A stretch of 50,639 nt of DNA from Planctomycetia bacterium. Lineage in GTDB: Bacteria > Planctomycetota > UBA8108 > SXIK01. A model generated the notes under the pieces. That model had not been told where the DNA came from. It searched no databases and saw only the letters and a program-made list of their open reading frames with translations. This document shows positions 1-50,639 of the stretch, in pieces. Within the stretch, counting starts at the first letter, position 1. Each line of letters starts with the position of its first letter. Location of the stretch: positions 1 through 50,639 of the forward strand of contig SXIK01000110.1 in the NCBI GenBank assembly GCA_005772855.1, written 5' to 3'. A program made the translations under genes and the position numbers.

Positions 1-35
1 CAAGCGTGCTCCTTCAGCCGCTCGGACACCTCTCC
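1..35 (-). tRNA. tRNA-Ser (5' part, cut by window edge)
   Basis: The reverse strand from 35 down reads GGAGAGG followed by a D-arm and the first half of an anticodon stem (CACGC), the same class-II serine tRNA layout as the two genes beside it. The window ends just after the first anticodon base, G34, so the anticodon is GGA or GCT and cannot be decided. It is the last of three serine tRNA genes read in the same direction. Confidence 0.8.
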
Positions 36-88
36 GCGATGGTGAATCTATGATTTCCGTCTTGTGATTTCCGTCCTGGTATTCATGG

Positions 89-175
89 CGGAGAGGCAGG
101 GATTCGAACCCTGGAGACCCGTAAAGGCCTACTGGTTTTCGAAACCAGCCCGTTCGGCCACTCCGGCACCTCTCC
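89..175 (-). tRNA. tRNA-Ser(CGA)
   Basis: The reverse strand gives a full class-II tRNA: acceptor GGAGAGG paired with CCTCTCC, anticodon stem CTGGT/ACCAG around loop TTCGAAA (anticodon CGA, reading UCG), a long variable arm, and the T-arm GGGTTCGAATCCC. The discriminator G is at 89 and a CCA is encoded at 86-88. It lies between the two other serine tRNA genes and downstream of tadA. Confidence 0.95.
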
Positions 176-296
176 GTACCTGGAACCTATCCCCAAATTC
201 CGTCCTCGCTCCGGCCCGCCAGAAGGCCTCGGGCCGGCAGAGCGAACTTGGGGGTGGGTTCTTGTCTCTGATCCTGAAGATCCGTCATATTCTTGG

Positions 297-383
297 CGGA
301 GAGGGAGGGATTCGAACCCCCGGTGCCCTCACGAGCACGGCGGTTTTCAAAACCGCTCCGTTCGGCCGCTCCGGCACCTCTCC
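297..383 (-). tRNA. tRNA-Ser(TGA)
   Basis: The reverse strand gives a class-II tRNA with acceptor GGAGAGG/CCTCTCC, anticodon stem GCGGT/ACCGC around loop TTTGAAA (anticodon TGA, reading UCA), a long variable arm and the T-arm GGGTTCGAATCCC. The discriminator is at 297 and CCA is encoded at 294-296. It lies about 60 bases after the tadA stop and may be co-transcribed with tadA. Confidence 0.95.
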
Positions 384-441
384 GCAATTGGTTTCCATGA
401 CTTCCGTCGTGTTTTCGCCTGAACTGATCAACCTCGGGGGT

Positions 442-963
442 TTACCCCGGGGGACCCTTGCGTCCATTCGTCGGCGGCAATCTCTTCTTTCTGAAGAATT
501 CTCTCAATAGCTCCCCGCTTTCGGCCGCCTTGATCCCCGCGAGCACCTCCGGCACATGATTATTCTTCGAATTCGCCAGGATCTCAAAGACGGAACGATA
601 GGCCCCCGCCTTGGGATCGTCGGCGGAGTAGTAAACCTTGGGGATCCTGGCAAGAACAATGGCACCCGCGCACATGATGCAGGGCTCGAGGGTGACGAAG
701 AGCGCCGCCTGGGTCAAGCGCCACGAGCCGTAATGCGCAGCTGCCTGGGTAATGGCGACCACCTCGGCATGCGCCGTGGGGTCCTGGAGCAGCTCTCGCT
801 GGTTGTGCGCTCTTGCGATCACGCGCCCTGTGGGCATGTCCACTATGACCGCGCCGACGGGAACTTCGTCTGCTTCCAGTGCACGTTGAGCCTCTTTCAA
901 TGCAAGATCCAGGAAGTTCTCGGGGCTGCTCCTTTCGAGGAACGAAAATGAATTTGGGTCCAA
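442..963 (-). CDS. tadA: tRNA-specific adenosine deaminase TadA
   Basis: Cytidine/deoxycytidylate-deaminase-fold enzyme that converts A34 to inosine in the wobble position of tRNA (tRNA-Arg ACG in most bacteria). The zinc-site motifs are clear: HAEV with the proton-shuttling Glu, then PCIMCAGA with two Cys ligands. The N-terminal helix (LALKEAQRAL) and the PVGAVIV strand are also typical. No ATG lies near the expected start. The reading frame runs upstream to 1149, but that part does not look like TadA, so a TTG at 963 is taken, giving 173 residues, near the usual length. The true start could be a later non-ATG codon. The neighbours downstream on the same strand are serine tRNA genes. Confidence 0.88.
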   Translation of the reverse strand: MDPNSFSFLERSSPENFLDLALKEAQRALEADEVPVGAVIVDMPTGRVIARAHNQRELLQDPTAHAEVVAITQAAAHYGSWRLTQAALFVTLEPCIMCAGAIVLARIPKVYYSADDPKAGAYRSVFEILANSKNNHVPEVLAGIKAAESGELLREFFRKKRLPPTNGRKGPPG

Positions 964-1120
964 AGCGCTTGCGCGGCTCCAGCTTGGAAAGGTGGGGAGT
1001 ATACCCGCGCTCGCCGGCCTGATCAACGCCAGCTTCGGAGCATTTACTCGGGCACGCGCCTTGCCTCTTCCTCTCTCATCCCCGTCTCCAGCCTCGAGAA
1101 AACCACCACCCCTTACCCCC

Positions 1121-2113
1121 ATGAGCGCAATGCAGAAGTCCAAACTCAAACCCCATCCACTTTCCTACCGGGGCCCGTTCAAGATCGATCGTACCCCTTC
1201 CTGCATTCGGAAACTCGTGACGTTTCGCGAAGCGGTGCCAGAGTTCATCACGCTCATGACCGCCCAGACTCGAGTCTCACTGGAACGCTTCGAGAGCAAT
1301 TGTTTTTCCCGCTGGGTTGAAAAATGGTGCTCGATGCCTCTTTCCCACCTGAGCACCGAGGAGATCCGGGCATATTTTTCGGAGCTATAGTCGCAAGGTT
1401 TCTCCCGTATACATCTGGAGAGGGAAAAGCGGCTGCTGAGGTCCTTCTTCCGCCTCGCACGCAGGCGTGGCGCCTGTGACCGAGACCCGCTGGACAGCCT
1501 CGAGTCCTCTGTTCCACACGCCCCCACCTGCGTGTTCTGGAGCCAGGATGAGGAACAAAGAGTGCTCAATGCTTGTCGCGGGATCTATCCTCCCGGAACT
1601 TCGGGCACCGATTCCCTGCGGCGACCGCCGGTTCCTCCTCCTTACCTGCACCCACTCGTGCTCCTGGGCCTCCGCACCGGGCTGAAGCTGGATCACCTCA
1701 TCGGGCTCGAGTGGGCGCAGGTCGATCTTGAGAGATCACTGATTCTCATTGGAGCCGAGGCCACCTGGAGTGGTCAAGCACTCGAGGTCTCGCTCGATGC
1801 GGACGCGAAGACGACACTGCTGGAATTGCTGCGGCAAGCGCAGGAAGCCCCTGTCATGCCTCGCCGCATCTTGGAGGCCGTTGGACTTCCAGTGTGGAAA
1901 GATCGGCCGGACGATTTCGCAGTCCTGCACGCATTTCTGCGGATCCTGAAAACGGCCTTGGTGGAGGAATGCGACTTCGATGTCGTCCGCCTCAGCTATG
2001 CCAGGCGCTGCGCAGAGCAAGGCCTGCCTCTCCTCCACCCGGCACGGCAGGGCGACTGGGAAGACGCGACCCTGGTGCAGGAAGTTTACCGCCGAGTTGC
2101 CGGCGACGCGTGA
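1121..2113 (+). pseudogene. Tyrosine recombinase (XerC/XerD-like), interrupted by in-frame TAG and catalytically degenerate
   Basis: One reading frame runs from ATG 1121 to the stop at 2113, broken only by TAG at 1388-1390 (codon 90). Before the stop lies a SAM-like core-binding start (LSTEEIRAYFSEL). Just after it the same frame continues as LRSFFRLARRRGACDRDPLD, the usual XerC/D continuation. The catalytic domain follows: GLRTGLKLDHLIGLEW, where Arg I of the family (TGLR) is Lys. DVVRLSYA matches HxLRHxFA with His replaced by Asp and Arg II kept. QGDWE matches LGHSS with His replaced by Asp, and QEVYRR keeps the nucleophilic Tyr. Alternatives are a recent nonsense mutation, a sequencing error, or two separate polypeptides (the second could start at GTG 1532). 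Even if read through, strand cleavage activity is doubtful. Confidence 0.75.
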
Positions 2114-2166
2114 GGATCTCATGAAAAGCTAGCAACGGCCTGGAGAGATGCTCGCTGCCTTGACGA

Positions 2167-3363
2167 TTACTCCGGAGCAAGGCCCCCGAGTTGCCGTAAG
2201 GCACTCGTGAGGGCGTCCAGCGTGAAGAACACGTCCTCCCTCGACGTCGAAGGGCCAAGGCTCAACCGGAGTGACCCACGGATTTCCCGATCACTCCGCC
2301 CCATGGAGCGCAGGACATGCGAAGGCTTTTGCGCTCGCGTGTTGCAGGCACTGCCCGTTGACGCGGCCACACCGTGCCAGTCCAGGAGCTTCAAGAGCGA
2401 CTCACCCTCGACCCAGGGGAAGGAGACGTTGAGGATCGTGGGTAGGCTCTCGACCTCCAGGCCATTGACAATCGCGGCGGGCCACCTCCTCTCAATGTGG
2501 AACCGCAGCTCCTCTCGCAGGAATCCGAGTCGCTTCATGGAAGTCTCCCGCCCCCCCTCTGCCAGCTCCACGGCCCGTGCGAATCCGACCGCGAGCGCCA
2601 CGTTCTCCGTGCCGGCCCTGAGGCCGCTCTCCTGTGCTCCGCCACGCAGGAGCGCTCCGAAGGGAATACCTCGCCGCAGAAACAAGCCTCCAATGCCCTT
2701 GGGCCCCTCAATCTTGTGGGCCGAAACCGTGACGAGGTCCAGGCTGGAGGCGCCCAAATCAAGAGGCAATTTGCCAAGTACCTGGACAGCGTCGGAATGA
2801 AAATATGCGCCCCGTGAGCGTGCAAGCGCGGCGGCCTCCTCCACGGGCTGTAACACACCCACCTCATTGTTGGCCCACTGGAGACTCACCAGCAATGTGT
2901 CGTCTCGGATCGAATCCCCAAGGGTACCGAGCTCGACGCGACCCGACCTTGTTGGCGCGACAACCCTCCACGCGCCGCCGAGCGCCTCGACGCAACCCCT
3001 CGAGGCAAGCACCGACGGGTGCTCCACTTCGCTGGTCACCACCACTCGGCGATGCCCCGGAAGAGCTTCTTCACCCCGCTCGATCGTGCCGAGTAGCAGG
3101 CCCATCAGTGCCGCGTTGTTTCCCTCTGTGCCGCCGGAACAGAAGAGCAGCTCGTGTTCCTTCGCCCCACAGGCGCTCCGAATTGTCTCACGGGCCTCTT
3201 CGAGTGCTTCCCGGGCTTCTCGGCCCTCCGCATGGAGCGAGCTGGGATTGCCGAACCTTTCGGAAAAGAAAGGCATCATGGCGTCGCGCACTTCCTCCCG
3301 CACCGACGTTGTAGCAGCGTGGTCAAGGTAGACCCGTCGGAGGCACGAAGAAGGTGGCGTCAT
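2167..3363 (-). CDS. Cysteine desulfurase (NifS/IscS family)
   Basis: PLP-dependent class V aminotransferase-fold enzyme that removes sulfur from cysteine as a protein persulfide for Fe-S cluster or thio-cofactor assembly. Visible marks: YLDHAATT at the N-terminus, SGGTEGNN (cofactor phosphate loop), SEVEHPSVL, FHSDAVQ, and SAHKIEGPKG with the Schiff-base Lys near residue 217. The active-site loop ASTGSACNTR places the persulfide Cys near residue 340. At 398 residues it is normal length. The ATG at 3363 is preferred over one 33 bases upstream because the family begins close to the YLDHAAT strand. No iscU or iscA lies beside it, so the assignment to NifS, IscS or a tRNA-thiolation partner is open. 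Confidence 0.92.
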   Translation of the reverse strand: MTPPSSCLRRVYLDHAATTSVREEVRDAMMPFFSERFGNPSSLHAEGREAREALEEARETIRSACGAKEHELLFCSGGTEGNNAALMGLLLGTIERGEEALPGHRRVVVTSEVEHPSVLASRGCVEALGGAWRVVAPTRSGRVELGTLGDSIRDDTLLVSLQWANNEVGVLQPVEEAAALARSRGAYFHSDAVQVLGKLPLDLGASSLDLVTVSAHKIEGPKGIGGLFLRRGIPFGALLRGGAQESGLRAGTENVALAVGFARAVELAEGGRETSMKRLGFLREELRFHIERRWPAAIVNGLEVESLPTILNVSFPWVEGESLLKLLDWHGVAASTGSACNTRAQKPSHVLRSMGRSDREIRGSLRLSLGPSTSREDVFFTLDALTSALRQLGGLAPE

Positions 3364-3505
3364 TGACTCATTGTACCGGGACGTACGCCGCAACAACGCC
3401 CGCGTCGTTCCTTGGAGCTCGCGCGCGAGCTGTTGGCCCGTGTCGAACCAGGACCGTCCGCCTCAGGGCACGCCGGGCGTGATCCTGTATTGGGCGATGT
3501 GCCCG

Positions 3506-4771
3506 CTACGGCTTGATCTGAACCTCGGTGCCAAGGGTGACGAAGTCATAGAGGATCTCGATGTCCTCATTCCGCATGCGAATGCAACCCGCGGACGACT
3601 CCTTGCCGAGGCTCGAAGGATCCGTCGTGCCATGGATCCCAAAACCCGCGAAGTCCTGCGTCTCCTGAAAGCCTAGCCAGCGGGAACCCAAAATGTTCTT
3701 CGGGTCGCCCGCCGGGACAGGGGGCTCGCCGGAACGCCACCAGGCAGGATCCTTTTGACGAACACGAATGGTGAAGGATCCCACCGGCGTCCCATTGTCC
3801 CGCCCAATGCCAACGGGGAACTCGACAAAGATTCGACCATCGAGAGTTGCCCAGAGGAGGTAGTCACTCTTGTCGACAAAGATCTTGAATTTTCCGGGGA
3901 AGAGCCGAAGGCGCTGACGGGGCTGAATCACTTCGCTCTTGAGCCCATTGAGGCGGCGCATCGAATCCTGGGTGGTCTGAAATCTTGCCGCGATGAGGGA
4001 AAGGCTGTCCCCTGGCTGGATCTGGTAACTCTTGACGAGGGGAGTGAAACGCCCGGAAAAGACCATGCGTTCAATAAAAGGCTCCACCTGGCTCATGACC
4101 CGCTTCTTTTGCGATCGGTCCAGAGCGATGTCATAGGCAAGCGCCAACTCATCCCACGCCGCAATAGCCGCCTCGGAGCTATCCTCGGCCACGGCCGTTT
4201 TCTTGGCCGCACGGGCGAGCTGGTCATCGAGGACCCGGCCAGAGCGGTCGATCCGTGCAAGGTATCGCAGGTACTCGCGCTTTCTCTCGGGTAGCGTTTC
4301 GGACTCCAGAAGCCGCAATACATCCGCGCTCAGGTCCACATCGGGTCGGTCCTTCGCGGACTGAAAGAGTTCCTCGAAAAGACGGATACCCCGTTTTCTG
4401 TCACCGGAATCAAAGGCGGTGCGCGCAAAGGCGCGTTCGGAATCGAGCGCCGTGGTAGTCGCAAGCCTGGGGGCGGCCGAACCAGCCTCCGCGACCGCAA
4501 GAGGAGCGGCCTCCCGCCCGTCGGTTCGCCTGGCCTCACCCTCAAAAAAGATCGGTCGCTTCACGAGGGAGGGTTGGGACGGAGCCGGAGCAGGGCCCCC
4601 GGTCACCTGCGATGGCCCGGCGCCTTCCGGCTGCTCACCATGAGCAGGCCCGAGCTCCGGCCGAGCCGGTGCTTCCGCTACCTCGCCCTTCTTGCGTGTC
4701 AAGCCCTGGAATGCCCAAAACCCACCCGCTCCCACAAGCGCTGCAACCATCAAGACGAGCGCGTTCTTCAC
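3506..4771 (-). CDS. Membrane-anchored LysM / L,D-transpeptidase (YkuD) protein
   Basis: Probable cell-wall enzyme forming or exchanging L,D cross-links in peptidoglycan. From a GTG start at 4771 (421 residues) it shows an N-terminal membrane segment at about 3-22, a proline-rich linker, a mostly helical region at about 105-245, one LysM module at about 248-291 (YQIQPGDSLSLIAARF) and a YkuD domain at about 295-421. The domain holds the motif HGT...SSAGCIRM; catalytic His is near 380 and Cys near 396. The GTG is preceded by a GGTGGA ribosome-binding sequence. An upstream ATG at 4852 would add 27 residues ahead of the membrane segment and is less likely. An extended -10 element lies upstream, between this gene and pheT. 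Confidence 0.88.
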   Translation of the reverse strand: MKNALVLMVAALVGAGGFWAFQGLTRKKGEVAEAPARPELGPAHGEQPEGAGPSQVTGGPAPAPSQPSLVKRPIFFEGEARRTDGREAAPLAVAEAGSAAPRLATTTALDSERAFARTAFDSGDRKRGIRLFEELFQSAKDRPDVDLSADVLRLLESETLPERKREYLRYLARIDRSGRVLDDQLARAAKKTAVAEDSSEAAIAAWDELALAYDIALDRSQKKRVMSQVEPFIERMVFSGRFTPLVKSYQIQPGDSLSLIAARFQTTQDSMRRLNGLKSEVIQPRQRLRLFPGKFKIFVDKSDYLLWATLDGRIFVEFPVGIGRDNGTPVGSFTIRVRQKDPAWWRSGEPPVPAGDPKNILGSRWLGFQETQDFAGFGIHGTTDPSSLGKESSAGCIRMRNEDIEILYDFVTLGTEVQIKP

Positions 4772-4888
4772 GGCTCCACCTCCATCCAGTTCCACCAGTT
4801 CACATTCATGCTCAGCTTTCGAAGCTTCCTGACAAAGCCGCGACGCAGCCAATCAAGGCCTCGTTGACGCCGGATCAACGAGCGAAAA

Positions 4889-4897
4889 ATTATAGCA
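4889..4897 (-). promoter_or_regulatory. Extended -10 promoter for the L,D-transpeptidase gene
   Basis: The reverse strand reads TGCTATAAT, a consensus extended -10 (TGnTATAAT), immediately after the pheT stop and about 120 bases before the GTG at 4771. The -35 position (TTCCGC) is poor, as tolerated with an extended -10. This would allow the transpeptidase gene to be transcribed separately from the infC-pheT operon. Confidence 0.45.
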
Positions 4898-4900
4898 CAA

Positions 4901-7333
4901 TCATTGCCGAAGCGGAAAGCCGGAGGACTTGAGCGCTTCCATGACACGTTCCTCAATCTCCTTGCGCTCCTCCCCGCTGAGCGTTCGGTCCAGGGCACCA
5001 AAAATGAGGTGAAACGCCACCGACTTCTGCCCCTGGCCGGACTGCTCGCCGTGGAAGACATCAAAGACCTCCGCCGACAGCAGCAGCTTACCGGCTGCTT
5101 TTTCAATCTTCTCCTGAATCTCCGAGACGGGAACTCTCTCCGGAGCGATGACAGCCACATCAAATGGCACTGTGGGGTACTTGAGGGGACTCTGGTAGAT
5201 GATCTCTCTCTGACGGCTCTCAAAGAGCGCATCAAAATCGAGGTCGAAAAGGATCACGTCCCCCTCGAGACCCAGGATAGCTTCGATCGCCGGGTGGACT
5301 CGATAGATCTGGCCGCAGTCCTTGCTGCGTAGACGGACGCGAGCATGGACGCCGGGATGCGCCCACGGCTTGATCGACGCTTCCGACGGCGGCACAACCT
5401 GCGCATCGGCCACTCTCAGCCTCTCGAGAAGAGAAAGAACAAAGTGCCGCACCGTGTAGAAATTCTCGGGAATCTTCTTTTCGAATGAAATGCAGCCCGC
5501 CAGGTGGCTTCGCTCGTCGGGAAGGTCACTGGCCTGACGCCGGTCTTTTTTCTTCCTGTAGACCCGGCCCAGTTCAAAGAATCCGAAACTCCTGGCATAT
5601 CTCTGGTTCTCCACCGCCTTCTCGAGGTGCATGGGGGCAATCTCTTGCCTCAGACGGTCCATGTCCTCGCTCATCGGGTTTTTGAGTTTCAAGTGACTCT
5701 GAGGGTCGAGCCCAAAGCGCTGGCAATGCGCCGCGCCCACCAGCGAGTACGTGAAGATCTCCGACATGCCGCAATGAAGAGCAAGGAACTCCTTGGCCGT
5801 CCGCTCAAGCCTGCGATGCTCGTTCACTCGCGGTGAGTCGCACGTCCACTCGGGCGCAAAAGGCTTGATCTGGTCGTATCCGTGGATGCGTCCAATCTCC
5901 TCCACAAGGTCTTCCCGCATCGACACATCCTTGGTCGCACGCCAGGAAGGCACTCGCACCTTCCACTCACCGCCGGTGTCACCACGAACCAGAAAGCCCA
6001 GGCGATCGAGCGTGGCACGGACTTCCCTCGCCTCGATCTCGGCGCCCAGGCGCCGCGTCAAGATCGCTGCCGAGGTGGAGATCTCAATCGTCTGCGCGGG
6101 CTCATGGGCAAGGTCCTTGAGAGGCCCGATGACTTTGGCCTCGGGGCAAAGGTCGAGCACCATGCGTGCGGCACGAAGGATCCCTGTGCGAGCGTTTTCG
6201 GGGTCAAGCGACTTCTCGAACCGCAGGGAGGAGTCGGTACGTTTCCCCACGCGTACCGAGGCCCTGCGTACGCGGGCTGGCGCAAAGTTCGCCGATTCGA
6301 GAAAAATGGAGGTCGTGGACTCTGTGATCTGCGAGCCAGCGCCTCCCATGACGCCGGCCAGTGCAATGGCCGAACGGGCGTCAGCGATCACCAGGTCTTC
6401 GTGATCGAGCTTGACCTCCTGACCGTCCAGGAGGTCAAGCTCCTCACCCTGGTGGGCCCTTCGCACTCTGACCTCGGCTCCCTCGATCCTCTGCGTGTCG
6501 AAGGCGTGGAGCGGCTGGCCCAGCTCGAAGAGTATGTAGTTCGTAACATCGACAATATTATTGACCGATCGCGCTCCAATGAACGCGAGCCTGTGGCGCA
6601 GCCAGTCCGGCGATGGGCTCACCCTCACGCCATCGATCTGAAGGCCGCAGTAGCGTCGACAAAAGCCATCACGCCCCCCCACGCCCTTCCCCTCGACGGA
6701 GACGCGAATCTGGCTTTGTCCACGAGAATTCGCGAGCCCGTCATCGGCCTTGAGCGCGAGAAGTGGCGCGTGGTAGATCGCGGAAAATTCCCGTGCAATG
6801 CCATGGTGCCCCCAGAGGTCGGGGCGGTGGGTCAGCGACTTGTTGTCGACCTCCAGAATGACATCGCGCAGATCCGGTCGCAGGGTGGCGATCGGAGTTC
6901 CCGCGAGCGCATCCGGGGGCAGCTCCCACAAGCCCGTGGAGTCAACGGAAAGCTCAAGCTCTTTCTCCGAGCAGAGCATTCCTTGCGAGAGGACACCGCG
7001 CACCTTTGTCTCGCGGATTTCATGGCCATCGACGACAATTCCCGGAGCCGCGTACGGAACGAGGATTCCAGGTCTCACGTTGGGCGCCCCACAGACGACG
7101 TCCCGCTTCTCCCCCCTTCCGATGTCCACCTCGACAACGGTAAGCCGATCAGCATTGGGGTGCGGCTTCACCCCGAGCACGGCAGCGACAAGGATCTGCG
7201 AAAGATTCGAGCCCCTGATGCTCCAGTGCTCAACCTCGGCGGTATGAAGAGAGAATCGCGCTCCGATTTCCCTCGGGCTCTCCGTGGTCTCAAAGGGGCA
7301 GAATTGCCGGATCCAGTTGAGTGAAATCTGCAT
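4901..7333 (-). CDS. pheT: Phenylalanyl-tRNA synthetase beta subunit
   Basis: Charges tRNA-Phe as an alpha2-beta2 enzyme with PheS. The 810 residues are normal bacterial length. In order: the N-terminal MQISLNWI start, an EMAP-II/OB-type tRNA-binding domain (VLGVKPHPNADRL at about 55), the B3/B4 editing region (HAFD at about 270, LAGVMGG and FLESANF after it), B5 and the catalytic-like core (RIHGYDQI, FELGRVYR), and a C-terminal FDX-ACB domain (KYPTVPFDVAV) that binds the anticodon stem. It starts nine bases after the pheS stop, so the two are translationally linked. Nothing is missing. Confidence 0.97.
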   Translation of the reverse strand: MQISLNWIRQFCPFETTESPREIGARFSLHTAEVEHWSIRGSNLSQILVAAVLGVKPHPNADRLTVVEVDIGRGEKRDVVCGAPNVRPGILVPYAAPGIVVDGHEIRETKVRGVLSQGMLCSEKELELSVDSTGLWELPPDALAGTPIATLRPDLRDVILEVDNKSLTHRPDLWGHHGIAREFSAIYHAPLLALKADDGLANSRGQSQIRVSVEGKGVGGRDGFCRRYCGLQIDGVRVSPSPDWLRHRLAFIGARSVNNIVDVTNYILFELGQPLHAFDTQRIEGAEVRVRRAHQGEELDLLDGQEVKLDHEDLVIADARSAIALAGVMGGAGSQITESTTSIFLESANFAPARVRRASVRVGKRTDSSLRFEKSLDPENARTGILRAARMVLDLCPEAKVIGPLKDLAHEPAQTIEISTSAAILTRRLGAEIEAREVRATLDRLGFLVRGDTGGEWKVRVPSWRATKDVSMREDLVEEIGRIHGYDQIKPFAPEWTCDSPRVNEHRRLERTAKEFLALHCGMSEIFTYSLVGAAHCQRFGLDPQSHLKLKNPMSEDMDRLRQEIAPMHLEKAVENQRYARSFGFFELGRVYRKKKDRRQASDLPDERSHLAGCISFEKKIPENFYTVRHFVLSLLERLRVADAQVVPPSEASIKPWAHPGVHARVRLRSKDCGQIYRVHPAIEAILGLEGDVILFDLDFDALFESRQREIIYQSPLKYPTVPFDVAVIAPERVPVSEIQEKIEKAAGKLLLSAEVFDVFHGEQSGQGQKSVAFHLIFGALDRTLSGEERKEIEERVMEALKSSGFPLRQ

Positions 7334-7342
7334 GAGAGTTTT

Positions 7343-8425
7343 CTACCGGAACTGCCTGATGAAACGCAGGTCCGCTGAGTGAAAGTGGCGGATGTCATCA
7401 ATGCCGTAGCGCATCATGACGAGACGGTCAAGCCCAAGGCCAAAAGCGAAACCAGAGTACTTGTCCGGATCGATGTTCCCGGCTCGCAAGACATTGGGGT
7501 GCACCATTCCGCAGGGAAGAAGCTCCACCCAGCCGACTTGCTTGCAGACAGAGCACCCCTTGCCAGAGCAAAGCAGACAGCGGATATCAAGCTCGAAGCC
7601 TGGCTCCACGAAGGGGAAATAGCCGGGCCGAAGCCGGACCTCCACCTCACGCCTGAAGATGCTCGAAAGGAGCACCTTCATGAAGTGGATCAGATGGGCG
7701 ACCTTGATATCACGGTTCACCATCATGCCTTCAAGCTGGTGAAAGGTGACCTCGTGGCTTGCGTCGATGCGTTCGGATCGGAAGACCTTTCCTGGTCCGA
7801 TGATCTTGAAAGGCGGCTTCAGGCGCTGCATGCCGCGAACCTGAATCGTGGAGGTGTGCGTCCGGAGAAGGTTGCCGTCCTCGAGGTAGAAGGTGTCCTG
7901 CATGTCCCTGGCAGGATGTTCTTTCGGGATATTGAGCGCCTCGAAGTTGACCTCGTCTGTCTCAACGTGCGGGCCATCGAGAACCTCAAATCCCATGGCG
8001 GAGAAGATGTCCTCTATCTCGTACTGAACTTGACTCACCGGGTGGAGGTTCCCGACGGGGCGTCGAGAGAGGTTGAGGCTCACATCGACCCATTCGGTCT
8101 CAAGCCGTTCCCGCATCTGTCGGTCAACGAAGGACGCTTCAGCCTCTCCGAGCGCCTCCTCAACGTAAGACTTCAGCTCATTGATACGCTTTCCGCATGC
8201 CTGGCGCTCGTCCGGCGAAAGCTGCCCGAGCTCCTTGAGGAGCCCCGTGATCCTGCCCTTCTTCCCCAGAAGGTGCACCTTCAATGTCGCAAGCTCTTTT
8301 TCGTCGCTCACATTTCTGAGAAGGGCGGCGAATTCAGCCTGGATCGTAGATAAGTCTTCCTTCACGGCGTGCTCAAAGTGGGCAGGGTCTGGCGACAGAA
8401 CCTCCGCGAAGTCCACCGACTCCAC
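7343..8425 (-). CDS. pheS: Phenylalanyl-tRNA synthetase alpha subunit
   Basis: Catalytic class II subunit of PheRS. At 360 residues it shows the N-terminal coiled-coil arm (residues about 15-110, with LLGKKGRITGLL), then motif 2 (GPGKVFRSERIDASHEVTFHQLEG) and motif 3 ([17 protein letters not shown]). The region RTHTSTIQVRGM and the Phe-binding FPFVEPG are also present. A CxxC-x4-CxxCK loop (CLLCSGKGCSVCK) occurs before GWVELLPCGMVHP; similar loops are known in many bacterial PheS proteins and may bind zinc. It lies between rplT and pheT in the classic order. Confidence 0.97.
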   Translation of the reverse strand: MESVDFAEVLSPDPAHFEHAVKEDLSTIQAEFAALLRNVSDEKELATLKVHLLGKKGRITGLLKELGQLSPDERQACGKRINELKSYVEEALGEAEASFVDRQMRERLETEWVDVSLNLSRRPVGNLHPVSQVQYEIEDIFSAMGFEVLDGPHVETDEVNFEALNIPKEHPARDMQDTFYLEDGNLLRTHTSTIQVRGMQRLKPPFKIIGPGKVFRSERIDASHEVTFHQLEGMMVNRDIKVAHLIHFMKVLLSSIFRREVEVRLRPGYFPFVEPGFELDIRCLLCSGKGCSVCKQVGWVELLPCGMVHPNVLRAGNIDPDKYSGFAFGLGLDRLVMMRYGIDDIRHFHSADLRFIRQFR

Positions 8426-8452
8426 ACGTCCCGCTCCAAACCATGCAACCGA

Positions 8453-8812
8453 TCAAGCGCTCAGCGCAGACTTGGAAGTCGAGACGAGGTTGTCAAAGCC
8501 CGAGGAGTCCCGAAGAGCCAAATCAGCCAGCATTTTTCGGTTCAACTCGACCTTGGCGCGCTTCAGACCCAACATGAATTGGCTGTAATTCAGTCCGCGG
8601 GACCTACAAGCAGCATTGATGCGGACAATCCAGAGGCCCCGCATGTCGCCCTTCTTCTTCCGCCGGTGTTTCGTGGCAAAAACCTCGGCGCGAATGCGAG
8701 TTTCCTTCGCTGTTCGAAGAAGTTTTCCACGTCCTCCCCGGAATCCCTTGACCCGGTGGAGTAGCCGACGCTTCTTGCGGAGCTTGGCAACGCTGTTTCG
8801 TACGCGTGGCAT
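8453..8812 (-). CDS. rplT: 50S ribosomal protein L20
   Basis: At 119 residues this is a full-length L20, with the basic N-terminus MPRVRNSVAKLRKKRRLL, the middle HRRKKKGDMRGLWIVRIN, and the C-terminal globular part (NYSQFMLGLKRAKVELNRKM). L20 is an early 23S rRNA assembly protein and in some bacteria represses its own rpmI-rplT transcript; no such leader structure was identified here. It lies 36 bases after rpmI and 27 bases before pheS. Confidence 0.98.
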   Translation of the reverse strand: MPRVRNSVAKLRKKRRLLHRVKGFRGGRGKLLRTAKETRIRAEVFATKHRRKKKGDMRGLWIVRINAACRSRGLNYSQFMLGLKRAKVELNRKMLADLALRDSSGFDNLVSTSKSALSA

Positions 8813-8848
8813 TTTTTTAAATCTCTTTCTGTGATGCTAGTCGATGGA

Positions 8849-9046
8849 TCAACCGAGGCCAAGGAGCCGCCGGACCTTGTAAACATCCACTGCGGCAATT
8901 ACACCGCCCTTGCGAAGATGGCGCTTCCGCTTGGTTGTGCGGACAGAGAGGAGATGCCTCCTGCCGGGCTTGCCTCGAAGGAGCTTTCCGTTCTTCGAGA
9001 CCTTGATCCGCTTCTTAGTGGCCTTGTTGGTCTTCTGCTTGGGCAT
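8849..9046 (-). CDS. rpmI: 50S ribosomal protein L35
   Basis: Small basic large-subunit protein of 65 residues starting MPKQKTNKATKKRI and containing the family pattern GKLLRGKPGRRHLLSVRTTKRKR. The start is the ATG at 9046; the reading frame is open further upstream, but that part does not belong to L35. It sits 114 bases after infC and precedes rplT. Confidence 0.97.
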   Translation of the reverse strand: MPKQKTNKATKKRIKVSKNGKLLRGKPGRRHLLSVRTTKRKRHLRKGGVIAAVDVYKVRRLLGLG

Positions 9047-9160
9047 TACGAGTTCTCCAGCTACGCTTGAAAAGCTTAGAATTGTACACAGTTCAACGCG
9101 CCTGGAAAGCTTTTTCTTGCTCCAAGAGGGCACGAAGAGTGCGGCCAAGAGGCCCGCGGA

Positions 9161-9709
9161 TCACTTGCCGACGAGAATCATGTCCATCTTGTTACGGCCT
9201 TCCTTGGTGGGTTCCTTCTCGAGCTTCGCGGTGGGCTCAAGGGTCTTTGCAAACCGCACTAGCAGCTCCTTGCCCAGCCCCAAGTGCATGGACTCACGCC
9301 CACGGAACACCATGGTGACCAAGACCTTGTGCCCTTTTTCAAGGAAGCCCTTTGCCTTGTTTACCTTCACCATGAAATCATGTTCTTCGCACTTGGGTCG
9401 AAGCTTGATCTCCTTGCGGCGAGTGAGGTTCTTTTTCTGCCCATGGCTCTTCTTCTTCTGCTCATACTTGAACTTGCCGTAGTCCATGAGCTTGCAGGTG
9501 GGTGGCACAACCGCAGCTGTCATCTCCACCAAGTCTAGCCCACGCTCGTCAGCAAGCTTCTTGGCATCTATCTGGTCCAGGATGCCCAGCTGCTCGCCGT
9601 TTTCGTCTATGAGTCGGACCTTGTAACCAAAACGAGGCCGATCAATAAGCCGAGGCCCTCTGCTGGGAGCGCCTCTGGGAGACCGATCCGAAACGTTACC
9701 TGGAGGAAT
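9161..9709 (-). CDS. infC: Translation initiation factor IF-3, with AUU start codon
   Basis: IF-3 binds the 30S subunit and controls start-codon and initiator-tRNA selection. The N-terminal domain (LIDRPRFGYKVRLIDENGEQ) and the C-terminal domain (LMDYGKFKYEQKKK, IKLRPKCEEHDFMVKVNKA, KVLVTMVFRGRE) are intact. No in-frame ATG, GTG or TTG lies at the proper N-terminus. The first plausible codon is ATT at 9709, preceded by AGAGGTG at suitable distance, giving 182 residues, close to the E. coli protein of 180, which also starts at AUU. In E. coli the rare start lets IF-3 repress its own synthesis; the same control is inferred here. A shorter start at TTG 9532 would remove most of the N-terminal domain. 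Confidence 0.92.
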   Translation of the reverse strand: MPPGNVSDRSPRGAPSRGPRLIDRPRFGYKVRLIDENGEQLGILDQIDAKKLADERGLDLVEMTAAVVPPTCKLMDYGKFKYEQKKKSHGQKKNLTRRKEIKLRPKCEEHDFMVKVNKAKGFLEKGHKVLVTMVFRGRESMHLGLGKELLVRFAKTLEPTAKLEKEPTKEGRNKMDMILVGK

Positions 9710-9769
9710 AAACGCACCTCTGTAAGAAGAGTGATAAAGAAAATGGCCACCGCAGCCAGCTGCACCCGG

Positions 9770-9799
9770 ACTTTATCCGGCACAAATATCGAGTGTCAA
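9770..9799 (-). promoter_or_regulatory. Candidate sigma70-type promoter for the infC-rpmI-rplT-pheST operon
   Basis: The reverse strand has TTGACA (9799-9794), an 18-base spacer and TAAAGT (9775-9770). A start near 9763 would give a leader of about 55 bases before the AUU of infC. The -35 is perfect and the -10 matches at four of six positions, so the call is moderate. It lies just after the end of aspS. Confidence 0.5.
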
Positions 9800-9847
9800 T
9801 AAGGTTCTGCCAGCAGGCACCAGATCGGCCAGGAACGCTGAGAGTCT

Positions 9848-11677
<1,830 letters not shown>

Positions 11678-11761
11678 AGGGCCCGGATTGTACAGGGGTG
11701 AGGGCGAAACCGGAACGTTCTCCTGCCGGGTCGCGACGCAACAGGGAAGCTCCCTCAACTC

Positions 11762-12955
11762 TCAGCCTTGCCACGTTTGCCTGGTGTCCACTTCCACGTT
11801 GCTTCTGCCAACGCGGGCGTAGGCTCCCCCTGGAAGTCTGCGCAAAAATCCGTCCAGCTCGAGGCGACTCAGCTCGCGAAGCACCTCATGGGCAGGCGCC
11901 TCGAGGCGCCCGGCCAGCTCATCGGCCTGCCAGCTATCCTCCGACGCGAAGAGCTCGCTCAAGCGCGCTCCGAAGTTGCCCGGCAGCCCTGCGGGGGCGG
12001 AGTCGCTGCCTCGGGGCATCCCCGGGGCCTCGCTGCGGCCCACGCCTGGCAAGACGTCCCCGGGTGCGATCACCGGGGACGCTCCGTCCATGAGAAGGCG
12101 CAGGCACCCAAGGGACTCCGGCCGGTCCACTCGCCCCGGGAGCACGTAGATGGTTTTCCCCTGATCAAGCGCGTGACCCACGGTGATGAGGCTCCCACTT
12201 TTCTCGCCTGCCTCGATCACAAGCACGGCCCGAGAGAGCCCGCTCAGGATCCGATTTCGCATCGGAAAGTGGAAGCTCTTCGGTGCCGCAAGCAGGGGAA
12301 ACTCGGACAGGAGAATGCCACGTGCTGACGAGACGATGCGCTCGGCAAGCTGGCGATTCGCCCCGGGATAAATTCTTCCCAGCCCCGCGCCGAGCACCGC
12401 CACGGTGGAGCCGCCCGCATCGAGAGCCGCGCGGTGCGCCTCGCCGTCAATTCCGAGCGCCAGTCCGCTCACGACACTTATTCCCCTGGCCGCGAGACTT
12501 CCGGCGAATCGCTGCGCCTGAGCCATGCCGTAGGGCGTGGGCTTGCGTGAACCCACAACACCCACGGCATCCCGTGGCAGCACGGTTCCCTGGAAGGACC
12601 CTCGCGCATAAAGGAGAACCGGCATGGCCGACAATTCGGCGAGAGCCGTGGGGTAACTTTGCGCTCCCCACGAGAGAATGGAGACCCCCAGATTCCTTGC
12701 CCGCCGAACCTCTTCCCTCGCAAGACTCGCGATCGATCGGCAAACTAGCTTCTCGATCACAGACTCCTTCATTCCCGGCACTTCTCGAAGCGCCTCGGGC
12801 GGCAAGCGAAGGACAGTCTGGGCTGACCCGTGGCGGTCGAGGAGCGTCCTGCCCAGCCCTGCGTGATACAGGGTCGCAAGGTGAAGTCGGATCAGATCGA
12901 GGGGGTCAGCTTCGGGCGGAGGAAGGTGGTCGAACGCGTTGGTGGGGCTGGGCAT
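11762..12955 (-). CDS. dprA: DNA-processing protein DprA (Smf)
   Basis: Binds incoming single-stranded DNA and loads RecA during transformation and DNA uptake. The 397 residues comprise an N-terminal SAM-like region (about 15-90), the Rossmann-fold DprA core (about 115-310: VGVVGSRKPTPYG, VVSGLALGIDGEAHRAAL, TVAVLGAGLGRIYP, FPMRNRILSGLSRAVLVIEA, KSGSLITVGHALDQG) and a C-terminal winged-helix-like region (about 335-385). All core motifs are kept. It is divergent from the lipoprotein gene at 13050 and leads the minus-strand block toward aspS. A topA gene, often next to dprA, is not adjacent. Confidence 0.95.
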   Translation of the reverse strand: MPSPTNAFDHLPPPEADPLDLIRLHLATLYHAGLGRTLLDRHGSAQTVLRLPPEALREVPGMKESVIEKLVCRSIASLAREEVRRARNLGVSILSWGAQSYPTALAELSAMPVLLYARGSFQGTVLPRDAVGVVGSRKPTPYGMAQAQRFAGSLAARGISVVSGLALGIDGEAHRAALDAGGSTVAVLGAGLGRIYPGANRQLAERIVSSARGILLSEFPLLAAPKSFHFPMRNRILSGLSRAVLVIEAGEKSGSLITVGHALDQGKTIYVLPGRVDRPESLGCLRLLMDGASPVIAPGDVLPGVGRSEAPGMPRGSDSAPAGLPGNFGARLSELFASEDSWQADELAGRLEAPAHEVLRELSRLELDGFLRRLPGGAYARVGRSNVEVDTRQTWQG

Positions 12956-13049
12956 GGCACGCGAAGTGTTGCGAGCTCACTGGGAGGCTCTGGGCCCAGG
13001 CCAGGGCGGAAGACGCGTCAGGATACCGCTTTTCTTGCTCACTGCGTAA

Positions 13050-13745
13050 ATGAAAAGTAAGATTCTGCCCATGCGATCCTGTCGACACACCCTGTGCTTC
13101 GCGATCCTGGTGCTGAGCCCGAGCTGCGTCACCGAGACAGTGGAGGACCGTCTTTCGAGACCCTTGCCCAAGATCCTTGAACTCACGACCGGAGCCATTC
13201 CCGCCGGCTTCTACCACGGCGTCCAGTTTTTCTTTGAGGTGGAGCCAGGCGATGTGCCCGATGCAATGGCGTGGATGCTCGAGGGCACACGCACTCGCCA
13301 ACTTCCGCCCATCTTTCCCGAGATCGAGCCCGGGGGGGCCGAGGTTTATCGCCTTCGCGATCTGCACGAGGTCACCTTTCGGCATAACATGTTCGAGACG
13401 GGTGGCTACCGCTATCCCCGCATGCCGGGGGCCCGACTCTATGTATTCAAGAAGCGCCCGGAAAACTTCAGCTTCAGCTTTCGCGGGCAGGGGATTGTCG
13501 TCCCATCCGACGTACGGTGGGCTCCCTCAATTTACTACTACGCCGAGGAGCAGGCGCTCGATGAGAAGAAAGGCCCGGGCAAGAGCCTCGTTACCCTCAC
13601 GCGGGAGGTGCTCCAGGTGGGGCTGGCCACCATCGAGACCTTGCCCAGGGAAGGCGTCTGGCTGGTGAACGGACGAAAGTACCTGCCCGACACAACCCGC
13701 CCTCTCGAGTTGGACGGAGCCGTGCACGCGAAGGTGGCCAGATGA
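13050..13745 (+). CDS. Putative lipoprotein of unknown function
   Basis: 231 residues with a hydrophobic signal (HTLCFAILVLSPSC) ending in a lipobox-like LSPSC, so probably lipid-anchored. The rest is soluble, rich in beta-type sequence, with no domain I recognise. It contains a Tyr-rich stretch (SIYYYAEEQ) and a C-terminal half resembling a small folded domain. An alternative start at ATG 13071 gives a signal of more usual length; neither start has a good ribosome-binding site. Its stop codon overlaps the rlmN start (ATGA at 13742-13745), so the two are translationally coupled; a functional link to RlmN is not implied. Confidence 0.75.
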   Translation: MKSKILPMRSCRHTLCFAILVLSPSCVTETVEDRLSRPLPKILELTTGAIPAGFYHGVQFFFEVEPGDVPDAMAWMLEGTRTRQLPPIFPEIEPGGAEVYRLRDLHEVTFRHNMFETGGYRYPRMPGARLYVFKKRPENFSFSFRGQGIVVPSDVRWAPSIYYYAEEQALDEKKGPGKSLVTLTREVLQVGLATIETLPREGVWLVNGRKYLPDTTRPLELDGAVHAKVAR

Positions 13746-14824
13746 CGGATGAGCCTTCCTCTGTTTCATTGGCGCTCGAGCGACCCGAGTTACTGGGCCT
13801 CGGCTCCCAGGAGTTCCAGGCCGCGATCGCAGGCTTCCTTGAACGCGAAGGTGAGCCAAGGTACCGGCAGGGGCAGGTCCGCGAATGGACTTACCGGCGC
13901 ATGCCCTTGAGCTTTCAGGACATGAGCGACCTTCCAGTGCGACTCAGGGAGCGTCTTGGGGAAAGCTTCACTCTCCTTCCCCTCGTCAAACGAGTCGAGA
14001 AGATCTCGAAGGACTCCACTCGCAAGCTCCTCTGGGACCGCGCAGCGGGTGGGACCATCGAGAGCGTCCTTATCCCGGATGCTGACCGCGTCACCTACTG
14101 CATCTCCACGCAGGCTGGCTGCCCGGTCAAGTGCACCTTTTGCGCAACGGGATACGGCGGTTTTCAAGGCCAGCTTCGCCCTGCCGAGATTGTGGCGCAG
14201 GTGCTCGGGCTGAGAGCGCTCACTGGCCTTGCGCCAACCAACATTGTCTACATGGGAATGGGAGAGCCAATGCTCAACTTCGACGCCGTGAAGCGTTCGC
14301 TCGAGGTGCTGACCCACCCCGACCAGGTAGGCTTTGGCGCACGCCGTATCACGGTGTCGACGGTCGGGGTTCCGGACCGAATCCGTGAGCTTGGGGATCT
14401 ATTCCCCCAGGTGAAGCTCGCGCTCTCTTTCCACGCCGCCAGGGATGATCTCAGAACAGAGATCATTCCGCTCAACCGCAAGTACCCTCTTTCGGAGGTG
14501 CTTCAAGCCCTTCGCGATCACGCGAGCAAGACAGGCAAGAAAGTGACGCTCGAGTATCTCGTTCTCCCCGGCGTCAACGACACCGAACGCGACGCCTCCG
14601 AAGTCATCGAGCGTGTGAGGGGACTGCCTTCGCGCATCAACTTGATCGGCTTCAATCCTTTCCCGGAAGCAACCTACTCGAAGCCGAGCGTGAAGCGCCT
14701 GTTGACCTTTCGCAGGTGGCTGGAGGCGGGGTACCACGGCGAAATCACTATCCGGCGAAGCCGGGGTGAGGACATTCAGGGCGCCTGCGGACAGCTCAGC
14801 CTGAAACACACGGAGGAGACATAA
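13742..14824 (+). CDS. rlmN: Dual-specificity 23S rRNA/tRNA (adenine-C2) methyltransferase RlmN
   Basis: Radical-SAM enzyme that methylates C2 of A2503 in 23S rRNA and A37 in some tRNAs. At 360 residues it shows the cluster-binding motif GCPVKCTFCATG (Cys 127, 131, 134), the nearby Cys 120, GMGEPMLNFDAV, ITVSTVGVP, LSFHAARDDLR and the C-terminal methyl-carrying Cys 349 in GACGQL. All catalytic Cys are present. RlmN is favoured over the paralogue Cfr from overall form and chromosomal setting. It overlaps the upstream lipoprotein gene by four bases. Confidence 0.95.
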   Translation: MTDEPSSVSLALERPELLGLGSQEFQAAIAGFLEREGEPRYRQGQVREWTYRRMPLSFQDMSDLPVRLRERLGESFTLLPLVKRVEKISKDSTRKLLWDRAAGGTIESVLIPDADRVTYCISTQAGCPVKCTFCATGYGGFQGQLRPAEIVAQVLGLRALTGLAPTNIVYMGMGEPMLNFDAVKRSLEVLTHPDQVGFGARRITVSTVGVPDRIRELGDLFPQVKLALSFHAARDDLRTEIIPLNRKYPLSEVLQALRDHASKTGKKVTLEYLVLPGVNDTERDASEVIERVRGLPSRINLIGFNPFPEATYSKPSVKRLLTFRRWLEAGYHGEITIRRSRGEDIQGACGQLSLKHTEET

Positions 14825-14857
14825 AAAAGCCCCGGGCTCGGAGAGCTCACCCGGGGT
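14823..14857 (-). terminator. Hairpin with U-tract for minus-strand transcripts
   Basis: CCCCGGG (14830-14836) pairs with CCCGGGG (14850-14856). On the minus strand the stem is followed by CTTTTTT, so it acts best on transcripts arriving from the right; on the plus strand it lies directly after the rlmN stop but lacks a U-run. It may be a backup to the stronger terminator at 15122-15156. Confidence 0.5.
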
Positions 14858-15121
14858 CGAGGTGGGAAGAAAAGAGAGATTCAGCTAACGTCGGCTTGCG
14901 AGGGCTTCGAGGAAGGGTGGGGGGGAGGAAAGTTCAAGGTTGGGAAGAAAGGGAGGTTGCCTCGCCTCTCCGTGTCTCTTTTCCTTGTGTTGGAAGAACC
15001 TGAAGAGCAAGGGCTGTGCCCGGGGGTGGAAAGCACAGCAAGCAGCGTCACTCTGGCCACTTGCGGGACCCGACTATCCTTGAGAAGACGCTGCCTTCTT
15101 CCCATGACAGGAGAACTCGTC
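14858..15121. other. Intergenic region without recognisable genes
   Basis: The convergent gap between rlmN and the LolA-like gene, about 377 bases with its flanking hairpins, holds a purine-rich stretch (about 14920-14955, G and A runs) and no reading frame with protein-like composition. Apart from the terminators at each end I see nothing assignable. Confidence 0.6.
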
Positions 15122-15156
15122 AAAAAAAAAGACGCCCGGCCATTGCGCCGGACGTC
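15122..15156 (-). terminator. Rho-independent terminator of the LolA-like gene
   Basis: On the minus strand GACGTCCGGC (15156-15147), a six-base loop and GCCGGGCGTC (15140-15131) form a ten-pair stem with one G-U, followed by nine T (15130-15122). It lies about 45 bases after the stop of the gene ending at 15202. Confidence 0.9.
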
Positions 15157-15201
15157 CTGAATTCTTGCGAGCGTGAGCGGTGCTGCTACCGAGCCGTGTT
15201 G

Positions 15202-16362
15202 TTATGACTTCGGCGGCGTCGATTCCGGGGTCGGAGCAGGTTTTGACTCCTCGGGCTTGTTCTGCCCAGGGGGTGGAGTCGGCACGGGAGAGGGGGTGGC
15301 ACCCTTCTTGCCCTTGGGCCCGCTGCCCTCCCTCGCCTTTTCAGCGCCAGGACCCGTGCTCGGGGAGGCCGTGGTACCCTGAGCGGCCTTGGCATCCGGG
15401 CCAGCATTCGGCGCGAACGGCTTGCCCTCTGGCTTGACGAAGAGCTTGTCCGAGAGATTGGAGTTGAAACGGACATTCGTGTACTGGCGCTCGGTATCGA
15501 GGTCACCGTCGAGATAGATCTCTAGCTTGAGGGGAAACTTCACCTGAAGGCCCGAACCGTCCATGAAGGGCAGGTCGCGGTACTCTTTGTAGTACTGTTC
15601 CTTCTTCGAGGTGGCCTTCGGGTTCGAGCCCGCGTCCTGCCATTCTTTCTTGATCAGGAGAGCGTCCTTCTTCGAGAAAAAGTAGCGCTGATCCTGACGG
15701 CCGGAGAAATCCGTGACGACAACAATATCGCACGGGATGTCCTCCGACGTGCCCATGATCTCTTTTGGCGCGAGGGCTTGGCCCCCGATCGTGAGCGTGA
15801 AGCCGTCCTCCTTCCAGCGGCAGAAGAAGTCGTCCATCTGCTTGTCCCATACGAAGACCTGAAGGGTGCGACCATCGAGGGGTGAGACGGTGCCCAGCAT
15901 TTGCACCCAGCCCTCCCCGACGTTCCCGTTGTAGATCTGGTTAAATGCGAGCTTCTCACCCTTGATGTCAAATCCCTCAATATCCCACTCCTCACGGATC
16001 ATGATGCTATCCTTCATCATGAGGTTGATGTTGGCGACTGTGGGGCCCGTCGCAGCATGCTTGATATTGCGGAATTTCGTGGCTCGATCCTTTACCTTCG
16101 CAAGCAGCTCCCTGCCGCCAAGCGCCTTGAGGTAATTCTCAACGATGGCAATCGCCTGTGGATCACTCTCTCGTTTGACCTGAGCAGCGCCGGTCGTGTC
16201 GGGCGAAGAAATCGCAGGTGCGCCTGTGGCGGGTGCCAACTCGACTGGCTGGGGCGGGACTGCGGGGGGCTTCGAATCGACTGTGCCCTGAGCGTGGAGC
16301 GCAGTTGATCGGCTGAGCCAGAATCCAAGGGTGATAGCTATTGCCAGGGTAAACTTCCGCAT
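15202..16362 (-). CDS. Secreted protein, possibly with a LolA/LppX-like beta fold
   Basis: 386 residues from the ATG at 16362 (in-frame ATGs at 16368 and 16377 are possible; GGAGAG lies just ahead of the chosen one). A signal peptide ends around STALHAQG. A Pro-rich linker follows, then a domain starting AIVENYLKALGGRELLAKVKDR, a pattern seen in outer-membrane lipoprotein-sorting-like proteins that carry lipid in a beta-barrel cup. The middle has GNVGEGWVQMLG and FFSKKDALLIKKEW. The C-terminal 65 residues are Pro/Lys/Gly-rich and low complexity. The LolA-like assignment rests on pattern only. The role is unknown; it is transcribed alone, ending at the strong terminator at 15122. Confidence 0.7.
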   Translation of the reverse strand: MRKFTLAIAITLGFWLSRSTALHAQGTVDSKPPAVPPQPVELAPATGAPAISSPDTTGAAQVKRESDPQAIAIVENYLKALGGRELLAKVKDRATKFRNIKHAATGPTVANINLMMKDSIMIREEWDIEGFDIKGEKLAFNQIYNGNVGEGWVQMLGTVSPLDGRTLQVFVWDKQMDDFFCRWKEDGFTLTIGGQALAPKEIMGTSEDIPCDIVVVTDFSGRQDQRYFFSKKDALLIKKEWQDAGSNPKATSKKEQYYKEYRDLPFMDGSGLQVKFPLKLEIYLDGDLDTERQYTNVRFNSNLSDKLFVKPEGKPFAPNAGPDAKAAQGTTASPSTGPGAEKAREGSGPKGKKGATPSPVPTPPPGQNKPEESKPAPTPESTPPKS

Positions 16363-16634
16363 GATCATTCTCTCCATTGGGTGGGTCCCGACGTCGCCGG
16401 GAACAGGACAACGACCTAAGAGGTACCGCAACGACCTCAACTTCGGGGGCTAAACGGTTCCCCTCGATGAGCGAGGGCCGACCAGCCTGGGGCGAGCGCG
16501 GCAAATCTTAGCGAGACGAGGGTTTGTATCACTCAATCGAGGGTCGATCAAGAGGGAAAAAAGGACTCCCACACCAGGAGATGGGCCCTCCGCCAACCGC
16601 CGTCGAGCTGATCCGTGGGCCTTCCCGCCCGGCG

Positions 16635-17849
16635 CTATTGGGTCTTCTTGGCGCCTCTCGCGGACTCGTTGGTCAATGCCTCCTCCTGCGAGTCAGGCGC
16701 GCACTTCCACTCCATCTCCCCGGGAATCGGGCCCTGCTTGTGCACGAACTCATACCCCTCTGAGTCGAGCCACCTGTAGATCACGTCAAGGGGCACAAAG
16801 AGCCCCATGTGCGGAACCACCGCGGGCTGCGTCTTGCCATAAGTATAGATCATGCTCGAAACACCGATCAGCTTCGAGCTCTCGGCCAGGTAGACTCCGC
16901 CACCCGAGTTTCCGAAAAAAGTCGGTGCGCTCAACATCCAAAAGACCTGGTCGGCCACGATTTTGGACTTGGAGGAGATCTCGCCCACGGTGGGCAGAGG
17001 ACGGTTGCCGAGCGGACAGCCCACGGCGTAGGCCCGCGAAAATATGTCAATGGCACCCAGCTCCGCCGGAGGCATGAGCTCCGCGACCTGCAAGAATCGT
17101 CGCGCGGACTTGAGACGCAGGAGGGCCAAGTCTCGGGGCCGGTCGTAGACGACCAGACGAGCCGCGAAGACCTCCATGGCGCCAGAGTCAGCCTCTGGCA
17201 GGATCTGGACCTCCTCTACCGTTCCATCGTCGGCCCTGTCTCCCAGGACCTCGACCACGACGTGATAGGCCGTCAGAACAAAGGTGGCATACTCCGACTC
17301 GCTGGCGACCCCCTTGCTCCACAACGGCTGGGAGTAAATGATGACCCCGCTTCCAACCGTGCCGTTGCCCTTCAGTTGAACGGTCGGGTGAATCATCTTC
17401 CGCTTCATCTCCTGCGGGTCCCGGGATGCCCCGGAAAAAATTCGCTCCAGGCGGGCGGTGCCAGCCTCGAGGGCGAACCGCGTGCTCGAGATTTGCTCCT
17501 GTTCGATCTCGATACGATCAACGAGAGAGCCCTCCATCTCACGGGTGCGCTCGTCGAGGAGGTCGAGCAGCTCAGCTCGCCGGTCATCCAGCCGCAGGAT
17601 GGCATCCTTGATCTCCCCTTGAGCCTTCGTGATCTCGAAGACGCAATCCTTCAGAGTGTCCTCGACTTGATCTCGAGTGGCTCCGAGCTCCGCGCTGTTG
17701 CGTGTCTCGGCAAAGACGATCCCGGCCCGTTGCCCGGAGATGTCGTGACGAACCCCGAGGATCTGATCCTGGAGCAGGAAAAACCCACCGAGGATCAACA
17801 AGATCCTGAGGCCCTCGCTGAGTATTTTCGGCCTTGCCCTGTCAGACAT
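16635..17849 (-). CDS. Membrane-anchored trypsin-like serine protease with coiled coil
   Basis: 404 residues; the ATG at 17849 follows a strong AAGGAGG, so a start 18 bases upstream is rejected. An N-terminal membrane segment (about 15-30) is followed by a long charged helical stretch (about 50-135) likely to form a coiled coil. The rest is a chymotrypsin-fold protease of the trypsin_2/DegP type without a visible PDZ domain. The catalytic triad is visible: His196 in LTAYHVV, Asp240 in RDLALLRL, Ser315 in FGNSGGGVYL. It is probably periplasmic or external quality control or signalling. The target is unknown. It lies downstream of the palindromic region at 17952-18097. Confidence 0.88.
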   Translation of the reverse strand: MSDRARPKILSEGLRILLILGGFFLLQDQILGVRHDISGQRAGIVFAETRNSAELGATRDQVEDTLKDCVFEITKAQGEIKDAILRLDDRRAELLDLLDERTREMEGSLVDRIEIEQEQISSTRFALEAGTARLERIFSGASRDPQEMKRKMIHPTVQLKGNGTVGSGVIIYSQPLWSKGVASESEYATFVLTAYHVVVEVLGDRADDGTVEEVQILPEADSGAMEVFAARLVVYDRPRDLALLRLKSARRFLQVAELMPPAELGAIDIFSRAYAVGCPLGNRPLPTVGEISSKSKIVADQVFWMLSAPTFFGNSGGGVYLAESSKLIGVSSMIYTYGKTQPAVVPHMGLFVPLDVIYRWLDSEGYEFVHKQGPIPGEMEWKCAPDSQEEALTNESARGAKKTQ

Positions 17850-17951
17850 GCTCCTCCTTTTCGGCACGCCAAAGTGAAGAATTTCATACGAAAATCCGCT
17901 GAGGATACGATGGCCGGGGAACCAGGGGCAAGCTGCCTACTGGCTCACTGG

Positions 17952-18002
17952 GTACCGCGCGCCATGATGAGGTGCCTGAAATCTACCGGAGGCGCGCGGT
18001 AC
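17952..18002. repeat. REP-like palindromic element, copy A
   Basis: GTACCGCGCGCC (17952-17963) is a perfect 12-base inverted repeat of GGCGCGCGGTAC (17991-18002). The 27-base loop contains GTGCCTGAAAT at 17972-17982. The same plan appears in inverse orientation at 18046-18097 (copy B). Confidence 0.8.
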
Positions 18003-18006
18003 TCTT

Positions 18007-18030
18007 GAGGGGGGCCACGCTGCCCCCCTC
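18007..18030. repeat. G/C-rich hairpin between the two palindromic copies
   Basis: GAGGGGGGC (18007-18015) pairs perfectly with GCCCCCCTC (18022-18030) around a six-base loop. Without a U-tract on either side it is not a canonical terminator. It sits centrally between copies A and B. Confidence 0.8.
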
Positions 18031-18045
18031 ACAATCCCCTTGCCG

Positions 18046-18097
18046 AGTACCGCCCAGGAGCTGCATTTTCAGGCACTAACTTGCGGTGGGCGGTACT
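18046..18097. repeat. REP-like palindromic element, copy B (inverse orientation)
   Basis: AGTACCGCCCA (18046-18056) is a perfect 11-base inverted repeat of TGGGCGGTACT (18087-18097). The loop contains TTTCAGGCAC, the reverse complement of GTGCCTGAAA in copy A. Arms of both copies share GTACCGC...GCGGTAC. The pair therefore forms a head-to-head unit like the paired REP units (BIMEs) of enterobacteria. Confidence 0.8.
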
Positions 18098-18336
18098 GAG
18101 CTCCCCGCAAATGGCGAGGCGAGGTTGCCTCCTGTAGAACAATCCCGCGCCAGATTTGGACAGGAGGCCAATACACGCGCCGCAAAGCAGTCCCGGAAAA
18201 TCAGTTGTGGGCGCCCGCAGGTTTGGAGGGGGGAATTTGGCAAACCAGCCCCGCAAGGCCCTGTGGGCAACGCCAGGCCCCCACGAACACCCCGCGAGCG
18301 AGGAAGGCCCACGGAACAAGAGCGACGCAGCTCCTC

Positions 18337-21291
18337 CTACTTTGCCGCGATAATGCTTACCAGCTTGCCGGGCACCACTACCACCCTCTCGACACGCCGG
18401 GTGCCAAGCAACTCGATGATCTTCGGACGCAGGAGGGCTCTCGATTCGAGCTTCTCCACTTCAAGTCGCGAAGGTTGCACCATTCGGTCGCAAGGTCTGC
18501 CGTCGAGGTAGATCAAGAACTCCTTTTCGGGCGGGTGGATAAGCTCGTCGCTTGGAACGGGCCAGGAAGCTGTCTCGATGGGCTGAGTCTCCCCCATTCG
18601 ACTCCAGAGCTCCCTTGCCAGGAAAGGCGCGAAGGGGGACAAAAGGATCAAGAAGGTCCGCATGGCGCCACGGTCCATGTCTTCGGGAGCAGTGTCGGGA
18701 TCCTCAAGGAACCTCACGAACCGCATCAGCGCAGCGACGGCAGTATGTGTTTTCCACAGGGAGAGCCGTTGAGTTACCTCGTGGATTAGCAGGTGTTTGG
18801 CCACCAGCATGCGACGAGATACGAACCGTCCTCTCTCGCGCCGCAAGTTGACCTGGTGCCAAATCCTGTCGAGGAACTGGCGCGCTGAAAAGATCGCGTT
18901 CTCGCTAACCTCAACACGCCTGTCGAGTGGGCCCGCGAACAGAAGGGCAATCCGCAATGCGTCAGCACCGAATTGTTCTACCAAGTCCAGGGAACTCCCC
19001 GGTTGTCTGGGCTTCCCGGGCCTGGGGGAATGCACGAGTTGAGCGCCGCCGAATTCCTGAAGCCTTGCGAAGGGCTCCGAAACCGGCCATTGGCCCGATT
19101 CCTCGAGGAACTTGAAAAGGTAACGGACCCTGATGACGTCGAGGACCGATAGCCCGGAGCGACCCAATCCGACGGCGACCGGCAGGATTGCCTCCATCTT
19201 GTCACCGGCGAAGGGCCGGAGCTTGGAAAGGCGCTCCGCCTGAGACTCCTCCTGTGCGTCGTCCTCGTCGACTGAGGTCAAGTCCTCGGGCTCGTCGGCC
19301 CGCCGATGACCTCTGTCCTCACCGCGGGAGGCCAGGCTCGAAGGCCCCGGCACACTCACCGGCGCCACGGGAGCTGGATCGACAGGTTCGTCCGGGGCAC
19401 CACCCGTCAGCTCCTCACTCCCTCGCGTTCCCTCGGACTCCGGGGCAAATTCGTCCGGGCTCTCATCGCCAGCGTTCTCGTCGTTACCCTCCACGTCAAA
19501 GACGTCCCTATCCTCGGGCAGCCCCGGAGCGGCGTCGAGCGCTGGCACCGAGCCATCCGGGGAATCCTGGACTGTCGCCGCAGCTTCCTCGGGAGGAGCT
19601 GGTGTGCCGGAGACCGTCACGGCAGTGGCCACCTTCAGCGCCGTGCCGGCTTCTGCGAGATCGCGGAAGCCGTTGACCGGGCCCGCAAGCTCGGGCAGGA
19701 GCCCCGCAATCAAGCTCCACGCAGTGCCGAGCCACGGGTGGATCGTCTGCGTGTCCCGTGCGGCCGAGTCACCGCACCTGGGACAGGGGGTACGGACAAA
19801 GCTCTTTTCAGACTCGAGGGAGGGTTCGCCCTCCCTGGCTCTTCCCGGGTCGGCTCGGTGAGGACCGGGAGCCCCCGGAAACGGAGCCCGCAAGAGCTCC
19901 GACGGCAGTTCAACGGGCAGTGAAGCCTCGGGCACAGGCACCACCCCGCAACGTCTGCAATGCACCATGGGGACAGGGGCGCCGAATGGTGACGGCACGG
20001 AGAGCGTGAGCCAGCTCACGCGATACCGGGTAGTCCGCTGGCACACCCCTTTCCTCGAGAGAAGACTGAAAATGCGTTCGCCACCCACTCTCAAGGCGAG
20101 GCTTGTGAACGGGCCCGAGTTTGTCAGGACTCCGTCTCCAAGCCACGGCTCCTCAAGTTTCAAGTGAGAATCGAATTTCGCCTTGTCGCCGTGGATCACC
20201 TCACGGATCAAGAGCTTTTGCCGTCGAGCCAGCTCAAAGAGATCCTTGTCGTGCGCTGGCACACCAAGGATCACGCCGTTCGTGCCTCGCGCCTGGGCGA
20301 GGGTGCTGACGAGGATCGGAATCCGTCGAAGGTTGGCGGGATTGAGAGCAAAGCCTCCGATGCGAGCGGCAGAAATTCTCGGCTCGGCCCCCTTTCTGAT
20401 CCGTTCCCGATAGCGCTGGACATCGTCCTCGTACGCCGGGTCCAGTAGCTGCTCGAGGAGAGGATGGTAGGGATCGAGCAGGATGAACGTGACGCCGAAA
20501 ATCCGCTCGATCCTGGTCGTAAATGCCGTGATCTCCACGTAATCGTCGAGGAAGATCCGTGAAGCAGGAAAGGTGACCTCACAGCCGTGCACGCGACCGA
20601 TCACTTCTTTCTGCTCCGCTGCCTGACCCGGCGAGAAGCCCGCACGCTCGAGGTCGTGGAGGAGCTTCTCTGCGTAGGGGCTCAGGTCAGCCCGCCACTC
20701 CATGACCTCGCCTGCCTTGAGCTCACCCTGACAGTCGCTACAGGCAGCGACGTGGCCGAAGTTGTGCTTCTTTCCACAACGGGAACAGAGGTCATAGTGG
20801 GTCTTTACCCGGCTCACAAGGCCGCGAAGGTACAGCTGGAGAAAGATCCACTGCGTAAAGCGGTAGTAGGACGGTTCGCCCGTCTCCACCAGCTTGGCTT
20901 CGGGGCTGACTCCAATGGCTTTCAGGAGCGCGCGATGGCCGGCGGCGTGAGCTTCCGCTCGCCGACAGAGCGTCTGGCCCAGCGCTCGGGCCTCTGCGAA
21001 GATTCCGGGACTGAAGGTGTCGAGGACCCGGGGCGACACGACCGCTTCCGAGCGGTTTCGCGAGAAACGTACAAAAGTGTCAGCCGCCAGCCACTGGCGG
21101 GTGAGCGAAAGGTCGGCATCGGGTCCCAACGCCTCGGCGGGCCACGGAAACACATACTTGGGAAGTTTTCCTCCGACCACACCCTCCCTGGCAGCATCCA
21201 CCTCCACCACTTGTGGAAAAGCCTCTGCCTCCAAAGCCTGTCTCCACCTGGCTTCCACCTCTCCGAACGGGTATTCAGTTCGTCTCTCCAT
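18337..21291 (-). CDS. Leucyl-tRNA synthetase-like protein lacking HIGH and KMSKS motifs
   Basis: 984 residues from the ATG at 21291. The whole LeuRS plan can be followed: N-terminal YPFGEVEARW; YYRFTQWIFLQLY (about 142-154); a zinc knuckle CSRCG...CSDC (about 169-187); a CP1 editing-type domain (about 241-385) with FTTRIERIFGVTF and GVPAHDKDLFELA; a second knuckle HCRRCG...CPRCG (about 444-507); LVEQFGADALRIALLF; and helical anticodon-binding PFAPFLARELWSRMG. But GLHVGH is replaced by GPDADL (about 56-61), TMDTFVDSSWY by TIHPWLGTAWS, and the KMSKS segment by RPGKPRQPGS. An acidic low-complexity insertion fills about 560-690. Aminoacylation is therefore very unlikely. The editing site keeps TTR and the Asp of HD but has Arg where TTRPDT has its last Thr. 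It could be a trans-editing, tRNA-binding or regulatory protein. A true leuS must lie elsewhere. Confidence 0.85.
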   Translation of the reverse strand: MERRTEYPFGEVEARWRQALEAEAFPQVVEVDAAREGVVGGKLPKYVFPWPAEALGPDADLSLTRQWLAADTFVRFSRNRSEAVVSPRVLDTFSPGIFAEARALGQTLCRRAEAHAAGHRALLKAIGVSPEAKLVETGEPSYYRFTQWIFLQLYLRGLVSRVKTHYDLCSRCGKKHNFGHVAACSDCQGELKAGEVMEWRADLSPYAEKLLHDLERAGFSPGQAAEQKEVIGRVHGCEVTFPASRIFLDDYVEITAFTTRIERIFGVTFILLDPYHPLLEQLLDPAYEDDVQRYRERIRKGAEPRISAARIGGFALNPANLRRIPILVSTLAQARGTNGVILGVPAHDKDLFELARRQKLLIREVIHGDKAKFDSHLKLEEPWLGDGVLTNSGPFTSLALRVGGERIFSLLSRKGVCQRTTRYRVSWLTLSVPSPFGAPVPMVHCRRCGVVPVPEASLPVELPSELLRAPFPGAPGPHRADPGRAREGEPSLESEKSFVRTPCPRCGDSAARDTQTIHPWLGTAWSLIAGLLPELAGPVNGFRDLAEAGTALKVATAVTVSGTPAPPEEAAATVQDSPDGSVPALDAAPGLPEDRDVFDVEGNDENAGDESPDEFAPESEGTRGSEELTGGAPDEPVDPAPVAPVSVPGPSSLASRGEDRGHRRADEPEDLTSVDEDDAQEESQAERLSKLRPFAGDKMEAILPVAVGLGRSGLSVLDVIRVRYLFKFLEESGQWPVSEPFARLQEFGGAQLVHSPRPGKPRQPGSSLDLVEQFGADALRIALLFAGPLDRRVEVSENAIFSARQFLDRIWHQVNLRRERGRFVSRRMLVAKHLLIHEVTQRLSLWKTHTAVAALMRFVRFLEDPDTAPEDMDRGAMRTFLILLSPFAPFLARELWSRMGETQPIETASWPVPSDELIHPPEKEFLIYLDGRPCDRMVQPSRLEVEKLESRALLRPKIIELLGTRRVERVVVVPGKLVSIIAAK

Positions 21292-21348
21292 GTTACCTGG
21301 GGCGCAAACGATATGGCGAACTGCGACACCCTTCAATCAAAAACAATC

Positions 21349-21376
21349 TTGACTCTCCTTCCACTCTTCCTAATAT
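21349..21376 (+). promoter_or_regulatory. Candidate promoter upstream of tRNA-Ala
   Basis: TTGACT (21349-21354), a 16-base spacer and TAATAT (21371-21376) on the plus strand. It lies about 190 bases before tRNA-Ala in the divergent gap after the LeuRS-like gene, so it may drive the tRNA or a longer precursor. The 21292-21573 gap holds no other feature I can support. Confidence 0.35.
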
Positions 21377-21573
21377 GCTCAGCTTCCACCTTGGAACGGC
21401 TGGATCAACTCAACACCCAATCCAACTCAAAGTCAAAGGCTGCTGATAGGATTGGCCGAAAGATTTTACCCAAGAGACCCAGGAAGAAAATTCTACAGGC
21501 TTCAGGAAAGACTTCGCAGAGGACTGCAAGACTTTTTGATAAGTGCCTGTGGACGCACCAACAGATAGCTTGC

Positions 21574-21649
21574 GGGGGATTAGCTCAGCTGGGAGAGCGC
21601 AGCGATGGCATCGCTGAGGTCAGGGGTTCGATCCCCCTATCCTCCACCA
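21574..21649 (+). tRNA. tRNA-Ala(GGC)
   Basis: Full cloverleaf: acceptor GGGGGAT/ATCCTCC, D-arm AGCTCAGCTGGGAGAGC, anticodon stem CAGCG/CGCTG around loop ATGGCAT (anticodon GGC), T-arm AGGGGTTCGATCCCCCT, discriminator A and an encoded CCA at 21647-21649. The acceptor stem has the G3-U70 wobble pair, the alanine identity mark. A terminator follows at once. Confidence 0.97.
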
Positions 21650-21655
21650 ATTCAA

Positions 21656-21698
21656 AGACCCTGCACGGAGACAAGCCTGTGCGGGGTCTCTTTTGTTT
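21656..21698 (+). terminator. Rho-independent terminator after tRNA-Ala
   Basis: AGACCCTGCAC (21656-21666) pairs with GTGCGGGGTCT (21679-21689), eleven pairs with one T-G, followed by CTTTTGTTT. It begins seven bases after the tRNA CCA. Confidence 0.9.
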
Positions 21699-21765
21699 AG
21701 GGATCCCCGAGACTTTTTTTGCCTTTGACAACTTCCAACCGCCCCCCCCAGAATAGTCAGCCACA

Positions 21766-23394
21766 GTGATAGCGCAATTCGTTTTAATATCAAGACTTAC
21801 ACCGAAAAAAATGGCCTTTGCTCTGTGGGCTGGGCTCCTCGCCATCAGTAGCGGCTCTGGACCTGGATTGTCTCCTGCGCTGGCACAGGGTGATCCGCTG
21901 GAACGTCAACGGCAGCCGGAGGATGCGCCCCAGATGCTCATCGTGCCGGTCACGGGAGTGATAGACAAGGCTCTCACCGACTCACTCATTCGCCAGATTC
22001 AGACCGAGATGGCCCGGAGCGACTATCGACACATTCGGTACGTCCTTTTCGAGATCGACTCCCCGGGAGGGGACCTCGAAGCAGCACAAAAACTCTCGGA
22101 GTTCATCCTCGAGAGCTTGAAGGGCCTCACCACGATTGCCTTCGTACCTCCGGGCAAGCTATCGCTTGCCGAGAGCCTCCTCGTGACCTTCTCGGCAAAG
22201 GAGCTCATCCTCGGAGGTGAGGCACGTCTCGGCGCCGATCTCGGCCGCTCGCCGTCGCCAGAGCAAGACCGCGAGCTGCGGGATCGTCTGAGAGTTGTCG
22301 CCGGCGCCCGGGGCTATCCCAGCCTGGTCCTCGACGCCATGGCCACGAACCAGCATGACGAGGTCTACTCCCAACGGGTGGCCGTGGGGCTCAACGCAGA
22401 AGAAACAAAGTTCCGAACCAAGAGCGACCTCGATGTCGACCTCCGCGGTGCGCGAGGCGAGCCCGTGCGCGTGATTCAAAAGGGGGAGCGTCTCGTGGTC
22501 TCCGCGAGAGAAGCAAGCGAGAAGTTCAAGCTCACCCAACACAGCGCGGACAACCTCTCCGAGCTTCAAATCGCGCTTGGAATCAGCGTCGCCGAGGAAA
22601 ACCAGCTCGGGCTCGGAAGCGGCCCCCGCAAGCTGGCCGCTGCCCCGGGCCTCCAGGGCCTCATCGAGGCGTTCAACACCCCTCTGGCACGCTTCCTGTT
22701 AATTCTCTGCGGCTGCCTGGCGGCCCTGATCGAGGTCAAGACCTTGGGGACTTCGATCGCGGGCATATTTTCTGTGTTCTGTTTCGGCATCTTTTTCCTT
22801 GCGGGGAGCCTTCCCACGCAGGCTCATCCACTTGGAACGGCCACACTCTGGGAAGTGATCCTCTTCGTCATTGGCCTCTCGCTCTTCGCGCTCGAGTTCC
22901 TCTTGCTCCCGGGCATGGCCATCTTCGCGATCTCGGGTGCCGCTCTCTGTGCGGTAAGCCTCGTTCTCGCCATGCTCCCTGCCGACGCCTCCGAGCTCGC
23001 AGGAAAGCAAACCATGGGCGACGCGATTGAGAGCGCGATCGCAACCCTCTCCTACGGCTTCGCGGGAGGTTGCCTTCTTTTCTTGCTCCTTGTGCGAATC
23101 CTCGCTCGCAGGGCAGGACCCTCGGGGGGGTTGGTCACGAGCGCGACGATTACCGGCGTTGCAACGGCGAATTCGGCAATCGCTGCTCAGACAATCCAGG
23201 CGGAGCTGATCGGGAAATCGGGCGTGGTTTCGACGACTCTTCGGCCTGCGGGCAAGGTGGAGCTTGCCCAAGGCCAGGTGCTCGACGTGGTTACCCTGGG
23301 TGAGTACATCGAGAAGGGCACTCGCGTGCGCGTGGCGTCGATCGAAAGCGGTGTGATCACGGTAACCCGGGAGAGTTCTCCAAACTCGAGCTGA
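21766..23394 (+). CDS. Long NfeD-family membrane protein with ClpP-like domain
   Basis: 542 residues: a signal-like hydrophobic N-terminus (ending near SPALAQG), a ClpP/crotonase-type domain at about 45-230 (YVLFEIDSPGGDLEAA), several membrane segments at about 300-445, and a C-terminal NfeD OB-fold domain at about 480-540 (GKSGVVSTTLRPAGKV, YIEKGTRVRVASIE). NfeD1b proteins are membrane proteases working with stomatin/flotillin partners. Here the usual nucleophile motif (ASAG type) reads KLSLAESLL, so the Ser-Lys protease may be altered or inactive. The start is GTG 21766 or ATG 21811; neither has a clear ribosome-binding site. It is the first gene of an operon with a short NfeD and FloA. Confidence 0.85.
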   Translation: MIAQFVLISRLTPKKMAFALWAGLLAISSGSGPGLSPALAQGDPLERQRQPEDAPQMLIVPVTGVIDKALTDSLIRQIQTEMARSDYRHIRYVLFEIDSPGGDLEAAQKLSEFILESLKGLTTIAFVPPGKLSLAESLLVTFSAKELILGGEARLGADLGRSPSPEQDRELRDRLRVVAGARGYPSLVLDAMATNQHDEVYSQRVAVGLNAEETKFRTKSDLDVDLRGARGEPVRVIQKGERLVVSAREASEKFKLTQHSADNLSELQIALGISVAEENQLGLGSGPRKLAAAPGLQGLIEAFNTPLARFLLILCGCLAALIEVKTLGTSIAGIFSVFCFGIFFLAGSLPTQAHPLGTATLWEVILFVIGLSLFALEFLLLPGMAIFAISGAALCAVSLVLAMLPADASELAGKQTMGDAIESAIATLSYGFAGGCLLFLLLVRILARRAGPSGGLVTSATITGVATANSAIAAQTIQAELIGKSGVVSTTLRPAGKVELAQGQVLDVVTLGEYIEKGTRVRVASIESGVITVTRESSPNSS

Positions 23395-23430
23395 GTAGCC
23401 AGGGCACTTGCCAGCAGAGGCTGAAAACAA

Positions 23431-23904
23431 ATGGAATTGATCTTGAACGATTGGCGCGTGGCTTTCGTATTCCTCGGGCTCGGTGTCCTGTCCCTATTCC
23501 TCGAAGTCTTTGTGCCCTCGGGGGGCATCCTCGGCATCCTGGGCGTCTCCTTCGCTGGCTTCGGAATCTACGAGCTTTTTGCGCATGGCCACGTGGCCCT
23601 CGGCTGGGTGTCAATCGTCGTCACCTGCGCGGCAGCTTTTTTCGGGCTCCGTTTCGGTCTGCGGAGACTTGCCTTGCGCGGGTCCCTTCCAGTCGCGCTT
23701 ACTGGACCGCCCGAGGATTTCCTGGCCTCCCTCGTGGGCAAGGAAGGAATTGTGCAGACGGCCCTTCGTCCAGCCGGCGCTGCCTTGATTGACGGGCAGA
23801 GGGTGGATGTCGTCTCTCAGGGTCAATTTGTCAATACAGGCGCCCACGTACGGGTCGTGGCAACGGAAGAAAACCGTATTGTGGTGCGAGAGGTCACCGC
23901 TTAG
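23431..23904 (+). CDS. Short NfeD-family membrane protein
   Basis: 157 residues with two or three membrane segments at about 10-75 and a C-terminal NfeD OB-fold domain at about 95-157 (GKEGIVQTALRPAGAALIDGQRVDVV, FVNTGAHVRVVATEENRIVV). Its last domain is similar to that of the preceding gene, so the pair looks like a long and a short NfeD encoded in series. NfeD proteins interact with flotillin/stomatin-type proteins; floA follows directly. Confidence 0.88.
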   Translation: MELILNDWRVAFVFLGLGVLSLFLEVFVPSGGILGILGVSFAGFGIYELFAHGHVALGWVSIVVTCAAAFFGLRFGLRRLALRGSLPVALTGPPEDFLASLVGKEGIVQTALRPAGAALIDGQRVDVVSQGQFVNTGAHVRVVATEENRIVVREVTA

Positions 23905-23915
23905 AGTACCGCTTC

Positions 23916-23959
23916 AGCTCGGGCCAACCACGCCCTGAAATTTCCTTCAGGCCCGAGCT
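23916..23959. repeat. Intergenic inverted repeat between nfeD and floA
   Basis: AGCTCGGGCC (23916-23925) is a perfect inverted repeat of GGCCCGAGCT (23950-23959), with a smaller CCTGAA/TTCAGG hairpin inside. There is no U-run, so processing, mRNA stability or partial attenuation ahead of floA is more likely than termination. Confidence 0.6.
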
Positions 23960-23988
23960 CCCTGACCCATTGAGTTTGAGGAGAATTA

Positions 23989-25110
23989 ATGCTTTCACAC
24001 CCCCTGACTGTTGAGATCACCACCTTTGTCCTGTCCCAGGCCGGCCGGGGCGTTCGGCTAGATATCAGTGCCCTCGATATCGTCAAGTGGGCTGGAATAC
24101 TTTTCGCTGTCATCCTGGGAATCGCCCTCTTCTTCTTCTTCGTGAAGTTTGGGGCGCTGTGGCTCCAGTCAATCTCGTCGAACTGCCCTGTCAAGATTGG
24201 TGAGTTCGTCGGCATGTACCTCAGAAAAATCGACCCACGATTGATCGTCGATGTGCTGGTCGCCACAACGAAAGCGGGCATCCCTGTCCATGTCGACAAG
24301 CTCCAGGCGCACGTTCTGGCACGGGGGAACGTGCGGGATGTGGTGCAAGCCCTGATCGCGTCGTCGAGAGCCAATATCAACCTTGGATTCGAGCGCGCTG
24401 CTGCGATCGACCTCGCCGGCCGCGACGTCCTGGATGCCGTGCGCACGAGCGTTCACCCCAAGGTCATCGACTGTCCCAACCCGGCTCGCGGCCGCACAAC
24501 TATCGACGCGGTGGCGAAGAACGGAATCCAGCTCCGAATCAAGGCCCGCGTTACGGTCCGCACCAACCTTGAGCGTCTTGTGGGCGGCGCGACGGAGGAG
24601 ACCGTCATAGCGCGTGTGGGAGAGGGCATCGTTGCGGCCGTCGGTCAGGCGGACTCGCACAAGGACGTGCTCGCCAACCCACGCATGATTTCCAGAGAGG
24701 TGCTCAACGCCGGCCTCGACGCCGGGACTGCCTTCGATATTGTGTCGATTGACATCGCCGACGTGGATGTCGGCGAGAACGTCGGTGCGAAGCTGATGGC
24801 GGACCAGGCCGAGGCCGAGAAACGCAAGGCGCAGGCGGAAGCCGAGGCGCAGCGAGCCATGGCCGTGGCCCGGGCTCAGGAGATGGAAGCTCTCCAGCGC
24901 GAGAACAGAGCCAAGGTGATCCTGGCGGAGGCGGAGATTCCAATGGCCATCGCCGAGGCGTTCCGCACGGGCAACCTGGGTATCAACGACTACTACAACT
25001 TCCAAAACATCCAGGCCGACACACGCATGCGCAACACGCTGGCCGAAAGCGCAAGCTCTGGTGTCGGCTCCAGCGGCGGTGGAACCCAGTCGACAGGACA
25101 AGAGACCTGA
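23989..25110 (+). CDS. floA: Flotillin-like protein FloA
   Basis: 373 residues. An N-terminal hydrophobic hairpin at about 35-60 anchors it in the membrane. An SPFH-like domain follows (about 60-240: [71 protein letters not shown]). The C-terminal Glu/Ala-rich coiled coil ([23 protein letters not shown]) and [13 protein letters not shown] are typical of the FloA/YqfA family. It organises membrane microdomains. Order nfeD-floA matches yqeZ-yqfA of Bacillus. Confidence 0.94.
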
Positions 25111-25129
25111 CCCTGGAAGGCATCCTCAA

Positions 25130-25639
25130 TTGGACAACGATGTAAGCCTCCTGTTCAAGTTCGTCATCTTTGGCCTCTTCGTGGCCATGGTGATCCTGAA
25201 GTCTCTCTATGAACACTTCTGGAAGCCGCTTCGGGGTCAAGGGGGCGCCGGGTCGGCCCCCCCTCTGGCCCAGAAGGACACCGAGTCGATCCGGAGGTTC
25301 CTGGAGCAGATCCGGGGAGAGACCCCGCCTCCCCGGGAGCTCACGACTCAAGTGAGCGTCGAGAAACGACCCCGCAGGGAGCGCCCAGCGAAGCGGGAAG
25401 GAGGCACTGTTTCGCCCCCTCCAGCGCCCGAGGTGGAGAAGGCGGCACCCAGCGTGCATGAGTACCTGAAGGAGCTGTCGCGCAATGACGCCAAGGCGGC
25501 CGAATTGAATCCGGTGCCGCCCATCCGCACTCCCTGGCTTCCCGGCATGAACGCCAGCCTTCGCGACGCGATCCTTGCCGAGGTGATTCTGGGCAGGCCT
25601 GGGCGGCGTTCACAGCGGCCAGCGCGCGCACGTCGATAA
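25130..25639 (+). CDS. Single-pass membrane protein of unknown function, floA-linked
   Basis: 169 residues if started at TTG 25130, which has GGAAGG nine bases ahead; the frame is open further upstream, overlapping floA, but that part looks like floA read out of frame. An N-terminal membrane segment (VSLLFKFVIFGLFVAMVIL) is followed by a Pro/Arg/Lys-rich, probably disordered cytoplasmic tail with a short conserved-looking SVHEYLKEL and a C-terminal ASLRDAILAEVILGRP. No family recognised. It is 19 bases after floA, so probably in the same operon. Its stop codon touches the inverted-repeat element that follows. Confidence 0.7.
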   Translation: MDNDVSLLFKFVIFGLFVAMVILKSLYEHFWKPLRGQGGAGSAPPLAQKDTESIRRFLEQIRGETPPPRELTTQVSVEKRPRRERPAKREGGTVSPPPAPEVEKAAPSVHEYLKELSRNDAKAAELNPVPPIRTPWLPGMNASLRDAILAEVILGRPGRRSQRPARARR

Positions 25640-25769
25640 GAGCCTGTTTCAGTAGTCGCTCCTGGCTTCGGCCGACTGCACGCCCGCGATGCTGTCCCGC
25701 CGCTCTCCACGCCTTGTGCGGCACGGCTCGGCCTCGGGCCTTACGGATCGACTACTGAAATAGGCTCTT
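25638..25769. mobile_element. MITE-like element with 21-bp terminal inverted repeats
   Basis: The left end (25638-25658, AAGAGCCTGTTTCAGTAGTCG) and the right end (25749-25769, CGACTACTGAAATAGGCTCTT) are inverted repeats with a single mismatch in 21. The 90-base GC-rich centre has no reading frame of note. Size and structure fit a miniature inverted-repeat element or the remnant of an insertion sequence. No target-site duplication is obvious, and the left end overlaps the stop codon of the preceding gene. A long intergenic hairpin acting as transcription barrier is the other reading. Confidence 0.6.
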
Positions 25770-25801
25770 GGCCAGGATGTCCCACTCAGGGACGGGACGG
25801 G

Positions 25802-25807
25802 TATAAT
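25802..25807 (+). promoter_or_regulatory. Consensus -10 box upstream of the PKD/dockerin gene
   Basis: TATAAT at 25802-25807, about 48 bases before the TTG start at 25855. No good -35 hexamer is seen at 16-18 bases upstream, so the call is weak. Confidence 0.35.
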
Positions 25808-25854
25808 TCTGGCCTCAGGTACAATCTATCGATTTCCGCCGGGGATTCCCCCTC

Positions 25855-27915
25855 TTGCCCACCCTTCAAAGCAGATTCAAGCTGATCCGTCTTATTATTT
25901 CCAGCATCCTTGTCCCGGGGAGCCTGGTTGTGAGTCCCTTCACGTTCGGACAGTTCACGGCGCCGGAACGGATTACTGCGCCCAATGAGGCAACGACTTC
26001 CTTTGACCAGGGCCTCGATTTCTTTGGGAACCTTGTCCTGGCTCATGAGGAGGGCGCGCAGCTTGCCGTGGAGACTCTGGGTGGACACTTCACGGACCAT
26101 GCTGCTCTCGGCGAGGGCATGGAGCCCCGATTGGCCTTTAGCCCCCTCGGCGCATTCATTGCATACTCCGCACCATCTCCGGGGTCTCAAAACCACAGGA
26201 TTGTCGTGAGGACCCGCACCAGTAACGCCTGGAGCGCCGCGCATTCGTTTTCACCCGAAGATGGCGGCGACGCCAGGGTCCCGGCGATTCAGGTGACAAG
26301 GCAGGGCATTCACGCGGTCGCCTGGGAGAGGCGGGCCCCGGGAGCATCCCCACGGATCTGGTTTCGTAGGTCAGGCGCACCCGCGGTGGAGATTGGTCAG
26401 GGCGAAGCACCCTCCCTTGCGATCGAAGGATCAGGGAGGTCTCACATATTCTTCCTGCGCCAGGGCGACATCTTCCACGCCAAGGAGTCATCGACTCTGC
26501 CAGGCTCCTTCGGGCCGGCAGTGAACGTCACCCAGACGCCCCTTCTTGCGGAGTCCCCTCCGAGCTCCGCCATTCACGAGCAGCGGCGGATACTGCTCTG
26601 TTTCGAGCGAGAAGGCAATATTCTGCTCGCCAATGATTTGGCGGGCGATTTTTCCACGCCATCCCGGATAGCCACAGGCGGCGCGCGCCCGGCAATGGCG
26701 ATTTCGCCCAATGGAGCGCTCTCCCTGGTTTTTGAGACAGGCACCGATCTCAAGGCGACACTGGGCACAACGTTTCTTCTGCCCCCGCCCGTTACGGTTC
26801 TCACCTCGGCCGCAAAGGCGCGCCGCCCAGTCGTTGCCGTCGACTCCTTTGCCAACACATTCGTCGCCTTCCTGCGCGACGGAGCTCTTTACTCTATGAG
26901 CAACGCAGGCGTCCCTCAGGCCAGCTTTGAAGCAGACCCGCTCCGTGGCGAGGCACCCCTGAAGGTTGCCTTCCTGGATCGCTCGAGCGGAGACGTCACC
27001 GCCTGGGCCTGGGAATTCGGCGATGGAGGCACGTCGAGCGAGCAAAATCCCGTCCATACTTACGAGTTGAGCGGGCAGTACAGCGTCCGCCTCCGCGTCA
27101 CCGGGCCTGGCGGCGAGAGCCCCATCGCCTCTGAAAAGCTGGTGCTGGTATTGGACCCTCGCAATGAGATGCATGCAATCGACGTGGCGGCCTTTCCTGG
27201 GCAGGAGAAGGTGCACATCCCCGTCCTCGCAACTCACGCCAGAGCCGCGCAGGGATTCACCCTTGCTGCTGTTTACGATCCCGAAGTTCTCACGGTGCGC
27301 GAAGTCGTCTACGACGAAACCCACTTGAACGGCATCGGACCCGAGCTCTTTGCTGTCAGCGTGTCAGACGACCCCGCCGAGCCCTTCATCACAGCCGGGA
27401 TCCTCTTCGATGTGACCGAGCCCTTTGATGGGCGAGTCCTTCCGCCCGGTCAAAACCACCGCATCGCCAACATCATCGTCAATGTCTCCCCCGATGCCAG
27501 GGCGGGCACTTTCACGCCACTTGAGCTCATGAACCAGGTCGGAAGGCCGCCGCTCAACAACATCTTCACGATCAACGGGTTCACGCTCTTGCCTGTCCTT
27601 GGCAAGCCGGCCAAGGTTCATATTCGAAGGCTCTCGTTTCCGCCCCCGAGATTTTTCCGACGAGGAGATGCCGATTCCAATGGCCTCGTGAACCTGACCG
27701 ACGGGATCACAATCCTGAGCTACCTCTTCACGGGCGACAAGAGTCCTGCCTGTTTTGACGCCGCCGACGTTACCGACAGCGGATCCGTGGACGTCTCCGA
27801 CGCGGCGTTCCTCCTGAACTTCCTCTTCAAGTCCGGGGAATATCCGCCGCCTCCGTTTCCGGACTGGGGCCTCGACCCCACGGATGATGAGCTGACGGAC
27901 TGCCTGCTCCGATAG
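25855..27915 (+). CDS. Secreted protein with PKD, cohesin-like and dockerin-like domains
   Basis: 686 residues from a TTG start. After a signal peptide (LIRLIISSILVPGSLVVSP) come about 320 residues of short beta-repeats reminiscent of a propeller that reads stored values (LAFSPLGAFIAYSA, PAMAISPNGALSLVFE). A PKD domain at about 355-435 (WAWEFGDGGTSSEQNPVHTY) follows. Next is a cohesin-like beta-sandwich at about 440-590 (VHIPVLATHARAAQGFTLAAVYDPEVL). The C-terminus at about 600-680 has two EF-hand-like repeats (GDADSNGLVNLTDGITIL and DVTDSGSVDVSDAAFLL). It is probably extracellular and calcium binding; substrate unknown. It stands alone after the inverted-repeat element. Confidence 0.85.
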   Translation: MPTLQSRFKLIRLIISSILVPGSLVVSPFTFGQFTAPERITAPNEATTSFDQGLDFFGNLVLAHEEGAQLAVETLGGHFTDHAALGEGMEPRLAFSPLGAFIAYSAPSPGSQNHRIVVRTRTSNAWSAAHSFSPEDGGDARVPAIQVTRQGIHAVAWERRAPGASPRIWFRRSGAPAVEIGQGEAPSLAIEGSGRSHIFFLRQGDIFHAKESSTLPGSFGPAVNVTQTPLLAESPPSSAIHEQRRILLCFEREGNILLANDLAGDFSTPSRIATGGARPAMAISPNGALSLVFETGTDLKATLGTTFLLPPPVTVLTSAAKARRPVVAVDSFANTFVAFLRDGALYSMSNAGVPQASFEADPLRGEAPLKVAFLDRSSGDVTAWAWEFGDGGTSSEQNPVHTYELSGQYSVRLRVTGPGGESPIASEKLVLVLDPRNEMHAIDVAAFPGQEKVHIPVLATHARAAQGFTLAAVYDPEVLTVREVVYDETHLNGIGPELFAVSVSDDPAEPFITAGILFDVTEPFDGRVLPPGQNHRIANIIVNVSPDARAGTFTPLELMNQVGRPPLNNIFTINGFTLLPVLGKPAKVHIRRLSFPPPRFFRRGDADSNGLVNLTDGITILSYLFTGDKSPACFDAADVTDSGSVDVSDAAFLLNFLFKSGEYPPPPFPDWGLDPTDDELTDCLLR

Positions 27916-27996
27916 CAAATGCCGGGAAGCGCGGTCAGAGTGAGGCTCGCTGACGCCATTTGGCTGAGCGCTACCGGTCGGCCATCGGCCATGAGA

Positions 27997-28986
27997 TCAG
28001 CTCGTTGATATGCGGCCCTCACGTGCGCCCCCCGAACGGGCGCAGAGCTGAGCTCGAGCCCGTTCCGTGCATTCCAGCTTCGTGTGCAGTGTCTCACGCT
28101 TCTGGCGCACCTGGCTGAGGCTCTTCTCCATGTGAACGAGGCCGTCCTCCGCTATCGCTATCGAGCGGCCCAGTCGAGCGTCAAGGAAGATATCCTCGAA
28201 GATAGCTCCGAGGAAACTCACCATCACGGACTCCAGTCCGCCAAGCCGGATTTTCAAGCTCCTGACGCAGAAGAATTCCTTCTGCGCGAGCTTCAAGTTT
28301 CTATTCGCTCCGGCAATCATTTCCTTGGCACGCCCGATGTTCGAATGGCGAAAGATGTCGGTCGAATACCCGCTCTCGACCCAGGACTCAATGTCGAAAG
28401 AACCCTTCGCGCCTATCAGGAACATCCGGACGCTTTTCATGTAATCCACGGTTCGAGCCAAGAAGAAAATTCCTTCGTCGAAATTGAGCGCGTCCTCCGT
28501 GAGCGAGTTCCAGAGTACCTCGGTCCGCTGGAGCATCTCGGGGATCTTCCGGATCCTGGAGGAGTGACTCGGAGCCAGGCTCTTCACCGCCACGCCTCTC
28601 TCCTCCGCAAGGATGCTCCGTTTCTCCCCAAATCCCAGAAAGCTCTCCAACTTCGACCTGGCTGTCTCCAGTTCCCTGAGCAAGGTCTCCCGTTCCTCCA
28701 GAAAAAGCTCCAGGATTCCTGCCGAAATGAAGTCCTCCCTGGCCCGAAAAAAGAAGGGCCCCGCCTTGTCGGTGCGGGCCTTCTCGAGGGCAATCTGTTG
28801 GGAGATCTTGTTGTACTGCAGGTTTTGCAAACCCCGCACGGCGCTCTGGTAGTTTGTCACGCAACGCTCAAGGGCCTCGACTTCCGCCGCAAGTAGCGTG
28901 CACTGCTGCTTGAGGCGACGCGCCTTCTCAAGCTTGATATCGCAGTAACCCAGTTCCTTGTCGATCTTGTCAAGTCTTCTCGTCAT
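27997..28986 (-). CDS. Coiled-coil protein of unknown function
   Basis: 329 residues from ATG 28986 (a GTG 30 bases upstream is possible; neither has a clear ribosome-binding site). Heptad-like helical stretches cover about 1-130 (RLDKIDKELGYCDIKLEKARRL, FLEERETLLRELETARSKLESF) and about 265-315. The middle (about 160-260) is less charged and may be a folded domain with two short hydrophobic stretches (VRMFLIGAKGSF, VMVSFLGAIFEDIFL). There is no signal peptide and no family recognised. The gene is convergent with the PKD gene and divergent from 29252. Confidence 0.65.
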   Translation of the reverse strand: MTRRLDKIDKELGYCDIKLEKARRLKQQCTLLAAEVEALERCVTNYQSAVRGLQNLQYNKISQQIALEKARTDKAGPFFFRAREDFISAGILELFLEERETLLRELETARSKLESFLGFGEKRSILAEERGVAVKSLAPSHSSRIRKIPEMLQRTEVLWNSLTEDALNFDEGIFFLARTVDYMKSVRMFLIGAKGSFDIESWVESGYSTDIFRHSNIGRAKEMIAGANRNLKLAQKEFFCVRSLKIRLGGLESVMVSFLGAIFEDIFLDARLGRSIAIAEDGLVHMEKSLSQVRQKRETLHTKLECTERARAQLCARSGGAREGRISTS

Positions 28987-29251
28987 CTTCGCACCGTCAT
29001 CTTCGCATCGTGTCACTTACCGTGATCAACGATAACGCTTCTCTCCAAAGAGCCCCCCCTTGGGGCGCACCAATGCCAAGTTTACCGCTCAATTATTACA
29101 TCCCGGGGCAAATCCGCTCCGGGGTCATGAATTGGGTGCTGCGCGGGGCACACTTGCCTCTGGACCTCGGGGGCAACCTGCGGGGACCTCTTCAGCGGCC
29201 CTGGAGTACCCCGTAGCCCTGTCGGCCCTTCTCTGGTAACCTCGAGAGCCT

Positions 29252-30019
29252 ATGAGCTCCTGGCTTGGACTCTGGGTCCTCTCCCTTGCGCAGTCGTCCG
29301 CCCCCGGGAGCTTTCACGGCTGGAAGACGGACTGTGAGTACCGCTTTGTCTGGTCTCAGGACCGGCAGAAGGTCGGAGAAACCACCCTTCGCTGGAGCTT
29401 GATGGGGGAAAATCGCGAAACGCCTGCCGTTCGGTGGAAAATCGATTGCCGGCGATCCTACGATCGACTCGGGATTTCACAACGCTCCTCGTCCATGACC
29501 CTCTGCGACGCCGCAGGATTCGTGATTCAGTACGAGGATCGGACCGATGTCACGGCAAATGTCGGCAAGAAGGCGAAGCAGGTGACGAACATTGGATTGA
29601 CCGGCGAAAAGGCCCACGTCACCTACACGCAGGAAGGGAAAACGCAGCCACGCATCGAGGCGGTGCTGCCGGCTGGAACACGACTGACGGCTAGCCAGGC
29701 CATCGAACACTGGATCCTCTTCCTGGCCACCTGGTCACGAGAGCCCGAGACCCGAGACCAGGATCTCTATTATCCAGACTTCGGCAGAGTGCTGAGGGTC
29801 ACCTTCAGGCGAGGCAGCGAGGAAAAAGTGCGGATAGGCTCTGGCGAGATCGTGACAGTCCCCCATGCATTCAAGGCGGCTAGGGAAAGCCTCGAGGGAA
29901 CGGTTTGGCTGGACAAGAACTCCCGCCTCGTTCAGATTGAATTTATCAATGCGCTCAAGCCAGAGCTGACGCTGCGTGTGACCCTGGCCGACGAGACACC
30001 AGGCGCGAAGGACAAGTAA
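29252..30019 (+). CDS. Secreted protein of unknown function
   Basis: 255 residues with a short N-terminal signal (MSSWLGLWVLSLAQSSAPG) and then a beta-rich sequence without membrane segments. Patterns such as DFGRVLRVTFRRGSEEKVRIG and GTVWLDKNSRLVQIEF near the C-terminus resemble DUF3108-type or other lipocalin/LolA-like beta barrels, but I cannot name the family. The 235-base gap before it (29017-29251) holds nothing I can assign. A palindromic repeat copy follows at 30051. Confidence 0.7.
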   Translation: MSSWLGLWVLSLAQSSAPGSFHGWKTDCEYRFVWSQDRQKVGETTLRWSLMGENRETPAVRWKIDCRRSYDRLGISQRSSSMTLCDAAGFVIQYEDRTDVTANVGKKAKQVTNIGLTGEKAHVTYTQEGKTQPRIEAVLPAGTRLTASQAIEHWILFLATWSREPETRDQDLYYPDFGRVLRVTFRRGSEEKVRIGSGEIVTVPHAFKAARESLEGTVWLDKNSRLVQIEFINALKPELTLRVTLADETPGAKDK

Positions 30020-30050
30020 GCAGCTCAAACTACGCCTCAAGCTACACTCC

Positions 30051-30178
30051 TCGCGGCCATGATTGGGACATCCTGGCCAACGATCCCTCGCCCTCGGCGC
30101 CCATCAGGCGCCGAGGAGGGGGAGGGCGCCGCCAGGCGGCCGATGCGGGGGAGGCCTTCCTCCCCCGCGAAGAGTATC
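30051..30178. repeat. Dispersed palindromic repeat, copy 1
   Basis: It aligns with 35351-35448: both begin GCGGCCAT(A/G)AT and end CTTCCTCCCCCGCG, two to three bases, then GAGTATC. Copy 1 carries an extra stretch with its own perfect hairpin, CCTCGGCGCC (30092-30101) with GGCGCCGAGG (30107-30116). The shared end also forms a perfect hairpin, GCGGGGGAGG (30145-30154) with CCTCCCCCGC (30159-30168). It fills the convergent gap between 29252-30019 and the gene ending at 30179, stopping at that gene's stop codon. Confidence 0.75.
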
Positions 30179-31603
30179 TCACTCGCCGAGATGGCGAAAG
30201 CGCTCAAGAGCGGCAAAGCAGCTCACCACCACCTTCTCAAGGCGTACCAGATCGCCCGCCCGCTCCTCATCGACGTAGAAATCATTGGGGTGCGCCTCGA
30301 GGCCCAACGCGGGGTAGACAACAAACTTTGAGTACCCGTAGCTCTCTTCCTGGATTGCAGCGAGCAGATTCGTGAGAAGAGCGCTTGCTCGCATGTATTT
30401 CTCCTGCCCGCGGCTTGCGTGCACCTCAAGGAGCGCTCGAAGCTTTGGCCGCCATTGCTCGTCCAGGAACTTGCGCCACTTCGGCTCATCGAGAGTACCT
30501 TCCGGCGTCAAGTAATCGCGTGAAAGCCAGGCTGATGCTTCCGCGCCGCTGCGCATTCGAGGCCTCTTGCCATCAATAAATACTCGCCGCTCGTCGACTC
30601 GGGAGTTGAGCGTGAGCTTGAGAGCACGCTCCAGCCTCCGGGCCTCGTCCAAGACCCTCGTATAGTAGGCGCGCGTGTCGTCATCCTGCTCCCGACTCTC
30701 GCTCACGCTTCCGGCAAAAATTTGTCGACGCGCTTCAGGTACCTGCAGTGAATTCCAGTCAACCTCGGGATATGCCTGTTGCCACTCCTCGATCAAGGAG
30801 GGTGCTTCGAGCACAATGCCAAAGGACGATCGAACCTCGTAAATCCCGGAGAAAAAAGCTCGCGGCTGGGGAGTTGTCATGCAAGCCTCGAACCTGCGGC
30901 TGTTGACCACCGCATTTTCCGTGTCAGCGATGGTTCGTTCCTCGTCGAAATAAAGGCTCGTCTGGATGTGCGCACCGTCCGGAAGCCGAGTCGTTCCCTG
31001 GACGCGAACCCGTAAGCCGTTTCCCCAGTCCTCAACCAGCACGTCCTGGAGGCGGATCCAGGAGTCCTCGTTAGCCTTCAGGCCAGCCGTCAGGTTGATG
31101 GTCCAGCGGATTCGCTCGGGCTGCTCGGGTATCAACGAATCTTCCGGGGCCCTGCCCACTGATTCGTCAGAAAGTGCTCCGTTGGGTATTCCATTGGAAT
31201 CGGCGGGGCTCGTGGACGGGTCAGGATCCCCGGTAACAACACTGCTCCAGCGCGAGATCTCCTCGGTACGCCGCAAGACCCTCAGAGGCAAGCACCGCGG
31301 GCGAGAAACGCCTGGAAAAGCAAAGGTCCCGTCGGCGCCCACCAGGGCTTTCTCCTCCCCCAGCAAGACCTCCCACCCACTCCCTGGCCCCGTGAGCGAC
31401 TCGACGATCCGACCGGCTGGAGCCAGCGCCCTTGGCTCTCCAGCCCTCGCCGGCGACGCCTCGGGCACCGCAATCGGCTTTACCACCGGATGAGGCCTGG
31501 CCCTCCTTGCCACCAAATCCTCGCGGAGCACCCGATAGAAGACCACCCCTGCCAGAGCCAGGAGGACCAGGACGGCCAAGCCAAGTAAGTGGCCACGGTT
31601 CAT
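30179..31603 (-). CDS. Membrane-anchored protein of unknown function
   Basis: 474 residues from ATG 31603. The frame stays open for 381 codons further upstream, but there it is antisense to the ketosynthase gene and has no signal or protein-like composition, so it is excluded. An N-terminal membrane segment (HLLGLAVLVLLALAGVVFYRVL) is followed by a Pro/Ala-rich linker, a short beta-sandwich-like part at about 60-110 (VLLGEEKALVGADGTFAFPGV, carboxypeptidase-regulatory-like), and a larger alpha/beta part (about 150-470) with no recognised family. It is divergent from the ketosynthase operon, with a 222-base shared upstream region. Confidence 0.7.
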   Translation of the reverse strand: MNRGHLLGLAVLVLLALAGVVFYRVLREDLVARRARPHPVVKPIAVPEASPARAGEPRALAPAGRIVESLTGPGSGWEVLLGEEKALVGADGTFAFPGVSRPRCLPLRVLRRTEEISRWSSVVTGDPDPSTSPADSNGIPNGALSDESVGRAPEDSLIPEQPERIRWTINLTAGLKANEDSWIRLQDVLVEDWGNGLRVRVQGTTRLPDGAHIQTSLYFDEERTIADTENAVVNSRRFEACMTTPQPRAFFSGIYEVRSSFGIVLEAPSLIEEWQQAYPEVDWNSLQVPEARRQIFAGSVSESREQDDDTRAYYTRVLDEARRLERALKLTLNSRVDERRVFIDGKRPRMRSGAEASAWLSRDYLTPEGTLDEPKWRKFLDEQWRPKLRALLEVHASRGQEKYMRASALLTNLLAAIQEESYGYSKFVVYPALGLEAHPNDFYVDEERAGDLVRLEKVVVSCFAALERFRHLGE

Positions 31604-31825
31604 TGTGAATGAGAATATCGGGTACGGTACGCATTGCAAAGCCGCGAACTGGCCAGAACGGCCAGCCACGCATCGGCTGCATGGGATCGGGACTGCCACG
31701 ATCCCACGGGAATCTTCCAGTGGACCACTGCTCGACGAGCCAGCCTGACTCCTGGCATTTCCCACCTTCCCCCGGGGACCGGTTAACGTACCCCACAAGA
31801 CATCGACTCTTGGTACAATCCGGTC

Positions 31826-33043
31826 ATGCAGAGCGGACCGAACCGATCCGTCGTAATCACAGGGCTTGGCTGTGTCACACCGCTTGGAAACAGCGTACTT
31901 GAGTTCTGGAACGCGCTCCTGGGGGGCCGAAGCGGCGCAGGTCCGGTCAAGAGCTTTGACTCCTCCTGTTATCGAACCCACGTGTGGTGTGAAGTCAAGG
32001 ACTTCACACCACACGTACAGAGAACCAGGGGCCGCGCAGCGCAGCTGGCCATGGCGGCAGGAAAAGAGGCCCTGCTCTCGGCAGGCATCGAGCCCGAGTC
32101 CGAGGGCTTGATGCTGGGGGTCTCGATCGGCACGACCATGGGCGAGGCCAATTTTCTTGACCGCCTTACAGATACGAGTCACGACCCCGTTGCGGCGCCC
32201 TGGGCCGAGGTGCTCACCCACAGCGCGTACTCCATCACTTCCGACGTTGCCGAGGGCCTCGGTATCGAGGGCCCGCAGGCTTCCCTGCCGGCGGCCTGCT
32301 CCGCAGGCAACTATGCGGTAGGGCTTGCACTGGATTGGATCCGGCAGGGACAGTCGGACCTGGTCCTCGCCGGCGGCGCAGAGGCCTTCAGCGAATCCGC
32401 CTTCGCGGGCTTCAACCGGTTGAGCGCCATGTCTCCAGACCGCTGTCGACCGTTTGATCGAGATCGCCAGGGCCTCCTTCTTGGCGAAGGCGCAGCCCTC
32501 ATGCTCCTCGAATCGGAAGATCACGCACGACGCCGCGGAGCGCAGATCCTCGCCAGGGTACTGGGGTACGGCCTGAGCTGTGACGCTCACCACATCACGG
32601 GGCCTCACCCCGAAGGCAACGGAGCTGCCGCCTGCATGCGCAACGCCCTCAACGACTCTCATGCTGACGCCATGGACGTGGGTTACTTGTGCTGTCACGG
32701 GACCGGCACACAACAGAACGACCGCATCGAGGCAATGGCCATCCACAAAGTCTTTGGCGAGGGAGCGCGCCGGTTACCCGTGAGCTCCATCAAGGCGCTC
32801 ACGGGCCACATGATGGGCGCTGCGAGCGCGGCCGAGGGCATTGCCTGCGTCCTTGCTCTCAGGGATGGAGTCCTGCCCCCGACCTGCAACCATGAGAACC
32901 TTGACCCCGAGTGCCCGCTCGACGTCATCCCAAACCAACCAAGGGAGCTTCGAGTACGGTTGATCCTGAATAATTCCTATGCCTTTGGCGGAAACAACGC
33001 CTGCGTCGCCTTCGGGGCTTGGCCCGGGGTCGCACAAAAGTAG
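31826..33043 (+). CDS. Beta-ketoacyl synthase (FabF-like), first of a pair
   Basis: 405-residue thiolase-fold condensing enzyme. The catalytic set is complete: Cys158 in PAACSAGNY, His291 in CHGTGTQQND, Lys323 and His328 in SIKALTGHMMGA, plus LNNSYAFGGNN near the C-terminus. It should join malonyl-ACP units to an acyl chain. Codons 52-64 encode a perfect 17-bp DNA/RNA hairpin, described separately. The second ketosynthase starts one base after its stop. No ACP, ketoreductase or acyltransferase is in the window, so a dedicated secondary-lipid or polyketide role is inferred only from the pairing. Confidence 0.92.
   Translation: MQSGPNRSVVITGLGCVTPLGNSVLEFWNALLGGRSGAGPVKSFDSSCYRTHVWCEVKDFTPHVQRTRGRAAQLAMAAGKEALLSAGIEPESEGLMLGVSIGTTMGEANFLDRLTDTSHDPVAAPWAEVLTHSAYSITSDVAEGLGIEGPQASLPAACSAGNYAVGLALDWIRQGQSDLVLAGGAEAFSESAFAGFNRLSAMSPDRCRPFDRDRQGLLLGEGAALMLLESEDHARRRGAQILARVLGYGLSCDAHHITGPHPEGNGAAACMRNALNDSHADAMDVGYLCCHGTGTQQNDRIEAMAIHKVFGEGARRLPVSSIKALTGHMMGAASAAEGIACVLALRDGVLPPTCNHENLDPECPLDVIPNQPRELRVRLILNNSYAFGGNNACVAFGAWPGVAQK
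31980..32016. repeat. Perfect 17-bp inverted repeat with 3-base loop inside the ketosynthase gene
   Basis: ACGTGTGGTGTGAAGTC (31980-31996), loop AAG, GACTTCACACCACACGT (32000-32016). The arms are exact reverse complements. It lies wholly within coding sequence, about 155 bases after the start codon, and would form a very stable stem in the mRNA. Confidence 0.95.
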
Positions 33044-33044
33044 C

Positions 33045-34355
33045 ATGGGCGAACCCGAGGCACCGAGCACAGGAGGCACTCACTTCCCGAGGCGCGTCGT
33101 TGTGACCGGGCTCGGGTGGGTTTCAGCACTTGGCAGCGGCCGGGCGAGAGCCCTCGAGGCTCTCTCGAAAGCTCCCTCGAGCAAGCCCGCGCCCGTTTTC
33201 GATCCTCACTCGGAGGGTCTGCCCGTGCCGGCGGCGCCGCTCTATACAGCCGATGAGAACAGCCTGCGGGATGCGCTCGCCCGCCTCGGTCCGAACGATC
33301 TGGTCGACGATGCAGAGCTGCATCTCGCCGCTGCCGCCGCGAAGATGGCCATCGAGGATGCCGGGGCCCAGTCGCTCCTCGGCGAGGCAGCACTGGTCCT
33401 CACCTACGAGGCGCCCGGACTCGACAGGATCCTCAGAGGGCTCTTCCATGATTTTGTCTCGAGCGAGGCCAAGTCGGGAGCAACTCCCGAGCAGATCTTT
33501 GAACACCTCTTCAACGTTCACAAGGACGCAGCCTATGGTATGCATTCCTTCCTGCACCTCCACAGCCTTGCAAAGGCACTGAACATTCACGGCCCCACGC
33601 TCTTCGTAAACAACGCCTGCGCCTCGGGCCTCTACGCCCTCGAGGCTGCGGCGCGCAGCATTTCTGAAGGACATGTGGATGTGGCGATGGCCGTCGCTGC
33701 GGAGTCGTCACGATTCCCTGCAAAGCGGCTCTGGTTCGCGGAAGGAGGGCTCTACTCAACCGACGGCAGGATTCGCCCTTTCGACAGCAATCGTTCCGGC
33801 CTCATTCTGGGAGAAGGAGGAGCCGCGTGGGTTCTCGAGCCGCTCGAGGCCGCCATGGCAAGGGGAGCCAGGGCTCAGTGGGAATACATCGGCGGGGGTT
33901 TCAACCAGGAAGGTTGGAAGGTGACTATCCCCAATTTCTCGGAGCCTTATTACGAGCAAGCCATCCTCAAGGCCCTCAAGACTGCGCAAGTGGCCGCGGA
34001 GGACGTTGACGTCATCGTGGCGCATGGCGCCGGCACGGCCCTGAGCGACGCCTATGAGGCCAAGGGAATCACGGCCGTATTCGGGGACTGGCCGAAACGC
34101 CCCCTGATCACGTGCTTGAAGGGCTGGATCGGGCACACACTGGGCGCCAGCGCCGCCATCGAGACTGCCCTCGTGCTGACGTGTCTCGAGGCGGGTTTTC
34201 TTCCAGGGGCCGCTGGCTTCGAAAACTCCGACCCTCGACTTCGCATGGAGCCCATTCGACAGCCCACGCCCTCGGCAGCGAGGACCGTGCTCAAGGTCTC
34301 CAACGGCTTCGCGGGATTCAACGCGGCCAGCATCTTTCGTAGAATCCCGGAATGA
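33045..34355 (+). CDS. Beta-ketoacyl synthase, second of a pair
   Basis: 436 residues from ATG 33045, one base after the previous stop; the frame also opens 66 bases earlier inside the first gene. The active site is complete: Cys192 in [11 protein letters not shown], His327 in [10 protein letters not shown], His364 in [13 protein letters not shown], and NGFAGFN at the end. It is clearly diverged from its neighbour, with a reduced N-terminal third and a different gatekeeper region. Because the Cys is present it is not a classic chain-length factor, in which Cys is replaced by Gln. It may work as a heterodimer with the first enzyme. It overlaps the next gene by four bases (ATGA). Confidence 0.9.
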
Positions 34356-35299
34356 CCTCCAGAATCGCCATATTCACAGACGAGGGTTTTCTCGAGCACA
34401 AGACGGGCCCAAGACACCCGGAGCGCCCCGAACGACTGCTTGCCATTCGAGAGGCGCTCGAGGGCTCCGATTTCGCAAATCGGCTCGTCTGGCGCACGGC
34501 CCCACCGGCCGAAGAGGCCTTGATCCTGTCTTGCCACACAGACTCCCACCTGAGGCGAATCATTGCCGCCACGGGTCGGTCGGGCCGAATGGATCCAGAC
34601 ACGCCCTTCTCGCCCGAGACGACGAGGGCCGCCTTCCTCGCTGCCGGCTGCGCGGCCCGGGCGGCGCAGGCCTGTATTCAAGGCGATGATGGCGTCAGAA
34701 GCGCCTTTGCCCTGGTACGTCCACCCGGCCATCACGCGACTCGAGATCAGGCGATGGGTTTTTGCTTTTTCAATAACGCGGCCATCGCCGCTCGCCAGGC
34801 CCAGAGGTTGGGTGCGAAGCGCGTGCTTGTCATCGACTGGGACGCGCACCACGGAAATGGAACCCAGGAGATCTTTTACTCGGACCCGACAGTCTTTTAT
34901 TACTCGCTGCATGTGCACCCGCACTACCCGGGGACTGGAGCGTCTGGAGAAATCGGCGAGGGAGAAGGCCTGGGCACCACGCTCAACCGTCCGCTGCCCC
35001 ACGGTTTCCCAGCCGACCGCTATTTGCAGCTCTTCGAGGAGGACCTCGACTTGATAGCGAAGCGCTTCGACCCTGAATTCGTGGTGGTGAGTTCGGGGTT
35101 CGACTCCCACAAGCTAGATCCTCTCGGCGGGCTAGAGCTCGACGACGAGGACTTCGGGCGACTGACACAGGCAGTCTTGCGGCGGTTTCCTCCCGGTCGC
35201 CTCCTGAGCGTGCTCGAGGGAGGCTACAACCTCGAAGCCATTGGCCCGGCGGCTGTGTGCCATGTCCGGAGCTTGCTGGGCCCAGGCGATGACCGATAG
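34352..35299 (+). CDS. Histone deacetylase / acetoin utilisation family zinc hydrolase
   Basis: 315 residues of the arginase/deacetylase fold. Class II HDAC marks: RHPERPERL near the N-terminus, LVRPPGHHA (123-129) with the catalytic His pair, [11 protein letters not shown] (162-172) with zinc-binding Asp164 and His166, [14 protein letters not shown] with the third zinc ligand Asp, and LEGGYNLEA with the catalytic Tyr. Bacterial members remove acetyl or other acyl groups from polyamines, proteins or small molecules. Four-base overlap with the second ketosynthase indicates translational coupling, so it probably acts on that pathway's product or an acylated intermediate; this is inference. Confidence 0.93.
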
Positions 35300-35334
35300 C
35301 CTGAAACTTCCGTCTTGCATGAGCCCGCTCGAGG

Positions 35335-35363
35335 CTGACAATTATACTTTTTGCGGCCATAAT
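35335..35363 (+). promoter_or_regulatory. Promoter for the TPR/thioredoxin gene
   Basis: CTGACA (35335-35340), a 17-base spacer and CATAAT (35358-35363): five of six matches in each hexamer at optimal spacing. A start near 35370 would give a leader of about 135 bases that contains the palindrome of repeat copy 2. The -10 lies inside the repeat. Confidence 0.55.
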
Positions 35364-35448
35364 CAAGAGATCCTTGACGATGGCTCCCCCACCATCGGCG
35401 CCGGAAGCGCCCCGTGCGGGGAAGTCTTCCTCCCCCGCGGGGAGTATC
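35351..35448. repeat. Dispersed palindromic repeat, copy 2
   Basis: Homologous to 30051-30178 without that copy's extra hairpin. Shared blocks include GCGGCCATAAT (GCGGCCATGAT in copy 1), ATCGGCGCC (CTCGGCGCC) and the identical CTTCCTCCCCCGCG at 35426-35439. The end folds as nested hairpins (CCCCG/CGGGG outside, GCGGGG/CCCCGC inside). Here it sits in the 5' leader of the next gene, about 50 bases after the deacetylase stop. Confidence 0.75.
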
Positions 35449-35505
35449 GAATTAAGTGGAGTTTTCAGCGCCTTTTTGGCTTACCCATCACTTGCAGGAA
35501 TGAAC

Positions 35506-36642
35506 ATGCTCCCACAGCGTAACCCATGGTTGTCCACCGCCCTTGCGGGGTCCGTTCTCTGCTTGAGCCTCTGCACAAGTCCCCTGTTTTCCGATGGTGA
35601 CGACGATTCACCGGACGCGACGCCCGCCGAGAAGAAGGCCACCAGCAGCTCGGTGCCAAAGAAAAGCGAGCCGAAGACGCCTTCAGAAGGGAAGATCGAG
35701 GACGCTCTGCAGTTGCGGAAGCTCGGCAAGTACGACCAGGCTTTCGGAAAGCTGAAGGAAGCATCTACCCTGAATCCCTCCCCAAAAATTCAGGCGGAGC
35801 TCCTCTTTCGCACGGCAGAGACTTATTTTGTGAAGGGCCAAAATGCCACAAAAGGAAAGCTCCCCGGCGTTGAGCCGGACCCCTGCTACCAGGAAGCGAT
35901 CAAGGTTTTTGACGAGCTCATCACGAAATTTCCCAAGGAAGAGATCACCCCGGAAGGCTTGTACCTGAAGGGCTCTTCCTACCTCGTCCTGGGAGACCTG
36001 ACGAACGCGCTGTCGGCTTATGCGTCCGCGTACCGAGACTTTCCCGGGAGCAGCTACCGGTCCAAGGCGCTCGAGCGCGTCGGTGTGTGCCATGCGGGCC
36101 TGGACAATGCCGCGGCTGCAATAAAGGCGCATCAGCAGACCCTGAAAGAATTCCCGGGTCGCTCTGAAGCCGCCACCAGCAAGACGGAAAAGTACATCCG
36201 TGAGCTCGAGCTTGTGGGTAAACCAGCGCCGCCCTTGAAGATCGCAAACTGGATCGATGGCGTTGCGACCAGGGGCCTCGACACCTTCTCCGGCGAGGTT
36301 GTCGTGCTGATCTTTTTTGCCACCTGGTGCCAAAGCTGCAAGTCAGAGCTGCCGCACCTGCGCGCGCTCATGAACACCTGGAGCTCCAAGGGCGTCACTT
36401 TCCTCGGGATTTGTGACCCGGATGACCCGAAGAACACCGAGTCGGTCGAAGTTTACGTCAAGAATAACAACCTCCCCTTCGTCGACGTCGGCCTCGACCC
36501 TGGCTCCAGGCATCTCCCCCGCTATCGAGTCAGCGGCTTTCCTGCTGGCGTGGTCATGGACCGAGGGGGTCGAATTCGTTGGCGTGGCCACATGGCATTC
36601 TTTCCAAAACCTCTCATCGAGAAGGCCCTGGCGGAGAAATAA
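35506..36642 (+). CDS. Secreted TPR and thioredoxin-like (TlpA family) protein
   Basis: 378 residues. ATG 35506 is preferred (AGGA seven bases ahead); ATG 35500 adds two residues. A signal peptide (LSTALAGSVLCLSLCTSP) is followed by tetratricopeptide-like repeats at about 60-230 (YbgF/BamD style, TAETYFVKGQ, YLKGSSYLVLGDLTNAL). An AhpC/TSA-type thioredoxin fold at about 240-378 follows, with FFATWCQSCKSELPHLRAL; redox Cys 275 and 278. It probably reduces or exchanges disulfides outside the cytoplasm, with the TPR part binding a partner. Confidence 0.88.
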   Translation: MLPQRNPWLSTALAGSVLCLSLCTSPLFSDGDDDSPDATPAEKKATSSSVPKKSEPKTPSEGKIEDALQLRKLGKYDQAFGKLKEASTLNPSPKIQAELLFRTAETYFVKGQNATKGKLPGVEPDPCYQEAIKVFDELITKFPKEEITPEGLYLKGSSYLVLGDLTNALSAYASAYRDFPGSSYRSKALERVGVCHAGLDNAAAAIKAHQQTLKEFPGRSEAATSKTEKYIRELELVGKPAPPLKIANWIDGVATRGLDTFSGEVVVLIFFATWCQSCKSELPHLRALMNTWSSKGVTFLGICDPDDPKNTESVEVYVKNNNLPFVDVGLDPGSRHLPRYRVSGFPAGVVMDRGGRIRWRGHMAFFPKPLIEKALAEK

Positions 36643-36719
36643 CTGCTCTCCGAGTCGCGCTGCAAGTCGGAGAGCGGCTTCTGCCTCGTCCGGGTGCAAC
36701 AAGAAAAATGGGAGAGAAA

Positions 36720-37802
36720 ATGGAATACGGCTTGAATGTTCGTCAAGGCGGTGCCCTCGATTTCGTCAGCCTGGGCGCCCTCGTTCACCGCCTGGACACA
36801 GGACTCATCCCCTTTCGCAAGGCGACGTGCTGCCAGATCCACGTATCCGGAGGTGAGTTCAACTGCGCCGCAAATCTGTCGGACTGCTTTCGCCTCTCCA
36901 CGGGAGTCGTGACGGCAATGGTGGGCTACCCGATCGGCGACCTGATCTCCGAGCGCGTGAGAGCCATGGGCGTCAAGCCCTTCTACAAGTACTTTCCTCA
37001 CGACGGAGTCCATGGCCCGAACATGGCCACTGTCTACAGCGATCGTGGCCAGGGAGTGCGCGCTCCCGTCGTCTTCTACAACCGATCCAACGAAGCAGCC
37101 GCCCGCTTGAAGGCTGGAGACTTTGACTGGAAGGACATTTTCTCGGGAGGCATCCGCTGGTTTCACTCGGGTGGAATCTTCGCCGCGCTCTCGGAGACGA
37201 CCCCGGATCTCATCATCGAGGGAATGCGGGCAGCAAGGGCCGCCGGAGCCGTCGTTTCCTTTGACTTGAACTTCCGCCAGAAGCTCTGGAAGATCTCCGG
37301 TGCCGAGGCGCTGGCCGTGGAGACGTTGCAACGCATCGTGTCAAATGTCGACGTCCTCGTTGGCAACGAGGAGGACTTGCAGAAGGGCCTTGGGATTGAA
37401 GGCCCGGAGGTCGCTGCGAGGTCGAAACTTGATTCGAGCGCTTTCCTTGGAATGATCGGCAAGGTGGTTGAGAGATATCCGCAGGTAAAAGTCGTGGCGA
37501 CGACCCTGCGCGAGGTGCACTCGACGAATCGCCACAGCTGGAGCGCAGTGGCGTGGATCAACGGCAAGACCTATACCGCACCAACCTGCGAGCTGGACGT
37601 GCACGACCGAGTGGGCGGCGGGGACGGATTTGCGGCCGGCCTCTTCTTTGGTCTTCTCACGGGTGTGGAACCAGAGGAAGCCGTCAAGCTGGGTTGGGCA
37701 CACGGCGCTCTTCTCACCACCTTTCCCGGTGACACCACCATGGCTACCGTGTCCGAGGTCCGGGCCTTCGCCAGGGGCGGTTCAGCAAGGATTCAGCGAT
37801 AG
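36720..37802 (+). CDS. PfkB-family sugar kinase (2-keto-3-deoxygluconate kinase-like)
   Basis: 360 residues of the ribokinase fold. ATG 36720 has GGGAGA just upstream; ATG 36708 is possible. Marks: GGEFNCAANLS with the substrate-site GG (44-54), FDLNFR (181-186), VGNEEDL (214-220), and the C-terminal HDRVGGGDGFAAG with catalytic Asp302 in the GGGD anion hole (family GAGD). FDLNFR and NEED patterns fit KDG kinases and related sugar-acid kinases, but the substrate cannot be fixed from sequence. It follows the thioredoxin gene by 77 bases and nearly touches the convergent CotH gene. Confidence 0.88.
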   Translation: MEYGLNVRQGGALDFVSLGALVHRLDTGLIPFRKATCCQIHVSGGEFNCAANLSDCFRLSTGVVTAMVGYPIGDLISERVRAMGVKPFYKYFPHDGVHGPNMATVYSDRGQGVRAPVVFYNRSNEAAARLKAGDFDWKDIFSGGIRWFHSGGIFAALSETTPDLIIEGMRAARAAGAVVSFDLNFRQKLWKISGAEALAVETLQRIVSNVDVLVGNEEDLQKGLGIEGPEVAARSKLDSSAFLGMIGKVVERYPQVKVVATTLREVHSTNRHSWSAVAWINGKTYTAPTCELDVHDRVGGGDGFAAGLFFGLLTGVEPEEAVKLGWAHGALLTTFPGDTTMATVSEVRAFARGGSARIQR

Positions 37803-37806
37803 GCCT

Positions 37807-40800
37807 TCACGAGCAATTGGCCCCTGGGCAGGCATCCTGTGCAATCGGAGCGCACTCTCCTGGTCCCGGGAACGGGATTGGATCGGGTGCCCCCTGGAAC
37901 AGATAGCGAAGGAGAAAGAGCGCGTCGTCAAGCTTGATATCCCCGCTCCCGTTCAGGTCGCTCGCCGCCGGACACGACACTTCGCCCTTGCCCTGGAACA
38001 GAAAACCCAGGGTCGCCAGCACGTCCCCGAGGTTGGTACTGCCATCCGAGTTTACGTCGCCGCGGTGGTATCGACTCCCGGGTTCCTTCGTGGCGATCAC
38101 GCCGGGAGTGCCCCCGTCGATATCAGAGGCCCGCCAGCTCTCCGGCCTGTCGTTGTATCGCCAGGTACTGACCTCGGTCAGTTCCAGCGTACGGCCGAAC
38201 CCGCTCGCCCCGCGAGGCCACAGGCCACCGGATGAATAGCTGAGGAAATCGACGGTTGCGGGGTGACCCGGCCCCCTGTCCCTCACGCGGAGCATCTCAC
38301 CGTCATTGTCAAGCGTGCCCGCGTACGGCCCGAAGATGTTCGGGATCTTCCCGTGGCGCCCCTCAAGAGCCACCGGATCCTTGGCGAGGACAAGGACACT
38401 GCGCGCCTCGGCCCGAGCGCCCTGTGGGAATGCGAACTCCACGCCCTCGACACTCCAGCCGGAGAGGCCAATCGGCTGTTCCCCGGGATTCCACAGCTCG
38501 ATGAACTCGAGCTTCTCCTCCTGCCCCGGCGGATTGTAGTGGAGCTCGGTGATCATGAGACGCTCGTGACCTGTGAATTTGGAGCGTTGGTCCAGATACC
38601 AAAGCAAGTGCTCCCGGCGCTTCTTCACATAGAAGCGAACCCGATCCACGTTGGAGAGGAAATCGCGTGGGAACTGCCCCCCGCCCTGGTCGTCCGTCAG
38701 CCTGCCCCACATCCGGATATCCTCGTCCTGCTCCTCAAAAAGCAGCTCCTTGAGCACGGTGAACCGAGCCTCGTAAAACTCCTCGGTAAAGCGCTCCTGA
38801 AGCGTGTCATGAAGCCGTACCAGGTAAGCCCGGCGGTACCAGGAACCAGCGTCGGAAAAAAATCGGTCCAGGAGGTAGTTTCCGAACTCTCCGTCGACAG
38901 CCGTCGCGAACCATGGGGAGAAGCCCGGGATCATTTCCGAGTCGTCAAACACGCCCCCCTTCCCAAACGTGAGGTCAAGATCCCAGGGTAGCGGGATCCA
39001 CTTTCCGTTGGCGAGGTCGTGATAAAGGTAGTGGTTGTGGGAGGTGTGGTCGAAGTTGTTGATGAGAACCTGCGCCAGCTGGTACTCGATGATTCGGTCC
39101 GGGTGGGTGTTCGCAGGGAAGAACGTGCGAAGCTTTGTGAAGCTTGTCGAGTGCAGCTCTTTCAAGAAAGCGATGAGGTCGGAGTGATCACCGTTCTCAT
39201 TGGTTTTTTTCTCCCAGGGGCCTGGCCCACCACCTCCCGGTTCTTCGCTCGAGCCCACAGACTTGTAGAGATTGCCGTCCGGGTCGAGCCCATTACGCTC
39301 CAGCATGTGCTCGTCAGGATTTTCGAGGGCGCTGAAGAGACCGTAGTACTGACCGTTCACGTGCAATCGTATGTATTGGTCCCTGCACGCCGGGTAGCCC
39401 AGGTCCTCGAAAAGGTCCCAGCAAAGCCGCTCCCGGATGAGCGACTTGTCCGTCCAGAGACCCTGGAAGTTGAGCTTGCGTTGCCGCTCAAATTCGCGGC
39501 CCCGTTGAAATCGAAGCTTCATGTACGGCTTGGGCGTACGACAGACCGATGCGCCGCGCATTCGGATACCGATCCCCGGGTAGAGGTCACCACCGTGGGC
39601 CAACGAGCCAGTCCAGTAGTGCTGGCAGTCCAGCTGCTCAATGATACGAAGCGGCTTTTCTTGTGATCGGTGCTGGAGCAGCAGTTGGTAGGTCGGAAGG
39701 CGCGAGGCCGGGCGCAAATCGTTGACGTAGAAACCGTGCACACCCGTCGGATCGCTCTCGGGCGGCGAGGTGCCAACGTTTCCAGCAACATCCACCCCGC
39801 GGATCCGATAGGTCACGATTGTATTGTGCGGAAACATGGGAAGCGTCGCTCCAAAGACACCGTCCCCGGCTTTCCCATCACCGTGCGCCCCGTCGTCCGC
39901 GCAGTCGATCGTGCTTGTCGATGACTTCAGGTCGATGTTGTAGTCCAGTTTCACGCTCGCGGGGGACGCCTCCGAGCGCACGCGGGCGCTGATGCTGACG
40001 GCATCCCCGGAGCCCGGCTCCTTGATGGAACGGGTAACGTCCGTCACATGGGGCGAAAGCCATTGCGAGAGGGCCGTGTTGGAACGCCCCGGGGTGGCGC
40101 TGGGCTTCGCATCGAACCGCCAGAAGAGGCCACGATCCGGCGTCGAATCAAGGAAGCCGGCGGAGAAACCTCTCCAGCCACTCAAGTGGGTGAAGTCGAA
40201 TGCAAGCTCATACGTCGGGCCGTTGATGCGTATCAGGCTTGTGAGGTCGAAAAAGGCGCGGTGAACGACCCCCTCGAAGATCTCGAGGCCCTTGCCGCCG
40301 GGAATGTTCTTCGCCTTGAGACGCAAGGCGCCCGTACCTTTCGTGCCCCCCGTGGGATCCCACCCCGAGTAAAAGTGGCTCCCCTCGAAGTTGACCCCTC
40401 CGATTCCGCGGTCAAAATCGCCGCCCGCGATGAGATTCAGAGTCGGATTGGCCAGGTCAACCAGCGTGACATTGTCCAGGAGGCACTCGCCGCGCTGGTC
40501 GAGCTTGAGCTCCAAGAAAGTCGAGGTTGCCCTGCCTCGCACGACGACCCTCTGACGGTTTCGCGCAGCCCCGGAGTCCGAAGCCTTCCAGCTCATGGGG
40601 TCGCTCGACGGCGCGTCAGGCCGGATCTTCTCGAGGCTGGCCCCCAGGCCATCGGGCGCCACGGGCCAATCGCCGCGGTCCGAGTAGATCACGGAGTCGA
40701 CATGGGTGCCCGAGCTGTCGACAAGGCCGATCCGCTCTCCGTCGTTCGAGAGCTGCCCTCCGAAATTACCGTAAGCCCTGGCGACTCCAAAGGTCCGCTT

Positions 40801-41580
40801 GACGTGGTCCGCATCTCGACAGACAGCAATGACCTCACCCGGCTGAATCAAGGAATCGTCGCCAAACGTGTACTCGATGCCTGAAGAGAAGCGGTAGCCC
40901 TTCAGCTGGATTGCCGAGGTCGTGTTGTTCACGAGCTCGACAAACTCCTCGTGCGGATCGAGAAAATTTGCGGCGTGATAATGGATCTCGTTGAAGGCGA
41001 CCGCAGGAACGGCCAGGTTGGGCGGTGGACACTGGGCACGTGGGGATGCGCGAAGAGGCGTTGGAGCCCCCTCGGCTGTCCAGTTGGCCGGAAGGTCGGA
41101 CTCGAAGGTGACGCAAATCCTCTCGAGCGACCCACCCTGGCCAGCGGCCCGAGCGTCCCAGGGGGCATCGTCGTCATAGCGCACAGAGTCGATGACAGTG
41201 CCCTGCGCGTCCCTGAGCTCCAGCCTTTCGCCGCCGTTGTCAAGCGCTCCACCGAATGGCCCCAGGACCTGCTCGGGCGCGACGCCGAAACGACCGAGAA
41301 GGGCCCGGGGGTCCCTTGCGATCACGAGAAATCCGTTGGCCGCTATCGAGACCCCTTCTTCAACAACGAAGTCCACCCCTCTTGAGAAGCCCCAACCTGA
41401 AAGGGAGACCGCCTGTGCACCCAGATTCTGGAGCTCAATGAACTCGAGCGTTGAGCCCTCGGTTGGATTGTAATGAATCTCGCTCAGAATCACTGCAGCG
41501 ATGCCTGGCACTCTCAGAGCGAGGCAGACAGCAAAAGGTAGGATGGCACAGCCGCAGATGCCAAAAGAGACACCACTCAT
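37807..41580 (-). CDS. Giant secreted protein: lamin-tail domains, CotH kinase-like domain, dockerin-like end
   Basis: 1257 residues from ATG 41580 (AGAAGGG upstream); an ATG at 41628 would place charged residues before the signal. After the signal (ILPFAVCLALRVPGIAA) come two lamin-tail domains (ILSEIHYNPTEGSTLEFIEL at about 30 and FNEIHYHAANFLDPHEEFVEL at about 200), a carbohydrate-binding-like beta region, and Fn3/Ig-like sequence at about 520-620. A CotH domain follows at about 650-990 (MRGASVCRTPKPYMKLRF, INNFDHTSHNHYLYHD, PLPWDLDLTFGKGG). A third lamin-tail domain (MITELHYNPPGQEEKLEFIEL) at about 1040 and a paired EF-hand end (about 1165-1245) complete it. CotH domains are atypical kinases; the WDLD metal-binding motif is present. 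Confidence 0.9.
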   Translation of the reverse strand: MSGVSFGICGCAILPFAVCLALRVPGIAAVILSEIHYNPTEGSTLEFIELQNLGAQAVSLSGWGFSRGVDFVVEEGVSIAANGFLVIARDPRALLGRFGVAPEQVLGPFGGALDNGGERLELRDAQGTVIDSVRYDDDAPWDARAAGQGGSLERICVTFESDLPANWTAEGAPTPLRASPRAQCPPPNLAVPAVAFNEIHYHAANFLDPHEEFVELVNNTTSAIQLKGYRFSSGIEYTFGDDSLIQPGEVIAVCRDADHVKRTFGVARAYGNFGGQLSNDGERIGLVDSSGTHVDSVIYSDRGDWPVAPDGLGASLEKIRPDAPSSDPMSWKASDSGAARNRQRVVVRGRATSTFLELKLDQRGECLLDNVTLVDLANPTLNLIAGGDFDRGIGGVNFEGSHFYSGWDPTGGTKGTGALRLKAKNIPGGKGLEIFEGVVHRAFFDLTSLIRINGPTYELAFDFTHLSGWRGFSAGFLDSTPDRGLFWRFDAKPSATPGRSNTALSQWLSPHVTDVTRSIKEPGSGDAVSISARVRSEASPASVKLDYNIDLKSSTSTIDCADDGAHGDGKAGDGVFGATLPMFPHNTIVTYRIRGVDVAGNVGTSPPESDPTGVHGFYVNDLRPASRLPTYQLLLQHRSQEKPLRIIEQLDCQHYWTGSLAHGGDLYPGIGIRMRGASVCRTPKPYMKLRFQRGREFERQRKLNFQGLWTDKSLIRERLCWDLFEDLGYPACRDQYIRLHVNGQYYGLFSALENPDEHMLERNGLDPDGNLYKSVGSSEEPGGGGPGPWEKKTNENGDHSDLIAFLKELHSTSFTKLRTFFPANTHPDRIIEYQLAQVLINNFDHTSHNHYLYHDLANGKWIPLPWDLDLTFGKGGVFDDSEMIPGFSPWFATAVDGEFGNYLLDRFFSDAGSWYRRAYLVRLHDTLQERFTEEFYEARFTVLKELLFEEQDEDIRMWGRLTDDQGGGQFPRDFLSNVDRVRFYVKKRREHLLWYLDQRSKFTGHERLMITELHYNPPGQEEKLEFIELWNPGEQPIGLSGWSVEGVEFAFPQGARAEARSVLVLAKDPVALEGRHGKIPNIFGPYAGTLDNDGEMLRVRDRGPGHPATVDFLSYSSGGLWPRGASGFGRTLELTEVSTWRYNDRPESWRASDIDGGTPGVIATKEPGSRYHRGDVNSDGSTNLGDVLATLGFLFQGKGEVSCPAASDLNGSGDIKLDDALFLLRYLFQGAPDPIPFPGPGECAPIAQDACPGANCS

Positions 41581-41798
41581 TGAGGATTCCCTTCTCTTGG
41601 GCCTTGGGGACCCCGATGCCATCGGCAAAGTTTAGAGTTCGATGGTCTGCTGCGTCCACCAAAATGACGCAGGGCGCGGGCCTCGTGCCTCTCGACTGCC
41701 GGTGAGGTTGCCCCTCCAGGAGAATCTTCCCCGGAAGTCAGGATCGGGTATCCTTATCTACTGTAGGGCTCGGGCATCCACAAGGAGCTTGATCGATC

Positions 41799-43709
41799 AT
41801 GGACACGCATCGTCCCGGCAACTTCCGGTCCTGGGTACAGGTGGTCATTGGCCTTGGCTTCGCCGCCTCCCTCGGTGCTGACTGCCTCCCACCCTTTCAA
41901 CGTGGGGACTCCAATCGTGACAACAAGGTTGACCTGGGTGACCCCATCTTCACTCTGGGGTACCTCTTCCTCGGCTCCGGCAAACCCGGCTGCCTTGACG
42001 CCGCGGACACTGACGATAATGAAGAGCTTGATTTGAGCGACGCGGTATACGCCCTGAGATACCTGTTTCTTGGAGGCACGCCGATGCCGCCCCCCCTGCC
42101 AGGAAGCTGCGGGATCGATCCCACGCTCGACGCCCTCGACTGTCGTCAATACTCTCCGTGCGAAGTGGCTGGCGCGCAGCCTTGTACCAGCAACGACTGC
42201 TGCGACCTCGGAAGCTACTGCGAAAAAGAGGTCGATGACTGTGATGGCGTCGGCGCGTGCGTGGTGCGGCCAGTGATCTGTCCACGTTTCTTCGACCCCT
42301 GGTGCGGCTGTGACGGTGTTACCTACGGAAACCGCTGCGGAGCAGCGGCTGCCGGGGTCAACGTTGTCCACCGTGGAGAATGCGCCAGGCCCGGGGGCTG
42401 CCAGAATAACGACGGCTGTAACCTTGGGAGCTATTGTGCGACCAGCGAGGGCGCCTGTGACGAGCTCGGTGAATGCCAGCCGCGCCCGGACGGCTGTCCC
42501 AAGAACATCGATCCCGTCTGTGGCTGTGACGACGTCACCTACTCGAACGATTGTGTCGCGGCCTCCAGTGGCGTTTCGGTCGCCTACCGTGGAGAGTGCA
42601 AGCGAGGCACTCGGTGCACCTCCAACGAGCAGTGCGATCCTGGCGAGTACTGCATGAAGGACCTCGGGGACTGCGACGCGGTGGGCATCTGCGAGCGTCG
42701 CCCCGACCTCTGCGCCCAGTTTTTCGATCCCATGTGCGGTTGCGACGGGGTCACTTATGGCAACACATGCCTCGCGGGGGTGGCGGGAGTCAACATTGCC
42801 CGGAAGGGCCCGTGTGACGCCGAGGCGCAGTGCCGCACGAACGAGGAATGCGCCGACGATTCCTATTGCGCCAGGCCAGAGGGGTTCTGCGAGGATCCTG
42901 GCTTCTGCCTCAAGGACCCCGATCCGCAGTCCTGCAAGGACCAACCCTTTGATCCGGTTTGCGGATGCGACAAGATCACCTACGACAACAGTTGCCTTGC
43001 TGCGCTCCAGGGAGTCACCGTCCTCAGACGCGGCCCGTGCGAGCTCGGGGCCCCGTGCAGCTCCAATGCGGACTGCAGGGAAGAGACTTTTTGCTTCAAG
43101 AAGGAGAGCCGTTGCGACGATCCTGGAATTTGCAGCATCGACCCGAAGCCGGAGGAATGCCAGGGTATTCCAGATGAGGCTGTCTGCGGATGTGATAACC
43201 AGACCTACCGCAGCTTCTGCGAGGCAAATCTCAGGAACGTCAACGTGGCCTACATTGGCCCTTGCGACAACCTGCCCCGCTGCCGTTCGGACAAGGACTG
43301 TCCCGAAGACTCCTACTGCGAATTCCGTGTGGGCTCCTGCGGTGGGCTCGACCTTTGCGCTGTCCGCCCCCTGGAGTGCCCTCCCGACATTGTCGAGCCC
43401 GTCTGCGGCTGCGACAACCGCACCTATCTGAATGACTGCCTGGCCGCCATGGCCGGCATGGCAATCTCATTCCGCGGAAAGTGCGAGGGAGGCAATTCGG
43501 ACTGCCAGACGAGCGCGTCTTGCGGCGGCGGCCACTATTGCGCAAAGTCAACTGGCGACTGTGACGGGACCGGGAGCTGTGAAAACCTTCCAGCAGGTTG
43601 CGACAACGTGTTCAATCCGGTCTGCGGCTGTGATGGAATCACCTACAGTAACGAATGCCACGCGCACGCCGCGGGGGTGAACGTTCTTCAGGCTGGAGAA
43701 TGCCCCTGA
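41799..43709 (+). CDS. Secreted protein with dockerin-like N-terminus and seven Kazal-type modules
   Basis: 636 residues. A signal (WVQVVIGLGFAASLGA) is followed by a paired EF-hand, dockerin-like unit at about 34-116 (GDSNRDNKVDLGDPIFTL, DTDDNEELDLSDAVYAL). The remainder is seven Cys-rich units of about 70 residues. Each has a Cys-rich lead (CxxNxxCxxGxYC) and a Kazal core of the form PVCGCDGVTYGNxCxAxxxGVNV with a final GxC. Kazal modules are serine protease inhibitors in animals and occur in some bacteria. The reactive-site residues vary between modules, so specificity is not predictable. The upstream gap is 218 bases. Confidence 0.92.
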   Translation: MDTHRPGNFRSWVQVVIGLGFAASLGADCLPPFQRGDSNRDNKVDLGDPIFTLGYLFLGSGKPGCLDAADTDDNEELDLSDAVYALRYLFLGGTPMPPPLPGSCGIDPTLDALDCRQYSPCEVAGAQPCTSNDCCDLGSYCEKEVDDCDGVGACVVRPVICPRFFDPWCGCDGVTYGNRCGAAAAGVNVVHRGECARPGGCQNNDGCNLGSYCATSEGACDELGECQPRPDGCPKNIDPVCGCDDVTYSNDCVAASSGVSVAYRGECKRGTRCTSNEQCDPGEYCMKDLGDCDAVGICERRPDLCAQFFDPMCGCDGVTYGNTCLAGVAGVNIARKGPCDAEAQCRTNEECADDSYCARPEGFCEDPGFCLKDPDPQSCKDQPFDPVCGCDKITYDNSCLAALQGVTVLRRGPCELGAPCSSNADCREETFCFKKESRCDDPGICSIDPKPEECQGIPDEAVCGCDNQTYRSFCEANLRNVNVAYIGPCDNLPRCRSDKDCPEDSYCEFRVGSCGGLDLCAVRPLECPPDIVEPVCGCDNRTYLNDCLAAMAGMAISFRGKCEGGNSDCQTSASCGGGHYCAKSTGDCDGTGSCENLPAGCDNVFNPVCGCDGITYSNECHAHAAGVNVLQAGECP

Positions 43710-43712
43710 CAG

Positions 43713-43762
43713 GTCCCCGCTGGCAGCGCCAGCCCCCCGCGGGTTGCGCTGCCAGTGGGGAC
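43713..43762. terminator. Long bidirectional terminator-like hairpin
   Basis: GTCCCCGCTGGCAGCGC (43713-43729) pairs along all 17 positions (one G-T) with GCGCTGCCAGTGGGGAC (43746-43762), with a 16-base loop. It fills the gap between two convergent secreted-protein genes. Only a short weak T-rich stretch follows on the plus strand, so it may also protect 3' ends of both transcripts. Confidence 0.7.
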
Positions 43763-43777
43763 TTGTTGGACGGGGTG

Positions 43778-44851
43778 CTAAATCCCGCAGTCGTCAGGAC
43801 AACCCTGGACGACGATACACCCGAGCCCGAGCACGTGCTGCGCGCCTGGCAAACCGTTCGAGCCGAATAGCCACTTTAGGCCAGAGATAGCATCGGCGAT
43901 GTCAATCCTGCGATCGCCGTTCCAGTCGAGAATCACTATGTTCGCCGGATCACCTGCGCTGCGATCTCCACAGGTGAGCTGGCTCGGCGCACCGAGAAAG
44001 ATGTGGCCCAGGAGGCAGATCGGATCGGCCAGATCTACTCGCCCGTCAGCGTTGCAGTCACCTGGCCTCTGAGTGGGTTCCTCGCAGGGGGCGCAGAGGG
44101 CCTCCACCGGGCTGTTGAAATTGTTGAGCGTCGGCCCAAAGATTTGCTGACACTGGACCTGGACCGCGAGGCACTCGGCGGTCGGTGCGGGGCAATTGGC
44201 AAGGGTCGGGCAGGGGTTGGTGAAAGCATTTCCGACCTGGAATGAGTTGCACACTGCATTGATCACGCCGCCGAAGTACGAGTGACCCGTGATGGCCCGG
44301 TTGCAGGGGTCGGCGTTATTGTCCCACACGACCTGCGCATAGAATGCCCCCACAAAAAGCCCCTGGGTGCTAATGGCAAAGTAGAAATGCCCGCGGACCA
44401 CGCCGCCCGCCCCACCGGCCCCGGCTCGTTCGGCGAGCTCCGGGAAATCTTCCGGCTTCCCCAACTTGACTTCGCGGACAGCCAGGGCGTCGAGGAGCGC
44501 CTGGGGATCCGAGGCGAGTACCTCACGCTGCGCCTCGATGAATTCGAGGGTCGCGCGTGGAACGACCCCGAGAGCCTCAAGCTGCCGGGCCGAATCACGC
44601 GCCCTGGAGAAGACCCGAACTGGCTGGGACTCGTCAAGCTTGCACTCATCGGGGACTCCGTCCAAGTTCTCGTCTTTCAGCACCCCAATCCGGATCTCGC
44701 AACTGTCTCGAATGCCGTTCGAGTTACAGTCAACGTTCGCTCGCTCGACTGGGTCAAGGGAAGGGTCCACCGGCTCAAGCTTCCTACAGTCATCGATGGG
44801 GGCAGCGGCAAAAGGTGACGCAAGAAACGCCACCTTTACGGCCAGAGTCAT
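43778..44851 (-). CDS. Secreted protein with EF-hand and dockerin-like repeats
   Basis: 357 residues if started at ATG 44851 (signal MTLAVKVAFLASPFAAAP); a longer start at 44914 is possible and neither has a good ribosome-binding site. Near the N-terminus is DCNSNGIRDSCEI...DENLDGVPDEC, a calcium-loop motif common in planctomycete secreted proteins. The middle (about 120-280) is a beta-rich domain with several Cys and Asn (GHFYFAISTQGLFVGAFYAQ) that I cannot name. The C-terminus has two EF-hand units (GDCNADGRVDLADPICLL, LDWNGDRRIDIADAISGL). It faces the Kazal gene. Confidence 0.78.
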   Translation of the reverse strand: MTLAVKVAFLASPFAAAPIDDCRKLEPVDPSLDPVERANVDCNSNGIRDSCEIRIGVLKDENLDGVPDECKLDESQPVRVFSRARDSARQLEALGVVPRATLEFIEAQREVLASDPQALLDALAVREVKLGKPEDFPELAERAGAGGAGGVVRGHFYFAISTQGLFVGAFYAQVVWDNNADPCNRAITGHSYFGGVINAVCNSFQVGNAFTNPCPTLANCPAPTAECLAVQVQCQQIFGPTLNNFNSPVEALCAPCEEPTQRPGDCNADGRVDLADPICLLGHIFLGAPSQLTCGDRSAGDPANIVILDWNGDRRIDIADAISGLKWLFGSNGLPGAQHVLGLGCIVVQGCPDDCGI

Positions 44852-45157
44852 CCAGGAACACTGCGAACGACTTGAAGCTTCTTCGTGTGCATGACAACGA
44901 ATCCATCCTTCCAAGAAAGGTCAACCTTCAGCGTCTGGAGGGCCGCAGAAAAGAAAAACCCTGGCACCAAACAGCTATCCCCGATTCAGAGAATTGTAAG
45001 TATGCCCTTTTCGTGGCGCCAAAGTCAAGCATTCGTGGGGAGACGACCGACGGCAACAGGTCGGCGTACTCAATCGCTCCAGAGCTTGACCCAGGCAAGC
45101 ATCGCCGCCGACTCCCCCCACTTCAGCTGCAAGGTGCCTCTGCCGATATTCCTTCGC
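44852..45157. other. Intergenic region, divergent promoters presumed
   Basis: 306 bases between the EF-hand protein (minus) and the methyltransferase (plus). The methyltransferase frame is open through most of it but has no enzyme-like composition before 45158. No clear promoter, RNA or repeat was recognised. Confidence 0.5.
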
Positions 45158-45802
45158 ATGAGTCTGTATGCAGGCTACAGCCAGAGCCGGTTCACCTTCG
45201 ACCCGGGACGGACCAAGGTCTGGCTGGAAATCGCCGATTATCTCGCCCGCTACTTCCCCGAGGACGGGTCCATTCTTGACCTGGGAAGCGGCTACTGTGA
45301 TTTTATCAACGCGGCCCGAGCACGAGAGAAATGGGCCGTGGACCTGCATCTCGACCCGGAGAAACATGCCCGCAAGGGCGTACGCTGCCTCAGGACCGAT
45401 GTGGCCGATCTGAGCGCAGTGCCCGATGCCTCGCTCGACCTCGTCTTTGCCTCGAACCTGCTCGAGCACCTTGACGACGACAAGCTCGGCGCCACGCTGT
45501 CCCAGGTGAACTCGAAACTCCGTCCGGGCGGCCGCTTCATCGCAATCCAGCCCAACTACGCCCACTGCTATCGCCAGTACTTCGACGACTACACGCATGT
45601 AAAGGTCTTCTCGCACGTGAGTCTCCCCGACTTTCTCGCCTCGCAAGGCCTCGAGGTAGAGCGAGTGACGCCTCGTTTCCTTCCTTTCAGCATGAAGTCA
45701 CGCTGGCCCAAGTTGAGCTTCTTCGTGTGGATCTACCTCCGACTCCCGTACCGGCCGCTCGCCAAACAGATGCTCGTCGTGGCGCGGAAGCCGAATCCCT
45801 AA
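45158..45802 (+). CDS. Class I SAM-dependent methyltransferase
   Basis: 214 residues from ATG 45158, the last ATG before the conserved fold; the frame is open further upstream to 44885. The Rossmann motif I is SILDLGSGYCDFI (about 45-57), motif II has WAVDLHLDP, and the post-II acid is in RTDVADLSAVPD. The sequence LVFASNLLEHLDDD is the usual motif IV of Methyltransf_11-type enzymes. The substrate is unknown; proximity to glycosyltransferases suggests a glycan or lipid. Its TAA stop (45800-45802) overlaps the TAG stop of the convergent gene (45799-45801). Confidence 0.85.
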   Translation: MSLYAGYSQSRFTFDPGRTKVWLEIADYLARYFPEDGSILDLGSGYCDFINAARAREKWAVDLHLDPEKHARKGVRCLRTDVADLSAVPDASLDLVFASNLLEHLDDDKLGATLSQVNSKLRPGGRFIAIQPNYAHCYRQYFDDYTHVKVFSHVSLPDFLASQGLEVERVTPRFLPFSMKSRWPKLSFFVWIYLRLPYRPLAKQMLVVARKPNP

Positions 45803-47487
45803 TCCCGAGGCGGCGCGGCGATTCTCGCCTCGGCCTCACGGGCCAGCTCGAGTTGGGGCACCAGCTCCACATGCCCCAAGATGTGCCTCCAGTGCCTCAG
45901 GGCCTCTTCCCGGCGACCTTGAGTCTCGAGCACCCGGGCCAGGTTCGCGCGAAGAAGGAGGTAGCGCGAATGTTTCTCCACCGCCTTTTCGAACATCTCC
46001 AGCGCGCCCCTCGCGTCGCCCTGTGCGAGCAGCGTCTCTCCAAGGTTATTGAGGGCTCGAGGGTCGCCGGGCGCGAGCCCAGCATACAGCTCGTAGAGTG
46101 CGCGGGCGCCAGGGAGGTCGCACTGGCGCCGGGCGATACGCGCGAGCCGAAAGATGGCCTCCGGAACCTCACCGAACCGATCAAGCACTTGCGCGTAGAT
46201 GCGGGCAGCGGCGGCATCGTCGAGCGAAAGCTCCTTCGTCTCGGCAAGATTCATGAGGGGGGCCGGCTTCTCTGGAAGGCGCGAAGCCTGGTAAGTCCAA
46301 AAAGTCACGCTGTCGGCCCAGACCTGGTTGCGAGCTGCGATCAGGCACGCGTGGATCGCAAGTACAAGGCAGAGCCCGAGGACAACCAATCGCCGCAAGA
46401 CGATCGAGGTCGCCTCACCCTCCACCATGCGACCGCAGGCGATTCCAAGCCACAGGCTGACTGTGATCGACGGCAAGTAGAGGTATCTCTCGGCATAGTA
46501 GATTCCGTGTGGAACGATGTTCAGGTACGGGATGAGGTTGGCCACGAAGAAGGCCAGCCCGAAGGAAATCCACGGCACACTGCGGAACCGCCACGCGAAC
46601 CAGCCCAGAGCCGCCAGGAAGGCCACGGAGGCCCACAGCTCGAGGTCCAATATCGACGTGACAAACCGCACGTCGTAGATTGCTTGATGCCGCCACGGGA
46701 CGAGCGACGCGAGTGCGTAGTCCTTGAAGAGGACCACGTTCGTCAAGAGAACCGTGGTGAGCCCACCTGCGGGGTACTCCTCAATCACACCGTCAGTTGA
46801 GATCAGCACCAGGAAGGTCACGATGCCAACGAGCGCCACCACCAGGTAAGGCACGATCGAGAGGACCCTGCTGCGGAGGCCCAGATCGCGCCGGTAAAAG
46901 AGATCGTAGGCGATCGCCCAGAGCGGAAAGACAAAGGAGCTGGCCTTTGAAAGCTGCGCCAGCACGAGAAGAACCAGGACGGTGGGGTAACGCCCTTCGC
47001 CCGAACGCCAGCGGATATGGGCCAGGAGAGCGCACACCAGAAAAATCGCCGAGAGTGGGTCCTTTCGACCACTCAGCCAGGTGACTGACTCGACGTGTAC
47101 AGCATGACAGGCAAAGAGGAGGGCTCCAAACGCCGCGGCAGTGCGTCCCCCGGCCAGGCGCCACAGAAGGAAGAAGACTGCGATGGAAGCTGTCGCGTGC
47201 AGGAACACATTTCCCGCTGCAAACCAACACGGGTCGTTGCCAAGAAGCGAGAAGGTCAGAAGGAGCGTCAAGTCCCGTAACGGCAGCCACTCCTCGCGCG
47301 CCGGCAAGGGGCTGAGAACCGTCCAGACGTTCTCCCAGCTCCAGCTTCTGAGAAAGGGCTGGCCGAGGATGACGATGTTGTCGTCCCAGGAGAGGAACCC
47401 GTGCCCGAGAGTGTTGAGGTAGGGAACCGTCGCAAGGAGCGCTACCGAAAAGACGATGGCGGCAGTGCCCACACTCTCCCGTCTCAA
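45799..47487 (-). CDS. Multi-pass membrane glycosyltransferase (GT-C, TMTC-like) with TPR tail
   Basis: 562 residues with about ten membrane segments at about 8-390 and a cytosolic or periplasmic TPR region at about 410-545 (FGEVPEAIFRLARIARR, DPRALNNLGETLLAQGDARGALEMFEKAVEKH). The first loop has LSWDDNIVI, with acidic residues as in GT-C enzymes, and further on HAVHVESVTWLSGRKDPLSAIF, close to the HPVHVEAV...GR(A/K)D pattern of TMTC O-mannosyltransferases. It probably transfers a sugar from a polyprenyl-phosphate carrier to secreted proteins. The start overlaps the GT2 stop by four bases (ATGA). The GT2 neighbour could make the lipid-linked donor. Confidence 0.85.
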   Translation of the reverse strand: MRRESVGTAAIVFSVALLATVPYLNTLGHGFLSWDDNIVILGQPFLRSWSWENVWTVLSPLPAREEWLPLRDLTLLLTFSLLGNDPCWFAAGNVFLHATASIAVFFLLWRLAGGRTAAAFGALLFACHAVHVESVTWLSGRKDPLSAIFLVCALLAHIRWRSGEGRYPTVLVLLVLAQLSKASSFVFPLWAIAYDLFYRRDLGLRSRVLSIVPYLVVALVGIVTFLVLISTDGVIEEYPAGGLTTVLLTNVVLFKDYALASLVPWRHQAIYDVRFVTSILDLELWASVAFLAALGWFAWRFRSVPWISFGLAFFVANLIPYLNIVPHGIYYAERYLYLPSITVSLWLGIACGRMVEGEATSIVLRRLVVLGLCLVLAIHACLIAARNQVWADSVTFWTYQASRLPEKPAPLMNLAETKELSLDDAAAARIYAQVLDRFGEVPEAIFRLARIARRQCDLPGARALYELYAGLAPGDPRALNNLGETLLAQGDARGALEMFEKAVEKHSRYLLLRANLARVLETQGRREEALRHWRHILGHVELVPQLELAREAEARIAAPPRD

Positions 47488-48356
47488 CGCGCTGGCTCCT
47501 CGTCTCTATCCCATGCCTCACGCCTGCGGCCAAAGAGCGACCGGGATGATCCCCGCGTGGGCGTATTGGCGCGGGCACGCTCGGCGGAGGGCATCTCTGC
47601 GGGCAGTGGCTCCGGAATCTTTACAAGCTTCGAGTCATCAAAAATTCCCAACGCCGTTCGCACACGAAATCCGACGATCATCCCGATCATCTGGAGGCCA
47701 AGGCGGAAGGCCCTCCAGAGGCTGCCGGTGACCGAGGAGACTCCGATCCGCGGCCGGTAGTTCACGCTGAGCTCGGTGAATGGAATTCGTGCGGCGATCA
47801 CAAGCAGGGTCAGGTGCGGCCCGAATTGCGAGCCACCCACCGAGAATGCACCACGGATTCGGCGCACCGTGTCCCGACTCAGGAGCCGCATTGTACAACC
47901 GACGTCGGTCAGGATGGATCCGTTGAAAAGAACCTCGATGAGCTTGGCGACGGCCCAGTTCCCCCACCGGAGAAACCAGCCCATGTTGGCCCCGGCCCAG
48001 ATGAACTCGCGGGTCGTGCGCGTCCCGAGAACGTAGTGGAAGTCGTCCGAGTAGGCGAGCAGCTTGACGACATCCCGCGGCTCGAAGGCGCCATCGGGTT
48101 CGCAGATGACAATCAAATCCCCTGAAGCAATCTCGAGGCCTTTTCGGATGGCCCAACCGTAGCCCTGGCGAGCCTCGCAGATCTCGAGCGCGCCGGTGCC
48201 GCGGACCTCGTCCGAGGTGCCAACCACGGCATTATTATTCACCACAACAACCTCGTCGACGAACCCGGTGCTGTAGAAGCCCTCAATCACCTTGCGAATG
48301 GAATCACGTTCATTGAACGTGGGGAGAACAACGCTGACACGCTTCGAGTTCCACAT
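47484..48356 (-). CDS. Family 2 glycosyltransferase (polyprenyl-phosphate mannosyltransferase-like)
   Basis: 290 residues of GT-A fold. VSVVLPTFNERDSIRKVIEGF at the start, VNNNAVVGTSDEV, a QGYGWAIRKGLE stretch, then the DxD-type CEPDGAFEPRDVVKLL (about 83-98) typical of dolichol- or undecaprenyl-phosphate sugar transferases. LTDVGCTMRLLSRD and a short hydrophobic stretch near 215-240 (AFRLGLQMIGMIVGF) follow. The C-terminal tail (about 245-290) is basic and disordered. It would supply a polyprenyl-phosphate sugar to the GT-C protein encoded next, in the same operon. Confidence 0.88.
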   Translation of the reverse strand: MWNSKRVSVVLPTFNERDSIRKVIEGFYSTGFVDEVVVVNNNAVVGTSDEVRGTGALEICEARQGYGWAIRKGLEIASGDLIVICEPDGAFEPRDVVKLLAYSDDFHYVLGTRTTREFIWAGANMGWFLRWGNWAVAKLIEVLFNGSILTDVGCTMRLLSRDTVRRIRGAFSVGGSQFGPHLTLLVIAARIPFTELSVNYRPRIGVSSVTGSLWRAFRLGLQMIGMIVGFRVRTALGIFDDSKLVKIPEPLPAEMPSAERARANTPTRGSSRSLFGRRREAWDRDEEPAR

Positions 48357-48761
48357 GCCCCCATCTATCGGCTGGGGAGCCTCTTTTTTATTGGGGGAGG
48401 GAGCTCAAGATTCCCGTAAAAGATACTTTTTCGGGCCCAGATCTTCTCCGGGTCCATGCGCTCCCCGGGCCTTCCCGGACTTCACCCAGGAGCAAGATCC
48501 CCTGGTGAAAAATGGGCTCGCAAGTTGCAGCGCGAATGGTACCCGAAGCCAAGCCGGCATCCCACAGATGCACCACTACTCCATCCAGTTGTTCCCCGGA
48601 TTGTGTGGCGAGCTGCTGTGCCCCCCAGCCGGACGACAGCGGCATTGACCGGAAGGTATCGCGGGATGACAATAATCGTCCTGCGGCATTGATAGCCCTT
48701 GGGGCAACGTTATTCGTGGGCTGAGTACTCCGCTGGTAGTGCTTCAGGAGAAGTTCTCAAC
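48357..48761. other. Divergent intergenic region
   Basis: 405 bases between the GT2 gene (minus) and the dehydrogenase (plus). It contains the small stem GGCT-GGGG-AGCC followed by TCTTTTTT (48374-48393), a weak terminator shape with no gene ahead of it on that strand. ATACTTTTT at 48423 resembles the start of repeat copy 2, without further match. No protein-like frame was found. Confidence 0.5.
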
Positions 48762-50639
48762 ATGAATGCCCAATTCGTAGTCGCTTTTTTGACGATTCTC
48801 CTTTCGAGTTTCGCCCGGGAGTCCCTCGAAGCGCAGCCTTATGGCCTGGGTTCTCCCGAGCCCACTGAACCATTCCTTGGAGGCGGCCTGCCCACGCGCA
48901 GGCCGGGTTCCACGGTCACCCAAGGCGGCGCAGCCCTGGTGAACGCTTTCCCCGGGATCTCCTTCACGGACCCGATATTTCTGACGTACGAGCCGACGAC
49001 GCAGCGACTCGTCGTGGTCGAGCATGGCGGAAAGATCTGGGCCTTCAACAACGATCCCGGCGCGACCCAGAACAGCCGGACGCTGCTCCTCGACCATACC
49101 GCGCTCACGAAGGAGAGCGAGAGCGGCGGCATGAAGTGCCTCGCATTCCATCCGCGCTACGCTCAGGCGGGATCCCCCGATAGCCATTATGTCTACATTA
49201 CGTATCGCGTTTGCCCGCCACCAGTCCCACGATCCACATCCGTGCAAATGGAGGCGTACAACCGCCTTTCTCGCTTCACCTTTTCGGGGCCGGGGGGCGT
49301 CATCAATCCAGGCTCAGAGGTGATTCTCATCCAGCAGTATGATCCGCACAGCTGGCACGACGCGGGCGCGCTCCTGTTCGGCAATGACGGTTTCCTGTAC
49401 CTGAGCGTCGGAGACATGGGTGGACAGTCCGATGCCTTTGACAGCGCTCAGAGGATCGACTCGGGGTTCTTCAGCGGTGTGCTCCGGATCGATGTCGACC
49501 GGAACCCTGCGAAGTCGCATCCCATCCGGCGACAGCCGCGTAATTTGATTGCTCCGCCCGCAGGGTGGCCGAACACCTTCTCGAACGCAAACGCAGTGGA
49601 CGGATACTTTATTCCGAATGACAACCCCTGGCTCGATCCCAACGGGAGCGTGCTGGAGGAGTTTTATGCGATCGGGCTCCGCAGCCCGCACCGCATGACG
49701 ATCGACAGAATCACAAATCAAATCTGGATTGGTGATGTCGGGGATTTGACGAGGGAAGAAGTCGACTTGCTAAAGAAGGGAGCCAACTTCCAGTGGCCCT
49801 TCAGGGAAGGCAGCATTCCTGGGCCGAAGGCTCGTCCAGCGACAGTGATCGGAACGGAAACGCCCCCGGTCCACGACTACTCTCGAAACCAGGGCAACTG
49901 CGTCATCGGAGGCATCGTCTACAGAGGCCAAAGGTTTGCGACACAATTTGGTGGAACCTATATCTTCGCCGACAATGGCTCGCAGTCCGTGTTTGCGATG
50001 TCCTACACGCCGGGGTTGCCGGGGCAGGTGACTCTCATTGCCACTGGACCCAATGGAAACGAACTCAGCGGAATTTCGTCTGTGGGAGAGGATGCTGCTG
50101 GCGAGCTGTACTTCCTGAAGTTGACCGGCAGCAACATACCGGGCGCGACAATTCTCCAGCTCGAGCCGGAAACTGCGTTCGAGGTAGCGCCAGCGCTCCT
50201 GTCACAAACTGGGGCCTTCGTAAATCTACAGACCCTCCAGACACGTGCCGGTCTGCTTCCCTATGACGTCAACAGCCCGCTGTGGTCAGACGGAGCGGAG
50301 AAAAGGCGCTGGTTCGCGATCCCGAACGACGGTGTGGCCGACACGCCCGAGGAGAGCGTTACATTCTCCGAGAATGGGGAATGGAAATTCCCAATCGGAA
50401 CTGTGTTCGTGAAGCACTTCATGCTCCCCACCGATTTGAGAGATCCCGGCGTGCAGCGCTGGCTCGAGACACGTTTTCTCGTGCGAGCGAGCGATGGAGA
50501 CTATTACGGCTTGACCTATCGCTGGCGCCCCGACCGAAGCGACGCAGACCTGCTGACAAGCAGCCTGGATGAGTCGATCCCTGTAACGGATGCCAATGGA
50601 ATCACTGGACAGCTTGCCTGGCATTATCCCAGCCGCTCC
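48762..50639 (+). CDS. Secreted glucose/sorbosone dehydrogenase-type beta-propeller protein (3' end outside window)
   Basis: The frame is open from ATG 48762 (GGAG upstream) to the window end, 626 residues without a stop. The signal peptide ends near SLEAQP. A soluble quinoprotein glucose dehydrogenase-like propeller at about 60-460 shows LTYEPTTQRLVVVEHGGKIW, GGMKCLAFHP, LYLSVGDMGGQ, GVLRIDVDR, IGLRSPHRM, IWIGDVGDLTREEVDLLKKGANFQWP and GGIVYRGQRF, the typical GSDH repeats including the GDVG...EE loop. From about 485 a second module starts (LPYDVNSPLWSDGAEKRRWF), found fused to such propellers and to haem proteins in other bacteria. The substrate is unknown, and PQQ dependence is inferred from the family. 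Confidence 0.88.
   Translation, partial: MNAQFVVAFLTILLSSFARESLEAQPYGLGSPEPTEPFLGGGLPTRRPGSTVTQGGAALVNAFPGISFTDPIFLTYEPTTQRLVVVEHGGKIWAFNNDPGATQNSRTLLLDHTALTKESESGGMKCLAFHPRYAQAGSPDSHYVYITYRVCPPPVPRSTSVQMEAYNRLSRFTFSGPGGVINPGSEVILIQQYDPHSWHDAGALLFGNDGFLYLSVGDMGGQSDAFDSAQRIDSGFFSGVLRIDVDRNPAKSHPIRRQPRNLIAPPAGWPNTFSNANAVDGYFIPNDNPWLDPNGSVLEEFYAIGLRSPHRMTIDRITNQIWIGDVGDLTREEVDLLKKGANFQWPFREGSIPGPKARPATVIGTETPPVHDYSRNQGNCVIGGIVYRGQRFATQFGGTYIFADNGSQSVFAMSYTPGLPGQVTLIATGPNGNELSGISSVGEDAAGELYFLKLTGSNIPGATILQLEPETAFEVAPALLSQTGAFVNLQTLQTRAGLLPYDVNSPLWSDGAEKRRWFAIPNDGVADTPEESVTFSENGEWKFPIGTVFVKHFMLPTDLRDPGVQRWLETRFLVRASDGDYYGLTYRWRPDRSDADLLTSSLDESIPVTDANGITGQLAWHYPSRS

Follow-up and report, generated by a model that had tools for sequence, protein, structure and literature searches.

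Genes at the locus

The window, i.e., the whole stretch of 50,639 nucleotides analyzed here (contig SXIK01000110.1), comes from a genome of the Planctomycetota (class UBA8108, order SXIK01) whose assembly is 96% complete. The 22 PSD1 domains counted and the FloA/NfeD neighbors of the gene studied here are in keeping with this phylum. On the minus strand, positions 18337–21291 encode a leucyl-tRNA synthetase (LeuRS) homologue in a single open frame of 984 amino acids plus stop, with the ATG at 21291 and the stop codon at 18337. Directly downstream on the same strand lies the gene for a membrane-anchored trypsin-like protease (16635–17849), followed, again on the minus strand, by that for a predicted secreted, class-specific protein with a LolA/RseB-like fold (15202–16362). 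One copy of a palindromic interspersed repeat (17952–18102) sits between the first two genes, outside the conserved unit; the element is about 150 bp long and REP/MITE-like, with about 22 further full or partial copies in the genome at 76–96% identity. Upstream of the LeuRS homologue, and divergent to it, are a tRNA-Ala(GGC) gene (21574–21649) and genes for an NfeD1b-type protein, a short NfeD, and FloA (21766–25110). Neither a T-box nor any other RNA element was found.

The protein encoded at 18337–21291 retains the domain order and fold of bacterial LeuRS, as judged by Pfam, alignment, and predicted structure. It matches the leuS_bact profile (TIGR00396) with an E value of 9e-90 and 302 bits, under the equivalog cut-off of 548.4 bits, and Pfam places a LeuRS editing domain (PF13603) at residues 230–408 and Anticodon_1 (PF08264) at residues 828–922. 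In a comparison with solved LeuRS, Thermus thermophilus LeuRS (1h3n) matched with an E value of 2e-81. The predicted structure (mean pLDDT 75) has a LeuRS fold, with 2bte as the top PDB match (TM 0.70/0.78). An acidic insert in the second half of the Rossmann fold (residues 541–692; 19216–19671, minus strand) is modeled with low confidence, pLDDT being below 50 across most of residues 536–693, and is probably disordered. An earlier note, made from the DNA alone, had described a full-length LeuRS homologue with no frameshift and without its charging motifs, and had proposed predicting the structure; the frame, profile, Pfam, alignment, and model all agree with that description. We refer to this gene and its orthologues as dead LeuRS.

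Loss of the charging and editing residues

Conservation was followed in a class sample of 29 genomes from 6 families and 13 genera; motifs were read in 17 of these, and G004, G007, G008, and G016 were covered over part of the gene. The residues of the window protein aligned with HIGH are 60–63 (21103–21114, minus strand), which read DLSL and lack both histidines. The earlier note had placed this loss at GPDADL, which overlaps D60-L61-S62-L63; the loss held up, with the aligned residues shifted. It had correctly read the KMSKS-loop equivalent as RPGKPRQPGS (residues 757–766; 18994–19023, minus strand) and the DSSWY position as GTAWS. Neither HIGH histidine is retained in any of the 15 dead copies compared (family f4 set aside), and HIGH and KMSKS are both gone in 17/17 genomes with motifs read. 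The GADALR helix and the anticodon-binding bundle named in the same note are present in the window protein, as are both CxxC pairs of its zinc knuckles, although the first pair is not conserved in most orthologues. As strongly as sequence allows, tRNA charging by dead LeuRS is excluded, and formation of leucyl-adenylate would not be expected because the ATP motifs are absent.

The CP1 editing-type domain (about residues 231–419; 20035–20601, minus strand) keeps its fold according to PF13603, the alignment, and the predicted structure. Its supposed motif GVPAHDKD did not survive closer alignment: it is out of register with HDxRD, and the place of the catalytic aspartate in T. thermophilus LeuRS is taken by leucine at codon 351 (20239–20241, minus strand). 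We take the universal catalytic editing aspartate to be D345 in Escherichia coli and D347 in T. thermophilus. It is found in 0/15 dead copies, position 351 being L, Q, or H, and the Thr252 position is changed in nearly all of them (in six of the seven from the window's order). Members of that order largely keep the TTR of TTRPDT and the HD, without the catalytic aspartate, and the f5 and f6 copies have mostly lost the TT(R) threonines. Editing by dead LeuRS is thus unlikely. This bears on the suggestion in the earlier note that the protein clears mischarged tRNA-Leu in trans, a role for which the preserved CP1 fold and the TTR and HD of the window's order would be suited. However, with GVPAHDKD out of register, the aspartate lost in 15/15, and the Thr252 position and most of the f5/f6 threonines altered as well, a trans-editing factor appears improbable. 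Nor is there an obvious need for a further editor, as the class's working LeuRS have intact editing motifs wherever that region is covered.

Distribution and coexistence with a working leuS

All 29 class genomes contain dead LeuRS, and the frame is intact in nearly all copies. In G004, the gene is split where the assembly has a run of N. In G008 (L046, G008:C76), two overlapping frames occur in a region with ambiguous bases, reflecting either a frameshift or an artefact. The f4 copies (G010 and G012) are highly divergent, with profile scores of 264 and 269 bits spread over three stretches; both the profile and their place among the neighboring genes served to recognize them. When contigs were searched with the dead-LeuRS alignment of the window's order, only ordinary LeuRS of other phyla were returned.

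The earlier note had proposed looking for a second, normal leuS in the same genome. One is present on another contig (G000:C24, G000 being the genome of the window); it scores 887 bits, above the cut-off, carries GLHVGH and KMGKS, and has its editing motif intact. The absence of any other leuS, which that note had named as a refutation, is thereby contradicted. Dead and working LeuRS occur together in every class genome that is at least 90% complete. No working leuS was found in G001, G005, G008, G009, and G023, which are 55–80% complete, and incompleteness is the simplest reason for this. Dead copies can themselves exceed the leuS_bact cut-off, e.g., in f6/f5, G023:C248 (L048) with 723 bits and G027:C121 (L066) with 618 bits, so that automatic annotation would name f5/f6 copies of this kind leucine--tRNA ligase. 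Such misannotation matters in practice, as LeuRS serves as a marker gene (PMC4452313).

Origin and selection

In maximum likelihood trees, a single branch with an SH-aLRT of 100 sets the dead copies apart from the rest. The trees were built by a quick method with SH-aLRT as the sole support measure and no bootstrap, and the figure of 100 was obtained without the f4 rows and without row L120, which was dropped as evidently in the wrong frame (branch length 9.5). The working LeuRS of the class fall into three clades, i.e., those of f5 near G046/G051, those of the window's order with G030/G041, and those of f4 with G038. Since the dead copies form one clade and the working copies three, the dead gene did not arise recently from the working gene now present; the deep position of its clade is uncertain because the branches are long. 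This pattern fits one old paralogue descending vertically while the working leuS genes were exchanged. The derivation of working leuS genes from three clades (G000:C24, L054/L056, L049/L051) suggests, in its own right, repeated replacement of an essential gene.

Dead LeuRS might assist the working LeuRS, or tRNA-Leu itself, as an accessory subunit or chaperone, in keeping with the common fold and descent of the two proteins and with the constant presence of a working leuS in near-complete genomes. A co-evolved subunit would, however, hardly tolerate working enzymes from three clades, and we consider this role quite improbable.

Pairwise Nei-Gojobori dN/dS values for the dead copies are 0.05–0.18 in close f5 pairs and 0.15–0.30 within genus g3 of the window's order, and mostly 0.05–0.2 in related genera, many wider pairs with saturated dS having been left out. 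Working copies in close pairs give 0.04–0.12 and the protease 0.09–0.44. The dead LeuRS gene is under purifying selection. The checks by tree and codon-level selection proposed at the outset therefore recovered a single dead clade that is selectively maintained, in line with the earlier view that selection keeps a non-charging LeuRS. A pseudogene or frameshift artefact was ruled out by the unbroken 984-residue frame of the window gene together with dN/dS. A decaying relic without function would account for the eroded catalytic halves, above all those of f4; contradicted by the selection test, by the intact frame in nearly all genomes, and by the presence of the gene throughout the class, it is hardly conceivable.

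Shift of constraint to the anticodon-binding bundle

We compared the 15 dead copies (f4 again set aside) with 14 working copies residue by residue. Of the residues that never vary in working LeuRS, the dead set has lost 34, and 33 of these, including both HIGH histidines and the editing aspartate, lie outside the anticodon-binding helical region (residues 783–922; 18526–18945, minus strand; PF08264 and alignment). Another 18 residues are fixed or almost fixed among the dead copies and seldom occur among the working ones; 16 of these fall within the bundle, namely L783, R817, G821, F823, R826, L829, V830, K832, L835, A854, D873, T879, S914, E916, P920, and E922. The new and lost residues differ in their placement relative to the bundle with a Fisher P of 1.2e-10, a value that speaks to placement rather than function because invariance in this very alignment was the criterion for picking the signature. 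The core of the new signature, R-x3-G-x-FVSR-xx-LV-x-KH-x-LI, spans residues 817–836 (18784–18843, minus strand). Helices of the bundle are predicted at 797–820, 826–844, 848–863, and 874–884, and many of the new residues lie in or near two inter-helix loops that, going by these boundaries, should lie at one end of the bundle.

The same shift appears when dead and working copies of the same f5 genomes are compared. Conservation of the bundle is 0.73 in dead versus 0.69 in working copies, whereas the HIGH half stands at 0.70 versus 0.86 and other core parts are also lower in the dead copies; in no region but the bundle do the dead copies diverge less than the working ones. The f5/f6 copies and those of the window's order have in common the loss of the ATP motifs, the loss of the editing aspartate, and the new bundle signature. 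Family f4, the most decayed, lacks an FVSR-type signature, and the signature is therefore not universal to the dead clade.

The families differ in the state of the old active site. The leucine-pocket positions, which we take to be M40, F41, Y43, D80, E532, H533, and H537 in E. coli numbering and which were placed by motif, are intact in 8/8 f5/f6 copies, all of which read SxxQ in place of HIGH and lack KMSKS; no such pocket survives in the window's order. Repurposing is seen here at different stages, from f6/f5, which retain the amino-acid pocket, to the window's order, which has lost it, and to f4, whose decay is the most advanced. An intact pocket beside lost ATP motifs would be expected of a non-catalytic sensor that signals the state of the leucine and/or tRNA-Leu it binds. 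Given the destroyed pocket in the window's order, sensing would not be the function of the present gene unless tRNA alone were sensed, and we regard a sensor as doubtful. The uniform SxxQ of f5/f6 could likewise hint at an enzyme with changed chemistry at a remodeled Rossmann site. Yet the old active site holds no catalytic-looking residues common to f5/f6 and the window's order, and its identity among members of that order is 0.29, which makes such an enzyme very improbable.

A conserved protease neighbor

The protease combines an N-terminal hydrophobic stretch (identified by eye), a coiled-coil-like region, and a trypsin-like domain (PF13365), with no PDZ domain detected by Pfam. Its triad, H213, D257, and S332 (P0002), is invariant in 14 homologues. 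The gene was found in 27 of the 29 class genomes and adjoins dead LeuRS in all 27; the remaining two have a contig end at this point. The gap between the two genes is about 130–490 bp, the larger gap in the window being enlarged by the repeat. Usually next after the protease is the gene for the LolA/RseB-like protein, which occurs in 20 of 294 genomes of the phylum, all 20 of them class members. A signal sequence was predicted for it by eye and Pfam gave no match; Foldseek returned DUF1329, LolA/LolB, and RseB at 1e-9 to 1e-4 with low TM (model pLDDT 64), and confidence in the fold is modest.

Neither the protease gene nor the LolA-like gene was found at canonical leuS loci, inside or outside the class, and the genes around canonical leuS differ from family to family (at best 5 of 14 genomes, in one family). 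A tie between the protease and LeuRS in general was considered and rejected, given that canonical leuS loci lack the protease and that, outside the class, no gene resembling LeuRS or the LolA-like protein lies near its homologues. About half of these outside loci (L191–L209) lie, by eye, within a few kb of an ECF-sigma-like gene. Parts of the FloA/NfeD and RlmN-like block are also kept in several relatives, and general gene-order conservation may contribute to the adjacency of dead LeuRS and protease.

A candidate non-catalytic role

We judge it probable, at roughly 0.6, that dead LeuRS is a non-catalytic binding or regulatory protein that works through its tRNA-binding bundle and is possibly tied to envelope proteolysis. 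It would represent a single, ancient bacterial LeuRS paralogue with no charging and very probably no editing, kept by a whole class of Planctomycetota for a new, non-catalytic task. What selection maintains would no longer be the active site but the anticodon-binding bundle with its own fixed residues. Most likely, it would act in the cytoplasm as a binding or adaptor protein, its modified bundle docking tRNA (by descent, tRNA-Leu), a protein partner, or both, while the former Rossmann and CP1 domains provide a scaffold. We infer tRNA as the ligand from descent and from the retained bundle and C-terminal domain. Of the roles put forward in the earlier note, holding tRNA for another process is closer to the evidence than trans-editing, the bundle being the best-conserved part and bearing new invariant residues.

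The constant partners, a membrane-anchored protease and a predicted secreted protein with a LolA/RseB-like fold, would suggest a task at the cell envelope, and it is gene adjacency that points to this link. Both partners would act outside the cytoplasm according to their predicted signals, and direct contact with a cytoplasmic dead LeuRS is therefore not obvious. It is unlikely that the protease and the LolA/RseB-like protein make up a class-specific module for envelope proteolysis or stress in which dead LeuRS would be the cytoplasmic component and would link the envelope to tRNA or amino-acid status. Counted against the non-catalytic binding role are the f4 copies without the signature, the gene gap, and the equally retained FloA/NfeD and RlmN-like genes.

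Comparison with known systems

The nearest solved relative of dead LeuRS is bacterial LeuRS (TIGR00396; T. thermophilus 1h3n/2bte), which has the same domain order and predicted fold. The window protein differs from it in lacking HIGH, KMSKS, DSSWY, and the editing aspartate, in scoring below the curated cut-off, and in its acidic insert and new bundle residues. As for the neighbors only, the DegS/RseB pair likewise has a membrane-anchored trypsin-like protease, together with a LolA/RseB-fold protein, the fold predicted with modest confidence for the third gene here; in contrast, the protease described here has no PDZ domain, the RseB match is a weak fold similarity, and no anti-sigma factor was identified at the locus. 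The open literature, with subscription journals mostly uncovered, yielded no bacterial LeuRS kept class-wide without the ATP motifs and the editing aspartate.

HisZ, a regulatory subunit, differs from dead LeuRS in its class II fold and known enzyme partner. HisZ-type paralogues nevertheless resemble dead LeuRS in reusing a synthetase fold without tRNA charging (PMC9437257). The same paper, a review of duplicated synthetases, describes two archaeal cases. LeuRS-I of Sulfolobaceae is reported to bind tRNA-Leu and make leucyl-adenylate without charging (PMC9437257, citing Weitzel 2020); like dead LeuRS, it is a second LeuRS that does not charge, and it is important for growth and has a disrupted CP1 domain (PMC9437257). 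Unlike dead LeuRS, it is archaeal, and adenylate formation needs the ATP site that dead LeuRS has lost. The comparison with LeuRS-I, drawn in the earlier note, is an analogy only. LeuRS2 of Halobacteria is also a duplicate LeuRS, with strongly reduced charging and retained tRNA affinity (PMC9437257, citing Fang 2014). It differs in its archaeal hosts and in the low charging that remains, and the review describes no comparable loss of both ATP motifs (PMC9437257). Neither LeuRS-I nor haloarchaeal LeuRS2, as described there, has the combination seen in dead LeuRS. Dead synthetase paralogues with new roles are already known, and the residues and gene neighborhood of this one provide precise targets for testing.
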